This document shows positions 1 through 64,000 of a stretch of DNA of 64,000 nucleotides, piece by piece (position 1 is the stretch's first letter; each line of letters opens with the position of its first letter). The stretch is from assembly GCA_003990705.1 (NCBI GenBank), contig AP018318.1, positions 2,297,501 through 2,361,500 on the forward strand, read 5' to 3'. The position numbers and the translations under genes were made by a program. The DNA is from Nostoc sp. HK-01 (GTDB lineage: Bacteria; Cyanobacteriota; Cyanobacteriia; Cyanobacteriales; Nostocaceae). A model generated the notes under the pieces. It was given only the letters and a program-made list of their open reading frames with translations. It was not told where the DNA came from and made no database searches.

Positions 1-199
1 CAATCCGCACCATGAAGAATTCATCTAAATTAGAACTGAAGATGGCTAAGAACTTCAGTCTTTCTAAAAGTGGTGTGCGTGAATCGCAGGCTTCGTGCAG
101 TACTCTATGATTAAATTCCAGCCAGCTTAACTCTCGGTTGAGATAATATTGTGGATCGTTGAGATTGATGGGATTGGCGCTCTTTTTAGATTTCGGCAT
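1..199 (-). CDS. ppk1: Polyphosphate kinase 1, N-terminus (partial, runs off the window)
   Basis: Reading the minus strand from an ATG at 197-199 gives an open frame to the window edge, 66 codons. The visible protein begins [19 protein letters not shown] and contains the PPK1 N-terminal signature: [14 protein letters not shown], a segment matching [14 protein letters not shown], and [11 protein letters not shown]1 reversibly transfers the gamma phosphate of ATP to polyphosphate through a phosphohistidine; the catalytic histidines lie beyond the edge. The next gene, the usher-like gene ending at 335, is on the same strand and upstream, 135 bases away, with AT-rich repeat-like sequence between. 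The family call is firm from the N-terminal motif, though only about a tenth of the usual 700-residue protein is visible. Confidence 0.9.
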
Positions 200-334
200 G
201 ACGATCTGCGGGTAGCCAGAAGTAGCCCACACGACTGGAGAACAATAATCATAGTAGTGGAAATCTGTGATGGACGAGAAGTTGGTTTTTTACAAAAGCC
301 AGACAATTTGAGATTTTAAATTTGAGATTTTGGA

Positions 335-3300
335 TTATTTTTCTTTAATTTCTTTGGCTGCTGTCGAAATTGGTAATTGCAGATTTTGGTCGTAGACGAA
401 TTCGTTGTGAATATCTACCTCGCGTTTGGGGAGAGCCTCACTATTCGCGATCGCATCTTGAGGCGGAACCCGTAATGTATACTTGCCAACAGGAACACCA
501 TCTACACGATATAGACCAAATTCGTCAGTCATCGCTGATAACACTTCTGTACCAGCAATATTTACTAGTTCTACCCGCACATCAGACATTGGCTGGCCTG
601 CAACATCAGTAATTCGACCAGCTAAACCGTATTCTAATCTGGCGGCAAAATCTACATTGGTAACACCTGCTATTCCCACCTCAGCTACCCTACCTGTTTT
701 TGGTAAGGTAAGTTCTACAGGTAATTTATCTGGGTCAACTTCTACTCGATAAACACCTTCTGGTAAACCACCAACAAAGAAGTTCCCGCTAGAGTCTGTT
801 GTTGCACCACCAACAGGCTTGTTGTGGTTGTTTATTACTCTTACACTAGCGCCTTGTAAATCATAACCTCGATTTTCTCCTGAGACAGCAATGCGTCCAG
901 CGATCGCACCCCGTTCCTTACTCAGAGAGTTAAAGCTACTTGGAATAGCCCTACCACCAGCAAAGGATAAGTCTGATACTAATGATACTGTCAGGCGATC
1001 GTCATTAAATCCGCCAAAAGCATTTCTTCTCCCAGCAAAGGGAATACCTTGATATTCAACTCTGGCAAATAATCCTGGCAGTACTTGCATACTAGCACCA
1101 ACAATCGGGCCAAAATTCCCCTCACGGTAAGCCAGCCCCATTCGCCAACTCAGTTGTCTAATATTTGGAGGATTATAGTTTAATGCTGCTGTATAGCGAG
1201 TGGCATAACTACCACCAAAATCAGTACCTAAAGAAACTTGATAGTTGCGATTAAAGTCATAACTTAGACCAGTAGTGTATCTATCACCAAACGTATTAAA
1301 AGATAGTCGTGCCGCACGATTTACTTGATAATAAGCATTGAATAAATACTGCCCATTAATATCAGGCCTACCGTTTAAAGATAAACGACCAAAAGGTCTT
1401 AAAGAGAAAGTAGGCGATATATATTCATTTGTATCACTACCGCTTTTACGACTACGTGCTAGAAACCCTAACTGAAAATTATTATTAAATCGATAACTTA
1501 CTTCGGCACTATGGTTAAAGAACTCACCAGAGTTTTTCCCATTCCGATATCCATTAGGATAAGATTGAGAATTAGCTGTAATATCTAATTTTCCTAATTG
1601 AATATCTAAATCTGTATTGTAAGCTAATTTACCAAACGAATTACCTACACTAGCAGATAAAACAACTGGATTAGCAACTCGCCAAATTAATCCAGCTTGG
1701 CTTTGTAATGTGTTAGGAATAGCTTGTAGAGAACCTTCAAAAGTTAAATTGTTAGAAAGACCTTGACGAACTTGATAAAAACCTGCAAATTGACCAGCAT
1801 CAGTACCATTATTATTATCAAACAAAGAATTCTGTACTAAATTTCCAGTTAAACCTACACCAGCTAATTGAACATTCCCACCTGCTGGCAGTAATAAATC
1901 AGAAGAATTAATTCTTACAGAACGAATCTCACTAGGAACATTCAGATTATTTCGGTCAAAAACTAAAATTTCAATTTGATTATTTTGCCCAACAGGTAAA
2001 TTGACATCAACAAATTCGTATCTACCATCAAATCCGACCTGCTGCTGTGCTACAACAACTCCAGAAACTCTAAGTTGCACAAAACTAGCGGCTGGAACTA
2101 CACCTTGGAAAGTTTGTAAAGGTCTAGAACGTCTAGGTAATAACTCATTGGCACTGTTAGTTTGATTAAAGCGATTAGTTGGTATATTGGTATAACCAAA
2201 TTGCGCTCCTGTCAAATTCAGACTATTGACTAATGGGTTAATACCAATTTGTTGCCGACCGACTTGATAAAGAAATCCACCATTGCGTTTATAGTAAAAA
2301 TATTCAGATAAATCAGGAGAGTTTTCAAAATTATTATTGACACGTACCCGCCATAAACCACCTGCTAATCTGCCACCCAGTAGTGTAGTGCTGCGTAAGT
2401 TTACATCCCCAGCATTACTAACAATATTTAACTCTTGCCTTAAATTAGAAAATCCGTTGAGTGGGGCAAATACATCTGGTTGCAAGTTGACTGCTTCACT
2501 TGTATATGCTGTACCATTACCACGCCAAGGTAAATCAATAATTAAAGCTAGATCCAAAGAGTTAAATTCAATATTTGAAGACAGTTTATCCCTAATAAAG
2601 GCATCACTAATATAGTTAACACCTTTGAAATTTTGAATATCATCTTCAGCCAGATTAATTGTGCCTAAAGGCGTGTTTAAATATGTATTATTATCTTTTG
2701 TTTCAACTGTAATACCAGCAAGTTTAGCAAAATCATCCAAAGGCAACAGTAAAGTATTTCCTTGACGAATAACATCTAAGTTACCTACTTCTCTCCTGTT
2801 AATGATTACCCCAAGCAATAAATTTTCTAAATTTGAGCTTGCTGTTTGAGTGAAAGTTATGCGTGAGTTATCATCTACATTTAATATATTCGTGCTGACA
2901 TCTACCCCTTGTTTCTTCGGCTGTACTTCAGCCGGTTTAGTATTGAGAGGTTTTTGAATTGATTCTGCTGATGAATTTGGCGCAGGAGTGGGGTTAGTTG
3001 CAGTTTTTTGTGGAACCTGTGGATGAGATGGTTGTTTTGTTAAAAACGCTGATAAATCTTCTGATTTTTTTGATGTCTGGATGGTAGTTGGAACTTCCGC
3101 AGGTACATTGGCAACTTTATATTGAACTGATGAATGAGGCGGTTGTTTGGTTAAGAAACTAGCTAAATCATGAGAATTTATCGAAGTTTCAGTAATTGCT
3201 TCAGTAGATTCCGTTGTACTAACATCAGGAAACTGTGACTGAGATGCTTGTTTACCTAAAAAAGTGCCAAAATCATCAGCAGTGGTATAAGAATCTTTGG

Positions 3301-4489
3301 TAGTTACTTCTGAGAGTGCTGTAACTGTTTGTGACCTTTGTTTAGTGACAAAAGTTGCTAAATCTTCTGGTGCTTTAGCCGCAATTGTAGTTGACGCAGA
3401 GGCTGTTGTTGTTTGACCCTGTTGTGGTTGTTTGGTCAAAGAACTAGTTAATTCTTCCGATTTTTTGGCAGCATCAGCGGTGCTGGCAACTTCAACTTTA
3501 GTATTTAATGCCTGTGGTTGAGGTGATTGTTTTAATGTTGTTGAGTCAGTCTCACTAGTAGCGACTTTAGCAGGTGCGGTGGTTCTTGTACGCTGAACTG
3601 ATGCTTTTGGTTTGGTCTTTTTGTTGGGAGTTGTAGCAGCAACTTGAGTAGATGCTTGAACTTTGCGTTGAGCAGAAGATTGTAGTGGTTTTTTTGTTGT
3701 GGATGCTGAATTATTGGTAGTTACAGCAGCAATTTCAGTAGGTGCTTTGACTTTCTGTTGAATTGAAGGTTGTGACGGTTGTTTTGTTAATGACGCTGCT
3801 GAGTTGTCTGGTGTTGTTATAGCAACTTGAGCAGGTACTTTGACTTTCTGTTGAACTGGAGGTTGTGACGGTTGTTTTGTTAATAACGCTGCTGAGTTAT
3901 CTGGTGTTGTTATAGCAACTTGAGCAGGTGCTTTGACTGGTTCACATTTCACCAGTTGCTTAGTCAATAAATCAGGAGACTCTTCTGATTGTCCCGAACT
4001 TGCACTAGTTAAAGCTACTTGTGCAGATATTGTAGCTGTTTTGCATTGATCTAGTTCTTTCGTTGACTTGTCTGATATTTCGGGAATTCCACTAGTAAAG
4101 GAAATATCAGAGAGTACTGTACCTGACTTCTTCTGTGGAACTGATGCTTTATCAGAATTGTCCTCATCTGACTTGTCTGATATGTCGGGAATCCCAGTTG
4201 TAAAGGAAACATCAGCGAGTATTGTATCTGACTTCTTCTGTAATACTGGCGCTTCATCAGAATTACTTTCAGCAGAGGATTCCCATTCTTCTAAGCCATT
4301 TGTGGAAAACTCCGCTTCTGGTGTGGTTTCTGGCGGAATGGGGGTCGCTACTGTATGCCGTGCAGTTTTGTAGGCTGGGTTAGCACTATTTTTATCCGGC
4401 GCTGTAATAGGAGTATCTTGCGCGGGTAGAGTAGTAACTTCTGCTGGTGGTAAAGGCGGTGAAGCTTGGTAGATCATACTTGTATACAA
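335..4489 (-). CDS. Fimbrial usher-like outer-membrane protein with long disordered N-terminal region
   Basis: Predicted 1384 residues from a TTG at 4489; an in-frame ATG at 4477 is the likelier start. Residues 1 to about 545 are low-complexity, rich in Thr, Ser, Pro, Gln and Lys, with repeated blocks such as KVKAPAQVAITTPDNSA and LTKQPSQP. From about 558 comes an usher-like N-terminal domain (INRREVGNLDVIRQGN). Near 780-870 lies a plug-like beta domain (FQGVVPAASFVQLRVSGV). A region of about 300 residues of alternating beta strands like an outer-membrane barrel follows, then two carboxypeptidase-regulatory-like beta domains (about 1195-1275 and 1285-1365). Ushers assemble and secrete pilus subunits delivered by a periplasmic chaperone; the chaperone and two subunit candidates lie just upstream on the same strand. 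No signal peptide is seen, and the in-frame stop at 4517-4519 allows no longer start. The usher call is by architecture and context, not by a clear catalytic motif. Confidence 0.72.
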   Translation of the reverse strand: MYTSMIYQASPPLPPAEVTTLPAQDTPITAPDKNSANPAYKTARHTVATPIPPETTPEAEFSTNGLEEWESSAESNSDEAPVLQKKSDTILADVSFTTGIPDISDKSDEDNSDKASVPQKKSGTVLSDISFTSGIPEISDKSTKELDQCKTATISAQVALTSASSGQSEESPDLLTKQLVKCEPVKAPAQVAITTPDNSAALLTKQPSQPPVQQKVKVPAQVAITTPDNSAASLTKQPSQPSIQQKVKAPTEIAAVTTNNSASTTKKPLQSSAQRKVQASTQVAATTPNKKTKPKASVQRTRTTAPAKVATSETDSTTLKQSPQPQALNTKVEVASTADAAKKSEELTSSLTKQPQQGQTTTASASTTIAAKAPEDLATFVTKQRSQTVTALSEVTTKDSYTTADDFGTFLGKQASQSQFPDVSTTESTEAITETSINSHDLASFLTKQPPHSSVQYKVANVPAEVPTTIQTSKKSEDLSAFLTKQPSHPQVPQKTATNPTPAPNSSAESIQKPLNTKPAEVQPKKQGVDVSTNILNVDDNSRITFTQTASSNLENLLLGVIINRREVGNLDVIRQGNTLLLPLDDFAKLAGITVETKDNNTYLNTPLGTINLAEDDIQNFKGVNYISDAFIRDKLSSNIEFNSLDLALIIDLPWRGNGTAYTSEAVNLQPDVFAPLNGFSNLRQELNIVSNAGDVNLRSTTLLGGRLAGGLWRVRVNNNFENSPDLSEYFYYKRNGGFLYQVGRQQIGINPLVNSLNLTGAQFGYTNIPTNRFNQTNSANELLPRRSRPLQTFQGVVPAASFVQLRVSGVVVAQQQVGFDGRYEFVDVNLPVGQNNQIEILVFDRNNLNVPSEIRSVRINSSDLLLPAGGNVQLAGVGLTGNLVQNSLFDNNNGTDAGQFAGFYQVRQGLSNNLTFEGSLQAIPNTLQSQAGLIWRVANPVVLSASVGNSFGKLAYNTDLDIQLGKLDITANSQSYPNGYRNGKNSGEFFNHSAEVSYRFNNNFQLGFLARSRKSGSDTNEYISPTFSLRPFGRLSLNGRPDINGQYLFNAYYQVNRAARLSFNTFGDRYTTGLSYDFNRNYQVSLGTDFGGSYATRYTAALNYNPPNIRQLSWRMGLAYREGNFGPIVGASMQVLPGLFARVEYQGIPFAGRRNAFGGFNDDRLTVSLVSDLSFAGGRAIPSSFNSLSKERGAIAGRIAVSGENRGYDLQGASVRVINNHNKPVGGATTDSSGNFFVGGLPEGVYRVEVDPDKLPVELTLPKTGRVAEVGIAGVTNVDFAARLEYGLAGRITDVAGQPMSDVRVELVNIAGTEVLSAMTDEFGLYRVDGVPVGKYTLRVPPQDAIANSEALPKREVDIHNEFVYDQNLQLPISTAAKEIKEK

Positions 4490-4662
4490 ATGCTGGTATG
4501 ACAGCCTAAAAAAGTTCTAGGCTGGAAATTAATTGCAGAGACAGACAAAGTAAATAACTTAAAAAATTAGAGAATTTCGGTTGAGAACTGGCAAAATCTA
4601 TATGATGTGAGGAGATATTAGAAGATTACCAGAAGTGAGAAAACTGATATTTAAAAGCTGTT

Positions 4663-5553
4663 TTATTTACTTCTGGATGTAACTGTAAAAGCAATGCCTT
4701 TATCAATTGCACCGCCATTCAAATCACCATTAACATCTAAAATATATTGACCAGGAGGCAGTTTTTTACTGATATTAAGGATTAATTGACGACGAGTACC
4801 AGGTAACACAGGCGTTGAAGGTAACATTCCAGCATCTAACACACCATCTGGTTTCTTATTTTTTTGTGATTGCAAGTTAGCTATTTGCTTAGTAGCACTC
4901 GCACCCGGATATTTGTTAGCAGCCCAGATTGCATATTGACCATTCATTCGCACATAAGCATTACCTTGGCTAGAAATGTCAAATGCAGCTTTGAGGTTAT
5001 TGGCTTTACTATCAACCGAAATTGAATTGAGAACACCTAGTTTTTTGATACTGCCAACATAAGCATAGACAGCAACACCAAAACGTCCCAAAACTCTAAC
5101 TCCAGACCTGGGTTTTTTGTCTTGGTCAGAATTGACTTCTTCAACAAAAATTAAAGCGCGGTGTTCTCCAGCTGGAGGTTTGACACGAGGACGAACTGAA
5201 AAACGCACGGTTTGGGTTTTGCCAGGAGGAAGAGTAAAGGTTACAGGGTTGACGGTAATCCAGTTATCTAGAGATTGCTCGCTTGATTTTACAGGTTGAA
5301 TTTCATTTTTTTCGTCAATTGTCCAACCTTGGATATAAACCCTAAATGTTGCGGGTTGATTATCAACATTAACGACACGAAAAACCTGAGTTTTGGGTTT
5401 TTTATCATCAAGTTTTAATTCAAATCTCGGTGGGCTAACCCCTATTGAGATTGCAGAAGTATGGGGACAATTTAATGCTAATGTGCTTAGTGTTAATAGC
5501 GCAGTAGCTCCAATTTTATAAATGCTGTTAACTAATTTTTGCTGCTGATTCAT
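4663..5553 (-). CDS. PapD-like periplasmic pilus chaperone
   Basis: 296 residues with an N-terminal signal peptide (hydrophobic stretch about residues 14-27, cleavage probably near HTSA). The mature protein has the pattern of the PapD N-terminal immunoglobulin domain: ISIGVSPPRFEL, FRVVNVDNQPATFRVY, then VTFTLPPGKTQTVRFSVRP and AGEHRALIFVEE. These correspond to the strands that hold the subunit by donor-strand complementation. A second beta domain ends the protein (QYILDVNGDLNGG). It lies between the small exported proteins and the usher-like gene, all on the minus strand, with 19 bases to the 174-codon reading frame upstream, so co-transcription is likely. Its role would be to fold subunits in the periplasm and pass them to the usher. 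The fold assignment is good; the identity of its clients is inferred. Confidence 0.8.
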   Translation of the reverse strand: MNQQQKLVNSIYKIGATALLTLSTLALNCPHTSAISIGVSPPRFELKLDDKKPKTQVFRVVNVDNQPATFRVYIQGWTIDEKNEIQPVKSSEQSLDNWITVNPVTFTLPPGKTQTVRFSVRPRVKPPAGEHRALIFVEEVNSDQDKKPRSGVRVLGRFGVAVYAYVGSIKKLGVLNSISVDSKANNLKAAFDISSQGNAYVRMNGQYAIWAANKYPGASATKQIANLQSQKNKKPDGVLDAGMLPSTPVLPGTRRQLILNISKKLPPGQYILDVNGDLNGGAIDKGIAFTVTSRSK

Positions 5554-5572
5554 TGGTTGATTGAGTGAAGAT

Positions 5573-6082
5573 TTAAATCCCGGTAAAAGTTATAGTTAAT
5601 GTGCCTGAATAAACACCGGGAATTTTGATATCTGAAAAGTCTAAGTTAAAGATAGCTCCTCCCTGTAGAATTCTCTTGGCAGAATTGGGATCTATAGTTG
5701 GGTTAATAGGAGTAATAGAAACTTTAATTTGTTCACTAATACCTCCTTTACTCAGACTATTAGTAGTTCCCTGATCTGAATTCAAACCATAACTAACAGA
5801 TATTTGATTTTCATCTTGATTCGCATCAAGTTCTAGTCTCCAAATGTTTGAGACTGTACGATTCACTGTTGTAGTCAATGAAGGTGCGGTTAATGATGGA
5901 CTAATTGATGATTTGTTAATTATGCCATCGTTGACTTGATTAGAACCTGCCGAAAAAATATCAGTGACTTCAATTTTGTCTAGAGTTAGGGTATTACCAG
6001 GTAAACCTAATTGCCCAAAAGTTTTGGGGTGAGCCAACAGAAATACAGACAAAAATGTACTGAGAAATAATAGTCGGTTCAT
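5573..6082 (-). CDS. Exported pilin-like minor subunit candidate
   Basis: 169 residues from the ATG at 6082. A TTG at 6097 would add five residues, but the ATG places MNRLLFLSTFLSVFLLAHP directly at the N-terminus as a normal signal peptide. The mature part is beta-rich and Ser/Thr/Asn-rich, with no recognised enzyme motif. It ends in GVYSGTLTITFTGI, closely resembling the last residues of the next small protein upstream (EYLTITATGI). A shared C-terminal strand of this kind is typical of secreted beta-sandwich subunits handled by chaperone-usher systems. Position immediately upstream of the chaperone supports a structural or tip subunit role. It could instead be an unrelated exported beta protein; only its context and C-terminus argue for a subunit. 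Confidence 0.6.
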   Translation of the reverse strand: MNRLLFLSTFLSVFLLAHPKTFGQLGLPGNTLTLDKIEVTDIFSAGSNQVNDGIINKSSISPSLTAPSLTTTVNRTVSNIWRLELDANQDENQISVSYGLNSDQGTTNSLSKGGISEQIKVSITPINPTIDPNSAKRILQGGAIFNLDFSDIKIPGVYSGTLTITFTGI

Positions 6083-6233
6083 CAGATGCTTACCCAAACT
6101 AATTCAGAAAATGACCTTGAGATAATAAGTTTCGGGAAGAGCAATTAAATTAATATGGTAATTTTGCTCTCAGCCAGAACTGTTGATTTTTGGCTTTTGT
6201 TGAGAAACAACTCAAGGTCAAAATATATGATGT

Positions 6234-6839
6234 CTAAATACCCGTAGCTGTGATGGTCAAATATTCGTTAGGATTAGAGTACGTACCAGCTGATGAGGCG
6301 TTTGCGAAGTTAAATGTAAATGCTACAGATCCTTCAATAGGAGTTGCGTTCGTTACATCAAGCCCTGGTGCTGTCGCAGTTCCACCAAGTGCGCTGATTG
6401 TCACACCTACATTAGAGCTAGAGGCCGTATCACCACCAAGATAAAGCGTTCCAGTGGTGCCACCGTTAAATTCAACAGAGTGCTGAATCTGACCGGTAGC
6501 ACCAGTACTAGTACCCCAAATTCTATAAATTAAAATATCTCCTGTTGTGATATCTCCTGTAGTGGGAGTTAAAGTACCGTTAGGAGCAGGAAGTGTAGTA
6601 ATAGTACCGTCAGAAGAAAAGAATCCAGGAGTATCGTTTACGGGTGCGGCAGATCCTAAAAACTCTGCGCTAGTAGGCTGAAAAGTCAGGCTTTTGTAAG
6701 TTTGGATGTAAATAACTTCTGGAACTTCGACTTGGAGTGGGACATCAACAGAAACGGCTCTAGCAGGCGCAGATAATAAAGTATTCGCCAGAGAAACTGC
6801 GCCTAGAGTAAATGCTGCTAAAAAGAATTTCTTTTTCAT
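6234..6839 (-). CDS. Exported pilin-like major subunit candidate (spore-coat-U-like)
   Basis: 201 residues. A clear signal peptide, MKKKFFLAAFTLGAVSLANT, ends near ARAVS. The mature protein is Gly/Thr/Ala/Ser-rich and beta-structured, low in charge, and ends with EYLTITATGI, the same kind of terminal strand as its downstream neighbour. Size and composition fit SCPU/Csu-type pilus subunits of archaic chaperone-usher systems, and it is the first gene of the minus-strand run subunit, subunit, chaperone, usher. No cysteines are visible in the mature part, so there is no intramolecular disulfide of the type common in FimA. Being first in the run, it may be the most highly expressed. Subunit assignment is inferred from composition, terminus and gene order. 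Confidence 0.62.
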   Translation of the reverse strand: MKKKFFLAAFTLGAVSLANTLLSAPARAVSVDVPLQVEVPEVIYIQTYKSLTFQPTSAEFLGSAAPVNDTPGFFSSDGTITTLPAPNGTLTPTTGDITTGDILIYRIWGTSTGATGQIQHSVEFNGGTTGTLYLGGDTASSSNVGVTISALGGTATAPGLDVTNATPIEGSVAFTFNFANASSAGTYSNPNEYLTITATGI

Positions 6840-7290
6840 GGGGGCTAAATAATTACTCTTTAGAAAAAGATGACAAAATCAATGTAGCCGTTGTAGCAAA
6901 AATAGCACCTCAGAGAATTTACCAAAGTCTACGCATTTTACATATATTTGCTTTGGTAAAGCTACTCTATAAAGCTCCTGTAAAAACAGGAATTATTTAT
7001 GCTAATTTATTCCTAAGTATATTGATATAAACTTAATTAATATATCTTTGTCCACGGTGAAATTACTATTATTAAGTCGGGTTATCTAGGCTTAGAACAA
7101 GCAGTTTATGAGTTAAAATTAGGAGAAAGATGTAAAGTTTTTATTAAATCAACTTCTAAATTGATAATGTAGACTCAATTTACTTGGCTCTTATGGAACT
7201 TTTTAGCCATAAAGTCTTGTAATCTATTATATTTTTAGCTATTAGTTAATGTTCTCAATAAATCTACTTAAGTAGATTTTGGTTGTAAGT
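6840..7290. other. Gene-free divergent region
   Basis: This 451-base AT-rich gap lies between the divergent pilin-like operon (minus) and the histidine kinase (plus) and should hold both promoters. No conserved promoter boxes could be assigned with confidence. A short open frame at 7041-7172 (YIFVHGEITIIKSGYLG onward, 43 codons, no upstream start codon) looks protein-like and may be a gene remnant. Confidence 0.5.
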
Positions 7291-8703
7291 ATGTTTCAAG
7301 CTACTCGCCGTCGATTGGCTATTTGGTATACTACCGTAACAGCGGTGTTGTTATTACTGTTTGCCAGTGGTGTTTATTTATATGTCCGTAGTACGTTGGT
7401 GGAGCGAATTGACGATACTTTAAATCATGTGGTGGAAATTGTAGAGCGATCGCTTGTGATTGAGCCAGTAAATAACGAAACTAATAAACTCCGCATCAAT
7501 ATAGAAGCCAGCTTTCGCAACAATGCCAATAATGTAGAGGATGACCACATTGACTTGGAATGGTTTAGTCCTACAGGGAAATTACTTTGGTCAACTTTAT
7601 CAGAACCTCTCAATATCCCTATTCACGGTAATCATACTGGTGAAACAGTCCGTGTACCCAAACAAGACCAATGGGGGGACTCAGAACTATCGTTGCGTCA
7701 AGTCACCCAGCGCGTGGAATTTGGCCGCCAAGTCTTAGGATATCTGCGTGTAAGTCACCCTTGGTTTGAAGTTACCAAACCCAGTCGCCAGCTAATTTTG
7801 GATTTAGCACTGGGGATTTGGTTAATGTTAGTGTCTGTAGCTGCAAGTGGCTGGTTTCTTTCGGGGAAAGCAATGGAACCAGTAGGTGATTCTTATCAAA
7901 GACTCAAGCAATTCACCGCTGATGCTTCCCATGAACTGAGAAGTCCCATTACTTTGATTCAAACTAATGTACAAGTTGCTTTAAGCGAATTAGAGTTAGT
8001 AGAAACAGAAGTGAGTACTTCTACCAACTATCGTCAGCAGTTAAAGGTAGTGGAACGACTGACACAACGCTTAGGTAAGTTGGTTAATGATTTATTATTT
8101 TTAGCACGACAAGATAGCGGTATCAGTAAAGATACATTCTCTCCTTGTCCTTTAGATGCCTTGTTGATGGAAGTTATCGAAGAACAGCAACTTCTAGCCA
8201 GTGAAAAAGGCATTGCTTTGAATTTAAACTTAGTTGATCCTCCTGTTGCTGACACTAACCCCGAATTATTAGAAAATTGGTTCACACTAGCAGGTAATTG
8301 GGATCAACTCGTCAGACTATTGACAAACTTAATTAGTAATGCATTACAGCATACTCCTGCTGGTGGAAAAGTCAATGTAGAATTAGCACGCCAAGAAGGA
8401 ATCAGCCGCGTTTCCAGAATGCGCGTCAGTACTGCTCAGTTACAAATTAAAGTAAGTGATAACGGAGTTGGGATTCCTACAGAAGCATTACCACGGTTAT
8501 TTGACCGCTTTTACCGGGTAGATCCTGCACGTACGCATAAAAAAAGTGGAAGTACAGCGACTGACAGTGCTACAGGTTCAGGATTGGGATTAGCGATCGC
8601 GCAAGCTATTGTTGAACATCACCAAGGTCAAATTCAAGTAGAAAGTACCATCGGTAAAGGTACAACTTTTATTGTCACTCTACCCATAACTCTAGAGTCT
8701 TAA
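7291..8703 (+). CDS. Membrane sensor histidine kinase
   Basis: 470 residues from the ATG at 7291; an in-frame TTG at 7279 would add four residues but is less likely. Architecture: a transmembrane segment at about residues 14-36, an extracytoplasmic sensor region of about 130 residues, a second transmembrane segment near 170-190, then HisKA with the phospho-acceptor in DASHELRSPI (His214), and HATPase_c with the N box NLISNALQHTPAGG, DNGVGIP and GSGLGLAIA. It should autophosphorylate and pass phosphate to a response regulator. It resembles the RppB/NrsS type of cyanobacterial kinase in layout, but no response regulator gene is present in the window, so partner and signal are unknown. The kinase assignment is secure; the stimulus is not readable. 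Confidence 0.93.
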   Translation: MFQATRRRLAIWYTTVTAVLLLLFASGVYLYVRSTLVERIDDTLNHVVEIVERSLVIEPVNNETNKLRINIEASFRNNANNVEDDHIDLEWFSPTGKLLWSTLSEPLNIPIHGNHTGETVRVPKQDQWGDSELSLRQVTQRVEFGRQVLGYLRVSHPWFEVTKPSRQLILDLALGIWLMLVSVAASGWFLSGKAMEPVGDSYQRLKQFTADASHELRSPITLIQTNVQVALSELELVETEVSTSTNYRQQLKVVERLTQRLGKLVNDLLFLARQDSGISKDTFSPCPLDALLMEVIEEQQLLASEKGIALNLNLVDPPVADTNPELLENWFTLAGNWDQLVRLLTNLISNALQHTPAGGKVNVELARQEGISRVSRMRVSTAQLQIKVSDNGVGIPTEALPRLFDRFYRVDPARTHKKSGSTATDSATGSGLGLAIAQAIVEHHQGQIQVESTIGKGTTFIVTLPITLES

Positions 8704-8902
8704 ATTTTATTTTATTTTTTTGTTTCCCGTGACAGATGAATCTATCTAACATTACTTACTAACTTATATAGCAAAGCTGGCATTTTCAAATCATAAATTT
8801 GGGCTACCACAGTTTACCGTCTACTCTTTTGAGTATTCCGATAAACTGATGATTTATCTTGCTTAAATGCAGCTAATAAATAAAGTTACTGGAGGAGATT
8901 AG

Positions 8903-9382
8903 ATGCAAACTCCTATTGCAGAAAAAAATTTACCTTTTTTAGAAAAAGTAAAACAAAACAGTGGTTTAGCAGACCTTTATGATGCTAGAGATATTACAGA
9001 AGTAGTATTTCGAGTTATGCGTGACCTAATGACTACAGAAGCGGCTGATCGAGTTGAAGGAGAACTACACAAACCAGTCGAAGAAACTGAAGATAAATCT
9101 CTGCAAATGGAAATTGCCGAACTGTGGCATGATACAAATCCGATTGTGAGCTTTTTGAGTCGCGTACGTCCACCTTGGCAAGGCCCTGGTATTTTTAAGA
9201 TTGATAGCGATCGCTTTTTATTCCGAGTAGCGAATGAAGGCACTATGCCACCAAATGTAGACCGTGAACAGGTGGTGAAAGCAGTTTTCTCTGCAACTAA
9301 AGATGAATTATCGCCAGAGAGAATTGAAGAAATTGCTAGTTGGTTACCAGATAGAGTTCGTCAACTTTGGGAAGAAGCTTAG
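8903..9382 (+). CDS. DUF2267 domain protein
   Basis: 159 residues, preceded by a strong ribosome binding site (ggaggag, about 6 bases before the ATG). The protein is acidic and helical with no signal peptide or membrane segment. The pattern LYDARDITEVVFRVMRDLMT, then ADRVEGEL, and later VVKAVFSATKDELSPERIEE and SWLPDRVRQLW matches the DUF2267 family, which carries two similar helical halves ending in a conserved LP..v..lw motif. Its biochemical function is not established; homologues are common in cyanobacteria and often stress-related. It follows the histidine kinase by 199 bases on the same strand, but a shared transcript is not evident. Family call is confident, function unknown. Confidence 0.8.
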   Translation: MQTPIAEKNLPFLEKVKQNSGLADLYDARDITEVVFRVMRDLMTTEAADRVEGELHKPVEETEDKSLQMEIAELWHDTNPIVSFLSRVRPPWQGPGIFKIDSDRFLFRVANEGTMPPNVDREQVVKAVFSATKDELSPERIEEIASWLPDRVRQLWEEA

Positions 9383-9809
9383 ATTCTTCAACATAGCTGG
9401 CTAAAATTTTTGGGTTATGAATTGTAATTTACTTGCAATTTATAACTCAAATATCATTTATCAAAGTTTTAGTGCAATTGCTAATATCCCACTCCAGAAG
9501 TAATTTCATTCTTGATATTTCAACACTCTAGCTAGATACAAAAATACAAGTTAACAATTAAATTTAATGATTGTAAGTCAAAAAAAATACCCTTGAATTA
9601 AGACTTATTAATTAGCCTCATCTTTATTGCATTTCTCCAAAAATAGGCAAGTATAAAAATAAAGTTTGGGATTGATTACTCTATCTAATCAAAATAAAGT
9701 TTCCAGTCACAAACTAATACTATAACTGCTGAATTCATTTTAATTGAATTCACTACTTTCTCAAGTTTCCAGACAGACGCTTACTACTCAATTTGCTCAG
9801 GAGTTAAGA
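9383..9809. other. Gene-free AT-rich intergenic region
   Basis: 427 bases between the DUF2267 gene and the repeat-bearing exported protein. A weak palindromic stretch follows the stop codon (aatttttgggttatgaattg and a later attacttgcaatttataac). GAATTC occurs twice close together (9730-9752). No RNA gene or recognisable operator is seen. Confidence 0.4.
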
Positions 9810-10847
9810 ATGAATATGACTTATCAAAAATTACGCAAGTTTACTGAGGTATTCAGTGCTGTTTGTGGTGGTTTATTGATTAGTGTGCCTGCAATTTCTC
9901 AAACAGCAGTAGCGCAACAACCAACTTCTGTAACACCGCAACAGTCTACCGCTAAAATTAACCCTTGCCCTAGTATTTTTTATGAAGAACCCCACAACAG
10001 TCGGGTTATAGTACCGCAAGGATGTCCGCCCAATGCACTCACTCAAAGACTAGCTAATCAAGGCCTTCTTCCTACGGCTCGTACTACAACTACATCCACT
10101 CCATACCAAGCAGGTGTAGGTGGTGAAACACCGCAGGCTGGTGCAAGTGCAATTAATCCTTGCCCCCGAATTTTCTATGAAGAACCTTTCAATAGTAGAA
10201 ATGTTGTACCTCAAGGATGTCCGCCTAACGCTTTCTCACAAGGACAACAACCGCAAGGGAAGATTTCTAATCAAGGTGTACCTGTAACTCCGCAAAGTTC
10301 TACAAGTGGAACCACCACAAATCAAACAACGGTGCCATCTCAAGGGGAAACATCTAGTCAAGGTGTACCTGTAACTCCGCAAAGTTCTACAAGTGGAACC
10401 ACCACAAATCAAACAACGGTGCCATCTCAAGGGGAAACATCTAGTCAAGGTGTACCTGTAACTCCGCAAAGTTCTACAAGTGGAACCACCACAAATCAAA
10501 CCCCTTCAGTATCTCAACAACAAACACCTAGTACAACGATCGCTCTTGCCAATGGTAAAGTTAATGTGAAATTGATTAATGATACTGGAGCTAAAGTAAC
10601 TTACCAAGTGATTGGCGATACAGAAGCGCGATCGCTAGAAGGTAAGTCAAATGTTATGTTACAAGGTATCAGCGCCCCAGTTACCGTTACATTCCAAAGA
10701 GAAGACGGCGGACTATTGTTAGTCACACCCCAAGCGTCTGCTGAACAACCAGGAATGTTAGAAGTAACTTTGAATGAAGCTACTGACTTAGCTCAAGATA
10801 CTAAGGCTATGCGAATTCAACAAAACGGTTCAGTATTCTTGAATTAG
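9810..10847 (+). CDS. Exported protein with paired NPCP motifs and tandem 29-residue repeats
   Basis: 345 residues from the ATG at 9810, chosen because ggag sits 7 bases upstream and because it puts a signal peptide at the N-terminus (VFSAVCGGLLISVPAISQ, cleavage near AVAQQ). A TTG at 9744 would extend it without benefit. The mature part has two copies of a Cys-containing motif, INPCPSIFYEEPHNSR and INPCPRIFYEEPFNSR, each followed by VPQGCPPNA. Next come almost three copies of a 29-residue Ser/Thr/Gln/Pro-rich unit beginning GVPVTPQSSTSGTTTNQ, encoded by near-identical 87-bp DNA. The final 100 residues form a beta-type domain (VNVKLINDTGAKVTYQVIGD). Four conserved cysteines, two per motif, could form disulfides in the periplasm. 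I do not recognise a named family; a cell-envelope role is inferred from export and repeats. Confidence 0.75.
   Translation: MNMTYQKLRKFTEVFSAVCGGLLISVPAISQTAVAQQPTSVTPQQSTAKINPCPSIFYEEPHNSRVIVPQGCPPNALTQRLANQGLLPTARTTTTSTPYQAGVGGETPQAGASAINPCPRIFYEEPFNSRNVVPQGCPPNAFSQGQQPQGKISNQGVPVTPQSSTSGTTTNQTTVPSQGETSSQGVPVTPQSSTSGTTTNQTTVPSQGETSSQGVPVTPQSSTSGTTTNQTPSVSQQQTPSTTIALANGKVNVKLINDTGAKVTYQVIGDTEARSLEGKSNVMLQGISAPVTVTFQREDGGLLLVTPQASAEQPGMLEVTLNEATDLAQDTKAMRIQQNGSVFLN
10272..10501 (+). repeat. 87-bp tandem repeat, about 2.6 copies
   Basis: Units start at 10272, 10359 and 10446, each with caaggtgtacctgtaactcc. The period of 87 is a multiple of three and the copies look identical except at the last, truncated end. 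The near-absence of silent differences points to recent expansion or gene conversion. Confidence 0.92.
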
Positions 10848-10855
10848 TTTTCATC

Positions 10856-10916
10856 GGGAGTAGGGAAAAAATCTTCAGGATATAGAAACTCACATATTGA
10901 GTATTTTCCTACTCCC
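10856..10916. terminator. Inverted repeat between convergent genes
   Basis: GGGAGTAGGGAAAA at 10856-10869 pairs with TTTTCCTACTCCC at 10904-10916 with one bulged G. It lies between the plus-strand exported protein and the minus-strand helical-repeat protein, and flanking T and A runs suit a terminator for both directions. The loop is long (34 bases), so efficiency is uncertain. Confidence 0.55.
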
Positions 10917-10928
10917 CACTCCCTAGTT

Positions 10929-12989
10929 TTACAAATTAGTACCCTCTGGAGTTGATGACTGAGGTAACAAAGGCTCAGGTTGAGGAACGGGTTGCGGATT
11001 TAATAATTGCTGCCAATTTCTGATTTGTTCTTGTGCTGTGTTGTAAGCAGTTGTACCTCTAGGAATCAACTGAGCAGTTTCAATCGCTTTGCTGAGATTT
11101 GAACTACTCTGAGAGCGAGCGATGTCTAGCAACTGTTGACTCCACTGGTCAATAGCTACATTCGCATCTAAACGGAGGATATTACTACTTGGTATTTTAT
11201 CCGCTAAACGAATCGCTTCCAGCAACGCATCTGGTGTACCAACTACTGCAACTTCTCTAGCTCTCTTCCAGTTATCTTTAGCGCGAATTTGCCCTCGCCA
11301 ATCATCGATAGCTGCTTGAGCTTCACCAGAAAGCGCTCTTCCAGAAGATGCAATTGTTTGTGCTGCATTAATAGCAGCATTTAAATCTCCGGTTTGGGCT
11401 AAATCTCGTGCCTGATCTAAGTATGGCTGATCTTGAATGCGTTGTACTTTAGCTGTCCAACTGTTAATTCTTTTGCGTGCTTCGGGATATAATGCTCTAC
11501 CCCGACGAATTTGACTGGCTTCGGAGATTGCAGCCTGCAAGGAGTTGATGTCTTCTAGTAATGCCAATTGTTCCGCACGTTCTAAGTAAGGACGGTCTTC
11601 AATTGTCTCAACTTGAGCTTGCCAACGGCCTACTTCTTGCCTAGCTTCTGAACCACGGGGATTGTTAGAGGGAATCTGCTGTGCTTCAATAATTGCTGCT
11701 GCTAAATCGTTAATTGTACCTTGGCTTGCCAGTGTCCGTGCTTTTTCAAGGCGAGCAACGTCTTCAATTTCTAGTTGCCAACGAGTAATTAAGTCTTGTG
11801 CTTTGTTATATTTTGGTCGGGACGGGTCAATTTCTTGCGCTTGAGCGATCGCAGTTTCTAAACTAGAAACTGTACCTATCCAAGCACTTCTTTGTGCATC
11901 TGCTAAAGAAATAAAGTCTTCGACATCTGCTTGTAACTTGGTACTATCAGGAATTTGTCTGGCAATATCTAAGGCTGCATCTGCATCCCGTGCATCCATC
12001 TTAGCTTGCGCTAATTCCAACATTTTGCGCCCAAATAAAGGAATCAACTCCTGCGCTTTTTGATAGAAATAGCTATCTTTGCCAATCGCTTCCGCAATTT
12101 TAATTGCTTCTAATAAGTTATCTACGACTTTGGTTTTTGCTAAACTATCAGCTTTATCTAACTTATCCCCATCTTCCCGCACCGATACAATCAATCGGTT
12201 GACTTGATCATACTTAGTACTTGACCAGTATTTATTATCTATACGCAGTAATTTCGCTGCCAGTAGTGATGCTGATTGCCAGCGTCTTTGCTGCAATTCT
12301 TCTTGTACTGCTTGATAAATTCCGTCTGCTTTAGACCAGATAGATTCCCACTTGGCAATTTTTTCGTCAACTAACTTATATGCAGGTAAGTCTTGGGGGA
12401 TTTTTTGGGCTGTGGCGATCGCTTGTTCTAAATCTCCCGCTTGAAAACTTTGATCAGCTAACTGTAAAATATCCCGTGACCACTCCTCAACAAACCGATC
12501 AATTTCTCCGCGCAGAGGATGATTTTGTGGTAACTGTTTAACTAAGGCGATCGCTTGTAATAAATCATCTACCGTCTGCTTAGAAGCCGCCAACTGAGCG
12601 CAGTGTAACCGCACCGAAGCACTGGCCAAAGGCCAAAAAATAGACGGGCAGTTTGGGGCAGCAGGCAACTTTAACAGCATTGCCATTGCGATAAACCCTA
12701 TACTGCCGGGAATTAACGCTAACAATATTGACCATAACACCCAACTTTTCATCCAGCGCCGCAATGGCCGAGAACGTTTGCTGGGTGGAATAGTTTGGGC
12801 GGAATGATGATCTATTATGGGTAATCCTTCTGGATTATTTTCTGTTTGTTGTTTCACTGACTTAGAGGTAGAACCAGTAGCTGGGATGCCAAATGCTTGC
12901 GTTTCACCGATGTTTGGTGTTCGGTTTGTGTGATCTGGCTCTCTGGCTCTGGCTGGAGACCAACCTTCTGGAATATCCCGCTCTGTCAT
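10929..12989 (-). CDS. Membrane-anchored helical-repeat protein, cyanobacterial family of unknown function
   Basis: 686 residues. An N-terminal hydrophilic, probably disordered segment of about 75 residues precedes a basic patch and one transmembrane segment (SWVLWSILLALIPGSIGF, about residues 85-110). A conserved cyanobacterial stretch follows (PNCPSIFWPLASASVRLHC). The rest is built of degenerate helical hairpins of roughly 35-60 residues with the pattern L..AI..A..IP......A...I..W, for example LQAAISEASQIRRGRALYPEA and LEAIRLADKIPSSNILRLDA, resembling TPR/SEL-like scaffolds. The C-terminus is Pro/Gln-rich. The topology suggests an N-in anchor with a large periplasmic or lumenal scaffold. 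Such proteins are sometimes annotated as chromosome segregation ATPase-like, but no Walker motif is visible, so I do not adopt that. Function unknown; protein-protein binding is inferred. Confidence 0.75.
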   Translation of the reverse strand: MTERDIPEGWSPARAREPDHTNRTPNIGETQAFGIPATGSTSKSVKQQTENNPEGLPIIDHHSAQTIPPSKRSRPLRRWMKSWVLWSILLALIPGSIGFIAMAMLLKLPAAPNCPSIFWPLASASVRLHCAQLAASKQTVDDLLQAIALVKQLPQNHPLRGEIDRFVEEWSRDILQLADQSFQAGDLEQAIATAQKIPQDLPAYKLVDEKIAKWESIWSKADGIYQAVQEELQQRRWQSASLLAAKLLRIDNKYWSSTKYDQVNRLIVSVREDGDKLDKADSLAKTKVVDNLLEAIKIAEAIGKDSYFYQKAQELIPLFGRKMLELAQAKMDARDADAALDIARQIPDSTKLQADVEDFISLADAQRSAWIGTVSSLETAIAQAQEIDPSRPKYNKAQDLITRWQLEIEDVARLEKARTLASQGTINDLAAAIIEAQQIPSNNPRGSEARQEVGRWQAQVETIEDRPYLERAEQLALLEDINSLQAAISEASQIRRGRALYPEARKRINSWTAKVQRIQDQPYLDQARDLAQTGDLNAAINAAQTIASSGRALSGEAQAAIDDWRGQIRAKDNWKRAREVAVVGTPDALLEAIRLADKIPSSNILRLDANVAIDQWSQQLLDIARSQSSSNLSKAIETAQLIPRGTTAYNTAQEQIRNWQQLLNPQPVPQPEPLLPQSSTPEGTNL

Positions 12990-13225
12990 CTCTCACACCA
13001 AAAATTTATTAAATAGCGATTGGCTCTAGGCCAAACAATTTTGGATTTTGGATTTTAGATTGACCCCACAGATAAATCTGGGGGCTGTTTGTACCATTAA
13101 GAAACTCTAGGTCAATAATTCAGTTGTTGCCATAGTAACTTTCTCATTGTTAAAAAGCTACTGTTTATCAGAACTTTCTCCTGGTATACCTTTAACCTTT
13201 GAAAAATTCAGTGTTATTTTATACT

Positions 13226-14131
13226 TTATTTTCCAACAGAAGATTCTGCCTGTAAATCAACAATCAACTGAGCTAAGTGGTCAATACTTGCCTGATATAC
13301 TCTGCCACAAAAATCACAAGTAGCTTCAGCGCCATCGTCTTTGACAATCATGTCTTGTAATTCAGCTTCACCTAACATCTTAAGTGCGCCTAACACCCGA
13401 TCAAAAGAGCAACCGCAATTAAAGCGCAACATCTGGGTTTCAGGAAATATCGACAAACCCATATCGCCCAAAAGATCACCAAAAATTTCTGGTAGTGTCT
13501 TACCAGCTTGCAACAATGGGGTAAATCCTGATAAGGCAGCCACCCGTGATTCTAAGGTTGTAACTAAGGCTTCATCTCTAGCTGCTTTAGGTAAAACTTG
13601 CACTAGCAACCCTCCAGCAGCCGTTACGCCATCTGCACCCACGAATACCCCTAAGACTAAAGCTGAAGGTGTTTGTTCAGAATTTACTAGGTAATGCGCC
13701 ACATCATCACCAATTTCTCCAGAAACAAGTTCTACTGTACTAGAGTAGGGATAACCATAACCAATATCCCGAACAACGTAGAGGTAGCCACTACCTACTG
13801 CACCGCCGACATCAAGTTTACCTTTAGCATTGGGTGGCAGTTCTACAGACGGGTTGCTGACATAACCCCGGACTGTTCCATCCAAACCTGCATCTACCAA
13901 TATACCACCCAAAGGGCCATCGCCTTTGACTCGAATATTAATTCTCGATCCTGTACGCTTCATGCTAGAAGCCATCAATAAGCCTGCTGCCATAGTCCTT
14001 CCCATTGCAGCTGTTGCCACATAAGAAAGTTTGTGACGCTGCCGAGCCTCTTCTGTCAAGCGTGTAGTGATGACACCCACCGCACGAATCCCACCTTCAG
14101 CTGCTGTTGCGCGAATTAACTGATCCGCCAT
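13226..14131 (-). CDS. hslO: Redox-regulated chaperone Hsp33
   Basis: 301 residues, the usual length. The N-terminal domain is typical (MADQLIRATAAEGGIRAVGV, then RHKLSYVATAAMGRTMAAGLL, and KGDGPLGGILVDA). The C-terminal zinc switch is intact: CGC at Cys239/Cys241 and CDFC at Cys272/Cys275. Under oxidative stress these cysteines release zinc and form disulfides, turning Hsp33 into a holdase for unfolding cytosolic proteins. It is monocistronic here, with a gap of about 240 bases to the helical-repeat gene. The call is secure. Confidence 0.97.
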   Translation of the reverse strand: MADQLIRATAAEGGIRAVGVITTRLTEEARQRHKLSYVATAAMGRTMAAGLLMASSMKRTGSRINIRVKGDGPLGGILVDAGLDGTVRGYVSNPSVELPPNAKGKLDVGGAVGSGYLYVVRDIGYGYPYSSTVELVSGEIGDDVAHYLVNSEQTPSALVLGVFVGADGVTAAGGLLVQVLPKAARDEALVTTLESRVAALSGFTPLLQAGKTLPEIFGDLLGDMGLSIFPETQMLRFNCGCSFDRVLGALKMLGEAELQDMIVKDDGAEATCDFCGRVYQASIDHLAQLIVDLQAESSVGK

Positions 14132-14266
14132 GAAAAAACCTTACATTTCTTAACAACTTCACTTTTTCTATTCTAAGTTCTCAGTAACCATCCAGGTGAG
14201 TTGATGATAAGTAGCGATCGCATTTGTAATACTAGAAATACGATTCATTAAAAAATCACATAAAAA

Positions 14267-14656
14267 ATGCTAGGTAATTTTCAACAAAGTCAACTGCGGA
14301 TAGAAATCGAAGCATCAGCCAGAGCCATTGGTGATAGCTTGCTACGTCCTGCACAATTAGAAAAATGGCTCTTAGGACAACGTTTTAACTCAGGAATGCC
14401 TGAAGAAATTTATCCTGGATTCCAGTTCACAAGCTGGACTGGCCCTGTTTCTATTCACCATCAAGTAGATGTAGCTCAATCTAATTGTCTACGCTTCCTA
14501 CTCAGTGGCGGTATTGACGGCTTTCACGAATGGTACTGGGGCGAAGGTTGGGTACAGTCCCGCTTAGAAGGCATTTCGATGTTACCCATAAATTTAGGTC
14601 AAACCTTGAGTTTATTGAGTTTACGGCAGTTTTTAGCTCAGGAAGGTAACATATAA
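14267..14656 (+). CDS. Small conserved SRPBCC-like protein
   Basis: 129 residues, soluble, no signal peptide. The visible pattern is RIEIEASARAIGDSLLRPAQ, then EKWLLGQRF, YPGFQFTSWTGPVSIHHQ and FLLSGGIDGFHEWYWGEGWV. The alternation of strand and helix and the phrase about a plus-strand Trp/His-rich cavity resemble START/SRPBCC-type small ligand-binding folds found widely in cyanobacteria; this is a weak structural impression. It is divergent from hslO, 135 bases away, so they may share a control region. No catalytic residues can be named, and ligand and function are unknown. Confidence 0.6.
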   Translation: MLGNFQQSQLRIEIEASARAIGDSLLRPAQLEKWLLGQRFNSGMPEEIYPGFQFTSWTGPVSIHHQVDVAQSNCLRFLLSGGIDGFHEWYWGEGWVQSRLEGISMLPINLGQTLSLLSLRQFLAQEGNI

Positions 14657-14699
14657 AAAATACGCAGCTAAGGAACCCAAAATAAATTAGGCTTACTCC

Positions 14700-15614
14700 T
14701 CAAGCTTCTTTAGCTCCGGCTGCTTTCAGAAGGCTGATTATTTCTTCAACTACTATCTCATCTCTGTGCCTACAAGCAATCGCATAGTAAAGTGCTGTAT
14801 GTCCATATATATCTTTGGCATTAACATCAACACCTAGTTCAAGCAATCGGCGAACAGCATCTATATTTAAGGTTAAAACTGCCAGCATTAAAACGGTTTC
14901 GCCTCTACTAGAACTACTATTTAAATTAGCTCCAGCTTCAATTAATACTTGAAAAATAGCATAATCAATACTGGCTGAATTTATGGCAATCATTAAGGGT
15001 GTATATTCCCAGCCTTCTTCTACTTTTAAATTTGGATTTGCCCCAGCTTTTATTAAAAGCTTGACGGCTGATAATTGATTATTTCTGATAGCTTTATGTA
15101 AAGCTGCTTCGCCATTAGAACTAATGGCATCTATTTCTATACCTTGAGAAAGTGCATGATTAAGAGCAGCAATATTTCCATCAAAAGCATCGTCTACAAA
15201 TAATTCTACAGCATGATTATTTTTTCTTTGACGATAAATAATACCTTGAGGTAATGCTTTTTCTGCTATTTCTCTCAATTCAGGAAGAGTTAAGGGTGAT
15301 AAATAATCAAATATTTCTGTCCAGCCTTGACGAGCAGCAAGCCATAGAGCAAAATCGTAACCACTATCTATTTTATTAATATCTAGTCCAGATTTAACAA
15401 GGAATTTTACATAGTCCAGGTTTCCCGCCCAGACTATATCCATCAATATAGTATCTCCCTCTTCATCTGTTTCATACACATCAAAAAAATCAGTTTCTAT
15501 TAAATTACTAAAAACTTCCAATATCGCTTGACGACGGCTTTCTGCTTCATCTCGCGGATGTTTTTGTAATTTTGTATATTCTGCTAATTTTTTGTCGCGT
15601 AATTCAAAAAACAT
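14700..15614 (-). CDS. Ankyrin-repeat protein
   Basis: 304 residues, cytoplasmic. The N-terminal 60 residues are charged and helical. From about residue 60 come ankyrin units: DEEGDTILMDIVWAGNLDYV, SNGEAALHKAIRNNQLSAVK with LLIKAGANPN, EYTPLMIAINSAS with LIEAGANLN, RGETVLMLAVLTLNIDAVR with LLELGVDVN, and YGHTALYYAIACRHRD. Ankyrin stacks bind other proteins; no enzymatic domain is attached. It is followed on the same strand, reading direction considered, by nothing closer than 40 bases, and it lies just downstream of two Uma2-type genes in one minus-strand run. A linked function with them is possible but not shown. Confidence 0.88.
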   Translation of the reverse strand: MFFELRDKKLAEYTKLQKHPRDEAESRRQAILEVFSNLIETDFFDVYETDEEGDTILMDIVWAGNLDYVKFLVKSGLDINKIDSGYDFALWLAARQGWTEIFDYLSPLTLPELREIAEKALPQGIIYRQRKNNHAVELFVDDAFDGNIAALNHALSQGIEIDAISSNGEAALHKAIRNNQLSAVKLLIKAGANPNLKVEEGWEYTPLMIAINSASIDYAIFQVLIEAGANLNSSSSRGETVLMLAVLTLNIDAVRRLLELGVDVNAKDIYGHTALYYAIACRHRDEIVVEEIISLLKAAGAKEA

Positions 15615-15645
15615 TATTTATTTTCTTAGAGTGACAAAATACGAA

Positions 15646-16308
15646 TTAAAGTTTATTTGGGTCAATTCCTTGCTGTTGTAATTTAGTTAATAAATTTTGC
15701 AATTGTTCTTCTGCGGTTTGGTATCTGTTGCCATTTTCGTCGTACCAAAATAGCCATTCTCGTGTTCTTCCTTGATAAATACCCTGTTCCCTGCCAATAC
15801 CTAAACCAATTTCGGGCAACCAAACTTTATCCCCTGTTTGTAAAATGTATTTACCTTCAACTAACCGATAAACTTCTAAACGTTGACGTTTACGACGTAG
15901 CCGCGTTGGTGCGTAAATCACATAATACAAAATGCCTAATTCGGCATAATCAATTTTTTTATGTTCATATTCGCCGTTGTAAGTTTGAGAAACTACTTCT
16001 AACGCTAAAATTGGTGGAATTCCTTCTTCCTCCCAAAAAACATAGCTAGAACGTCCATTTTCCCCAACAAAACGTTCTACACCCAAACTCAAAAATCCAT
16101 CAGGAACTATGGCTGGTTTACCAGGTGTATGATAAATTGCCATATTAATTCCGAAAAACCAGTCATCACGAGTTTGCCAAATTGCCGCTAAGATGGCTAA
16201 TAGTAAATTGGGAATTAATATTTGCAGTTCGTTATCCACAGGGGTATCATCAGAATCTGGCAATTCTGCCGATGAAGGTAAACATTCTAAAGGATCATAG
16301 TTATACAT
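15646..16308 (-). CDS. Uma2 family (DUF820) endonuclease-fold protein
   Basis: 220 residues. The PD-(D/E)XK pattern of the family is visible: VPDGFLSLGVERFVGE, then ILALEVVSQT and YEHKKIDYAELGILYYVIY. The C-terminus has the common tail with QTGDKVWLPEIGLGIG and a Gln/Leu helical end (TAEEQLQNLLTKLQQQGID). Uma2 proteins are highly multiplied in filamentous cyanobacteria; nuclease activity is predicted from fold but their biological role is unsettled. The next upstream gene is another Uma2 member of clearly different sequence, 31 bases away on the same strand, so the two may be co-transcribed. Confidence 0.88.
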   Translation of the reverse strand: MYNYDPLECLPSSAELPDSDDTPVDNELQILIPNLLLAILAAIWQTRDDWFFGINMAIYHTPGKPAIVPDGFLSLGVERFVGENGRSSYVFWEEEGIPPILALEVVSQTYNGEYEHKKIDYAELGILYYVIYAPTRLRRKRQRLEVYRLVEGKYILQTGDKVWLPEIGLGIGREQGIYQGRTREWLFWYDENGNRYQTAEEQLQNLLTKLQQQGIDPNKL

Positions 16309-16339
16309 AATACCTTCGTAGTTGACAGTGATGAGCTAT

Positions 16340-16927
16340 TTACTCTTCAGCAGATAACACTTGCTCAACTGTTAATTTTAATTCGGGCAAGGTTGCCGAT
16401 AAAATTCTTGCTGCTCCAACAAATTCTGCGGGTTCGTATAATTCATCAATCAATGTGAAAACAGTCACTTTATTGATCAACGGATCAACAATCCAATACT
16501 CTGGAATATTTAGAGCATTATACTCAACTCGCTTGGCTCGATAATCTACAGTTTTGGTTGATTCACTGACAACTTCTACTACTAACAATGGAGGTGGTTC
16601 ATTAATTTCAATCACTGCTTCCCGATTTCTTAATTCTCGCCATTGAGGTAAGGGAATAATCACGACATCAGGAATTCTTGATGTCTCCCATTTACCAGCA
16701 CGGGGAGAACGCACCCCAATCACCATTTGTTTGGCAGTCCAATCCCAATTTAATCTAATAATTTCATTTTGCAAGCATTGAGTGATAAATCCTATTACTG
16801 CCCCGTGTTGCCCACTTCCCAAACTCATGGGAATTAATTCTCCATTGACTAGTTCGTAACGAGTATCAGTGCCATCATTGTATTTTAAATATTCGGCAAA
16901 AGTGAGTTTTGGGGTGATAGTAGTCAT
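16340..16927 (-). CDS. Uma2 family (DUF820) endonuclease-fold protein
   Basis: 195 residues, the standard family length. It begins [20 protein letters not shown] with YELVNGELI, followed by the core [24 protein letters not shown] and [20 protein letters not shown], giving the Asp, Glu and Lys expected for a PD-(D/E)XK centre. It differs strongly from the neighbouring Uma2 gene, so they are not a recent duplication. The usual name is putative restriction endonuclease, but no methyltransferase partner is present. The fold call is confident, the function is not known. Confidence 0.9.
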
Positions 16928-16946
16928 ACTACTTTTACGACCATTG

Positions 16947-17378
16947 TTAATTTTTATTTGGTTTTACCACTAATACAGAACAATTAGCTTCTTCCACCAC
17001 TTGACTACTCACAGAACCCTGGACAATTCGCTTCATTCCAGTTAATCCGCGACTACCAATAATAATCAAATCAGCTTTGTAAATATTAGCTAGGCGAATA
17101 ATTTCATCCGCAGCTTCGCCAGTGACTAATTCTACTGCGCTTTGAATAGATAATTTTTCTTGATAAGATTGCAGCTGTTTTTCAATTTGGAAATAAGACA
17201 AAGTGGGAGATTCAGGATGAGGACGATCTGCGGGTAGTTCCATATCTGAATCTGGAGTGGGAAACACATGACAAAGAACGACTTTGGTTTCGGGTGATAA
17301 TACCAAATTATCCAAAACCTGAATTACGCGTTCTGCAATATCCGAACCATCCAGAGCTATCAAAATATTGTTTAGCAC
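16947..17378 (-). CDS. Universal stress protein (UspA family)
   Basis: 143 residues from a GTG at 17378, preceded by gaggag about a dozen bases upstream. It begins [20 protein letters not shown]. The ATP-binding signature is complete near the end: [20 protein letters not shown] with CSVLVVK, which matches the G-2x-G-9x-G-S/T rule for nucleotide-binding Usps. The protein is cytosolic. It lies 19 bases upstream of the Uma2 gene on the same strand, so it may head a short operon with the Uma2 and ankyrin genes. The specific stress is not readable. Confidence 0.93.
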
Positions 17379-17577
17379 TGCCCTTGTCTCCTCAAAAGTA
17401 GACCCCTGAAACTCTAGTACTTACACCAATAATCTTATTGATGGAAACTGAAGTTTATCTTGTGTTATGTATATTGGGCGATCGCCCATTGCTTTTCAGC
17501 AATACAGTTTAATCTTTAAGTGTGCAGCCCAAGAATACTATTTGCTAAAAGTATCGGAAAAAATTAAGCATTCCCCC

Positions 17578-18879
17578 TCACTCATCTTGTTGAATCCGCC
17601 GCCGCACTGAATCAGCATGGGAGGGTAAGCCTTCTGCTGTGGCTAGGGAATCAATTGCACCTGCGACTTTTTGCAAGGCAGTTGGGGAGTATTGAATAAT
17701 ACTAGAATGTTTGAGGAAGGTTTCTACGCTTAATGCTGAAGTATAACGAGCCGCGCCAGAAGTGGGCAATGTATGGTTTGGCCCTGCTAAATAATCACCT
17801 ACAGCTTCTGGTGTAGAGTAACCTAAAAATATCGCCCCAGCGTGGCGGATTTGGGGCAGAATTGCCCAAGGGTCTTTAACCTCTAACTCTAAGTGTTCTG
17901 GAGCAAATTCATTGGAGAGTTCAGCGGCTGCTTCGAGAGATTCTACCAACACAATTAAGCCGTAGTGAGCGATCGCTTTTTCGGTATCTATCCGTCTGGG
18001 ATGATCAACTAATTGTCTTTCAACGGCGACTTGGACATTTTTTGCCAAAGCCGGATCAGTGGTCAGCAAAATCGCTGCTGCCATTGGATCATGTTCGGCT
18101 TGGGCTAACATATCAGCAGCCACATGCACCGGATTGGCGAATTCATCGGCAATAATTAGCACTTCGCTTGGCCCCGCCAGCATATCAATGCCCACAGTGC
18201 CATAGACAAGTTTTTTGGCTAAGGTGACGTAAATATTGCCTGGGCCAGTAATTATATTGACTTTCGGAATTGTTTCTGTCCCATAAGCTAAAGCTGCGAT
18301 CGCCTGCGCTCCCCCAACGCGATAAATTTCTTGCACTCCTGTTTCTTGGGCTGCCACTAGTACAGCGGGGCTAATGACTTTTCCCGCCCCTGGTGGTGTT
18401 ACCATGACAACTCGTGGGACACCAGCCACTTTTGCTGGAATGGCGTTCATCAACACCGTACTCGGATAAGCTGCACGACCACCAGGTACATATATCCCGG
18501 CTCGATCTACAGGGGTGTAGCGTTTACCCAACACCACATCATCTTCTCCGAAGTTTACCCAGCTTTTGGGGACTCGCTGACGGTGAAATGCTTCAATTTG
18601 ACGAGCAGCTAACTGAATTGCTTGGAGCAATTCTTGAGATACTTGTTGGTACGCTGTATCTAGTTCGGAACCCGTGACGCGCAGTTCTTCCAGCTTCAAG
18701 GTTTGGTTGTCAAATTCAGCAGTGTAATGTAACACAGCTTTGTCGCCTTGGCGCTTCACAGCTTGCAACACTTCCCGCACCGTTGCTTCTTTGTGAACCA
18801 CCTGTTCGTCATGGGTGCGATCGCAGATACGTTGTAGTTCTGCTTTAACGTCTGCCTGCTGAGTAATGATTCGCAGCAT
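17578..18879 (-). CDS. hisD: Histidinol dehydrogenase
   Basis: 433 residues, the standard size. HisD oxidises L-histidinol to L-histidine in two NAD-dependent steps at the end of histidine biosynthesis. Visible hallmarks include YVPGGRAAYPSTVLMN, VGGAQAIAALAYGTETIPKV, GPGNIYVTLAKK and GIDMLAGPSEVLIIAD, the zinc-site and catalytic regions HVAADMLAQAEHDPMA and EFAPEHLEL, and GPNHTLPTSG. The start ATG at 18879 opens with MLRIITQQADVKAEL. It stands alone, divergent from rpsT, as usual for scattered his genes in cyanobacteria. Confidence 0.97.
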   Translation of the reverse strand: MLRIITQQADVKAELQRICDRTHDEQVVHKEATVREVLQAVKRQGDKAVLHYTAEFDNQTLKLEELRVTGSELDTAYQQVSQELLQAIQLAARQIEAFHRQRVPKSWVNFGEDDVVLGKRYTPVDRAGIYVPGGRAAYPSTVLMNAIPAKVAGVPRVVMVTPPGAGKVISPAVLVAAQETGVQEIYRVGGAQAIAALAYGTETIPKVNIITGPGNIYVTLAKKLVYGTVGIDMLAGPSEVLIIADEFANPVHVAADMLAQAEHDPMAAAILLTTDPALAKNVQVAVERQLVDHPRRIDTEKAIAHYGLIVLVESLEAAAELSNEFAPEHLELEVKDPWAILPQIRHAGAIFLGYSTPEAVGDYLAGPNHTLPTSGAARYTSALSVETFLKHSSIIQYSPTALQKVAGAIDSLATAEGLPSHADSVRRRIQQDE

Positions 18880-19429
18880 GGAGTAAGGAAAATGCCAAAA
18901 TTTTAGATTATTCCCGCTTGAGAATTAGCCTTGCGCTTGACCCCCAAAAGGAGCAAGCTTTACTTTGATTCTCATCTCTAGCTTAACCTGGATTTTTTTG
19001 ATACTCCCAAGGCTGCCAGCACATGGGTTACTTAATTTAGATGAGGAAGTTTCTCAGGTTTTAACATGCTTACAAAAGCAATGTATGATTTGTGTACACG
19101 TAAACACCTGAAATTTATATTTATAGTTTCTGTCTACTGACAATACAGCCTGATTCGGAAGTAACATTGACAGTCACACCGCTGGTTCAGGTGGTAGTTA
19201 GTTAGGTAGATAATTTATTGAAGTACTTTATTTTAGCTTATTTACTTGGTTTGGCATACAAATTAAATCTACTGAAAAAATTGCCAGAGAATGGCTCATT
19301 TCCCAATACCTTTGAGTCTTGAACTCAATCTCAATATTTTTTTGAGAAATTCTGACATTGGCAAGATGAATGCTATATTAGTAAATCTAGTAGTGTGTGT
19401 ACATATCAATAGTCTTTTTGGAATCGACT
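18880..19429. other. Divergent control region hisD / rpsT
   Basis: 550 bases with no gene. It must contain the promoters of hisD (minus) and rpsT (plus). AT-rich blocks such as ttattttagcttatttact near 19220 could be promoter DNA, but no boxes can be assigned firmly. No RNA gene is seen. Confidence 0.4.
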
Positions 19430-19714
19430 GTGGCGAATACAAAGTCTGCTCTTAAACGCGCCAATATCGCCGAACGCAATCGGCTGCGGAATAAAACTTA
19501 CAAATCAGCTGTTAAGACGCTGATGAAAAAATACTTGACTGTGGTAGCAACCTACGCGGCTAATCCTACGCCCGAACTCAAACAACAAGTAGATGAGCGT
19601 CTGGCTGAGGCTTACAGCAAAATCGATAAAGCTGTTAAGCGGGGCATTCTGCACCCCAACAATGGGGCTAGGAAAAAATCGAGATTGGCTCATAAACTCA
19701 AGCCAGTCACCTAA
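19430..19714 (+). CDS. rpsT: 30S ribosomal protein S20
   Basis: 94 residues from the GTG at 19430, which gives the usual N-terminus [20 protein letters not shown]; upstream in-frame starts at 19397 or the TTG at 19419 add residues not found in the family. The protein is short, very basic and helical, with [16 protein letters not shown] and the typical end [21 protein letters not shown]20 binds 16S rRNA early in 30S assembly. It is followed after 83 bases of short tandem repeats by tatD on the same strand. Confidence 0.95.
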
Positions 19715-19720
19715 ACACCA

Positions 19721-19797
19721 CAGTAATTAGTCCAAAGTCAATAGTCCAAAGTCTTAGTTATTAACTCTGGACTATTGACCATTGACATTTGACTAAA
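19721..19797 (+). repeat. Heptamer-type short tandem repeats between rpsT and tatD
   Basis: The gap contains repeated agtccaaagtc and agtcaatagtc blocks followed by ggactattgaccattgac, and ends directly at the tatD start codon. This is the degenerate 7-base repeat class common in heterocyst-forming cyanobacteria. Confidence 0.7.
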
Positions 19798-20580
19798 ATG
19801 CAACTAATTGACACCCACGTTCATCTTAACTTTGATAACTTCCAGCCAGATTTAGCCGCAGTGCGATCGCGATGGCAAGAAGCGGGGGTAGTGCGATTAG
19901 TACACTCCTGTGTTGAACCATCAGAGTTTTCCAGCATTCAAACTATTGCTCACCAATTTCCCGAACTGAGTTTTGCCGTTGGCCTGCATCCCTTGGATGC
20001 AGAAAAATGGCAAAGTTATACAGCCGAGACAATTAAATCCTTGGCAAGTTCCGAACCAAAAGTAGTGGCGATTGGAGAAATGGGGCTGGATTACTACAAA
20101 GCTGAAAACTATGAGCAACAGCGCCTAGTTTTTGAATCGCAATTAGCGATCGCATCTGAACTCAACCTCCCTGTAATTATTCACTGTCGTGATGCGGCCA
20201 GTGATGTCAGGGAAATTTTGCAAAAATGGCAGGAAATCCAAGGAGGAATTCGGGGTGTAATGCACTGCTGGGGTGGAACACCAGAAGAAACCCAATGGTT
20301 CCTTGACCTGGGTTTTTACATTAGCTTTAGCGGGACTGTCACATTCAAAAACGCTAAAGAGATTCACGCCTCAGCCGCGATGGTCAGTAGCGATCACTTA
20401 CTAATCGAAACAGACTGTCCCTTTTTGGCTCCTGTTCCCAAACGGGGTGAGAAACGCAATGAACCGGCTTATGTGCGCTATGTAGCGGAAAAATTAGCCG
20501 AATTGCGGGGAGAGACTGTAGAAGCGATCGCCCACCAAACCACGCAAAATGCCTGTAAATTATTTGGTTTGGCTTTATAA
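19798..20580 (+). CDS. tatD: TatD family metal-dependent hydrolase (DNase)
   Basis: 260 residues from the ATG at 19798; a TTG three codons earlier is possible but the family starts at [10 protein letters not shown]. The TIM-barrel metal-dependent hydrolase motifs are all present: [11 protein letters not shown] (two metal His), [13 protein letters not shown] (Glu ligand), [21 protein letters not shown] and [11 protein letters not shown] (the catalytic Asp), then the C-terminal NACKLFGL. TatD proteins act as 3'-5' exonucleases or endonucleases on DNA and may function in repair. The gene lies 83 bases behind rpsT on the same strand. Confidence 0.95.
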
Positions 20581-21303
20581 AAGTCAAATATGGTGATTAC
20601 AGGGTGTGGTAAAAATAATTAAAAGCTCAGGAGGATAAAAATATGTTAATATTAATCCCTCCAAAACATTTTGCTTGCGTCATAATGATAAAGGAAGAAA
20701 CAAAAAACTTTTAAGCTTATTTATTGTTATCAACTTGACCATCCTCCACTCTCCACATACGGATGCTCGGCATAAAAGAATAACCGTGACAACCAACATT
20801 GAGCTAAAATTTGGCAAAATATACCCTGCTTTGTATCTAAAACTATAGAAAATTGTTAAAAGTAAGTATCTTGTGAGTAAAACCCACCAAAATATAGCCA
20901 TTTTGATTCAACGCCTATATCATCCGGCTGATTATCTTTTGATTTGCCGTCAAGATAAACGGTGTATTTAAAGGTGCAACAATTTTGAGAAGCGTAAGCT
21001 AATCTACGCGCTTTTGAGAGGGGAAGTGAGGAAAGTAAAGCAAATGCAGAAATATCTCAACTTTTCGTTGAGAAAACAAGTTAATAGCTGGGTTTTAACA
21101 GCTATTGATGGCTTGCAAGGGCGTTTACCCCCCTTGTCAAAATCACCCTGTCCAGATTAAAAAAATGCTGCGGTTAGCTGCATAAATCCATAACAGGTGG
21201 CACAAGGAGAAGTTCCCCAACAAATACGGACACTGGCTAGTAGCAGGAACCGTCCCACAGCAGTGTCCTCTAAAAGTTTAACCAGGTTGACAAAGGTAGA
21301 GGC
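20581..21303 (+). promoter_or_regulatory. Long leader and promoter region of the rpoB operon
   Basis: 723 bases separate tatD from rpoB without a credible gene. An inverted repeat, AATAGCTG at 21083-21090 with CAGCTATT at 21099-21106 (8-base loop), and a second weak one (caaggg / cccttg around 21116-21136) lie about 170-220 bases before the rpoB start. Such structures could act in the mRNA leader, but no known ligand-binding motif is recognised. The exact promoter is not assignable by eye. Confidence 0.45.
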
Positions 21304-24300
21304 ATGAATAACGACAAATATCTGGAACCCGCCTTTTTGTTGCCCGACTTGATTGAAATTCAGCGATCAAGCTTTCGCTGGTTTTTAGAAGAAGGGTTGA
21401 TAGAAGAACTGAACTCCTTTAGTCCTATTACAGACTATACAGGTAAACTCGAACTGCATTTTTTAGGACATAACTATAAACTGAAGGAGCCAAAATACAG
21501 CGTTGAGGAAGCAAAACGGCGAGATAGTACTTATGCAGTGCAGATGTATGTCCCTACACGCCTGTTGAACAAAGAAACAGGGGACATTAAAGAACAAGAA
21601 GTATTTATTGGTGATTTGCCGTTAATGACCGATCGCGGCACGTTCATTATTAACGGAGCCGAACGGGTAATTGTCAACCAAATTGTGCGATCGCCTGGAG
21701 TTTACTACAAATCAGAAATCGACAAAAACGGGCGACGGACTTATTCAGCCAGTCTCATTCCTAACCGGGGAGCATGGCTAAAATTTGAAACAGACCGTAA
21801 TGACTTGGTGTGGGTAAGAATCGATAAAACCCGCAAACTTTCAGCCCAGGTACTGCTGAAAGCTTTGGGGTTATCCGATAACGAAATTTTTGATGCCCTG
21901 CGCCACCCAGAATATTTCCAAAAAACCATCGAAAAAGAAGGGCAATTCTCAGAAGAAGAAGCCCTGATGGAGTTGTATCGTAAACTCCGTCCCGGTGAAC
22001 CACCAACCGTATTAGGTGGACAACAACTCCTAGACTCCCGGTTCTTCGATCCCAAACGCTATGACTTGGGTCGTGTTGGTCGATATAAACTCAACAAAAA
22101 ACTCCGGTTGTCAGTTCCTGACACCATGCGTGTCCTGACTCCTGGCGATATTTTGTCAGCAGTCGATTACCTGATCAACCTAGAATATGACATCGGTAGC
22201 ATAGATGACATCGACCACTTAGGTAATCGCCGTGTCAGAAGTGTGGGCGAATTACTGCAAAACCAAGTAAGAGTTGGCTTAAACCGCTTAGAACGGATTA
22301 TCCGCGAACGGATGACTGTATCTGATGCCGAAGTTTTGACACCAGCATCTTTGGTTAACCCCAAACCATTAGTCGCAGCCATCAAAGAATTCTTTGGTTC
22401 CAGCCAATTAAGTCAGTTCATGGATCAAACCAATCCTCTGGCAGAACTGACACACAAACGCCGACTTTCCGCTTTAGGCCCTGGTGGTTTGACCAGAGAA
22501 CGGGCAGGGTTTGCGGTACGGGATATTCACCCCTCCCACTACGGACGGATTTGTCCCATCGAAACTCCAGAAGGCCCCAACGCTGGTTTGATTGGTTCCT
22601 TGGCGACCCATGCAAGAGTTAACCAGTACGGATTTTTAGAAACACCATTCCGACCAGTAGAAAACGCACGGGTCAGATTTGACCTAGCACCCGTGTACAT
22701 GACCGCCGATGAAGAAGATGATCTGCGGGTAGCACCAGGAGATATTCCAGTTGATGAAAATGGCTACATTATTGGGCCACAAGTACCAGTCCGCTACCGT
22801 CAAGAATTCTCCACCACAACCCCAGAACAGGTAGACTACGTAGCCGTTTCCCCAGTGCAGATTGTATCTGTAGCAACCAGCATGATTCCTTTCTTGGAAC
22901 ATGACGATGCTAACCGAGCGCTGATGGGTTCTAACATGCAACGCCAAGCAGTACCCTTGCTCAAACCAGAGCGTCCCTTAGTCGGAACTGGTTTAGAAGC
23001 TCAAGGCGCGAGAGACTCTGGGATGGTAATTGTCTCCCGAACTGATGGGGATGTTACCTATGTAGACGCGACAGAAATTCGCGTCCGCCCCAAACCAAAT
23101 GCACCAGAAATTAGATACACCGTTTCTAAATACCAACGTTCTAACCAAGATACCTGTTTAAACCAAAAACCCTTGGTCAGAATGGGTGAACGAGTTGTGG
23201 CTGGACAAGTCCTAGCAGATGGTTCCTCCACAGAAGGTGGTGAACTAGCACTAGGACAAAATATTGTCGTCGCTTATATGCCTTGGGAAGGCTACAACTA
23301 CGAAGATGCAATTTTGATTTCTGAACGACTGGTACAGGATGACGTTTACACCTCAATTCACATTGAAAAATATGAAATTGAGGCTCGACAAACAAAATTA
23401 GGCCCAGAAGAAATTACCAGAGAAATTCCCAACGTCGGGGAAGATGCTTTGCGCCAGTTAGACGAACAAGGCATTATCCGGATTGGGGCATGGGTAGAAT
23501 CAGGAGACATCTTAGTCGGTAAAGTTACACCTAAAGGTGAATCTGACCAACCACCAGAAGAAAAACTCTTGCGAGCCATCTTTGGTGAAAAAGCGCGGGA
23601 TGTACGCGATAACTCTTTGCGTGTACCTAACGGTGAAAAAGGTCGCGTAGTTGATGTGCGCTTGTTTACCAGAGAACAAGGCGATGAACTGCCACCTGGA
23701 GCAAATATGGTAGTGCGGGTGTATGTCGCCCAAAAGCGAAAAATTCAAGTCGGAGACAAAATGGCAGGTCGCCACGGCAACAAAGGAATTATTTCCCGGA
23801 TATTGCCCCTGGAAGATATGCCTTACTTACCCGATGGTTCACCCGTAGACATTGTCCTTAACCCCTTGGGCGTACCTAGCCGGATGAACGTGGGACAAGT
23901 ATTTGAATGTCTGTTGGGTTGGGCTGGTCATACCTTGGGAGTGCGGTTTAAGATAGTTCCCTTCGATGAAATGTACGGCGAAGAGTCATCCCGCAGAATT
24001 GTGCATGGCAAATTGCAAGAAGCGCGGGACGAAACAGGTAGAGACTGGGTATATAACCCAGATGATCCCGGTAAAATCATGGTGTTTGACGGTCGTACAG
24101 GTGAACCCTTTGACCGACCAGTCACAGTAGGCGTGGCTTACATGCTGAAACTGGTGCATTTAGTGGATGATAAAATACACGCTCGGTCTACAGGCCCTTA
24201 CTCCTTGGTTACTCAGCAACCCTTGGGTGGTAAAGCGCAACAAGGTGGTCAGCGATTTGGAGAAATGGAAGTGTGGGCATTGGAAGCCTTTGGTGCAGCC

Positions 24301-24603
24301 TACACCTTGCAGGAATTGCTGACAGTCAAATCCGACGATATGCAGGGACGAAATGAAGCCTTAAATGCGATCGTGAAAGGTAAGGCGATTCCTCGTCCAG
24401 GAACACCTGAATCCTTTAAGGTGTTGATGCGAGAACTGCAATCCTTGGGATTAGATATTGCTGTTCATAAAGTAGAAACCCAAGCAGACGGCAGTTCTTT
24501 AGACGTAGAAGTCGATTTAATGGCAGACCAAGCCGCCAGACGCACACCACCACGACCTACTTACGAATCTCTTTCCCGTGAATCATTGGAAGACGACGAG
24601 TAA
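21304..24603 (+). CDS. rpoB: RNA polymerase beta subunit
   Basis: 1099 residues, the short form typical of cyanobacteria. The start [20 protein letters not shown] fits the family. The protrusion, lobe and fork regions are intact; the rifampicin pocket at about residues 366-400 reads [20 protein letters not shown] then [11 protein letters not shown], which is the sensitive-type sequence. Other landmarks are [60 protein letters not shown] and GRHGNKG. The C-terminus has [18 protein letters not shown] and the [13 protein letters not shown] clamp. It forms the catalytic core with RpoC1 (gamma), RpoC2 (beta') and RpoA. It leads the rpoB-rpoC1-rpoC2 operon. Confidence 0.99.
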
Positions 24604-24605
24604 AA

Positions 24606-24653
24606 GGGGAATGGAGAGGAGAAAATTTTGAAGTTTTCTTCTCCCCGCTCCCT
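24606..24653 (+). other. Imperfect inverted repeat between rpoB and rpoC1
   Basis: ggggaatggagaggagaaaa is followed after a short loop by ttttcttctccccgctccc, which can fold into a purine/pyrimidine stem just after the rpoB stop. In the middle of an essential operon this is more likely an RNA processing or stability element, or a leaky terminator, than a full stop. No T-run follows. Confidence 0.45.
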
Positions 24654-24737
24654 TCTACAACTAAATATCTTTCCTAACACGGGTTTATAACCTCGTGTAT
24701 TTACATAACTCATAACTTTGAACTTAGTAATAAAGAA

Positions 24738-26615
24738 ATGAGATCAGCCCAAACTAATCAGTTTGACTACGTAAAAATCGGCTTGGCATCACCAGAACGC
24801 ATTCGGCAATGGGGCGAACGCACCCTACCCAATGGTCAATTAGTAGGTGAAGTCACCAAACCAGAAACGATTAACTACCGGACTTTGAAGCCAGAAATGG
24901 ATGGCTTGTTTTGTGAGCGCATCTTTGGCCCCGCAAAGGATTGGGAATGTCACTGTGGTAAGTACAAGAGAGTCCGCCACAGAGGTATTGTTTGCGAACG
25001 CTGTGGTGTAGAAGTCACAGAATCTAGGGTGCGCCGCCATCGTATGGGGTATATCAAACTCGCAGCACCTGTAGCCCATGTCTGGTATCTCAAAGGTATT
25101 CCCAGTTATATTGCCATCCTGTTGGATATGCCTTTGCGGGATGTAGAGCAAATAGTTTATTTCAACTCGTATGTTGTTCTCAGCCCTGGCAATGCCGAAA
25201 CTTTAACTTATAAGCAACTACTGAGTGAAGACCAGTGGTTGGAAATTGAAGACCAAATTTATAGCGAAGACTCTACCTTACAAGGAGTAGAGGTAGGTAT
25301 TGGTGCGGAAGCACTGCTGCGCTTGTTAGCCGATATTAATTTAGAGCAAGAAGCAGAAAGTCTACGCGAAGAAATTAGTACAGCTAAAGGACAAAAACGA
25401 GCAAAACTGATTAAGCGCCTGCGGGTAATTGATAACTTCATTGCGACTGGTTCTAAACCAGAGTGGATGGTCATGACAGTTATCCCCGTGATTCCGCCTG
25501 ATTTGCGCCCAATGGTGCAATTAGATGGTGGACGGTTTGCCACCAGTGACTTGAATGATTTATACAGACGGGTGATTAACCGCAACAACCGTCTAGCGCG
25601 CCTACAAGAAATTTTAGCCCCAGAAATTATTGTGCGGAACGAAAAGCGGATGCTGCAAGAAGCAGTAGATGCTTTGATTGACAACGGTCGTCGGGGTCGC
25701 ACAGTAGTTGGTGCTAATAACCGACCGCTAAAATCTTTATCTGACATTATTGAGGGTAAGCAAGGACGCTTCCGGCAAAACTTGTTAGGTAAACGGGTTG
25801 ACTACTCTGGACGTTCGGTAATTGTGGTGGGGCCGAAACTGAATATTCACCAGTGCGGCTTACCCAGAGAAATGGCAATTGAGCTATTTCAACCATTTGT
25901 GATCAACCGCTTGATTCGCAGCGGAATGGTGAATAACATTAAGGCTGCCAAGAAGCTGATATCGCGGAATGATCCCAGTGTTTGGGATGTACTGGAAGAG
26001 GTGATCGAAGGACACCCAGTGATGCTCAACCGCGCACCGACATTGCACCGTTTGGGGATTCAAGCCTTTGAACCAATTTTGGTGGAAGGAAGAGCAATTC
26101 AACTGCATCCATTGGTGTGTCCAGCCTTTAACGCTGACTTTGATGGAGACCAAATGGCGGTACACGTACCGCTATCTTTAGAAAGTCAGGCAGAAGCACG
26201 GTTATTGATGTTGGCTTCTAATAATATTTTGTCGCCAGCTACAGGTAAACCAATAATTACACCCAGCCAAGATATGGTATTGGGGGCATACTATTTAACC
26301 GCAGAAAATCCTCACGCTACGAAAGGTGCTGGTAAGTACTTTGCGTCCCTAGAGGATGTAATTATGGCGTTTGAGCAAGGGGAAATAGATTTACATGCCT
26401 ACATCTACGTGCGGTTTGATGGTGAACTGGAGTCAGATCAACCCGATACAGAACCGTTGGAAGTAACTAATAACGATGACGGTACTCGAACATTAATGTA
26501 TAAGTTCCGCCGAGTTCGAGAAGACTCCCAAGGAAATTTGATTTCTCAGTATATACGCACAACACCTGGACGTGTCATTTACAACAATGCCATTCAGGAA
26601 GCACTAGCAAGTTAA
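24738..26615 (+). CDS. rpoC1: RNA polymerase gamma subunit (beta' N-terminal part)
   Basis: 625 residues. In cyanobacteria and plastids beta' is encoded by two genes, and this is the N-terminal part. The zinc-binding region [20 protein letters not shown] is intact near residues 73-90. The catalytic loop [16 protein letters not shown] lies near residue 465 and supplies the three Asp that bind the active-site magnesium. [20 protein letters not shown] and [18 protein letters not shown] mark the lid/rudder and switch regions. It is 134 bases behind rpoB and 92 bases ahead of rpoC2, in one operon. Confidence 0.99.
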
Positions 26616-26619
26616 AAAA

Positions 26620-26707
26620 GTCAAAAGTCAAAAGTCAAAAGTCAAAAGTATTTGACTGATGACTGTTGACTCTTGACCAATGACTATTGACTAAGGACTA
26701 ATGACTA
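26620..26707 (+). repeat. Short tandem repeats between rpoC1 and rpoC2
   Basis: Four perfect copies of gtcaaaa occupy 26620-26647, followed by degenerate tgactga, tgactgt, tgactct, tgaccaa, tgactat, tgactaa and ggactaa units running up to the rpoC2 start. The last unit supplies the ATG itself. No Shine-Dalgarno sequence is visible between the repeats and the start codon. Confidence 0.85.
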
Positions 26708-29700
26708 ATGACTAACGAAAAAAAAGTTTTTCGCAATCGCGTAGTTGATAAAGGTCAACTGAGAAATCTTATCTCTTGGGCGTTTACGCACTACGGGACG
26801 GCGCGAACAGCAGTGATGGCGGATAAACTGAAAGACTTAGGTTTCCGTTACGCTACTAGAGCCGGGGTATCAATCAGTGTGGATGATTTGATGGTACCAC
26901 CGAGTAAGCGCAGTCTTCTAGAAGCCGCAGAAGAAGAAATTCGGGCAACAGAAGCGCGTTACCAGAGGGGAGAAATCACTGAAGTTGAACGCTTCCAAAA
27001 AGTAATTGATACTTGGAATGGTACTAGTGAAGCTCTCAAAGACGAGGTAGTTGTCCATTTCAAGAAAACTAATCCCCTCAACTCCGTGTACATGATGGCG
27101 TTTTCTGGGGCGCGGGGTAATATTTCCCAAGTCCGTCAGTTAGTGGGGATGCGGGGACTGATGGCAGATCCCCAAGGGGAAATTATTGACTTACCGATTA
27201 AAACCAACTTCCGAGAAGGTTTGACTGTCACAGAGTATATTATTTCCTCTTACGGTGCGCGTAAAGGATTGGTAGATACAGCGCTACGGACGGCTGACTC
27301 TGGTTATCTGACGCGCCGTCTGGTTGACGTATCTCAGGATGTGATTGTTCGAGAATTCGATTGCGGTACTAGCAGAGGTCTAGCTCTACAGTCGATGACA
27401 GAAGGTAGCAAAACCTTGATTCCTCTGGCAACACGCTTGATGGGACGGGTAGTGGGAGAGGATATAGTACATCCTACAACCAAAGAAGTAATAGCACCAC
27501 GCAACACCCCCATTTCTGATGACTTAGCAAAAATAATTCAAAAAGCTGGGGTAACACAAGTGGTTGTGCGATCGCCCCTCACCTGTGAAGCTGCACGTTC
27601 GGTTTGTCAACACTGCTACGGCTGGAGCTTGGCTCACGCCAAAATGGTAGACTTGGGCGAAGCTGTGGGGATCATCGCTGCCCAAAGTATCGGGGAACCC
27701 GGTACTCAGCTAACCATGCGGACATTCCACACCGGGGGTGTATTCACTGGAGAAGTAGCCCAGCAAGTGCGCTCAAAAATGGCTGGGACAGTCAAGATTC
27801 CGCGCAAATTGCGGACAAGACCCTACCGTACCCGCCACGGGGAAGATGCTTTGTATGTGGAAGCTAACGGCATCTTGATGTTAGAACCCAAGAAAGAAGG
27901 TTCAGAAACTCCAGTTGCCCAAGAAATTCAAGTTACCCAAGGTTCCACACTATATATAGTTGATGGTCAACAGGTAAAACTAGGACAATTACTGGCAGAA
28001 GTCGCAATTGGTGGTCGGACAACTCGTACCAACACCGAAAAAGCGGTCAAAGATGTGGCCACTGACTTAGCCGGAGAGGTCAAATTTGCCGATGTCGTTG
28101 CTGAACAAAAAACAGACCGTCAAGGTAACACCACAACCACCGCATCACGAGGTGGTTTGATTTGGATTTTGTCTGGGGAAGTTTATAACTTGCCCCCTGG
28201 TGCAGAACTGGTCGTGAATAATGGCGATCGCATCGCCACGAACGGCGTTTTAGCCGAAACCAGGCTCACCAGTCAGCATGGTGGTGTGGTGCGTTTACCA
28301 GAAGCGACTCCTGGTAAGAGTACCAGAGAAATTGAAATCATCACGGCTTCAGTAGTATTAGACCAAGCAGCTGTTACCGTTAACAGTTCTCAAGGGCGAA
28401 ACAACTACCTAATCTCCACTGGCAATAACCAGGAATTCAACCTCCGAGCCACACCAGGCACAAAAGTGCAGAATGGTCAAGTAGTAGCCGAATTAATTGA
28501 TGACCGCTATCGCACTACCACTGGTGGCTTTTTGAAATTCGCCGGACTAGAAGTCCAGAAGAAAGGCAAAGCCAAACAAGGTTATGAAGTGGTACAGGGA
28601 GGCACAATGTTGTGGATTCCCGAAGAAACCCACGAGGTGAATAAAGATATCTCCTTGCTGTTAGTGGAAGATGGTCAGTTTGTCGAAGCTGGCTCGGAAG
28701 TCGTGAAAGATATCTTCTGCCAAAACAGCGGTGTAGTAGAAGTTACCCAGAAAAACGACATTCTGCGGGAAGTGGTAGTTAAACCCGGCGAACTGCTAAT
28801 GGTTGATGATCCAGAAGCGGTCATTGGGCGAGATAACACCTTTATTCAGCCTGGTGAAGAATTGTTGGGACAAACCTTTACGGAATTGCGCTACATCCAG
28901 TATGTAGAATCTCCAGAAGGCCCAGCCTTGTTAAGTCGGCCTGTAGTGGAATTTGCCGTACCCAACACCCCAGATGTACCTTCCACCACATCTGTGAGTC
29001 AGCAAACCGGACGTTCAATTCAACTGCGAGCAGTACAGCGTCTACCTTACAAAGATGCGGAACGCGTCAAATCTGTAGAAGGCGTGGAACTGTTACGCAC
29101 TCAACTAGTATTGGAAATTGAGCAAGAAGGTGAACAAGACCATAATGCTTCTCCTTTAGCAGCAGATATTGAATTGGTTCCTGATCTGCAAGATCCAGAT
29201 ATACAGCGCTTGCAGCTAGTAATTTTGGAATCGTTGGTTATTCGGCGGGATATTGTTGCTGATGCTACTCAAGGTAGTACTCAGACAGCACTGCAAGTAC
29301 AAGATGGCCAAACCATTGCTCCTGGTGCTGTAGTCGCCAGTACCCAAATCTTGTGTAAAGAAGGGGGTATTGTTCGGGGTGTACAAAAAGGTACAGAAAC
29401 TGTACGCCGTTGCTTAGTATTGCGTCACAGCGACATGATTTCGATGACAACTGCCTCTAAACCCAAGGTCAAAGTTGGGGATTTGATGGTAGAAGGTGCC
29501 GAAATTACTCCGGGAGTATTTGCAGAAGAATCTGGGGAAATTGTAGATATTAAAGCTGCGGCTCCAGCATCAGCTGGTGACGAATCAGCCCTCAGTACGC
29601 AGAATTATACTGTAACTATTCGTGCTGGTCGTCCCTATCGAGTCAGTCCTGGTGCAGTGTTGCAGATAGAAGACGGCGATTTAGTACAGCGCGGTGATAA

Positions 29701-30772
29701 CTTAGTGCTGTTGGTATTTGAACGAGCTAAAACCGGAGACATCATTCAAGGTTTGCCGCGGATTGAAGAACTGCTGGAAGCTCGTAAACCAAAAGAAGCG
29801 TGCGTCTTAGTCCGCCGCGCTGGGGAAGTCAAGGTTGTTTATGGTGATGGCGATGAAGCGATCGCAGTGAAAATTGTCGAATCCAATGGTGTAGTCACCG
29901 ACTATCCCCTTGGCCCTGGACAAAACTTGATAGTACCTGATGGTTATCACGTCGCCGCTGGACAACCAATCACTGACGGCCCATCTAACCCCCACGAAAT
30001 CCTGGAAATCTTCTTTAGCTTGGGTTCTGAAGATGGAGTCTACGCTTGCGCCAGCCATGCTTTGCAGAAAGTGCAAACATTCTTGGTGAACGAAGTGCAA
30101 TTAGTGTATCAATCTCAAGGGATTGATATTGCCGACAAACACATCGAAGTGATTGTCCGCCAGATGACCAACAAAGTGCGGATTGATGATGGTGGAGATA
30201 CCACCATGCTGCCTGGAGAGTTGGTAGAATTGCGCCAAGTTGAACAAGTCAACGAAGCAATGGCGATTACAGGTGGTGCGAGAGCGCAGTATACACCAGT
30301 ATTGTTGGGTATCACCAAAGCATCCTTGAACACCGACAGCTTTATCTCGGCTGCATCTTTCCAAGAAACCACCAGAGTCTTGACGGAAGCAGCAATTGAA
30401 GGGAAATCTGACTGGCTGCGGGGTCTAAAAGAGAACGTAATTATTGGACGCTTGATTCCGGCGGGTACTGGATACAATACCTATGATGAACCCGGTGCGC
30501 TCGAAGATTACGCAACTCTGGACACCACCAGCGTTCTGGATGAGGTAGATGATCCACTAGATATGGTGTTAGACGATCGCACTGCTCGTGCCTACAATTT
30601 AGATACACCTTCTCTAACCGAAGGTACTTATGGTAGCCGACGCACAGGCTCAATCTTGGATGAAGATGATTTGATTCTTGATGGAGTCCATGAAGTCCAT
30701 GACCTCGTATCCGATGACGAAGAAGATGAATATGAGGAAGTTGACGATGATGATGATGATTTCGATATGTAA
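26708..30772 (+). CDS. rpoC2: RNA polymerase beta' subunit C-terminal part
   Basis: 1354 residues, beginning [20 protein letters not shown]. The bridge-helix region ([20 protein letters not shown]) and the zinc-like site [18 protein letters not shown] are near the N-terminus. The trigger-loop first half, [16 protein letters not shown], is near residue 330, and its continuation [20 protein letters not shown] only near residue 1009. The roughly 650 residues between are the cyanobacterial SI3 insertion, built of repeated sandwich-barrel-hybrid modules. The C-terminus ends in an acidic tail ([17 protein letters not shown]). A nearby in-frame decoy ATG at 26701 in the repeat stops after four codons, so 26708 is the start. 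Last gene of the operon. Confidence 0.99.
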
Positions 30773-30794
30773 ATCGAAAGTTCATAATTAGCAC

Positions 30795-30834
30795 AAAAGG
30801 CAAAAGAAACTTTTCTTTTGCCTTTTTCTTTTGA
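30795..30834 (+). terminator. Rho-independent terminator of the rpoB-rpoC1-rpoC2 operon
   Basis: A perfect 15-base inverted repeat, AAAAGGCAAAAGAAA at 30795-30809 and TTTCTTTTGCCTTTT at 30812-30826, with further T residues after it (tcttttg). It starts 22 bases after the rpoC2 stop codon. Confidence 0.85.
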
Positions 30835-30911
30835 CTATATCGTAAAAATTATGTTCAAATTATTTACTATAGGAATTTCCAATTAATGAATCACCAAATC
30901 AAATTTTAGCT

Positions 30912-31460
30912 ATGGCTGACGAAACAAATCTTCCATCTTTAACAACCCTAGAGTATATTCCTTATATTGATGATGCAGGCCAATTACCTGACATATTTCA
31001 AGGAAAAATAGGCGTATATGCAATATTTGACCAAAATAAATCGCTACAATTTGTTGGATATTCTCGTGATATTTATTTAAGTTTGAAACAACATTTAGTC
31101 CGTCAACCAGAACAATGTTACTGGGTGAAAGGACAAACTATTGAACGTCCCAATCGTACAGTTTTAGAAAATATTGAAAATGCCTGGATTGCCGAAAATG
31201 GAAGTTTACCTATAGGAAATGGAGAGAATAAAGAAATATGGACACAACCGATCAACGTTAAAGATATCATGACACCAGAAGAACAGATTAATTATCAAAA
31301 TCCCGCTAATGATGAGTTAGCACAAATAAAAGTTATTAAGAATGTAGCACGGCGAGTTGAAGCAGAAATTTTAAAAGTTTTGGAATCGCGTGGTTTGCAA
31401 ATGCAACTCCGCTTTAATCCCAAATTAAAAGAAGAAGGATTACTAGATTTGAAATCTTGA
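30912..31460 (+). CDS. GIY-YIG nuclease-fold protein
   Basis: 182 residues. The GIY-YIG core is near residues 30-60: GKIGVYAIFDQNKSLQFVGY with SRDIYLSLKQHL, where GVYAIF and FVGYSR represent the GIY and YIG strands. A conserved Asn/Glu helix follows (TVLENIENAWIAENGSLP). The C-terminal part is helical and basic (KVIKNVARRVEAEILKVLE). Related proteins are conserved in cyanobacteria and chloroplasts. The YIG tyrosine is retained, but the catalytic Arg/Glu arrangement of active nucleases could not be confirmed by eye, so the catalytic state is open. It follows the rpo terminator and probably has its own promoter. Confidence 0.8.
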   Translation: MADETNLPSLTTLEYIPYIDDAGQLPDIFQGKIGVYAIFDQNKSLQFVGYSRDIYLSLKQHLVRQPEQCYWVKGQTIERPNRTVLENIENAWIAENGSLPIGNGENKEIWTQPINVKDIMTPEEQINYQNPANDELAQIKVIKNVARRVEAEILKVLESRGLQMQLRFNPKLKEEGLLDLKS

Positions 31461-31495
31461 ATCAGAGTGCAAAAGTTAGAATTAATGGAAAAGTC

Positions 31496-32113
31496 TTACT
31501 GAAATTGTTTGAATTTATTATTGGCAGATAGCAACAACTCTTGAGCTTTTAAATAAACAGTTGTACCTTTTTCTACCTTTTCTAATTGGTTAATAATACT
31601 GTGCAACTGACTAATTACCCGATTACGATCCCAATTTTTGGGGTCATTGGGCATAGAAGCTACTAAGTTTTCAATTTCTTGTTGCGCTCTAGCTAAAGTT
31701 TGTACAGCATCAGCCTCAGCTTGTCGTCTGATTTTAACCTGACCCAAATTAGTCTCATAAGTTGCTAATAACTTTTGTGCTTGGGCATAACCTACTAAAT
31801 CTGAGGAAGAAATCTGTTGTAAACGATTAATTGCTTCAGACCACAAATTTTCTATTTGTTGCCATTCAGTAACGGTGTGCGGTGGATTTTGACCTGCTTT
31901 TGCAGCTTGCCAAGAAAATTGCTGGGCGGCGGTAATTAAAGTACTGACACGTTCATTACCTGCGGCTAATCCGACAACTTCCTGAAATTCTCGCTTGTAG
32001 CCATCTAGTTGATTTTGAGCAGTTTGGCCAGCTAAGGTTTGGCCGGGAATTTCTGCTAATTTATCGAGTGCTGAACGCCAAGCTGCGATCGCTGACTTTT
32101 TATCGGTTCCCAA
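31496..32113 (-). CDS. Helical-repeat protein, possibly 5'-truncated
   Basis: 205 residues from a TTG at 32113. The open frame extends upstream only to a stop at 32141-32143 and offers no ATG or GTG. Two helical repeats of about 80 residues are visible: AIAAWRSALDKLAEIPGQTL and IENLWSEAINRLQQIS, each followed by A...L..Y, and then a charged coiled-coil-like helix and KAQELLLSANNKFKQ. The spacing A..L..IP.......A...L..Y resembles the repeats of the 686-residue membrane protein at 10929-12989. The TTG lies 33 bases behind the TPR-CHAT stop codon, so translation could be coupled to it. Homologues would be expected to carry an N-terminal anchor, which is missing here. Truncation is an inference. 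Confidence 0.55.
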   Translation of the reverse strand: MGTDKKSAIAAWRSALDKLAEIPGQTLAGQTAQNQLDGYKREFQEVVGLAAGNERVSTLITAAQQFSWQAAKAGQNPPHTVTEWQQIENLWSEAINRLQQISSSDLVGYAQAQKLLATYETNLGQVKIRRQAEADAVQTLARAQQEIENLVASMPNDPKNWDRNRVISQLHSIINQLEKVEKGTTVYLKAQELLLSANNKFKQFQ

Positions 32114-32146
32114 ACTCAGCAGAAAGTAAAAACAAATTTTCTACTT

Positions 32147-35100
32147 TTATTTCCACTCACCTTGTAAAGTAAAGCCCGCCCAATAATAAGGTGAAGAATA
32201 ATTCTCATCTCGCCATAATTCCAACCTCGCCTCTCGCAATGCTGCCGCAGGTGTCATTCCCTGTTTCAAGATTTTGGTATAAAATGTCCTCATTAATTTT
32301 GATGTCGCTTCATCATCCACATTCCATAAACTGACTAACACACGAGGGCTACCAGCATACATAAATCCTCTAGCTAATCCGACTAATCCTTCGCCTTTAA
32401 TTTCTTTACTTAAGCCCGTTTCACAAGCACTGAGAACAATTAATTCTGCTGGAAGTTTGAGATTGAAAATATCTTGTAGACGCAAAAAGCCGTTTTGTAA
32501 CCTTCCTTGTTGATCAAATAGTGATAGAACTACGCCAGATAAAGCTGGGTTTTCGGTATCTAAAATGCCGTGGGTGGCAAAATGTATGATGCGGTATTCA
32601 CTAAGTTGAGAACTAGTAACAAAAGCGCGGTTAGCAGCAAAATCTAATGCTTGCAGAGTCTGAGATTTAGGCACTAAAGCTAAAATGTTCTCCGCTTCTT
32701 GGCGAGTAAAAGATAAACGCTCAAAAGAGAAATTGGGATTGATCTGGGGAATAATTTGCTTGGGTATGGGCTGATGGATAATTCTAGTCAGGCGATCGTC
32801 ATCATTGCTAAATACAGCATCTGCTATCACCGCTAAGGCTTTGGGAGGAATTTTGCGTTCTTTGTGTTCGCGCCTGATGACAGCTAGAGTAGAAGCTGAT
32901 GGTACATAAAGAATTTCGTTTGTTTCTAGCAGAGGCTTGAAGTTCTTACCTGATGTTCCGGGTTGAGGTAGGGCAGAAAATGGCAGATATTGTAAAGCAC
33001 CATCACCGACAATCACCAAGCGTTTGTTTTTGATTTTTTCTGCGATCGGTTTTATCAGCGTTTGATTGAGTTTTTCCAGTACTTCGTAACTGCTAAAAGT
33101 ACCTAACCCAGAGCTTGCATCTATTTTGGTGTTGGCACTGAGGCGGTAGTAACGTATTTTCAATAAATAATTAAATTGCTTAACAACTTTTTCGATATCT
33201 GCACGTTTAGGTAACTCATAGCTGCTAATACTAGTTTTACTAACTACCCACAAATAGCTGCGTTCTTCACCAAGGGCGTATTCTAACAACAGAGTATCGT
33301 CATCTAATACTTGCTGTTGAATTTCTTTGAGAGAAAGAGGTTGAGGTTGAGTTAGTGCAGCATATTTAGGACTGGTTAATCTGATTTGCGCCTGTACATC
33401 TTGATAGTCTTTGAGAAGTGAAGCCAGTTCATTTTCTAGAACTTGCGCTTGTGCTGGGGTGTATTGACCGCTAGTATAAAGTTCTAAACGCCGTTTCTCG
33501 GTTGCATCCAGCCGCTGTTGCAATTTTTGTTCGGCTTCTAGTAGTTTTGGCTCTACTCCTTGGCGAATATCAGCATTAGCTTCTGTGAGTAGTTCTAACA
33601 AACTGCGAGAACGATATTTTTCACTGGTTTGTAGAGCCAAACCATCGTAACCTTGATTTGGATATTGCTTGTGCAACTGCATTAATAAATCGTTGCAAAA
33701 CTGGTAAATAGTTTGCTGCGAGGCAAAATAAGAGGTACGCAGTTGCTCGTTAGTAATCTTCGTACGTAAATTTTCGATGAGCTTGATAGCTGCTTCAATT
33801 TGAATCAGAGATTGTTTGAGGTTGTCTTGATCACGTTCTAAATAGGCAATGTTATAGAGAGTAATAGCTTCTCCAGCTTGATCCCTCATTTGTCTTCTTA
33901 GGGGCAAAGACTGATTGTAGTAAACTAGTGCTTGCTGTTTCTGTCCCAATGCAGAGTAGACACCACCAATGTTGTTGAGGCTAGTTGCAACACCTGCTTT
34001 ATCACTCACTCGTTGGGATAAAGATAGGGATTGGTTGTAGTATTTGAGTGCCTGTTGTTTTTCTCCTAATGAGTCATAGACACGGCCGATGTTATTGAGC
34101 GTGACGGCTTCTCCTGTTTTATCTCCTACTTGCCGTCTTAAGGGCATCGACTGGTTATAGTATTTGAGTGCCTGTTGTTTGTCTCCTAATGAGTCGTAGA
34201 CACGGCCGATGTTATTGAGCGTGACGGCTTCTCCTGTTTTATCACCGATTTGTTGCCGCAAGGGTAGACATTGGTTGTAGTATTTAAGTGCCTGCTGTTT
34301 GTCTCCCAAAGCAGAGTAAATCCCGCCAATGTTGTTGAGAGTTGTTGCTTCCCCAACTTTATCGCCTACTTGTTTTGAGAGGGTTAGGGATTGGTTATAA
34401 AATGCTAAAGCCTGTTGTTTGTCTCCTAAGCCGTCGTAGACACTACCAATGTTATTGAGAGTGGCAGCTTCTCCCGTTTTATCCCCGACTTGTCGTCTTA
34501 ATGGTAGGGACTGGTTATAGTATTGTAGTGCCTGCTGTTTGTCTGCGAGGGAGTCGTAGACACGGCCGATATTATTGAGAGTAACGGCTTGCCCGGCTTT
34601 ATCCCCTACTTGTCGTGATAAGACTAGAGATTGATTATAAAATGCTAGAGCCTGTTGTTTATCTCCCAATGCGTCGTAGATACCACCAATATTGTTGAGA
34701 GTGATGGCTTCTCCGGTTTTATCTCCTACTTGTCGCCTCAAGGGTAGAGATTGATTGTAGTACGACAACGCCTGTTGTTTGTCTCCCAAGGCATCGTAAA
34801 CACCACCAATATTATTGAGAATAACGGCTTGTCCAGCTTTATCGCCTACTTGTTGTGATAAGGGTAGGGATTTGTTGTAGTATGCCAGTGCTTGCTGTTT
34901 GTCTCCTAAAGCATCGTAAACACCGCCAATATTATTGAGGGTGATGGCTTCTTGGGCTTTATTGACCATTTGTCGTGAGATTGGCAGGGACTGGTTGTAG
35001 TATTTGAGTGCTTGCTGTTTGTCTCCCAAGGCATTGTAGACACCGCCGATGTTATTGAGAGTTACTGCTTGCCCAGCTTTATCACCTACTTGTTGTGATA

Positions 35101-35665
35101 AGGGTAGGGATTTGTTGTAGTATACCAGCGCTTGCTGTTTGTCTCCCAAGGCATCATAGACACCACCAATGTTGTTGAGAGTTACTGCTTGTCCAGCTAT
35201 ATCTCCTACTTGCTCTCTGAGGGGCAAAGATTGGTTGAAGAATACCAGTGCTTGCTGTTTGTTACCTAAGGCATCATAAATAAAGCCAAGTTCGTTGAGT
35301 GTGATGGCTTGTTGTTTAGCATCGCCAATTTTTTGCCAGAGCTTGAAGGCGGTTTCAAATTTGGCGATCGCCTGTTTGAGGGATGTGGCTGTACCTCGTT
35401 CTAATAACTCTTCGCCTTCTTGAAATATTTTCTCTGCGGTAGAACGGTTGACTTCTGGTGAATTTTTTTGTTGTTTTTGGGTAAAATTTAGGTTAATTTC
35501 TGGTGAATTTTTTTGTGGTTTTTGCTCAATATTAGGTGCATATTGCCCTGCTATTGCACCTAATTCAGCAAACACTATCATGCTAACTAAGAGAAGAGAA
35601 ATATTAGTTGGGCAGGGCGCTAAAAAATTTTTTGGCTTTTGATAACGTTCGATTCTCTTAGCCAT
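32147..35665 (-). CDS. Exported TPR-CHAT (caspase-like) protein, intact copy
   Basis: 1172 residues. The hydrophobic N-terminal segment ISLLLVSMIVFAELGAIAG acts as signal or anchor. Twelve nearly identical 40-residue TPR units follow (pattern LNNIGGVYDALGDKQQALKY), then a degenerate one, then a helical linker with a coiled region, then a C-terminal CHAT domain of about 350 residues. The caspase-like dyad is intact: His1032 in IIHFATHG and Cys1081 in VLSACETGL. The end is YYWAGFTLQGEWK. CHAT proteases cut after basic or other specific residues when their TPR arm senses a partner; the substrate here is unknown. The downstream 205-residue gene may be cotranscribed. A close paralogue lies immediately upstream on the same strand but is interrupted. 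Confidence 0.9.
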   Translation of the reverse strand: MAKRIERYQKPKNFLAPCPTNISLLLVSMIVFAELGAIAGQYAPNIEQKPQKNSPEINLNFTQKQQKNSPEVNRSTAEKIFQEGEELLERGTATSLKQAIAKFETAFKLWQKIGDAKQQAITLNELGFIYDALGNKQQALVFFNQSLPLREQVGDIAGQAVTLNNIGGVYDALGDKQQALVYYNKSLPLSQQVGDKAGQAVTLNNIGGVYNALGDKQQALKYYNQSLPISRQMVNKAQEAITLNNIGGVYDALGDKQQALAYYNKSLPLSQQVGDKAGQAVILNNIGGVYDALGDKQQALSYYNQSLPLRRQVGDKTGEAITLNNIGGIYDALGDKQQALAFYNQSLVLSRQVGDKAGQAVTLNNIGRVYDSLADKQQALQYYNQSLPLRRQVGDKTGEAATLNNIGSVYDGLGDKQQALAFYNQSLTLSKQVGDKVGEATTLNNIGGIYSALGDKQQALKYYNQCLPLRQQIGDKTGEAVTLNNIGRVYDSLGDKQQALKYYNQSMPLRRQVGDKTGEAVTLNNIGRVYDSLGEKQQALKYYNQSLSLSQRVSDKAGVATSLNNIGGVYSALGQKQQALVYYNQSLPLRRQMRDQAGEAITLYNIAYLERDQDNLKQSLIQIEAAIKLIENLRTKITNEQLRTSYFASQQTIYQFCNDLLMQLHKQYPNQGYDGLALQTSEKYRSRSLLELLTEANADIRQGVEPKLLEAEQKLQQRLDATEKRRLELYTSGQYTPAQAQVLENELASLLKDYQDVQAQIRLTSPKYAALTQPQPLSLKEIQQQVLDDDTLLLEYALGEERSYLWVVSKTSISSYELPKRADIEKVVKQFNYLLKIRYYRLSANTKIDASSGLGTFSSYEVLEKLNQTLIKPIAEKIKNKRLVIVGDGALQYLPFSALPQPGTSGKNFKPLLETNEILYVPSASTLAVIRREHKERKIPPKALAVIADAVFSNDDDRLTRIIHQPIPKQIIPQINPNFSFERLSFTRQEAENILALVPKSQTLQALDFAANRAFVTSSQLSEYRIIHFATHGILDTENPALSGVVLSLFDQQGRLQNGFLRLQDIFNLKLPAELIVLSACETGLSKEIKGEGLVGLARGFMYAGSPRVLVSLWNVDDEATSKLMRTFYTKILKQGMTPAAALREARLELWRDENYSSPYYWAGFTLQGEWK

Positions 35666-36014
35666 AAGAGCATTTTTTTTAAAAGAATTTATAACTGATT
35701 CACTATACTTTTAAGTGCTGTAAAGCCGTAATTTTTTAATAAAAAAAACCAAGTTACAAAAATATTGTGTGATTTATGATGGTGTAATTTATGAATAGTT
35801 AACTTTTGCCTTTAATTCAATAGGACTTACGTTAAGTGTCATAAATCTTTAGTTAAAACAGTCAATAGTCAATAGTCTAAAAATCACACTTTTTGACAAT
35901 TGACTTTGGACAATTGTCAAGCACTACTTGAGTTTTAGTGTGCCAGTTGCGTAAGTACTATTAAAAATCTAGACTATACTATCATTCATCTATCAAGATT
36001 ATTGGTATCAAGGA
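35666..36014. other. Gap between the two TPR-CHAT genes, with a MITE-like element
   Basis: 349 bases without a gene. The promoter-proximal part (35703-35722) resembles the region upstream of the interrupted paralogue at 40789-40809, sharing tatacttttaagtgctgt versus tatacttctatgtgctgt. The middle holds a small inverted-repeat-bounded element listed separately. Confidence 0.6.
35819..35962. mobile_element. MITE-like element (144 bp)
   Basis: Bounded by AATAGGACTTACG (35819-35831) and CGTAAGTACTATT (35950-35962), inverted repeats matching at 12 of 13 positions. The interior is short, non-coding and contains heptamer-type repeats (gtcaatagtcaatagtc) and an inner caattgactttggacaattg palindrome. 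Ends of the form ggacttacg occur on small non-autonomous elements of cyanobacteria. No clear target duplication is seen. Confidence 0.55.
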
Positions 36015-36476
36015 TCACTTCCATTCACCTTGTAAGGTAAAAGCAGCCCAATAATAAGGTCTAGAATAATCTTGCTCTTGCCACAGTTCCAACTGGGCAG
36101 AGCGCAGGGCTGCCGCAGGTGTCAATCCTTGTTTGAGGATTTTGGTGTAAAATTTCTGCATCAATTCTGATGTGGCTTCATCATCTACACTCCACAAACT
36201 TACTAATACACGAGGGCTACCTGCATACATAAAGCCCCTTGTCAAGCCGACTAATCCTTCGCCTTTGATTTCTTTACTTAAGCCAGTTTGACAAGCACTG
36301 AGAACAATTAATTCGGCGGGAAGTTTGAGGTTGAAGATATCTTGCAGACGTAAAAAGCCATTTTCTAGTTTGCCTTTTTCATCAAACAGTGACAACACTA
36401 TGCCAGATGATGTAGGGTTTTCGGTATCAAAAATGCCGTGTGTAGCAAGGTGGATAATGCGGTAGTCACTTAGTTG
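36015..36476 (-). pseudogene. 3' fragment of the IS-interrupted TPR-CHAT gene
   Basis: From the right-hand target duplication the frame reads QLSDYRIIHLATHGIFDTEN and continues to the stop, carrying both catalytic residues of the CHAT domain (His in LATHG, Cys in VLSACQTGL) and the end YYWAAFTLQGEWK. An internal ATG at 36398 would begin after the catalytic His, so a separate 127-residue product would be inactive as a protease. Joining this piece to the 5' piece after deleting the element and one copy of the 7-base duplication gives a single frame of 1075 codons including the stop. Confidence 0.9.
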
Positions 36477-37982
36477 CTGGAAGTTAGACTAAGCATGAAG
36501 AAAACCCCCAGCAGGGCTGAGTTTATGTAAGGCAAGCTGGAAAGAGAAAAATGTTAGATACTATGCAGATTTTGGTTGTTCTTTCCGGGTTTTAGTTGTA
36601 GTTTTTCTAACAACAGGATAGCGAATTCTACGTTGTCGCGGTTGTCCGGTCTTCCAGCCTGGGGACTTTCCGCGAGGTTTGGGCGGACGAGCAGGAGTAC
36701 CAATTGTCGCTAAAATGCTGCTCATTGCCTGAGCGACCCTTCCCGGAGTCAAACTAACTAAAAACTTTTGCCAAGGTAAAGGGTTGTCTGCAACGATATC
36801 ACGGGCTAACCATAATTCCCAAGTCATAATTGGCATTAAGTCACTCCAACGCTCACATTGCTTAGGGGTACCTAGCTTGGGAAGAGTCCAGTGTAAGCGT
36901 TGCTTTAAAAATCGATACCAGTGGTCAACAGTAAAGCGTCGCAAATAAAGTTGCCAAACTTCTTCTAAGGTCGGCATTTGTTCTCCAAGCCAAGCCAACC
37001 ACAAAGGTTTTGAAACTCTCTTAGTTCCTTGCTCATTCAAACGTTCAACCCTAATCAGGGAAATCGAACGTGTAGCGCATAAGCGAAAGTGTAAATTTGA
37101 CCACAAGCTCACCTTGATCTGTCCCAGTTTGGGATGGTTTACTTCTATACTTTGAGTGGCTTCAGCCCATGTCGAAGTATCATTTAACTTAAATTTATCA
37201 CCATGCTTTCTCGGTCGCCCCTTGCCAGAATATGGTGGTGGTGCGCCCCACAAACATAAATTTGAACGTAAACGGACGAGAATATCTGCTTTGATATTGG
37301 CTGTTTTCAACAGGAAAGGAGCGCAACCGTATTCACTGTCCCAAACAGTAATTGGTCTGGTGGGTAAATGTTCACAGACTTGTTGTAGTTGCCAAGCCGC
37401 CTTCTGTATTGGGCTTTCCCAGCTGGTAATTCGCTCATGTCTTAGAGGTAATGCCCAACTGCCTTCAGTTTCCGGTATCCAAGCAATGGTGCTATAGCCC
37501 TGACCAACCGTGATTGGCTTGTCACCTCCCATTGAAACACTGCTGTGTTCAATCGTCCTTTCCTGCAAAGTTACCGCATCTGGGCGCGACCAAGCTGTGT
37601 GGTCGCCAGCCAATAATGGACGACCCTGGGCTGGCATCTGTTTGATGTATAACTGCATCAATTTCTGCCGCTGTGGTCTGCTATCTTGCAATGCTTCGTA
37701 GATACTTGGCCACTTCCGTCTAAATGCTGGTGATAGCGATAAATCTGCCAAACTGTAGGCGTTCCGAGTCAGCATTATTGCATCCATCAGTTCAAATGTT
37801 GCATCATGAGCTCTTCCCAAATAGCTGTACGCTGCTTGACGAAATTCCTCTAATTTGGCACTGTTCATATTGGCAGATGAGAATTGGTGGTTCTTTTCTC
37901 AGCTTCTGCTAATAGGGGGCCTGTGTTCAAGCACACCCCTTATTTTTTTCTTTTCGGTGCGGTTCTTTAGTCTAAACGCCAG
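36477..37982 (-). mobile_element. Insertion sequence (1506 bp) with terminal inverted repeats and 7-bp target duplication
   Basis: The element starts CTGGAAGTTAGACTAAGC at 36477 and ends TTAGTCTAAACGCCAG at 37982; the ends pair as CTGGnnnTTAGACTAA (13 of 16 identical). Direct repeats TTAGTTG flank it at 36470-36476 and 37983-37989. It carries one transposase gene and splits a TPR-CHAT gene. The uninterrupted paralogue has taagttg at the homologous site, supporting the reconstruction. Confidence 0.93.
36561..37868 (-). CDS. DDE-type transposase (IS4-like, family not assigned)
   Basis: 435 residues, the only gene in the element. An N-terminal helical region (LMDAIMLTRNAYSLADLSLS) is followed by an RNase-H-like core: first Asp in PLLAGDHTAW, second Asp in ITVWDSEYGCAPFLL, and the helix YLRRFTVDHWYRFLKQRL where the third acidic residue is expected. 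In many IS4/IS701 relatives this helix is written with a Glu in the sixth place; here it reads V-D-H, so an Asp may substitute or my alignment may be shifted. The C-terminus is strongly basic (KPRGKSPGWKTGQPRQRRIR), suited to DNA binding. The frame is intact and the ends and duplications are clean, so the element may still be active. Confidence 0.88.
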   Translation of the reverse strand: MNSAKLEEFRQAAYSYLGRAHDATFELMDAIMLTRNAYSLADLSLSPAFRRKWPSIYEALQDSRPQRQKLMQLYIKQMPAQGRPLLAGDHTAWSRPDAVTLQERTIEHSSVSMGGDKPITVGQGYSTIAWIPETEGSWALPLRHERITSWESPIQKAAWQLQQVCEHLPTRPITVWDSEYGCAPFLLKTANIKADILVRLRSNLCLWGAPPPYSGKGRPRKHGDKFKLNDTSTWAEATQSIEVNHPKLGQIKVSLWSNLHFRLCATRSISLIRVERLNEQGTKRVSKPLWLAWLGEQMPTLEEVWQLYLRRFTVDHWYRFLKQRLHWTLPKLGTPKQCERWSDLMPIMTWELWLARDIVADNPLPWQKFLVSLTPGRVAQAMSSILATIGTPARPPKPRGKSPGWKTGQPRQRRIRYPVVRKTTTKTRKEQPKSA

Positions 37983-40752
37983 TTAGTTGGGGACTGGTAA
38001 TAAAGGCGCGGTTAGCGGCAAAATCTAATGCTTGCAGAGTTTGAGGTTTGGAAATTAAAGCTAAAATTGCTTCGGCTTCTTGGCGGGTGAAGGGTAGACG
38101 GTCAAAAGAGAACTTGGAATTAGTTGCGGGGGGGACGTTTTGCATGACAATGGATTTGAGGCGATCGTCATCTTTGCTAAAAACTGGGTCTGCTAGGATT
38201 GCCAAAGTTTTCGGTGCAATTTTACGGTTTTTGTGTTCGCGCCGGATGATGGCTAAGGTAGAGGCTGAGGGTAAGCTGATAATTTCGTGTTTGGCTATGA
38301 GAGGTTGAATTTGTTTACCTACAGTTTCAGGTTGGGGTAGGGCGGCGAAAGGTAGATATTGCAAAGCACCATCACCAACAACTAACAAGCGTTTATTACC
38401 TAACTTATCAGCTACTGGTTGCAATAAGATTTGACTAAGTTTTGCTACTACTTCAGAACTGCGAAAAGCACCTAAACCAGATTCTGCACCGATTTCTCTG
38501 TCGGCACGTAAACTGTAAGAACGAATTTTTAACAGATAGTTAAACTGCTTAACCAGAGTTTCAATGTCTGCGCCTTTGGGTAATTCATAACTGCTGATGC
38601 TGTTTTTGCTGACTAACCACAGATAGCTGCGTTCTTCACCAAGGGAGTATTGCAACAACAAAGTATCGTCATCGAGGATTTGTTGCTGAATTTCTGAAAC
38701 CGTAGGTGTTTGAGGTTGCGTTAAGGCAGCGTAACGAGGGCTAGTAAACCTAATTTGAGCTTGAATGTCTTGATACTCGTTGACGAGTGAAGCAAATTCG
38801 GTTTCTATGGTTTGTGCTTGTTCTGGGGTGTATTTACTACTGTTATAAAGTTCTAAACGGCGTTTTTCTGTTGCATCAAGTCGCTGTTGTAAGTTGCGTT
38901 CTGCTGCGAGTAGTTTTGGTTCTACACCTTGGCGAATATCGGCGTTTGCTTCTGTGAGTAATTCTAATAAACTGCGGGCGCGAGATTTTTCACTGGCTTG
39001 CCAACCCTTAGTATCGTAGCCTTGGGATGGGTTTTGTTTGTGCAGTTGCATGAGTAAGTCGATGTAAAACTGGTAAACGTCTTGCTGAGAAGCGAAGTAG
39101 GAAGTACGTAGTTGTTCGTTGGTGATTTTGGTGCGTAAGTTTTCAATGAGTTCGATGGCTAATTCAATTTGGGTAACAGCTTGTTTAAGATTTCCTCTGT
39201 CGCGTTCTAGGTAAGCCACATTATAAAGAGTGACGGCTTCTCCGGTTTTATCACCGACTTGCCATGATAAGGGTAAGGACTGGTTGTAAAATTTCAGCGC
39301 CTGCTGTTTGTCTCCCAATGCAGAGTAGACAAGGCCGATGTTGTTAAGGATGATGGCTTCTGCGGTTTTATCACCGACTTGCCGTAATAGGGGTAGGGAC
39401 TGGTTGTAAAATTTCAGTGCCTGCTGTTTGTCTCCCAATGCGGAGTAGACAGTGCCGATGTTACTGAGGGTGGTGGCTTCTCCGGTTTTATCACCGACTT
39501 GCCGTGATAGGGGTAGGGACTGGTTGTAAAATTTCAGCGCCTGCTGTTTGTCTCCCAAATCGTCGTAGACACGGCCGATGTTGTTGAGGGTGGTGGCTTG
39601 CTGTGCTTTATCACCGACTTGCTGTGATAGGGGTAGGGACTGGTTGTAAAATTTCAGCGCCTGCTGTTTGTCTCCCAAATCGTCGTAGACACCGCCAATG
39701 TTGCTGAGGGTAATGGCTTCTCCGGTTTTATCCCCAACTTGCCTTCTTAAGGGTAGGGACTGGTTGTAAAATTTCAGTGCTTGCTGTTTGTTTCCCAATG
39801 AGTCGTAGACACGGCCGATGTTGTTGAGGGTAGTGGCTTCTCTGGCTTTATCACCGACTTGCCGTGATAGGGGTAGGGACTGGTTGTAAAATTTCAGCGC
39901 CTGCTGTTTGTCTCCCAATGCGGAGTAGACACGGCCGATGTTGTTGAGGGTGGTAGCTTCCTGTGTTTTATCACCGACTTGCCGTAATAGGGGTAGGGAC
40001 TGGTTGTAAAATTTCAGCGCCTGCTGTTTGTCTCCCAAATCGTCGTAGATAGTGCCGATGTTGTTGAGGGTGATGGCTTGCTGTGCTTTATCATCAACTT
40101 GCCGTGATAGGGGTAGGGACTGATTGTAAAATTTCAGCGCTTGCTGTTTGTCTCCTAGTGCGGAGTAGACAGTGCCGATGTTGTTGAGGGTGGTGGCTTG
40201 CTGTGTTTTATCACCGACTTGCTGTGATAGGAGTAAGGACTGGTTGTAAAATTTCAGCGCCTGCTGTTTGTCTCCTAGTGCGGAGTAGACACCGCCGATG
40301 TTGCTGAGGGTGATGGCTTGCTGTGCTTTATCACCAACTTGCCATGATAGGGGTAGGGACTGGTTGTAAAATTTCAGCGCCTGCTGTTTGTCTCCCAATA
40401 AGTCGTATAGAAAACCTAAATTATTTATTGCAACAGCTTGCTGTTTGACATCACCAACTTTCTGCCATAGTTTTAAAGATGCTTCAAATTTTGCAATTGA
40501 TTGTTTGAAGGATTCGGCTGTTCTTTGTTGATAAAGTTCTACACCTTCTTGAAAAACACGTTCTGCCGCAGTGCGATTTGCATCTTGTGTCTCTGTCTGT
40601 GGCTGTTGGGCAATCTTTACTACATAATGTCTAGCCGTCGCCATGCCTGACTCGGCAAATACTATCATGCTAACTAAGAGAATAAAAGTGCGACTGGTAA
40701 ATGCTGCTAAAAGTTGTTTTGGCTTTTGGTGAGGCGCGATTCTCTTGGGCAT
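37972..40752 (-). pseudogene. 5' part of the IS-interrupted TPR-CHAT gene
   Basis: 926 codons from the ATG at 40752, with the last residues (TGV) and stop supplied by the insertion sequence. It opens with a signal/anchor (FILLVSMIVFAESGMATARH), then ten near-identical 40-residue TPR units (LNNIGRVYSALGDKQQALKF), a degenerate unit, a helical linker, and the first half of the CHAT domain up to ANRAFITSPQLTG. The catalytic His and Cys lie on the other side of the element, so any product would be an exported TPR protein without protease activity. The 120-base DNA repeats are so uniform that gene conversion among them is likely. It is a tandem paralogue of the intact gene next to it. Confidence 0.9.
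39230..40440 (-). repeat. Array of 120-bp TPR-coding repeats
   Basis: About ten DNA units of 120 bases, each containing ctggttgtaaaatttcag and ctgctgtttgtctcccaa, repeat with few differences. A similar, more diverged array occupies about 33900-35330 in the intact paralogue. These are coding repeats, not a CRISPR array. Confidence 0.9.
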
Positions 40753-40854
40753 AACAGCATTTTTACACAGGTGGTTGTAGTTTTTTTAATATACTTCTAT
40801 GTGCTGTGATGTTTTGTGGTTTTAATGAAAGTTTTTTCTTTAACCTAGAGGCGC

Positions 40855-40891
40855 AAAGATCCCCGACTTCTTTGAGAAGTCGGGGATCTTT
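40855..40891. repeat. Perfect hairpin AAAGATCCCCGACTTCT
   Basis: Arms AAAGATCCCCGACTTCT (40855-40871) and AGAAGTCGGGGATCTTT (40875-40891) are perfectly complementary with a 3-base loop. The sequence ccccgacttctt...aagtcgggg is a widely dispersed palindrome in cyanobacterial genomes; it may also serve as a terminator. Confidence 0.8.
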
Positions 40892-41227
40892 CAATCAACG
40901 AATAATTGAGAATTGTCAAGCAAAAACAAGGTTTTTTTTACAGGCAATGCCATTTTAATGTTGCGTTGTAAATTCTATAAAACTAAATCAAGTAGATTTT
41001 AATTAGAGGATGTTTAGAAAGTATTGTTGTAAACATCAAAATCTTAAAAACCTAACCCCCCTGCCCCCCTTCCCTACGAGGAAATGGGGGTTTTAAAGCC
41101 TCTCTCTTTGCAGGGGAGAGGTTTGGAGAGGGGTTTTATATCTGTGGAATACACATTTAATTAACAAAATGCGATATTGCTTTCTCATTTAGCCAAAATG
41201 TTTACTCAAAATGCAATATTGCTTTTT

Positions 41228-41395
41228 CATTTTGGTGTTTTCCGCAAGCAAAATCTCATAATGCTTGCTCAATATCTCAAAATGCTTTCTCATTTCAGTA
41301 AATCGCGTACTCATTTTGGTGTTTTCCGCAAGCAAAATCTCATAATGTTTGCTCAATATTTCAAAATGCTTTCTCATTTCAGTAAATTGCGTACT
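41228..41395. repeat. 84-bp direct repeat, two copies
   Basis: Copies start with cattttggtgttttccgcaa at 41228 and 41312 and differ only at scattered C/T positions. Inside and just upstream are shorter degenerate units of the type aatgctttctcatttcag. On the minus strand the repeat reads as KHFEILSKHYEILLAENTKM, a seven-residue-like periodicity. Confidence 0.8.
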
Positions 41396-41518
41396 TATGA
41401 AAAATATTACAGTGTAGCAAAAGTGATTACAGATTTGCCGGAATTTTCTCAGGCTGAAGAGTACGGATATTATTTAAGGTAAAGAATATTTACCGTACCG
41501 TATGCAAAGGTATATATT

Positions 41519-41944
41519 ATGGCTCGGAAAAAAAGAAGCTCTAAGGTTTTAGAAAAAGCAGAACGTCGCGCATCTGGAATAAATTCAATAGATGCTTATT
41601 TAGATTTAGGCAATGGACTTTCTTTACCTGCCTACTCAAATCTGATAGAAAAAATGCGTACAAGAGAAAATTTATACAACTCTGCTCTTTCCAGTCTAGA
41701 TAAGTTATATCGAGAAATGCTAGAAACTGAGGGCGAGTTGGCAGACATGACAGAACACATGCTGGTAGGAGTTGCGGCTCGATTTGGCAAAAGCAGTGCA
41801 GAATACGGTATGGCGGGGGGAGTTCCAAAAAACCAGCGCAACAAAAAACGGCGCGGCGAATTATCAAATTCTAGTTCTGAGCAATCGTCGTCTGTTGCCA
41901 ATGTTAACAATCAAAATGGTAATAAAACAACGGTAACGAGTTAG
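41519..41944 (+). CDS. Small conserved cyanobacterial protein of unknown function
   Basis: 141 residues, soluble. Begins MARKKRSSKVLEKAERRASG, then INSIDAYLDLGNGLSLPAYS, a coiled helix with RTRENLYNSALSSLDKLYRE and MLETEGELADMTEHML, and KSSAEYGMAGGVPKNQRNK. The last 40 residues are Ser/Asn/Gln-rich and probably disordered. The basic N-terminus and the KxxRKK-like stretch could bind nucleic acid, but there is no recognised domain. An aaagg about 9 bases upstream supports the ATG at 41519. Similar small proteins occur in multiple copies in Nostocales as I recall; the function is not known. It ends at a HIP1-built terminator. Confidence 0.65.
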   Translation: MARKKRSSKVLEKAERRASGINSIDAYLDLGNGLSLPAYSNLIEKMRTRENLYNSALSSLDKLYREMLETEGELADMTEHMLVGVAARFGKSSAEYGMAGGVPKNQRNKKRRGELSNSSSEQSSSVANVNNQNGNKTTVTS

Positions 41945-41966
41945 AGGAATTTAATCAAGAAAAAAT

Positions 41967-42008
41967 GGCGATCGCTCGTTCCGGCAAAAAGGGTGCGATC
42001 GCCTTTAT
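41967..42008 (+). terminator. Terminator-like hairpin built from HIP1 palindromes
   Basis: GGCGATCGC (41967-41975) and GCGATCGCC (41995-42003) form a 9-bp stem followed by tttatt, 23 bases after the stop of the 141-residue gene. Each arm contains a HIP1 octamer. Confidence 0.6.
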
Positions 42009-42218
42009 TCTGTCTTAATATTAAAGTGTAAAATTATACTTTTTAAGCAGGAATTCAAAGATTTTCCTTAAGAATTTCTTAGATTTAACAAACATAAATT
42101 ATTTTCAATATTACAAAGGCTTCAGAGTAAAAATAACATAGTGATAAATACATAAATTAAAAAAAATACGCTATATAAAAGATGTAAAATATCGCATATA
42201 AATGGCTACAAAGACTCC

Positions 42219-43088
42219 ATGCGCCGAGACTCAATCTTTTACAAACTATTTCAACAATCGCCTACACTTTTGTTTCAATTACTAGTTGAACCGCCAAGCA
42301 ATGCAGAAGCTTACCGATTTGATTCAGTAGCAGTCAAAGAACCCAAATTTGAAATTGATGGCGTATTCCTGCCACCAGAAAATCAAGGTGCAGGAGTTGT
42401 TTATTTCTGTGAGGTACAATTTCAAACAGATGAACAACTTTACGAAAGAGTATTTGCCGAATCTGCACTCTATTTTTATCGCAACCGTGCCAGATTTATT
42501 GATTGGCAAGCGGTCATCATTTATCCATCGCGTAATATTGAACAAACCGATATTCATCCTCATCGCTCATTACTCAACGGTGGGCAAGTACATCGAATAT
42601 ATTTAGATGAATTAGGAAATATTCGCTCTTTACCGATATGGGTGGCGCTGATGGTACTAACAACTGTAGAAGAAAACCAAGCACCAGAAGAAGCGAGGTA
42701 TTTGTTAACCAGAACGCGTCAAGAAGCAACTGAGCCAGCCAGTCGCGCCATAATAGAGATAATTCTCACGATTATGGTGTACAAGTTTGAACAATTAAGC
42801 CGAAAGGAGGTTGAATCTATGTTGGGAATTACACTCAAGGAAACAAGAGTTTACCGAGAGATTAAAGAAGAAGGGCGCGAAGAAGGTCGCGAAGAAGGTC
42901 GTGAAGAAGGACGAGAGGAAGCAACAGTCAATCTAATTATTCGACTGCTAACTAAGCGGTTTGGACAACTGTCCGAGGAAATGCGCTCCACAATTGCTGC
43001 TTTGCCTTTGCCTGTTCTAGAAGAATTGAGCGAAGCATTGTTAGATTTTCAAAGTTTAGCTGATTTACAAACTTGGTTAGACAAGTAA
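42219..43088 (+). CDS. Rpn/DUF2887-type nuclease-fold protein with DUF4351 tail
   Basis: 289 residues. The N-terminal start MRRDSIFYKLFQQSPTLLFQ is typical of the DUF2887 family of PD-(D/E)XK proteins related to Rpn (recombination-promoting nucleases). The probable catalytic core is FEIDGVFLPPENQ followed by VVYFCEVQFQ, i.e. Asp and Glu-x-Gln, then YERVFAESALYFYRN. A charged linker repeats EEGRE four to five times (about residues 217-231) and a C-terminal DUF4351 domain follows (VNLIIRLLTKRFGQL, then LEELSEALLDF). Such genes are often called putative transposases, but no inverted repeats flank this one. Nuclease activity is predicted only. Confidence 0.85.
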   Translation: MRRDSIFYKLFQQSPTLLFQLLVEPPSNAEAYRFDSVAVKEPKFEIDGVFLPPENQGAGVVYFCEVQFQTDEQLYERVFAESALYFYRNRARFIDWQAVIIYPSRNIEQTDIHPHRSLLNGGQVHRIYLDELGNIRSLPIWVALMVLTTVEENQAPEEARYLLTRTRQEATEPASRAIIEIILTIMVYKFEQLSRKEVESMLGITLKETRVYREIKEEGREEGREEGREEGREEATVNLIIRLLTKRFGQLSEEMRSTIAALPLPVLEELSEALLDFQSLADLQTWLDK

Positions 43089-43256
43089 TACAGCACAAGT
43101 CAGCATCAGAATAGCTTTAATTCAACATTCTCACGTCAATTCTTGACCAATTCAGTAAACTGAAGTATATATAAACTCTCGTTATCTCACTCAGGAACAT
43201 TATCTGCCTGGACATCGTGATGTACATTTAAATATGGCGGACATATTGAACTGTTC

Positions 43257-45059
43257 ATGACATCCATTCTGCTAAATAATCGCTATCAAGTTATCCAGGT
43301 ACTCGGTGCTGGTGGATTTGGGGAAACTTTTTTGGCAGAAGATACTCACATGCCTTCTCGCCGTCGCTGTGTCATCAAGCAACTCAAGCCAATCGCTAAT
43401 GATCCTCAAACCTACGAATTGATTCAGCAACGTTTTGAAAGGGAAGCAGCAACTTTAGAGTATTTGGGAGAAAGTAGTGACCAAATTCCCAGACTCCACG
43501 CTTATTTTTCAGAGAATGGATTATTTTATTTGGTGCAAGAATGGATTCACGGTGAAACTTTAACTCATCTTGTGGAAACTAGAGGATGCCAAAGTGAAGC
43601 TACAGTCAGAGAAATTCTCTTGAGTCTGCTATCAATATTAGATTATGTGCATAGCAAAGGCATCATTCACCGCGATATCAAACCAGATAATATTATTCTG
43701 CGCTCTGTTGATAGCCAGCCTGTCTTGATTGATTTCGGTGCAGTCAAAGAAACGATTCGCACAGTGATGAGTAAACCTGGATATCCGACTCAATCTATGG
43801 TGATTGGTACGCCGGGATATATGCCTAGTGAACAAGCAATTGGACGACCAATTTACGCTACAGATATTTATAGTTTAGGCTTAACAGCTATTTATTTATT
43901 GACTGGCAAACAGCCTTCAGAATTACCTACTCATCAACAAACTGGGGAGATTCTCTGGCAGAATGAAGCACCGCCTGTTTCGCCACAACTAGCGACAGTG
44001 CTAAATCAGGCTATTAAACCTCAAGCGAGCGATCGCTACAGCACTGCTAGTAAAATGCTTTATGCTTTAAACTCTACAACTAATCTTCCTCAATCCCCTA
44101 CTATCAATTTTCGGCCAACTGAAGCTGCATCAACGCAGCAAACTCAGGCTGTTTCTCCCCCGCCCAGCATTCCACCGCGAAATCCCCAAAAACCTATATG
44201 GATATTTGGTGGATTAATTGTCGGTAGTTTAATTGCTGGAATTGGCATTTCTCGCTTGACTCGTCCGCAACCATCCGAAGTACCCATCGTTACAAACTCC
44301 GAGTCTCCAGCAGATCCTACGCCATCTTTAGCAGGTAATGAGCAACCTGCTTCTCCACCGATAGCACCTCCGGGGACACCTAGCACACCCCCACAGCAGC
44401 CAGGAATTTCTGCTCCGTTATCCGCTAACAATGACGCTACAGATTCTAACTCTGCAAATAAATCTCCAGTAATTACCGATGACCAGCCTGTAATTACAGA
44501 TACAGATAATTCAACAACCAGATCAGAGGCTCAACCTACTGTCATTCCTACAAGAGAAGCACCTGCAATACAACCAGACAAGCCAGATAACAAAAAAAAA
44601 GTAAGTACAACAAGCGGTCTCAGCGTTCCCGCATTTCCTACAGGCACAAACAGAAGCACCGTAGAAGCCACCATAGGAAAGCCAAATAGCGATTCAAGGG
44701 GTTTGTGGGGTAATACTCGCGCTGTTACCTATAAAGTCGTTCCCAATCAAATCGACTTGGGCTATCTCTTTGACCGTAATTCTGGAAGGTTAGTGCAAAC
44801 TGAGGCTGCTTTTAATCAATCAGTCAATCCAGAAGTGATGCAAAATACGTTAAGAGGAATGCTTGATGGTCAAGTCACTCCTGAAATTCAGCAAGGACTA
44901 AAACAAATTCAACAGCGTCAGAAAGATGATTTTAGTGTGGATCTAGGTTCTGTCAAAGTACAAATTGTCCGCCAAAATTGTGATTTTATTTATATCAGTA
45001 TTTGGGAAGGAAATTTACATCCGATTGGCAACCCATCGGCGGCAAAACAGTGTTCGTAA
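43257..45059 (+). CDS. Transmembrane Ser/Thr protein kinase (Hanks type)
   Basis: 600 residues. The kinase domain occupies about residues 8-275: Gly-rich loop GAGGFGETF, the ATP-binding Lys in RCVIKQLKP, the catalytic loop HRDIKPDNIIL (Asp near 140), DFGAVKET (Asp159) and the activation-segment end GTPGYMPSEQAIG. A Pro/Ser-rich juxtamembrane region leads to one transmembrane helix near residues 314-336 (IWIFGGLIVGSLIAGIGIS). A long Pro/Thr/Ser-rich extracytoplasmic linker and a C-terminal domain of about 130 residues follow (LSVPAFPTGTNRSTVEATIG, then GKPNSDSRG), a module recurrent in cyanobacterial kinases. It should phosphorylate Ser/Thr of cytoplasmic targets in response to an outside cue; targets unknown. 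Confidence 0.95.
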   Translation: MTSILLNNRYQVIQVLGAGGFGETFLAEDTHMPSRRRCVIKQLKPIANDPQTYELIQQRFEREAATLEYLGESSDQIPRLHAYFSENGLFYLVQEWIHGETLTHLVETRGCQSEATVREILLSLLSILDYVHSKGIIHRDIKPDNIILRSVDSQPVLIDFGAVKETIRTVMSKPGYPTQSMVIGTPGYMPSEQAIGRPIYATDIYSLGLTAIYLLTGKQPSELPTHQQTGEILWQNEAPPVSPQLATVLNQAIKPQASDRYSTASKMLYALNSTTNLPQSPTINFRPTEAASTQQTQAVSPPPSIPPRNPQKPIWIFGGLIVGSLIAGIGISRLTRPQPSEVPIVTNSESPADPTPSLAGNEQPASPPIAPPGTPSTPPQQPGISAPLSANNDATDSNSANKSPVITDDQPVITDTDNSTTRSEAQPTVIPTREAPAIQPDKPDNKKKVSTTSGLSVPAFPTGTNRSTVEATIGKPNSDSRGLWGNTRAVTYKVVPNQIDLGYLFDRNSGRLVQTEAAFNQSVNPEVMQNTLRGMLDGQVTPEIQQGLKQIQQRQKDDFSVDLGSVKVQIVRQNCDFIYISIWEGNLHPIGNPSAAKQCS

Positions 45060-45125
45060 AGTCTGAAATCTGAAATGAAAAAACCTAGAGGTGATGATTT
45101 TTGACTCAAAACTCCCTACTCAGCA

Positions 45126-46313
45126 CTAAAACGGATAAACTGGCAGTGTAAAGTGGAACCATGCGCCACCGTTGGGGCTGGAATCTACCCAAATCTGGCC
45201 GTAATGCGATCGCACAATCCGCTGGCATAAACAAAGACCAATACCATATCCGTCTGTACTTTGATCTCTTTGCAGGCGGAAGTGATTTTCAAAAATCAGA
45301 TCACGACTTTCGATGGGAATACCAGGGCCAGTGTCGCCGATACTAAACTGAACTTTTTGGGTAGTGCGGTGCAATCCAGCGACAGTAATTTTACCACCAT
45401 AAGGTGTATATTTAATTGCATTATCTAAGAGGTTCACCAATACTTGGCGGATGCGTTCTGGATCAGCATAGACGCAGGGTAGATCTGAGGGTATATCTGT
45501 TTCTAGTGTTTGAGATTTAGCTGTGTAGCGATCGCGCAATTCCTCTAACACCTCTAAACAGAGTTGTCCTAGTTCTATTTTTTGAGGTATAATCGGCAAC
45601 TCTTTATCGTTACCTCTACCTACCTGTAATAGATCGGCAATTAACCGATCAATAATCTTGGCTTGAGTCCGAGCTTGTTTTAACAAATGCGCGGCCATTG
45701 CTGGTTTCAAGCGCTGAAATCCGCCTGCTTCTATATTGTAATTAGCTTGAAGGGTTTCAATAGCGATCGCCGCAGCGGTTAAAGGATTCCGCAGGTCGTG
45801 AGCCAACATCGCTATTACTCGGTCTTTGAATTGTAGCTGTTCTTGCAGTCTTTCTTTTTCTTGTTTCAAATGAAAAATTTCATCTGAGAGCTTGATTAGT
45901 TCGGCGGAAACTGCAACCGAATTAATTGTAGATTTGGGTGGTGACACTCGACCATTGTCATCTAGACGTTCTTGCAAATCTTCTTGCAATTTTAAATAAG
46001 CATCTACAGCAGTTTGCCAGCGCGGCCACCAGTTTTTTAATTGGGCAATAATATTACTTCCAGCAAGAACTTGTTTGGGTTCTGGGTGGATTTTGATTAA
46101 TGCTGGCGTAGCTACTAACTTAAAATGTTCTGCGAGATAAGGTTGTTGCCCGACATCAATAATTTGAACCTCAAAGTTATATTCTGCCTGCAATTCTTTT
46201 AAGTAAGCACGTATTCGCTGTACTTGTTGTCGAGACTGGGGTCTGCCATCGACAAACAGCAATAACTGGAGAGGAGCCTCAAAATAAGTAGGCTGATCCT
46301 GGGAAACTTGCAT
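45126..46313 (-). CDS. sasA: Circadian clock output histidine kinase SasA
   Basis: 395 residues from the ATG at 46313; a TTG at 46340 would add nine residues. The N-terminal 100 residues form the KaiB-like thioredoxin-fold sensor ([20 protein letters not shown], then [20 protein letters not shown] and [13 protein letters not shown]), which competes with KaiB for KaiC. A coiled linker follows, then HisKA with the phosphorylated His172 in [14 protein letters not shown], and HATPase_c with [24 protein letters not shown] and [12 protein letters not shown]. SasA autophosphorylates when bound to KaiC and passes phosphate to RpaA, gating daily transcription. There are no kai genes in the window. Convergent with the Ser/Thr kinase upstream in coordinates. 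Confidence 0.96.
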
Positions 46314-48219
46314 GTAATCGTGTTTCAGCACTGGTAACAACCTGGCGACGCTTTGCAGAAGATAAAATGGACTAACAGTTGTCGATGGTCGTTGTTCTTA
46401 TCAATTTAATATCTATTTTAGATTTTTCATACTCCTATCTGCTCTGGGTTTTTGATGTAAGATACATCTTTTTTAACCTTTTGCTTGCTTTTTAGCTAAC
46501 TTGCTGCTTAAGCAACAACTTACTTCTAAGTATAAGTGCTTATCTAAGTCCGACCACAATGTAGCATCAGGGTTAACTGATGAAAACTTTTATACTTAAA
46601 CAGCCAGTTGATGCAGTAATAGGTTAACTGAGCTACTTTTACTCAATCGGCTCTCAATGAACTAGATGCCAATACTCAGCCTTTTAACTGAGAATGATTA
46701 ACTCTCCCAGTCAAATTATGAAATCTGTGCTTAACTATCAGCAGGTGGGTATAGGTCTCAAGCCGATTTTTTCAGAACAGCTTCCCCGTCACTTAAGCAG
46801 GTTACTCAGCTACAGTCACAAATGTACTGCTTTTTGTCAACTTTTAGTAAGGATTTAGGCAAAATTTCTGAATACAAAGTTAATCGCACTCTCAATAATT
46901 ATGAATGGGTATAAATTTGGCAACCTACTAATTGTTGCTTGTGAATGCCAATGAGATTTATTCTCTTATTAACCCTTATATAACTTTTCCATCCTTCTCA
47001 AGACTGTGGCAGTTTTTGAGAGTATGGGAAATTGATTTAGTGAGCAGCACCGCAAAACATCAAAATTTGTGACAACAGCATTTTCTCCACTTCTACTATC
47101 AAGTTTTTGTCTGCAATGCAAAAACAGTCATAGCCAAATACTTACTATTTTGATAACTGCGATCGCATTACCAAAAGCAGCAGTTTTTACTTTTACAAAT
47201 GCTCAGAGTTTATTGATAGTAGAGTTAACGGCTTCTTTCCTTATATTCTCTTGATAGAACTTGAGGAAATGGCTACCAGACTTAACAGCTTTACTGAAAT
47301 AATCGATTCTCAAAAAACGCAAGTTTATATCCAGTTTTTGGCATGATCCAACACTGGCATTTTTTGCTTTTTTCTATGTTTCAGCCTAACAAACTTGACT
47401 GAATGTTGTCCAGAATCAATGTAAAACTGAATTCGCTAGAGTTAGCTTTTTGTTTTTTAGATGTTCCTAAATGATGATGTATTTCTCAGTTTAGCACTGT
47501 GCAGCAGTGATGGAAACTAATTTTATTTGGCGTATGTAGGACAAGATTACAATCTTGCAGATGAATCAAATAAATTTCACTAGCCATCATGAAATTCATA
47601 TTTGAAATTAGTAATTGAGAGTTTTATCATTAGTGACTCTTTCTTTTATGTAAAAAAGTTATCTAATCGTGCAATGTGACATCAGCAAAACCACAATAGC
47701 AGTTCGATTTAATTTTTGAACAAATCTCAGTAAAGGCGTAGGCTTCACCTTCTCTCAGAGTACAAACGTTCGCCTCTAACTTTAGTAATCCATATCAATA
47801 ATACCAATTCTCTAAAATGAGGCAACACATTCAAACCCCGAAAACCATGCCATATCTGACTTTCTTAATTACGAATTGATATAACCCACCTGCGTGTACA
47901 AGTTGTGACTAACCCCTTCGAGGTAGGGAATAGTAACTTTCGTGATTTAAAAAAGTTTTTTACCTGTTCCCTCCTGGCACGAAAACTCTTAGATCTAAAT
48001 CCTGCTAGTACGCTATTGCAAACGCTCAAAACTAGTCTGTTCCCTGTTCCCTTTTAATCAGAGTTTCTAGCAAAATTGTTTATTTACGTGTCTGATTACG
48101 AAACTTAGAGGATTATTTGCTAGTCATCCGTTATAGTTTTGCTTGGGATGGACGGTTATCTAGCTGTTACATCTAACCCTTCTTAGCCAACTATAATTCA
48201 GCAGATCACAGACACAAAA
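46314..48219. other. Long gene-poor region upstream of the SLH protein
   Basis: About 1.9 kb with no credible gene between sasA (minus) and the DUF1565/SLH gene (plus). Short frames exist, e.g. 46718-46858 (46 codons, starting MKSVLNYQQVGIGLKPIFSE) and 47069-47254, but neither has a ribosome binding site or recognisable family. Small palindromes (ttgctgcttaagcaacaa near 46501) and tccctgttccc-type repeats (about 47966 and 48040) are present. A long mRNA leader, a small RNA or decayed DNA could explain the gap. Confidence 0.45.
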
Positions 48220-49896
48220 ATGAAACATCAAGGTTTTCATTTTTCTTCCGTAAAAAATATTTATTTTCTTTCTGGAAGAAACCTTAAATTTAATTTATCC
48301 TTAAAAGCCGGGTTGACAGCTTTGTTAGTAGCTGCAACTGGTTCTACATTATTGGTGGGTACAGCAAATGGTGGCGCTTCGCCCAGTGTTATGGCGCAAG
48401 CACCAGCAACGGCAAAGGTAATTTATGTCAACCCAACAACTGGTCAAAATAATACAGGTGCGGGTGCAACAGCAGCAGCACCTTACAAAACAATTAGCTT
48501 CGCCCTGACTCAAGCTCAACCAAGTACAGTTATTCGGCTTGCGCCTGGAACTTATAATCAAGAGGCTGGGGAAACATTTCCGCTGTTACTCAAATCAGGA
48601 GTGACAATTCAGGGTGATGAACCAAGTAAAGGTCAAGGCGTAATTATTACTGGTGCAGGTTTTTACACTAGCCGGACTTTTGCAAGACAAGAAATCACCA
48701 TCTTGGCTGATAATGATAGTGCAATCGCAGGTGTAACTGTGATTAACCCAACTCAACGTGGTACAGGTATTTGGGTAGAATCGACTAATCCCACTATCCA
48801 AAACAACACTTTTACCAACAATGGTAGAGAGGGTATATTTGTCACTGGTACAGGAAATCCGACCATCGAAGGCAATATCTTTGTCCAAAACAAAGGTAAT
48901 GGGATTTCCCTGGCTAAAGCGTCTCAAGGCATAGTCAGAAATAACTTATTTCAGGATACAGGTTTTGGTTTGGCGATCGGTGGTACTTCCACAACTTTAG
49001 TTGAAGGAAACCAAATCATCCAAAACCAAGACGGGTTGTTTATTTCCGACTCCGCTAAACCTGTACTCCGCAAGAATGTCATTCAAAATAATAAGCGAGA
49101 TGGCGTAGTTGCCATTACCACAGCGGAACCTAACCTGGGTACTAATGAAAATCCCGGTGGTAATCTCATTCGCGGTAATACGCGTTATGACGTAAACAAC
49201 GCCACTAAAACTAGTACCATCGTGGCTGTTGGTAATGACGTTGATCAGAAAAAAATCTTTGGGAAAGTAGATTTTGTTGCAGCTACAGTTGAACCACCAG
49301 CCGGCGGTGCTGTGGCCTTTAAAGATGTACCCAGCAATTTTTGGGCAAAAAGCTATATTGAAGCTTTAGCCTCACAAAATATTATTGCGGGATTTCCTGA
49401 TGGTACATTTAAACCCAATGAACCTGTAACTCGCGCCCAGTTTGCCACAATTATCACTAAAGCTTTAAATCCATCAGCTAAACGTAACGCTATCAACTTT
49501 CAAGACGTTCCTAGCAATTTTTGGGCTTTTGCTGCCATAAAATCTGCTTATCAAAGCCAATTTGTCTCCGGCTACCCCGATGGAAGTTTTAAACCACAGC
49601 AACAAATTCCCAGAGTGCAAGCACTAGTTGCGTTAGCCAATGGTTTAGGCTTAACTGCCAATAATCAAAATATTATTGGATTCTATAATGATGCGGCGCA
49701 AATTCCTAACTATGCACTTGGCCCAGTTGCGGCGGCTACTTCACGCCAATTAGTGATTAACTATCCCACAGTTAAACAGCTTGATCCTAATCGCCAAGCA
49801 ACTAGAGCCGAAGTCGCGGCTTTTGTTTACCAAGCACTAGTTAACGCTGGACGCGCTCAACCAATTAACTCACCTTATTTGGTAACAGTTCAGTAA
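48220..49896 (+). CDS. Exported DUF1565 beta-helix protein with S-layer homology domains
   Basis: 558 residues. An extended N-terminus of about 35 residues precedes a signal-like segment (LKAGLTALLVAATGSTLLVG, cleavage probably at VMAQA). Residues about 70-345 form a DUF1565/parallel-beta-helix region with repeated right-handed turns: IYVNPTTGQNNTG, TIRLAPGTYNQEAGETFPLL-like blocks, NPTIQNNTFTNNGREGIFV, NPTIEGNIFVQNKGNGISL. Three SLH motifs end the protein: FKDVPSNFWAKSYIEALASQ, FQDVPSNFWAFAAIKSAYQS and a degenerate third. SLH domains usually tether proteins to the cell wall or outer membrane surface; the beta-helix is typical of carbohydrate binding or lyase folds, though no catalytic residues are recognised. 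A G-rich/C-rich inverted repeat follows its stop codon. Confidence 0.9.
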   Translation: MKHQGFHFSSVKNIYFLSGRNLKFNLSLKAGLTALLVAATGSTLLVGTANGGASPSVMAQAPATAKVIYVNPTTGQNNTGAGATAAAPYKTISFALTQAQPSTVIRLAPGTYNQEAGETFPLLLKSGVTIQGDEPSKGQGVIITGAGFYTSRTFARQEITILADNDSAIAGVTVINPTQRGTGIWVESTNPTIQNNTFTNNGREGIFVTGTGNPTIEGNIFVQNKGNGISLAKASQGIVRNNLFQDTGFGLAIGGTSTTLVEGNQIIQNQDGLFISDSAKPVLRKNVIQNNKRDGVVAITTAEPNLGTNENPGGNLIRGNTRYDVNNATKTSTIVAVGNDVDQKKIFGKVDFVAATVEPPAGGAVAFKDVPSNFWAKSYIEALASQNIIAGFPDGTFKPNEPVTRAQFATIITKALNPSAKRNAINFQDVPSNFWAFAAIKSAYQSQFVSGYPDGSFKPQQQIPRVQALVALANGLGLTANNQNIIGFYNDAAQIPNYALGPVAAATSRQLVINYPTVKQLDPNRQATRAEVAAFVYQALVNAGRAQPINSPYLVTVQ

Positions 49897-49913
49897 AATT
49901 TTCTATTGAAACT

Positions 49914-49982
49914 GGGTGTAAGGGTATGGGGTGTAAGGGTTTTGCATAAATACACCCCTATGCCCCTATACTCTTTCACCCT
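49914..49982. repeat. Long inverted repeat after the SLH gene
   Basis: gggtgtaagggtatggggtg pairs with the later cacccctatgcccctatact and ctttcaccc, folding the 69 bases into a G/C-paired arm. It begins 18 bases after the stop codon, so it could end transcription, and the sequence class (ggggtgtagggg) is also a dispersed repeat. Confidence 0.55.
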
Positions 49983-50652
49983 TTTATTGCGTAAGTCATA
50001 AATAAAAATTGCAATTTTTATTACTACATTATTAACAGTAATAATTCCTAAAGTATTATTTTAATTAAGTGAGTTATACAACAAGCAGTGTACGTGTAGT
50101 AAACTAATTTACATATTATTATTTGTTTTTATAAGTAGTAGATATCCTAAATTATTAAGTAATAAAAATTGTTACCTGACGATGGAAATTGTTGGGAACT
50201 CATAGTAAAAAAGTGTAGTCGATGCAAACAAGCCAAATATGATACCAATTCAGAAAAATTAGGTTTTTGGTATCACCACAGATAAATGGAACTCTAAAAT
50301 TAAATTGACATTCTTCTGCGGAGACAGCAGATATGAGACTAGAAGTAAAATTCATAGTCTTTAATTACTGTTTTTAGATTTGAAGATGATGTCTGATAAG
50401 TATTGCAATTCAAGCAATACAGTTATTTATACTGCTCATAAATAGTAGTTTGTGAGTACTCGTAAAAGTATTTTTGTAAATACTTTCGGTAAGTTTTTTG
50501 TGGCAATTTTTTCAGAATTTGCCATCAATTTTGTATTGCTATATTTCAGAAAATAAAGATAATAATTGCAGATTTTATTAGAAATATTTTCCGAAATATG
50601 CAATATCAAATTTGGATCTAAATAATGTCTAATCACTCAATTTAGGTGAGTT
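49983..50652. other. Gene-free AT-rich region
   Basis: 670 bases without a gene ahead of the DUF4360 gene. It includes a hairpin GATACCAA...TTGGTATC near 50240-50275. No other structure or open frame of note. Confidence 0.4.
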
Positions 50653-51258
50653 ATGAACAATCAAAATATCAGGAAAACATCTATCAACTTTGTGAAAGCT
50701 TTTTTTGCAGGTGCAGTACTAATTACAGCTTCTGTTGGCCCTGCTTTTGCTGCTGACAAAGTTGAGATTCTGGGTGCAGGATATGGTGGTAACGGTTGTC
50801 CTGAAGGTTCTGCTAGTGTCAACGTGAGTCCTGATGGTCAAGAGTTAAGTATTCTCTTTGATCAGTTTATTGCTTTAGGAAATAAATCATCAGAAAGGCG
50901 TAAAAGTTGTAACTTGAGCATTCCCATTAAAGTGCCTCAAGGATTCCAAATTTCTCTTTATGATGCTGATTACCGTGGCTATGTCGCTCCTAGCACAACT
51001 GGGAGACTTAGAGCCGAATACTTTTTTGCGGGTCAACGTGGCCCTGTTTTCTCTCGGACATTCCGTGGCGAAACTGACTACAACGTTCGAGATCAGTTAG
51101 TGACTGTTGCTGATGTGTGGTCAAGCTGTGGCGATAGTGTAAATATGCGTGTCAATGCAGCTATGACTGCGAATGGAGCAGGTATGGCAACTGTTGACTC
51201 CTTTGACCTAGCTCACCGCGGATTAGTGTATCACATCAAATATCGCCGATGTCGTTAG
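50653..51258 (+). CDS. Exported DUF4360 protein
   Basis: 201 residues with a signal peptide (VKAFFAGAVLITASVGPAFA, cleavage before ADKVEIL). The mature protein matches the DUF4360 pattern: GAGYGGNGCPEGSASVNVSP, then ELSILFDQFIALGN, SCNLSIPIKVPQGFQISLYD and a closing disulfide-like Cys in YRRCR. Cysteines at C-P-E, S-C-N-L, S-S-C-G-D and R-R-C-R could form two disulfides in the periplasm. The family is widespread in bacteria and fungi; the function is not established. The gene is preceded by a good aggtgag close to the ATG and is followed by a strong terminator. Confidence 0.88.
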   Translation: MNNQNIRKTSINFVKAFFAGAVLITASVGPAFAADKVEILGAGYGGNGCPEGSASVNVSPDGQELSILFDQFIALGNKSSERRKSCNLSIPIKVPQGFQISLYDADYRGYVAPSTTGRLRAEYFFAGQRGPVFSRTFRGETDYNVRDQLVTVADVWSSCGDSVNMRVNAAMTANGAGMATVDSFDLAHRGLVYHIKYRRCR

Positions 51259-51436
51259 ATGGCTGGAAAACGAGGAGCTAATCAACTCTAAACTTCAATA
51301 GTACTGGTTAAAACTGCGATCGTACTCTTAGAGGATGTTTTCAAAATCTTCTGAACTGTAGCAAAAAGTTTTAGATCCTCTTTCACCCCCACACCCAGTC
51401 TCAACAGACAATCCTTGTGCGTAAGTTCTGAGTATA

Positions 51437-51475
51437 AAAGCGCCAAGACTAACAAATTGCTAGTCTTGGCGCTTT
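51437..51475 (+). terminator. Rho-independent terminator
   Basis: AAAGCGCCAAGACTA (51437-51451) and TAGTCTTGGCGCTTT (51461-51475) form a perfect 15-bp stem with a 9-base loop and end in T residues. It lies 179 bases after the DUF4360 stop. Confidence 0.8.
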
Positions 51476-51501
51476 CGATTTTGTAGTTTTTCTTAAATCC
51501 A

Positions 51502-51574
51502 GGGTCTTTATGCCTTATTTGACCCTATCTATATATTATGTGTTTATCTTCAGGGTCTTTATATTGGCTGACCC
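51502..51574. repeat. Two tandem small hairpins with GGGTC / GACCC arms
   Basis: GGGTCTTTAT...TTTGACCC (51502-51525) and GGGTCTTTAT...GCTGACCC (51553-51574) are 51 bases apart, each preceded by cag or ccag. They lie in a 500-base gap (51259-51766) that otherwise shows only the terminator above and AT-rich DNA. Confidence 0.5.
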
Positions 51575-51766
51575 CGTTTGAACAATTTCTAGTTTCTCAA
51601 AAATTTTGAGTTTTTCTAATTTCCTCATATTTTTTTTATATTTTCTTTCTTTGTATTGCATGTTATCTCCAAAGGTCAAGAAAAGTTAAAAACGTATAGA
51701 TATATAAATTTATCTGCACAGCTTACCACGGTAGCTATAACCCTAAACAAACACCAAATACAGGGG

Positions 51767-52036
51767 CTATTTAGGTAGTTGAGGACGTTTTTCCCAGCGC
51801 CACAAAAAAGCCATCAAAGCTACTATTCCTAGTTGCAATGCCAAATTAGGTAAAGCGCTGTCAAGTTCTCTACCAGCAAGGACGCGAAAAAAGAAGACAA
51901 ATGCGCCAATAAAACCAGAAGCACCCACACCAATGTAGATAAATTGCCGCAAGCCGCGATAAGGAGTTGCTACTTCTGCTTTTAAACGGGCATATTGTTC
52001 TGGATTAAGGCGGGTTTTGGGATTTGGTTCTACCAT
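51767..52036 (-). CDS. DUF3493 membrane protein
   Basis: 89 residues. Begins MVEPNPKTRLNPEQYARLKA, then EVATPYRGLRQFIYIGVGAS with a first transmembrane helix (GFIGAFVFFFRVLAG) and a second (LALQLGIVALMAFLWRWEK). The L..E...PYR.LR.f.Y...a.s.fiG pattern is the DUF3493 signature, conserved in cyanobacteria and plants, with links to thylakoid photosystem assembly proposed for plant relatives. Molecular function not established. Divergent from the tRNA gene, 33 bases away. Confidence 0.85.
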   Translation of the reverse strand: MVEPNPKTRLNPEQYARLKAEVATPYRGLRQFIYIGVGASGFIGAFVFFFRVLAGRELDSALPNLALQLGIVALMAFLWRWEKRPQLPK

Positions 52037-52069
52037 CTGTAAATAATGCTATAATCTCTATTCGTGTAT

Positions 52070-52141
52070 GCCGATGTGGCTCAGTGGTAGAGCAGCTGAT
52101 TCGTAATCAGCAGGCCACGGGTTCAAATCCCGTCATCGGCT
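52070..52141 (+). tRNA. tRNA-Thr (anticodon CGT)
   Basis: 72 bases fold as a complete cloverleaf: acceptor GCCGATG / CATCGGC, D arm with GGCTCAGTGGTAGAGC, anticodon stem GCTGA / TCAGC around loop TTCGTAA with anticodon CGT at 52102-52104, and T arm with GGGTTCAAATCCC. CCA is not encoded. It reads ACG codons. Its last base is 1 base from the stop codon of the convergent M42 peptidase gene. Confidence 0.97.
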
Positions 52142-52142
52142 T

Positions 52143-53186
52143 TTATTCTGTGAGAGTTTCACAAAAGCCTTTTAATAGATTAATACAGTTAGCGATCGCA
52201 CCTAAATGAGCAATTTCATAACCGTGGGTGTTTTGTGTGGGAAATGCTAAACAAGCAGCACGACCGACATGACCAAATTTCATCGCAATTGAGGCATCAC
52301 TACCAAAACCGCTGATGATGGCTAATTGTACAGATATATCTAATTGCTTGGCAGAACGGCACAATTGCAGATTCAAGTTTTCATCATATATGCCATAGGC
52401 ATCTTGAGACAGCAGTACCGGATTTTCCCCATCTTGAATGGGATATTCCGGTGATAAAGGACAAATTTCTAAAGCAATCAAAGCATCTAACTGCTGATTT
52501 TGGGTAAAAAATAACGCCCCAATTGCGCCGACTTCTTCTTTGGCTGAGGCGACTAAATACACATTACAAACTGGCTGCTTCAATATTTGGGCTAAAGCTA
52601 AAAGAATCGCCACAGAAGCTTTATTATCTAAGGTATAACTGGCAATGTGATCATTTAACCGAATGGGATGTTTGCGATGCTTGCCAACTACCATTCTGGT
52701 TCCTGGTCGAATACCTGCGGCTTCTAATTCAGCAGTGGTGCGTTTAGTTTCAATCCAGGCATTTTCCCATTTTACAGGTGTATCTTCTTGCTGAACTTTT
52801 TGGGGAGATTCGTGAGAGACATGGCGAGAACCAAAGCTGAGAATACCGGGAATAGTTTCATTATCGCCGAGTAAATCAACAACACCTTCACCGTAAACCC
52901 AAGGATAAGCACCGCCAAGTTTGCGGACTTCTACTCTACCTGCATCGCCGATGGTTTTGACAATTGCGCCAATTTCATCTTTATGAGCCGTAATAGCGAT
53001 CGCTCTATTAGGGTCTTTTCCAGGAATTTTAGCAATAATATTGTCAGCGCGATCGCTCCAAACTTCTACTCCCAACTCGGCAAATTGCTGAAGTAAAAAT
53101 TCGTTAATCTCAGTTTCTGCACCACTAGGGGAATGGTGCATGACTAGTTCTTCAATAATCTTAAATAGCTGTTCGTAATCCCACAT
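52143..53186 (-). CDS. M42 family metallopeptidase (aminopeptidase/endoglucanase type)
   Basis: 347 residues. The N-terminal start is MWDYEQLFKIIEELVMHHSP with SGAETEINEFL. Metal-binding and catalytic motifs of family M42 are visible: IAITAHKDEIGAIV (His, Asp), ASYTLDNKASVAILLAL (Asp), LVASAKEEVGAIGALF (the Glu-Glu pair) and NTHGYEIAHLGAIANC (C-terminal His). Members form large tetrahedral assemblies and remove N-terminal residues from peptides. Cytosolic. It is convergent with the tRNA-Thr gene, leaving only 1 base between stop codon and tRNA. Confidence 0.93.
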   Translation of the reverse strand: MWDYEQLFKIIEELVMHHSPSGAETEINEFLLQQFAELGVEVWSDRADNIIAKIPGKDPNRAIAITAHKDEIGAIVKTIGDAGRVEVRKLGGAYPWVYGEGVVDLLGDNETIPGILSFGSRHVSHESPQKVQQEDTPVKWENAWIETKRTTAELEAAGIRPGTRMVVGKHRKHPIRLNDHIASYTLDNKASVAILLALAQILKQPVCNVYLVASAKEEVGAIGALFFTQNQQLDALIALEICPLSPEYPIQDGENPVLLSQDAYGIYDENLNLQLCRSAKQLDISVQLAIISGFGSDASIAMKFGHVGRAACLAFPTQNTHGYEIAHLGAIANCINLLKGFCETLTE

Positions 53187-53375
53187 TCAATTTTCGATTT
53201 TGGATTTTAAATTTATATATATTCCATAAATAAATTCCCAGGCTACCCCAAGGGTACTTTAGATGCACATACATTTTTAAACTGTGGATTTTGGATGTTG
53301 AATTTACTATCCAAAACCTAAAATTATTCTGTTTCCTGCCTTATCCTAACGATAAATATTCACGCTGACTTAATT

Positions 53376-54152
53376 ATGCAAGCAATATCTGTACAAAAGC
53401 CCAACGCACCCCAACCACCAACATTTAGTTCAATTACAGAAGAACGTCTGCACCGCAAACAGCGATTAGCCGCAGCATTACGCCTATTTTCCCGCTATGG
53501 TTTTGATGAGGGAATAGCAGGTCATATCACAGCACGCGACCCAGAAACACCCGAACACTTTTGGGTGAACCCTTTTGGAATGCACTTTGGTTTAATTCGC
53601 GTCAGTGACTTAATTTTAGTTAACCAAGAAGGTGAGGTTATTATAGGCGATCGCCCAGTTAATCGGGCTGCTTTTGCCATACATTCCCAAATTCATGCAG
53701 CTAGACCTGATGCTGTAGCGGCTGCTCATGCTCATTCTATCTATGGTAAAAGTTGGTCGAGTCTTGGTCGTTTGCTTGACCCCCTCACCCAAGATGCTTG
53801 TAGTTTTTACCAAGACCACAGCTTATTTGATGACTATACAGGTGTCGTGCTTGACCCGCAAGAAGGCCAGCGGATAGCCCAAACCCTCGGACAAAACAAA
53901 GCCATTATCCTTAAAAACCACGGCTTACTTACAGTTGGTCATACAGTTGATGAAGCTGCTTGGTGGTTCATTACAATGGAGCGTTCTTGTCAAGCACAGT
54001 TATTGGCTGAGGCCGCTGGTAAACCTAGCCCAATCAAACATGAGTATGCGGAGATAGCGCACTCTCAAGTTGGTTCACACAACTTAGGTTGGTTTAGCTT
54101 TCAACCTTTATACGAGATGGTTGTACGTCAAGAACCTGACTTGTTGGAGTGA
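53376..54152 (+). CDS. Class II aldolase/adducin family protein
   Basis: 258 residues. Features of the zinc-dependent class II aldolase fold are present: RKQRLAAALRLFSRYGFDEG, AGHITARDPE, HFWVNPFGMHFGLI, then the metal-binding HAAR...AAAHAHSIYGKSW and NHGLLTVGHTVDEAAWW. The family includes fuculose-phosphate aldolase and related lyases; substrate is not predictable from the sequence alone. An N-terminal extension of about 25 residues (QAISVQKPNAPQPPTF) precedes the domain. Its last 59 bases overlap the 3' end of the minus-strand GDSL hydrolase gene. Confidence 0.92.
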   Translation: MQAISVQKPNAPQPPTFSSITEERLHRKQRLAAALRLFSRYGFDEGIAGHITARDPETPEHFWVNPFGMHFGLIRVSDLILVNQEGEVIIGDRPVNRAAFAIHSQIHAARPDAVAAAHAHSIYGKSWSSLGRLLDPLTQDACSFYQDHSLFDDYTGVVLDPQEGQRIAQTLGQNKAIILKNHGLLTVGHTVDEAAWWFITMERSCQAQLLAEAAGKPSPIKHEYAEIAHSQVGSHNLGWFSFQPLYEMVVRQEPDLLE

Positions 54153-55194
54153 AAGCCAGTTTCTTTTGTTGGCGCTTGAGTCTAGCGAATGCAACTACAG
54201 CACCAAGCGTCAACAACCCTAAAGACACAGAAGGTTCGGGAACAGGTGTTGCTGACTGTCTTAACTGTTGATAAGCATAATCTCCCAATATTTTATGAGC
54301 AGTCGTTGTTGGATGCTGGTTATCCCAAAATAAATAATCTTCTGGGTTATTACATAAGGTTGGCGGAGTAGCATTCAAATCTAAACAAGGATTTTCTGCA
54401 TCAGTAAAACCTAATGCTGCGGGGTTGCTGAAGAGAGAATAGACATCTAAAGGAATAACATCTAAATCTAGAAGCGGATTTTGGTCAAACTGTTTGATAA
54501 GTTCCGCTAGTCCTGCATTATGTGCCAGTGTTAATTCACTGAGTCTTTGAGACTCTCCTGCTGTGCGGGCTGCTGGTGTAATCCCTAAATCTGGTAAGTT
54601 AGGTACTAGTAATTTTTTAACTCCCAAACCTGCTAGAGCTTGCAATGTATCTGCTAAATTCCCTAAAGTTTCATTAGGGGTGAGACGTGGCTGAAAGCTA
54701 CCTAAAGTAGGTAGGTAATCATTTGCTCCAGCCCACAATATGTAAAGTGCATTTGGGTCAGCTTGAGGCTGATTATTTAGCAAACTTTGGAATGCTCCAA
54801 CCTGTTGTGGTAAACCTGGCAGTCCTGCCAATTCAGGAATAGTTAGAGATATGGTATTGTCAGGTGTTGTAGTCGCTCCTCCGAAGGCAAAGTTAATGCC
54901 ATCTATTGGTGGAAAACCTTGAGTAACTTTAAAAAAGGGGGTTGGAGATTCTAAGTTGAGTTTTTCAGCCAGTTCGTCTATCCAAACTGGGCCATTAGAA
55001 AAACGTCCTGGAAAGTATGGAGGCGGCGGAAACTCTGCACCCGGAATAAAAGCTGATACAGAATTGTATACGTTACCTGTGTCTGTAAGACTATCACCAA
55101 ATGCGTAAATACCAGTAAATTGAACAGCTGAAGCCTTCAAAGGAAGAATAACTGAAAATAAGACAAATCCTGCTGTTACAAGCTGTTTTTTCAT
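54094..55194 (-). CDS. PEP-CTERM SGNH/GDSL hydrolase
   Basis: 366 residues with a signal peptide (LVTAGFVLFSVILPLKASAV). The catalytic blocks of the GDSL family follow: AFGDSLTDTGNVYNS (nucleophile Ser), GFPPIDGINFAFGGA, LYILWAGANDYLPTLG, and the Asp/His pair in FWDNQHPTTTAHKILG. It should cleave lipid or carbohydrate esters outside the cytoplasm. The C-terminus has a PEP-CTERM sorting motif: VPEPSVSLGLLTLGAVVAFA plus the basic RLKRQQKK, which an exosortase would process. Unusually, about 21 more residues (LAFTPTSQVLDVQPSRIKVE) follow the basic cluster; this tail is encoded in the region overlapping the neighbouring aldolase gene. Confidence 0.9.
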   Translation of the reverse strand: MKKQLVTAGFVLFSVILPLKASAVQFTGIYAFGDSLTDTGNVYNSVSAFIPGAEFPPPPYFPGRFSNGPVWIDELAEKLNLESPTPFFKVTQGFPPIDGINFAFGGATTTPDNTISLTIPELAGLPGLPQQVGAFQSLLNNQPQADPNALYILWAGANDYLPTLGSFQPRLTPNETLGNLADTLQALAGLGVKKLLVPNLPDLGITPAARTAGESQRLSELTLAHNAGLAELIKQFDQNPLLDLDVIPLDVYSLFSNPAALGFTDAENPCLDLNATPPTLCNNPEDYLFWDNQHPTTTAHKILGDYAYQQLRQSATPVPEPSVSLGLLTLGAVVAFARLKRQQKKLAFTPTSQVLDVQPSRIKVES

Positions 55195-55537
55195 GTTTAT
55201 TTGAAGCCTTGGTTGTTGAGAATTTTTGTAAAATTCAATTATTAAAATTTACTGCTTCTAAACCGGGATTTTACATAGTACAGCACTAGTAAATTAGAAC
55301 AGAGGCATAGTAAATTTAAGTAATAATACTATCTAATATGACTGGCATCCGGTTCAGCCAACACCTAATACTGAAAACATTTATTGTATTTTTAGAATTA
55401 GGCGAGTTTTAAAAAGGTATCTTAAAATTTGTCTCAGTAAAATTAGCAGGGTAGATATTACTTACCTTGCTTTGGATTACAGATGATTACGGCAAGAGTT
55501 GTAGTGATACTCTGTGCCTTTTTATGGAAAATTGGTA
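55195..55537. other. Gene-free region between GDSL and SLH lipoprotein genes
   Basis: 343 AT-rich bases, presumably the promoter region of the GDSL hydrolase. No hairpin, repeat or RNA gene recognised. Confidence 0.4.
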
Positions 55538-56917
55538 TTATGTAGGCGATCGCTTTAACTTCAAAGCATCACTCGCTGATACCCCATCACCGACAGTGCC
55601 AAAATACCACAAAGCCGCCGCAGCCTCGGCACGAGTCACAGGTTTTTTCGGTTGAAACAGCGTCGTATAGCCAAACACCCGTCGAATATTTGATTGTTCA
55701 GCACTGGGGAAATCAGCCAAAATTGCCCGTAATGCCTTCGGGTCGATTTTCCCAACATCTTGAAAACCCCAAGTTTGTTTAACCGCATCCAAAGTGGCAG
55801 TAGGCAAAGCTTGGCGAGTATCTAACGGCACTTTCCACAAAATCAATTGTTCCCGTGTTAAAGGTGCATCTGGGCGAAATAAAACTGTGGTTGAGTCTCC
55901 CGACAAGGGACTGGGAATCAAGCCAGCCTCAGCTAGTCCCTGAATTGCAGGAAAATCTGCATCTGTTTTCGCTACATCACTAAAAGCAGGCTGCGTAGTT
56001 TCCGCTGCTAAACGTATCTGCTTGGCAGAATTGTTCGGATACATCGCATTGTTAGCAGCAACTAACCAACGCGCATACATTCGGCGGGTGATGATTTTCC
56101 CCGGTTCAAATAAGTTTGTGTTGCTGGAATTAGCCTTATTTGCTGAAGATTCAACCGACAACACACCCAATGCAGCTAAGTCTTGGATATGTTGACGTAA
56201 TTCTTGTGGCGCTTTGTTGAGGTCAGAAAATTCTTCAGATGTAGTTGTAGTTGCAGTGGTAGTTGAATTATTAGGCGTAGTGCTTGGTTGGGTGGTTGCA
56301 GTGTTAGGTGCTACTGGGCCAATAAACTGCGGATTGCCAGGTTGAGGCGTATTATTATTAGTTGTTGGTGTAGATTGCGCCGTATCAGCACTATTAGGCG
56401 CATAATCAATTACTAAACTAGTAGCTGTTTGTGGTTGATTCGGTGCAGCATTAGTAACTGATTGAGCTTGAATGGATACTTTCACTAGCAAATTATTGCG
56501 TCGTGCTTCAAAAGTACCAATATCATCGGCTGGTTGTTGTAAGATTTGCCAGCTATTATCCTGCAACTGGCTACGATAAAAGCTGGTAATAAAATTGCTG
56601 GGGTCGGAACTCAACCAGCGAGTTGATACTTGATTATTGGAACCACTCGCAGGCGTAACCTCCTGAAGTTTGGCATTGGAATATAACGGAATTTCTTTGG
56701 GAAAATCCGCAGGAAGCTGGACTGTTGCTGCGTTCTGTGCTGATTGTGGTTCGCCTTTATTAGTTTCACCAAAAACAACTGGGTTGTTTTGCAGTCGAGA
56801 ATCAGCCGCCAAAGATTCTTCCAAGCTTTTGGCGGTGGGATTGTTACTACAGGCTGTTAGGGAAGTAAGTAAAACAGCCAAACTTAATAAGGCGGCTGGA
56901 CGTTTGCAGAGAAGCAC
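55538..56917 (-). CDS. SLH-domain lipoprotein
   Basis: 459 residues from a GTG at 56917. A lipoprotein signal (ALLSLAVLLTSLTACSNN) with lipobox LTAC places Cys23 as the lipidated residue. Residues 60-165 form a beta-rich domain (ADFPKEIPLYSNAKLQEVTP, then STRWLSSDPSNFITSFYRSQ), followed by a Thr/Asn/Gln-rich linker (about 175-235). S-layer homology-like repeats cover the rest: LNKAPQELRQHIQDLAALGV with ITRRMYARWLVAAN, FSDVAKTDADFPAIQGLAEA with PLTREQLILWK, and GYTTLFQPKKPVTRAEAAAA. It is likely anchored in the envelope and binds cell-wall polymer. It is unrelated in domain order to the SLH protein at 48220. Confidence 0.88.
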   Translation of the reverse strand: MLLCKRPAALLSLAVLLTSLTACSNNPTAKSLEESLAADSRLQNNPVVFGETNKGEPQSAQNAATVQLPADFPKEIPLYSNAKLQEVTPASGSNNQVSTRWLSSDPSNFITSFYRSQLQDNSWQILQQPADDIGTFEARRNNLLVKVSIQAQSVTNAAPNQPQTATSLVIDYAPNSADTAQSTPTTNNNTPQPGNPQFIGPVAPNTATTQPSTTPNNSTTTATTTTSEEFSDLNKAPQELRQHIQDLAALGVLSVESSANKANSSNTNLFEPGKIITRRMYARWLVAANNAMYPNNSAKQIRLAAETTQPAFSDVAKTDADFPAIQGLAEAGLIPSPLSGDSTTVLFRPDAPLTREQLILWKVPLDTRQALPTATLDAVKQTWGFQDVGKIDPKALRAILADFPSAEQSNIRRVFGYTTLFQPKKPVTRAEAAAALWYFGTVGDGVSASDALKLKRSPT

Positions 56918-57128
56918 AAGCAGAAATTTATAAATTACGTGTCCATTTCTACCCTAGCGCAGACTGGCGAAAGTTCACGTTTGATTAGACAGATTAGATT
57001 TGCTGAAGCTCAAATACTATCGTAAATCTACTTATATTGATAATATCCATTTAAATGCTGTTCTGTAACTGTATAGCTTTCTGTGAATTGAAATTGGCTA
57101 GTAATGTGAATTCAACAGACTAAACCGT

Positions 57129-57275
57129 ATGAAACAGCAAAAAGCTCGACGCAGCCGAGGGGTAATTTTGACTCTTCAAGGCTGGGATAAACTGCAAGCT
57201 GCCAAAGCTCAAGCAGAATGGGAACAGAACGCTGGAGATAGCTTTTCATTAGAAGAACTGAGCGATCGCATCTGA
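57129..57275 (+). pseudogene. 48-codon N-terminal remnant of an HTH (vMAP/WD40-NACHT-type) protein
   Basis: The frame reads MKQQKARRSRGVILTLQGWD, KLQAAKAQAEWEQNAG and FSLEELSDRI before a TGA. The same motif opens many large cyanobacterial NACHT/WD40 or pentapeptide proteins, where it continues into a helix-turn-helix (ERTGL..NTISKVL in the versions I recall). Here it stops exactly where that helix should begin. No downstream partner gene follows on the plus strand, so it is most likely a decayed 5' end; a functional micro-protein cannot be excluded. No clear ribosome binding site. Confidence 0.6.
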
Positions 57276-57387
57276 TCAAAAAATATTTTTGTAATTTTGC
57301 TCCACCCAACTAAAAAGGAAGCATTACTATAATGCTTCCCTGGAAACTGGTCATTTGGGGTAAGTAACCCAGATTAATCTGATTTTT

Positions 57388-57585
57388 TTAGTAAGCCAAG
57401 GTTTCTAAAGTTTCTCTTAAATACTTTTGTACTTGTTGATCCAGGCGCAGACCTTGTAATTGGGCATCACGTTCTAGTTGCCAACTTTGGAAACCGGAAC
57501 TGGCAGCGATCGCACATTTAAGGCTGTACCAAATTTCGGTATCAGCGGGATATTGGTAATTACTAGCAGCAGGAGTTGGAGTCAT
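57388..57585 (-). CDS. Small conserved hypothetical protein
   Basis: 65 residues: TPTPAASNYQYPADTEIWYS, LKCAIAASSGFQSWQLERDA, QLQGLRLDQQVQKYLRETLE. Soluble, acidic, with an aromatic N-terminal half and a helical C-terminal half. Typical protein-coding composition and a plausible ATG; similar small proteins are conserved in filamentous cyanobacteria as I recall. No domain recognised and function unknown. Confidence 0.65.
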   Translation of the reverse strand: MTPTPAASNYQYPADTEIWYSLKCAIAASSGFQSWQLERDAQLQGLRLDQQVQKYLRETLETLAY

Positions 57586-57697
57586 AGTCCCTTATTCCTC
57601 AACTTTAACAGTTATGGCAGTTTTCGTTTTGAGCGAATACAAACCTGCCCTGGTGAGACAGTGTATACTCTGCGAAATATTTATTAGGTTCTAATGT

Positions 57698-58327
57698 TTA
57701 GGGCTGCTGCGAGTTTCTATTGATCCCGATTAAGGATTGAAACAACCTGGGTAAAATTTGATTAACTTGCACCCCTAAAATAGTGAAATCATGCTTGATA
57801 TTATCTAAAGATAACGGTTCTAGGGCAGCAAATTCTGTGTCATTAGTCACTAAAATTCTTGCCACACTCACGGGAACTTGTAAAAATAAGTTACTTGCTA
57901 AAAAAGCTAAAGCAGCCAACACTAAGCCTAAGCCACGCCACTGCGGCAAAAAGCTGACTAAATGTTGCACTTGGGGAACAACTTTGTAAAGCTGCCACAG
58001 CACCACAGTTAATATTATTGCTGTAACTAGGGAAAGTACCCGGTTTAACTTAGTATTAATTAAACAAAGTATCTTACGCTGTTGCTCGGTCAAATTTTCG
58101 GGTTTGAGCGCTATGCCTAAAAGAGAATATATATAAAATGGACGACGTAGCTGCATCCATAACAGTGGGGTAACGCCTATGGTGGCTACTAATAATAACT
58201 CTCCCCACACTGGTAAGAGTGGCTCACCTATAGCTAAGAATAATAGGCACAACACCAAAAAAATTGGCAGTGCTGCTAATCCAGCAATGTGAATCCACAA
58301 TATAGGTTCAGAGCGAAACGAGGACAT
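57698..58327 (-). CDS. Low-complexity-tail membrane protein
   Basis: 209 residues with about four transmembrane segments: ILWIHIAGLAALPIFLVLCL, LLPVWGELLLVATIGVTPLL, VLSLVTAIILTVVLWQLYKV and GLGLVLAALAFLASNLF. A cytoplasmic/soluble C-terminal part follows (LSLDNIKHDFTILGVQVNQI). The conserved motif MQLRRPFYIYSLLGIALKPE between the second and third helix recurs in cyanobacterial relatives. It lies just downstream of infB on the same strand in cyanobacterial genomes, as here (gap 191 bases with short repeats). Function unknown. Confidence 0.75.
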   Translation of the reverse strand: MSSFRSEPILWIHIAGLAALPIFLVLCLLFLAIGEPLLPVWGELLLVATIGVTPLLWMQLRRPFYIYSLLGIALKPENLTEQQRKILCLINTKLNRVLSLVTAIILTVVLWQLYKVVPQVQHLVSFLPQWRGLGLVLAALAFLASNLFLQVPVSVARILVTNDTEFAALEPLSLDNIKHDFTILGVQVNQILPRLFQSLIGINRNSQQP

Positions 58328-58518
58328 ATTAAAAGTGCTGAGTGCTGAAGTAAATCAGTCAACAGTGAACAGTGATAAAAGGTATTTAAACTGATAACTG
58401 ATAACTGTTAAAAGTGCTGAGTGCTGAGTTTAAATTTTCAGTTTTGAGTGTGGAACTAACTTATTTTCAGTTCAACACACTTAAACGTTGACTTGAACTC
58501 AGCACTTAGTGTTGACCA
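58328..58518. repeat. Short-repeat spacer after infB
   Basis: Contains two copies of aaaagtgctgagtgctga, tandem actgataactgataactg, and an imperfect inverted repeat gtgtggaact...agttcaacac that could terminate infB transcription. Confidence 0.55.
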
Positions 58519-61500
58519 CTATCTTGTCAATGTGAGAGTACGGCGTTTCGTAACCATCTGGTAGGCTTCAATAATGTCGCCTTCAACCCAGTCATGGAAT
58601 TTGTCTACGTTAATACCGCATTCATAACCAGCATTGACTTCACGAGCATCTTCTTTGATCCGTTTGAGGGAGTCAAGAACACCTTCGTAAACAATTTTTC
58701 CGCCACGACGCACACGCAGTTTGCAGTTACGCACCAGCTTGCCAGATTGGACATAACAACCAGCAACGGCTCCTTTACCAACAGGGAAGACAGCACGGAC
58801 TTCGCACTGACCAAGAGGTTCTTCAACCAACTCTGGTTCCAACAGACCTTCTAAGGCTCCTTGGATATCTTCGAGGAGTTTATAGATAATGTTATACTCC
58901 CGGACATCTACACCTGCTTCATCAGCGGCTTGTCTTGCGCCACTGGCGTAGGTGGTGTTAAAGCCAATAATGACTGCGCCACTGGCAGCAGCTAAGTCAA
59001 TATCTGTTTGGGTAATTTCTCCAGCCGATGCTAACAGCATCCGGATTTGCACTTCGTTTTGGGGTATTTGCTTGAGCGAACCAACGATCGCTTCGACAGA
59101 ACCTTGCACGTCGCCTTTCAAGATTAAGTTGAGTTCTTTCAACTCGCCTTCTTGTGCTTGAGCCGACAAAGTTGTGAGTGTGACACGTCCCTGTAACAGT
59201 CGTGACAAGCGTTGTTTGTCGGCGCGATCGCCTGCAATACTCCGAGCTTCTTTTTCGTTCTCGAAGACCTCAAAGTCATCCCCGGCTGCGGGTACATCAC
59301 TTAAGCCTAGTACCTCAACGGCAAAGGAAGGTGAAGCTGCATCAACTCTGCGGCCTCGGTCATCAACCATTGCCCGAACTTTCCCAAAGGCTGAACCGGC
59401 AACGAGCATATCTCCGACGTGCAGAGTCCCGTTCTGAATTAACAAGGTAGCAACTGCTCCCTTAGCTTTATCCAGGTGGGCTTCAATTACGGTTCCTTTC
59501 GCTAGGCGATCGGGGTTGGCAGATAGTTCGCCAACTTCTGCGACTAACAGAATCATTTCCAGAAGGGTATCTAGGTTTTCACCTTTAATTGCACTGACTG
59601 GAACCATGATGGTTTCACCACCCCATTCTTCTGGAGTTAAACCATAATGGGTGAGTTCTTGTTTAACTCTGTCTGGTTGTGCGCCTTCTTTGTCAATTTT
59701 GTTAATTGCGACGACAATTGGCACTTCTGCGGCTTGAGCGTGGCTGATGGCTTCCACTGTTTGGGGACGCACACCATCATCTGCTGCCACTACCAAAATG
59801 GCGATGTCTGTTACCCTAGCGCCTCGCGCCCGCATAGCGGTAAAGGCTTCGTGACCAGGAGTATCTAAAAATACGATCTGATGGAGCTTACTATCATGTT
59901 CGATGTCCACATGGTAGGCACCGATGTGTTGGGTAATACCCCCAGCTTCTCCTGCCGCGACTTTGGTTTTGCGAATCGAGTCAAGTAGAGTAGTTTTACC
60001 GTGGTCTACGTGACCCATAATGGTCACGACAGGCGGACGACGAATGAGATGTTCTAAATCTGCCACGTCGATCATTTCTGTGATCTTACGTGCTTCTGCC
60101 TCTGGTTCGGCGGTTTCAACTTCTACTTCTAGCTCTTTACCCACCAAGGTAATGGTTGGGATATCTAGATTTTGAGTAATGCTTACCGCCATACCTTTGA
60201 GGAACAGGATTTTTACAATCTCTGTATCCGCAACTGCTAATTCGTTGGCGAGTTCTTGCACTGTCAGCGGGCCTGTCACCACGATTTTTTCTGGACGATC
60301 GCGTTTTGGCTCTGCTTCTTGACGACGGTTTTGCTCACCACGATTAGAATGACTAGCTTTTTTATTCGCTCTAGAAGTTGGAGCGGCGATCGCTGCTGCA
60401 ATTACAGGCTGTGCAGGTCGCGCTGCTTTTGGTTTTGGTGGACGAGCTATAGAAAGACTGGCCTGGATAGTAGTAGGGATATCTAGACCTTCTTCATCTA
60501 GAAGATCATCATCTTCAAAGTCATCATCCAGGATTGGTTTGACCCGCTTACCTTTGGGGCCGCCCTTGCCTGCTTTTTCTTTAACTTCGTCAATTATTTC
60601 CTCTTCTTGCCATTTTTTCCCACCTTTGGCTAGACGAGGCGGTGTTGGCCGTTTCAAGTCTAAGAGATCTGGAACTACAGCATCATCATCGACTCCGATT
60701 TTTGCTGTTGCTCCGGCTGCCGGTCTGCTAGGTGGGGTAGCAAGTGGGGCTGCTGCTTGTTCTGTGGAACGTACTGGTCTTTGAGGACGTGGCCCGTCTG
60801 AGGAGCCTGCTCCTGGGGGTCGGTTCGTCCGTTGCTCTGGTTTAACAGGCCCAGGGGTCGGACGACTTTGTTTGGGCGCTGGTGCTTGTCCTGCTTCTGT
60901 TGGAGCCTGAGAAGGTTTACCAGCCTTAGTCGGTTTCACCTGGTCGCGATCGCGTTTGAGGATCGGTTTGTCTGCTGAACTGGACAGACCACTAATTGAG
61001 GCTTGTTCTGCCTCTGGTCTGGCCGGTGGGGCAGATAATTGCGGTTTTTGCGGTTTTTCTGGCCTTTGCTTGTGCGAAGGCGCTTTTTCTGGCTTTTCCG
61101 CTGCTATATTTTCTGCTACTTGCGTATTCGGTTTTGGGGGTGCGTCTGTGACAGCAGGTGCTTGTGAGTTCTCAGACTGATTCCGGGGTACAGGTCGGGT
61201 TGGTGCCGTCGGCTTCATGGATGAGACTGGTGTAGCGAAGGGCCGTGGAGGTGCTGGAGAATTGACTTCAGAAGAAGCAAATTGAGTATTAGTAGCAACT
61301 GATGCCTCTGGGGCATTGGTGTTAGGATTTCTCAATATTTTGGGTTTACGAATTTCCAAAATTTGTTGTTTGTGTGGTGGTGCAGGTCGGCTATGAGAGC
61401 CAGTTTGGTGTGAATTTGGTTTGTTGGTGGTTGTTCCTAGTTCTCTTTTAGGTGTTCCATTCGTTACTGCCAATTTTTCGGCAGCCGTCCGGATATGTTC

Positions 61501-61635
61501 TGCCTCTGATTCTGAAATAGTGCTGCTATGGCTTTTGACCGCAATATTGAGCTGGTCGCAAATTGCTAATAGCTCTTTGTTATCCAAATTCAATTCCTTT
61601 GATAATTCATAGATTCTAACTTTGCCGTTGTTCAT
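58519..61635 (-). CDS. infB: Translation initiation factor IF-2
   Basis: 1038 residues. It starts [20 protein letters not shown] (IF-2 N-terminal module), followed by about 380 residues of Pro/Ala/Lys/Arg-rich disordered sequence. A second IF-2N module is at about residues 455-510 ([20 protein letters not shown]). The GTPase domain follows with G1 [11 protein letters not shown] near 540, G2 [12 protein letters not shown]3 [16 protein letters not shown]4 NKIDKEGA and G5 [10 protein letters not shown]. Domains II, III and IV close the protein ([20 protein letters not shown], then GPGSVEA-like and [13 protein letters not shown]). It positions fMet-tRNA on the 30S subunit. A gggg-purine Shine-Dalgarno precedes the ATG. 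Part of nusA-ylxR-infB. Confidence 0.98.
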
Positions 61636-62100
61636 CCACTCTTCCCCTTTAATTTACAGTTTTTTGGCGGATGGTTGCCTGGGTGTGCGACATCTCCATC
61701 CTTAGATCACTGTTTTTCGGTTGCCCTTGGTAATTTTGCCGGTGCCTCCAATCAGGAAAGAGAGATGTTTCGGGTTAACGTTGGCATCTACGCCAAAAAT
61801 GGCGGTTGATTGGCTCCCATAAAAAGTTTTTCTGAGAACTTTTGATGCCGAACTGCGCCTGAGCGCTACCAGGTTGCCATTCTGTAGTTTTTTGTTTTGC
61901 TGATTCTGAGTCTTCCACAACACAATCGAGTAAAACTTTGTGGGAGTATTGCTTCGTTCCTTTTTAAATTAAAGAGCCGCTTGCTGACTACACCCATCTA
62001 CTATTTTGGCACTAACCCCAACAATTGCAGAGGGTGTATCTTTGGCACGAGTAGTTCGGCTTTCGTTACAATCCTCTGGGGATTACCACCACCAAGTTTT
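61636..62100. other. Gap between ylxR and infB
   Basis: 465 bases on the infB side of ylxR. An open minus-strand frame at 61702-61923 (73 codons, QNGNLVALRRSSASKVLRKT onward) is somewhat protein-like but has no family I recognise. The gap more probably serves as the infB leader. No RNA motif recognised. Confidence 0.4.
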
Positions 62101-62376
62101 TCAACCTGATATTTGATTTTGGTGATGACTTGGAGCTAGACGTTGCCACAATGTTTGATACAGTGCTTCTGGCACTGATGCTTGTAGCGATCGCCCTAAT
62201 CTATTCTTTTTGTTTGCCGCTTGCAAGCAAGTTGCTTGCGGACAAATATAGGCAGAACGCCCCATGCCCTCATCTAATTGTACCTTTCCCGATGGAAAGA
62301 CGCGGACAATCCGCCAAAAGTCTTGCTTCAAGCCGACTTTGCGGCAACTAATACAACGCCGATAATTCGGTTTCAT
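62101..62376 (-). CDS. ylxR: YlxR family RNA-binding protein (DUF448)
   Basis: 91 residues. Pattern of the family: PNYRRCISCRKVGLKQDFWR with C..C, then IVRVFPSGKVQLDEGMGRSA, YICPQATCLQAANKKNRLGR. The GRSAYICP box and the R..R.C..C start are diagnostic. The small basic protein probably binds RNA and sits between nusA and infB in many bacteria; it may modulate ribosomal or RNase P RNA. Here it lies 235 bases behind nusA on the same strand. Confidence 0.92.
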   Translation of the reverse strand: MKPNYRRCISCRKVGLKQDFWRIVRVFPSGKVQLDEGMGRSAYICPQATCLQAANKKNRLGRSLQASVPEALYQTLWQRLAPSHHQNQISG

Positions 62377-62401
62377 CAGTTTTTTATAGGCATGAAGTCA
62401 A

Positions 62402-62440
62402 ATAATTTTTGATTTTTGATTTTTGATTTTGGATTTACCC
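62402..62440. repeat. Dispersed gattttg-type AT repeat
   Basis: tttttgatttttgattttgg and ggatttaccccattgataaa after ylxR. Related copies lie at about 303-330, 13041-13088, 53189-53215 and 53281-53325, all intergenic. The copy at 13041 continues ttagattgaccccacagata, sharing the t-accccA-ttgataaa end. A dispersed non-coding family is indicated. Confidence 0.6.
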
Positions 62441-62611
62441 CATTGATAAATTTTGTTTTTTTATTGATTGCATCAGAAAATTATCGGTCAACAGTTTTAT
62501 AGGAAAGTCCAGCTAGTATAGCTAACTTTTGACTTGTACCTCATTTTTTCTCAAGTAATTATTAAACTTTGACTGAGGTAAATATTAGCAGAACTGTCCC
62601 AAGCTCATAAA

Positions 62612-63928
62612 TTACTCTTCGTCACCCGGATCAAAAGAGTCGTCATCTAATAATTCTTGTTGGTTTTGCTCCTCAAATTCGTCTAATTCCATATCATCAT
62701 CTTCTAGTTCCATGTCATCCTCCTCTAGTTCCATTTGTTCTTGTTCTAGTTGAGCTTTAGCACGAGCAGCTGCAAACCTTGTATCTTCGCCTGCATAGTC
62801 ATACTTGGCTTTATCTTTAATATCAATTTTCCAACCAGTGAGGCGGGCTGCTAGACGCACGTTTTGTCCTTCTTTGCCAATTGCCAAACTCAGTTGATCT
62901 TCGGCTACTAATACGTGAGTTTGCCGCGTTTCTGGATCCATCAGCCGGACTTCATCGACTCTCGCTGGACTCAAGGCGTTGGCGATATATGTAGCTGGGT
63001 CTGGAGACCAACGAATTACGTCAATTTTTTCACCACGTAGTTCATTCACTACTACTTGGATTCTTGATCCTCGTGCGCCAATACAAGCACCTACAGGGTC
63101 AACATCTCGATCTAAGGTATCTACAGCGATTTTAGTCCGGGGGCCGACGTATCGAGATGGGGGATTAGCTTCTCGCGCTACAGCGACTATCCGCACTACT
63201 TCGTCTTCAATTTCTGGGACTTCGTTGGCAAACAAATAAACTACCAACCCAGCATCAGCGCGGGATACTAACAGTTGCGGCCCTCTTTGCTGACCTTGAG
63301 AAACTTTTTTCAGGTATACCTTAAAGGTGGCATTAGCTCGATAATTATCGTTTGGTAGCTGTTCTCGCTTGGGTAATTCAGCTTCGACTTCTGGCTGACC
63401 AAAGGTACTGCTAACAGCCAAAATTACCGATTGTCTCTCAAATCGCAGAACTCTGGCTTGCAGTACAGTTCCTTCTAAATCTTGGAACTCTTCCTGCACC
63501 ATCTGGCGTTGTTGATCCCGTAATTTTTGCGCCAGGACTTGCTTGGTTTGCATGGCGGCCATGCGACCGAATTCTCCTTGGTCGGGGGTGACATCCAAGA
63601 CGACAGAATCGCCTAATTGAGCTTCTGGGGCGACTTGTTGCACTTCGTCTAAAGAAATTTGATGGTCGGTGTTACTAACTTCTTCAACGATGGTTTTTGT
63701 GGAGAGAACGCGAAATCCTTCGTCATCAATATCGAGTTCTACTTCAAAATTATCAAAATAATCTTCATCAAATTGCTTGCGTTCTAAATTTTGAGCGCGA
63801 CGATAACGTTCATACCCTTTCAGCAGTGCTTCTCTAATCGCCGCTTGAACTGCTAAACGAGGTAAGTTTCGCTCACGACTAATACTTTCAATTAATTCTT
63901 TTAATCCTGGTAGACTAACCATTGACAT
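62612..63928 (-). CDS. nusA: Transcription termination/antitermination factor NusA
   Basis: 438 residues from the ATG at 63928, chosen because AAAGGAG lies 7 bases upstream; a TTG at 63934 and a further ATG at 63922 are less suited. Domains: N-terminal RNAP-binding part (LKELIESISRERNLPRLAVQ), S1 domain (LEGTVLQARVLRFERQSVIL), and two KH domains containing KIAVDTLDRDVDPVGACIGA with RGSRIQVVVNELRGEKIDVI and LSLAIGKEGQNVRLAARLTG. The C-terminal tail is very acidic with repeated MELEDDD-type units instead of the acidic repeat domains seen in E. coli. NusA controls pausing and termination. First gene of the nusA-ylxR-infB run on the minus strand; rimP is probably just outside the window. Confidence 0.97.
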   Translation of the reverse strand: MSMVSLPGLKELIESISRERNLPRLAVQAAIREALLKGYERYRRAQNLERKQFDEDYFDNFEVELDIDDEGFRVLSTKTIVEEVSNTDHQISLDEVQQVAPEAQLGDSVVLDVTPDQGEFGRMAAMQTKQVLAQKLRDQQRQMVQEEFQDLEGTVLQARVLRFERQSVILAVSSTFGQPEVEAELPKREQLPNDNYRANATFKVYLKKVSQGQQRGPQLLVSRADAGLVVYLFANEVPEIEDEVVRIVAVAREANPPSRYVGPRTKIAVDTLDRDVDPVGACIGARGSRIQVVVNELRGEKIDVIRWSPDPATYIANALSPARVDEVRLMDPETRQTHVLVAEDQLSLAIGKEGQNVRLAARLTGWKIDIKDKAKYDYAGEDTRFAAARAKAQLEQEQMELEEDDMELEDDDMELDEFEEQNQQELLDDDSFDPGDEE

Positions 63929-63939
63929 AAGCAATCTCC

Positions 63940-64000
63940 TTTAAAAATTAAGGAATAAGGAGTAGGAAGTAGGAAAAAGCATTAGTAACTAGGGATTAGA
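63940..64000. repeat. Short tandem repeats upstream of nusA
   Basis: Plus-strand reading shows ggaataaggagtaggaagta and ggaaaaagcattagtaactaggg, degenerate 7-base units of the class seen elsewhere in the window, continuing to the edge. Confidence 0.55.

Follow-up and report, generated by a model that had tools for sequence, protein, structure and literature searches.

Chaperone-usher loci described in print from cyanobacteria combine SCPU subunits and a PapD chaperone with a PF00577/FimD usher, as set out in passages of PMC4390875 and PMC5853447, and the Synechocystis usher UshA (slr0019) is dispensable for flocculation according to a passage of PMC6755745. Archaic pilin domains contain cysteines marked as invariant in a section of PMC4654587, and a passage of PMC10104325 places archaic pili in cyanobacteria. 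The open PMC full-text literature yielded no usher described with a carboxypeptidase regulatory-like domain and nothing joining chaperone-usher, cyanobacterial and archaic. Here, we analyzed a locus at positions 335 to 6839 of a 64,000 nucleotide stretch of Nostoc sp. HK-01 DNA (the window). The analysis confirmed a chaperone-usher operon. It belongs to a divergent family that escapes the Pfam Usher model, is retained throughout the window's clade and occurs in many filamentous cyanobacteria. A first-pass annotation had called such systems little described in cyanobacteria, which is correct for the window's family within the open PMC literature searched and not for SCPU/PapD/PF00577 loci, already described in the passages of PMC4390875 and PMC5853447.

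Gene content of the operon

All four ORFs of the proposed locus were found on the minus strand in the order claimed by the first-pass annotation, with transcription running from subunit B through subunit A and the chaperone to the usher. The operon, its parts and its neighbors are as follows.

7279..8703, plus strand: divergent sensor histidine kinase, upstream neighbor, with HisKA and HATPase_c
6234..6839, minus strand: subunit B, 201 aa
5573..6097, minus strand: subunit A, 174 aa from a TTG; internal ATG at 6082
4663..5553, minus strand: PapD-like chaperone, 296 aa
4502..4524, minus strand: hairpin CAGCCTAGAACTTTTTTAGGCTG, ending 24 nt ahead of the usher ATG
335..4489, minus strand: longest form of the usher-like ORF, 1384 aa from a TTG at 4489
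335..4477, minus strand: usher from its conserved ATG start, 1380 aa
4454..4478, minus strand: start region of the usher, comprising T at -1, the ATG and codons 2-8, with nucleotide-level conservation
4445..4477, minus strand: Pro-rich usher N-terminus MIYQASPPLPP, in the place of a signal peptide
2828..4477, minus strand: P/T/S/K/Q/A-rich low-complexity N-terminal extension of the usher
2534..2827, minus strand: N-terminal periplasmic domain of the usher, core residues 26-123, from an AlphaFold2 model with approximate boundaries
959..2455, minus strand: usher beta-barrel, core residues 150-648, with a plug-like insertion at about 1955-2119
632..919, minus strand: first C-terminal SdrD-B/CarboxypepD_reg-like domain of the usher
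365..631, minus strand: second C-terminal CarboxypepD_reg-like domain of the usher
1..199, minus strand: start of ppk1, downstream of the usher, recognized from its translation; the window edge cuts the gene

Both subunits carry an apparent signal peptide, with h-region scores of 2.23 for subunit B and 2.32 for subunit A on our own hydropathy measure. The signal rule used throughout is likewise our own hydropathy rule and not SignalP; it requires that the highest mean over 11 residues close to the N-terminus reach 2.0 and is passed by 51 of 59 subunit A proteins, 52 of 62 subunit B proteins and 52 of 61 chaperones. Cleavage of subunit B was judged by eye to occur after ...SAPARA and is followed by VSVDVPLQVEV, a stretch of alternating hydrophobic residues that represents a candidate donor strand. 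The predicted Ig-like pilin domain of subunit B ends in EYLTITATGI and subunit A ends in GTLTITFTGI. The near-identical C-terminal strands pointed out in the first-pass annotation are thus both real, sharing 7 of 10 residues by eye. As judged from sequence, subunit A is a divergent relative of subunit B, the two families being related over 98 columns in the C-terminal half (hhalign 96.2%, E 2.8e-9). The model of subunit B predicts a pilin-like Ig fold with an unpaired N-terminal stretch. It is similar to pilins of the Fim, Pap and Csu systems, with Z scores in the middle range, and pilins make up 46 of the best 50 matches listed. These structural matches include FimA, FimG and PapA as well as the Csu chains 6fqa, 7zl4, 6fjy, 6fm5 and 6fq0.

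Profile searches with SCPU (PF05229) gave no match to subunits A and B of the window at E 1 and none to 51 subunit B rows at E 0.05. Neither mature subunit in the window contains a cysteine. Across the loci, 61 of 62 subunit B proteins are free of cysteine after residue 30; the corresponding part of subunit A contains no cysteine in 23 of 59 proteins and two or more in 33 of 59. Just two subunits are encoded in the window, and inspection of its ORFs by eye revealed no tip adhesin of the two-domain kind.

The chaperone matches PF00345 (PapD_N) at 24.5 bits, above the Pfam cut-off of 23. The best PDB sequence matches of its profile are the pilus chaperones 4ncd and 4y2o, both weak (E 0.04 and 0.047). 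Its signal peptide is apparent by eye, the h-region score of 1.79 being slightly below the 2.0 threshold.

The usher family and the spread of the operon

The barrel protein is a real usher, a plugged outer-membrane barrel of the FimD/PapC kind. Its profile matches Pfam-recognized cyanobacterial ushers of the PF00577 type (98.5%, E 1.6e-15), and the best structural matches of its model, which is of modest quality (pLDDT 69), are the FimD and PapC pores, at 9-13% identity to the FimD/PapC rows in the structural comparison. Archaic ushers are not named in that comparison, an absence that, like any other in it, counts neither for nor against them. PF00577 itself matches neither the window usher nor anything in its own genome, nor, at E 0.01, any member of a diverse set of 22 ushers from the window's family, while Pfam scans found CarboxypepD_reg and SdrD_B in all 22. 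The window usher belongs to a separate cyanobacterial usher family with SdrD-B/CarboxypepD_reg domains. With the usher core as query, 80 of the 217 genomes searched in the window's taxonomic family gave a match at E 1e-30, as did 22 of 291 class genomes at E 1e-5; another class-level search placed the usher family in 40 of 388 genomes. PF00577 ushers are present in 53 of 282 class genomes. At least seven genomes appear on both usher lists, and in these seven the two kinds lie at different positions.

For comparison of gene order, 61 loci, presumably mostly from Nostocales genera, were fetched in one scan of named genome contigs. Of the 60 loci with an usher ORF of at least 850 residues, the window among them, 58 have two or more subunit genes followed by the chaperone and the usher, all in the same orientation. 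The exceptions are L143, which is cut by a contig end, and the Chlorobiaceae locus L157; two further fetched loci, L141 (fragmented usher) and L152 (contig end), fall outside this count. L155 and L156 are identical in sequence, so the layout is kept in 57 of 59 distinct loci. This conservation excludes a chance arrangement. Taken together, the PapD_N match, the profile homology of the usher, the FimD/PapC and pilin matches of the models and the conserved gene order bear out the chaperone-usher system that the first-pass annotation had proposed.

The surroundings of the operon are also conserved. A relative of the histidine kinase adjoins the operon in 54 of 60 loci and a ppk1 relative lies directly downstream in 45 of 60, with contig ends among the misses; the ppk1 orthologue of one locus (L097) contains PP_kinase domains. 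A regulatory tie between the histidine kinase and the operon may be inferred. Some relatives carry an extra gene on the same strand just upstream of the operon, of the PPC type in 18 loci, RTX in 5 and CAP in 3, with one example of each domain-scanned. Such a gene could be an adhesin or a cargo.

The start of the usher

The usher starts with MIYQASPPLPPAEV in the window and with MLYLALPPTPPPIV, MFYQPSTPPPP or similar sequences in relatives. The h-region score of the window usher is 0.52; the first-pass annotation had made no mention of the absent signal peptide. Our Pro-rich start rule is matched by 55 of 60 ushers, with variants of the motif seen by eye in three others, L104, L139 and L154, and from this conserved start none of the 55 passes the hydropathy rule for a signal peptide, the top score being 1.95 (L153). 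When each ORF is instead read from its farthest upstream start, 6 of 60 ushers pass. L142 and L157 have real-looking signals; L104, L112, L117 and L150 pass via in-frame residues ahead of the motif, which we judged not to be conserved. A second, overlapping set of 41 loci gives the same picture of signal-less ushers except for L080, L081 and L085, whose 12-residue means of 2.21, 2.73 and 2.11 near the ORF start exceed 2.0. The idea of an N-terminal motif general to cyanobacterial proteins was rejected: a loose M..P..P..P start rule has 54 distinct matches among 980 ORFs, and all but one of these are ushers or N-terminal pieces of ushers (53 of 54). The sample comprised ORFs of at least 150 codons in 1.63 Mb (the window and L057-L157, overlapping copies included), and being mostly usher neighborhoods it says little about whole genomes.

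The start is followed by the low-complexity extension, which is about 550 aa long in the window and 112-633 aa (median 309) in 53 ushers and, from its composition, presumably disordered. In the window it is built partly of 93- and 105-bp tandem repeats. In L058 the usher frame is broken and the extension is divided between two ORFs.

Two general explanations for the missing signal peptide were considered and rejected. A shared signal peptide in another frame was discarded, as a signal-like ORF occurs in the last 300 nt upstream in only 6 of 54 loci (L099, L112, L117, L118, L150 and L153); these are mostly dissimilar, L112 and L150 being alike, and no such ORF (0) appeared in the reverse-complement control. 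Fusion of chaperone and usher by read-through or frameshift is not a general answer because an in-frame stop lies close upstream of the usher start in most loci, within 20 codons in 46 of 54 and within 5 codons in 15 of 54. The geometry of individual loci would allow such a fusion: in L174 an upstream gene that is chaperone-like by eye shares the usher frame, with one stop codon and 15 nt between the two, and in L124/L125 the open reading frame of the usher overlaps the end of the chaperone gene. Across the loci, chaperone and motif lie 46 to 818 nt apart.

For 51 ushers a quick tree was built, taking 20 of the 60 near loci, 22 of the 30 loci of the family search in 388 genomes and 9 of the 16 PF00577 loci, with the cyanobacterial PF00577 ushers as outgroup and without Csu, Cup, Fim or Pap references. 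The outgroup stands apart on a starred branch, and L157 has a very long branch. All 18 tree rows of the window's clade are signal-less, while the next branch, L142 (Cyanobacteria bacterium UBA8803), is signal-bearing. We assigned the signal labels ourselves: of the 22 distant rows, 15 are labeled signal-bearing, 5 signal-less and 2 were left open. L169, L173 and L179 were labeled signal-bearing by eye despite weak or displaced scores, and L160 and L168 were left open. Signal-less starts of roughly similar character are found in the distant ushers L158, L162, L163, L166 and L174 and in the PF00577-type ushers L195 and L202, the last labeled by eye though scoring 2.02. Signal state changes seven times on this tree and starred branches force at least four changes. 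The signal-bearing neighbor and the other signal-less lineages suggest that the signal peptide has been replaced repeatedly in cyanobacterial ushers.

The start region is also constrained at the nucleotide level. In 25 ushers picked by the start MLY-AL (L155 and L156 both included), third-position conservation from codon 2 to codon 8 is 1.00, 0.92, 0.96, 1.00, 1.00, 1.00 and 0.80, compared with a mean of 0.70 for 171 core codons of invariant residues, 20% of which reach 0.85. Among 48 ushers starting with MLY, MFY or MIY, the commonest third base of codons 2-8 is found in 38-43. T occupies position -1 of the ATG in 53 of 54 ushers, L119 having A, but precedes only 5 of 38 chaperone, 9 of 48 subunit A and 6 of 50 subunit B ATG starts. 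When allowed up to three mismatches, the start-region pattern occurs once in each of 11 of 12 usher-bearing genomes and is absent from the twelfth; the backward control gave 2 matches in all. The silent-site conservation and the T at -1 indicate that the start region carries a nucleic-acid signal in addition to its codons. This constraint could reflect translational control or be the sign of another start than the apparent one. The hairpin at 4502..4524 is shared with the window's near relatives and is not universal. A general conserved RNA hairpin upstream of the usher was rejected, the folding of the upstream 75 nt being mostly ordinary (median z -0.7; 20 of 54 loci below -1 and 11 of 54 below -2), and Rfam searches of positions 1-9000 returned just three sub-threshold matches.

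Proposed function, alternatives and known systems

We consider it highly probable that the locus encodes a divergent chaperone-usher system in which Sec-exported subunits polymerize by donor-strand complementation into a surface fiber or coat, with non-standard export of the usher. Both subunits would cross the inner membrane via Sec and would then be held and capped by the chaperone. Donor-strand exchange at the usher would place the VSVDVPLQVEV strand in the next subunit's groove to yield a polymer, and the product may serve attachment as a thin surface fiber or coat. In the usher, the usual C-terminal domains are probably replaced by the two SdrD-B-like domains. The low-complexity extension probably serves as a flexible periplasmic tether that catches chaperone-subunit complexes across the peptidoglycan, which is thick in cyanobacteria.

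The lack of a recognizable Sec signal at the conserved usher start indicates that the usher passes the inner membrane by means other than a standard N-terminal signal peptide. Either the Pro-rich start belongs to a non-classical route or translation begins in a hidden way. The Pro-rich motif is the sole conserved candidate for usher export that we found. A fuller version, in which a short Pro-rich N-terminus (roughly M-x-[YP]-...-PP-x-PP), leading into a long extension of low complexity, took the place of the Sec signal several times, the barrel is exported without a classical signal and the mRNA stretch is also regulatory in the window's clade, seems to us unlikely. That the signal is only apparently missing is a possible if doubtful reading. 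Usher translation would then start elsewhere, through an upstream non-standard start, a frameshift or chaperone read-through, and the ATG region would be a nucleic-acid element (RNA structure, small-RNA site or protein site) instead of or besides a start codon. The near-invariant silent sites within codons 2-8 of the 25 ushers (0.80-1.00, with six of the seven reaching 0.92 or more, against a core mean of 0.70), the nearly invariant T at -1 (53 of 54) and the upstream hairpin of the window's lineage would fit such an element, and L104, L112, L117 and L150, together with L080, L081 and L085, pass the signal rule from the longest ORF start. The shared frame in L174 and the overlap in L124/L125 would fit read-through. 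However, upstream in-frame stops within 20 codons in 46 of 54 loci (within 5 in 15), signal-like ORFs in only 6 of 54 loci that mostly do not resemble one another (control 0) and the 46 to 818 nt gaps between chaperone and motif argue against it, as does an usher extension that stays open across hundreds of codons.

Regarding the product, our preferred fiber or coat has to be weighed against systems that build no pilus and either lay a coat or export both subunits as soluble or matrix proteins, which we regard as a tentative possibility. A chaperone-usher-like pathway reportedly takes part in spore coat formation in Myxococcus. The presence of only two subunits, the absence by eye of a two-domain tip adhesin from the window and the PPC, RTX or CAP gene directly upstream on the same strand in some relatives are in line with this reading, but subunit B shows traits expected of polymers, a candidate donor strand and, in its model, a pilin-like fold. 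The first-pass annotation had instead favored an ordinary archaic (Csu/sigma-type) pilus operon. The placement of archaic pili in cyanobacteria in a passage of PMC10104325 and the Csu chains among the structural matches of subunit B speak for this assignment, but it did not hold up against the profile searches: SCPU finds nothing in the subunits and PF00577 nothing in the usher. With the window subunits also free of pilin cysteines, and with a starred branch of the quick tree separating off the outgroup of cyanobacterial PF00577 ushers, an archaic operon appears improbable.

As the Pfam Usher model misses this usher family, which 80 of the 217 genomes in the window's taxonomic family carry, counts of surface fibers in heterocyst-forming cyanobacteria are probably too low. 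Should the signal-less usher truly be exported, it provides a test case for an outer-membrane barrel crossing the inner membrane without a signal peptide; if it is not exported in this way, the locus points to an unusual translation start. The question can be checked in a transformable Nostoc or Anabaena strain carrying the operon.

Among known systems, the cyanobacterial CccS/CccP/Slr0019 (UshA)-type loci, according to passages of PMC4390875, PMC6755745 and PMC5853447, resemble the window in combining subunits, a PapD-like chaperone and an usher, often in one operon, but have SCPU (PF05229) subunits and a PF00577 usher, neither of which is matched in the window. The window usher departs from this type in being signal-less, in its pair of SdrD-B-like domains at the C-terminus and in its long extension of low complexity. 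Csu of Acinetobacter and CupE of Pseudomonas, as presented in sections of PMC4654587 and PMC10104325, share with the window the subunit-chaperone-usher logic, and their Ig-like subunit with an alternating hydrophobic N-terminal strand has a predicted counterpart in subunit B; in contrast to them, the window is without pilin cysteines, an SCPU match or a recognizable tip adhesin. Type 1 (Fim) and P (Pap) pili provide the best structural matches of the window's usher pore and many of those of its subunit, whereas the window usher differs from FimD and PapC in its C-terminal domains, its start without a signal peptide and its low identity of 9-13%. The distant cyanobacterial CarboxypepD_reg/SdrD_B ushers, which beyond the near clade are 16-22% identical to the window core, have the same domain set as the window usher.

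Start region and reading frame of the usher gene

The conserved start of the usher gene is an ATG at window position 4477 on the minus strand, within a stretch whose silent positions are conserved:

Window 4454-4478, minus strand: usher start region, silent positions conserved

The base immediately preceding the ATG (position -1) is T in 53 of 54 cases and the starts of the partner genes differ. At L058, a locus in the single-contig genome of the close relative G438 with a 93% identical usher core, the N-terminal extension is split into two ORFs, with the MIYQ start residing on a 224-residue ORF and the usher on a separate ORF of 925 residues. This split may represent phase variation, decay or a sequencing error. 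At another usher locus, L174, the usher is in the same frame as the chaperone-like gene upstream of it, the gap consisting of one stop codon and 15 nt.

Operon copies and a Chlorobiaceae locus

Two operon copies that differ from each other are found in Calothrix sp. NIES-4101 (L107 and L119). Mastigocoleus testarum also has two loci, L155 and L156, on separate contigs; their sequences are identical, and they may represent an assembly duplicate. A contig of a Chlorobiaceae MAG (L157:1-6528) encodes an usher fragment with 27% identity across query residues 382-846. After this fragment come a chaperone gene that is only distantly related and another usher-like ORF, which weakly matches an iterated profile (E 2e-4); the arrangement hints at transfer or contig mixing.

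Genomic neighborhood of the operon

The operon is flanked by two genes that are widely kept among the 60 loci of the neighborhood comparison, and a repeat-rich ORF is located nearby:

Window 1-199, minus strand: ppk1 (polyphosphate kinase), 45 of 60 loci
Window 7279-8703, plus strand: divergent histidine kinase, 54 of 60 loci
Window 9744-10847, plus strand: 367-residue ORF with visible tandem repeats

A relative of a GGDEF response regulator is encoded farther downstream at 44 of the 60 loci. The 367-residue ORF contains VTPQSSTSGTTTNQT-type tandem repeats and a repeated block, NPCPxIFYEEPxNSRxVVPQGCPPNA; it gave no Pfam match above cut-off, and at 11 loci the operon has a related gene upstream.

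In the same comparison, additional same-strand genes are present upstream. Relatives of a PPC-domain protein directly precede subunit B at 18 loci, for example:

L105:1767-4487, same strand as subunit B: PPC-domain protein, 906 residues

The PPC-domain assignment is based on a domain scan of this example and, for the other 17 loci, on relatedness to the PPC-domain protein. Relatives of an RTX-repeat protein and of a CAP+PPC protein are found upstream of the operon at 5 and 3 loci, respectively. The products of these upstream genes are possible adhesins or cargo of the chaperone-usher system.
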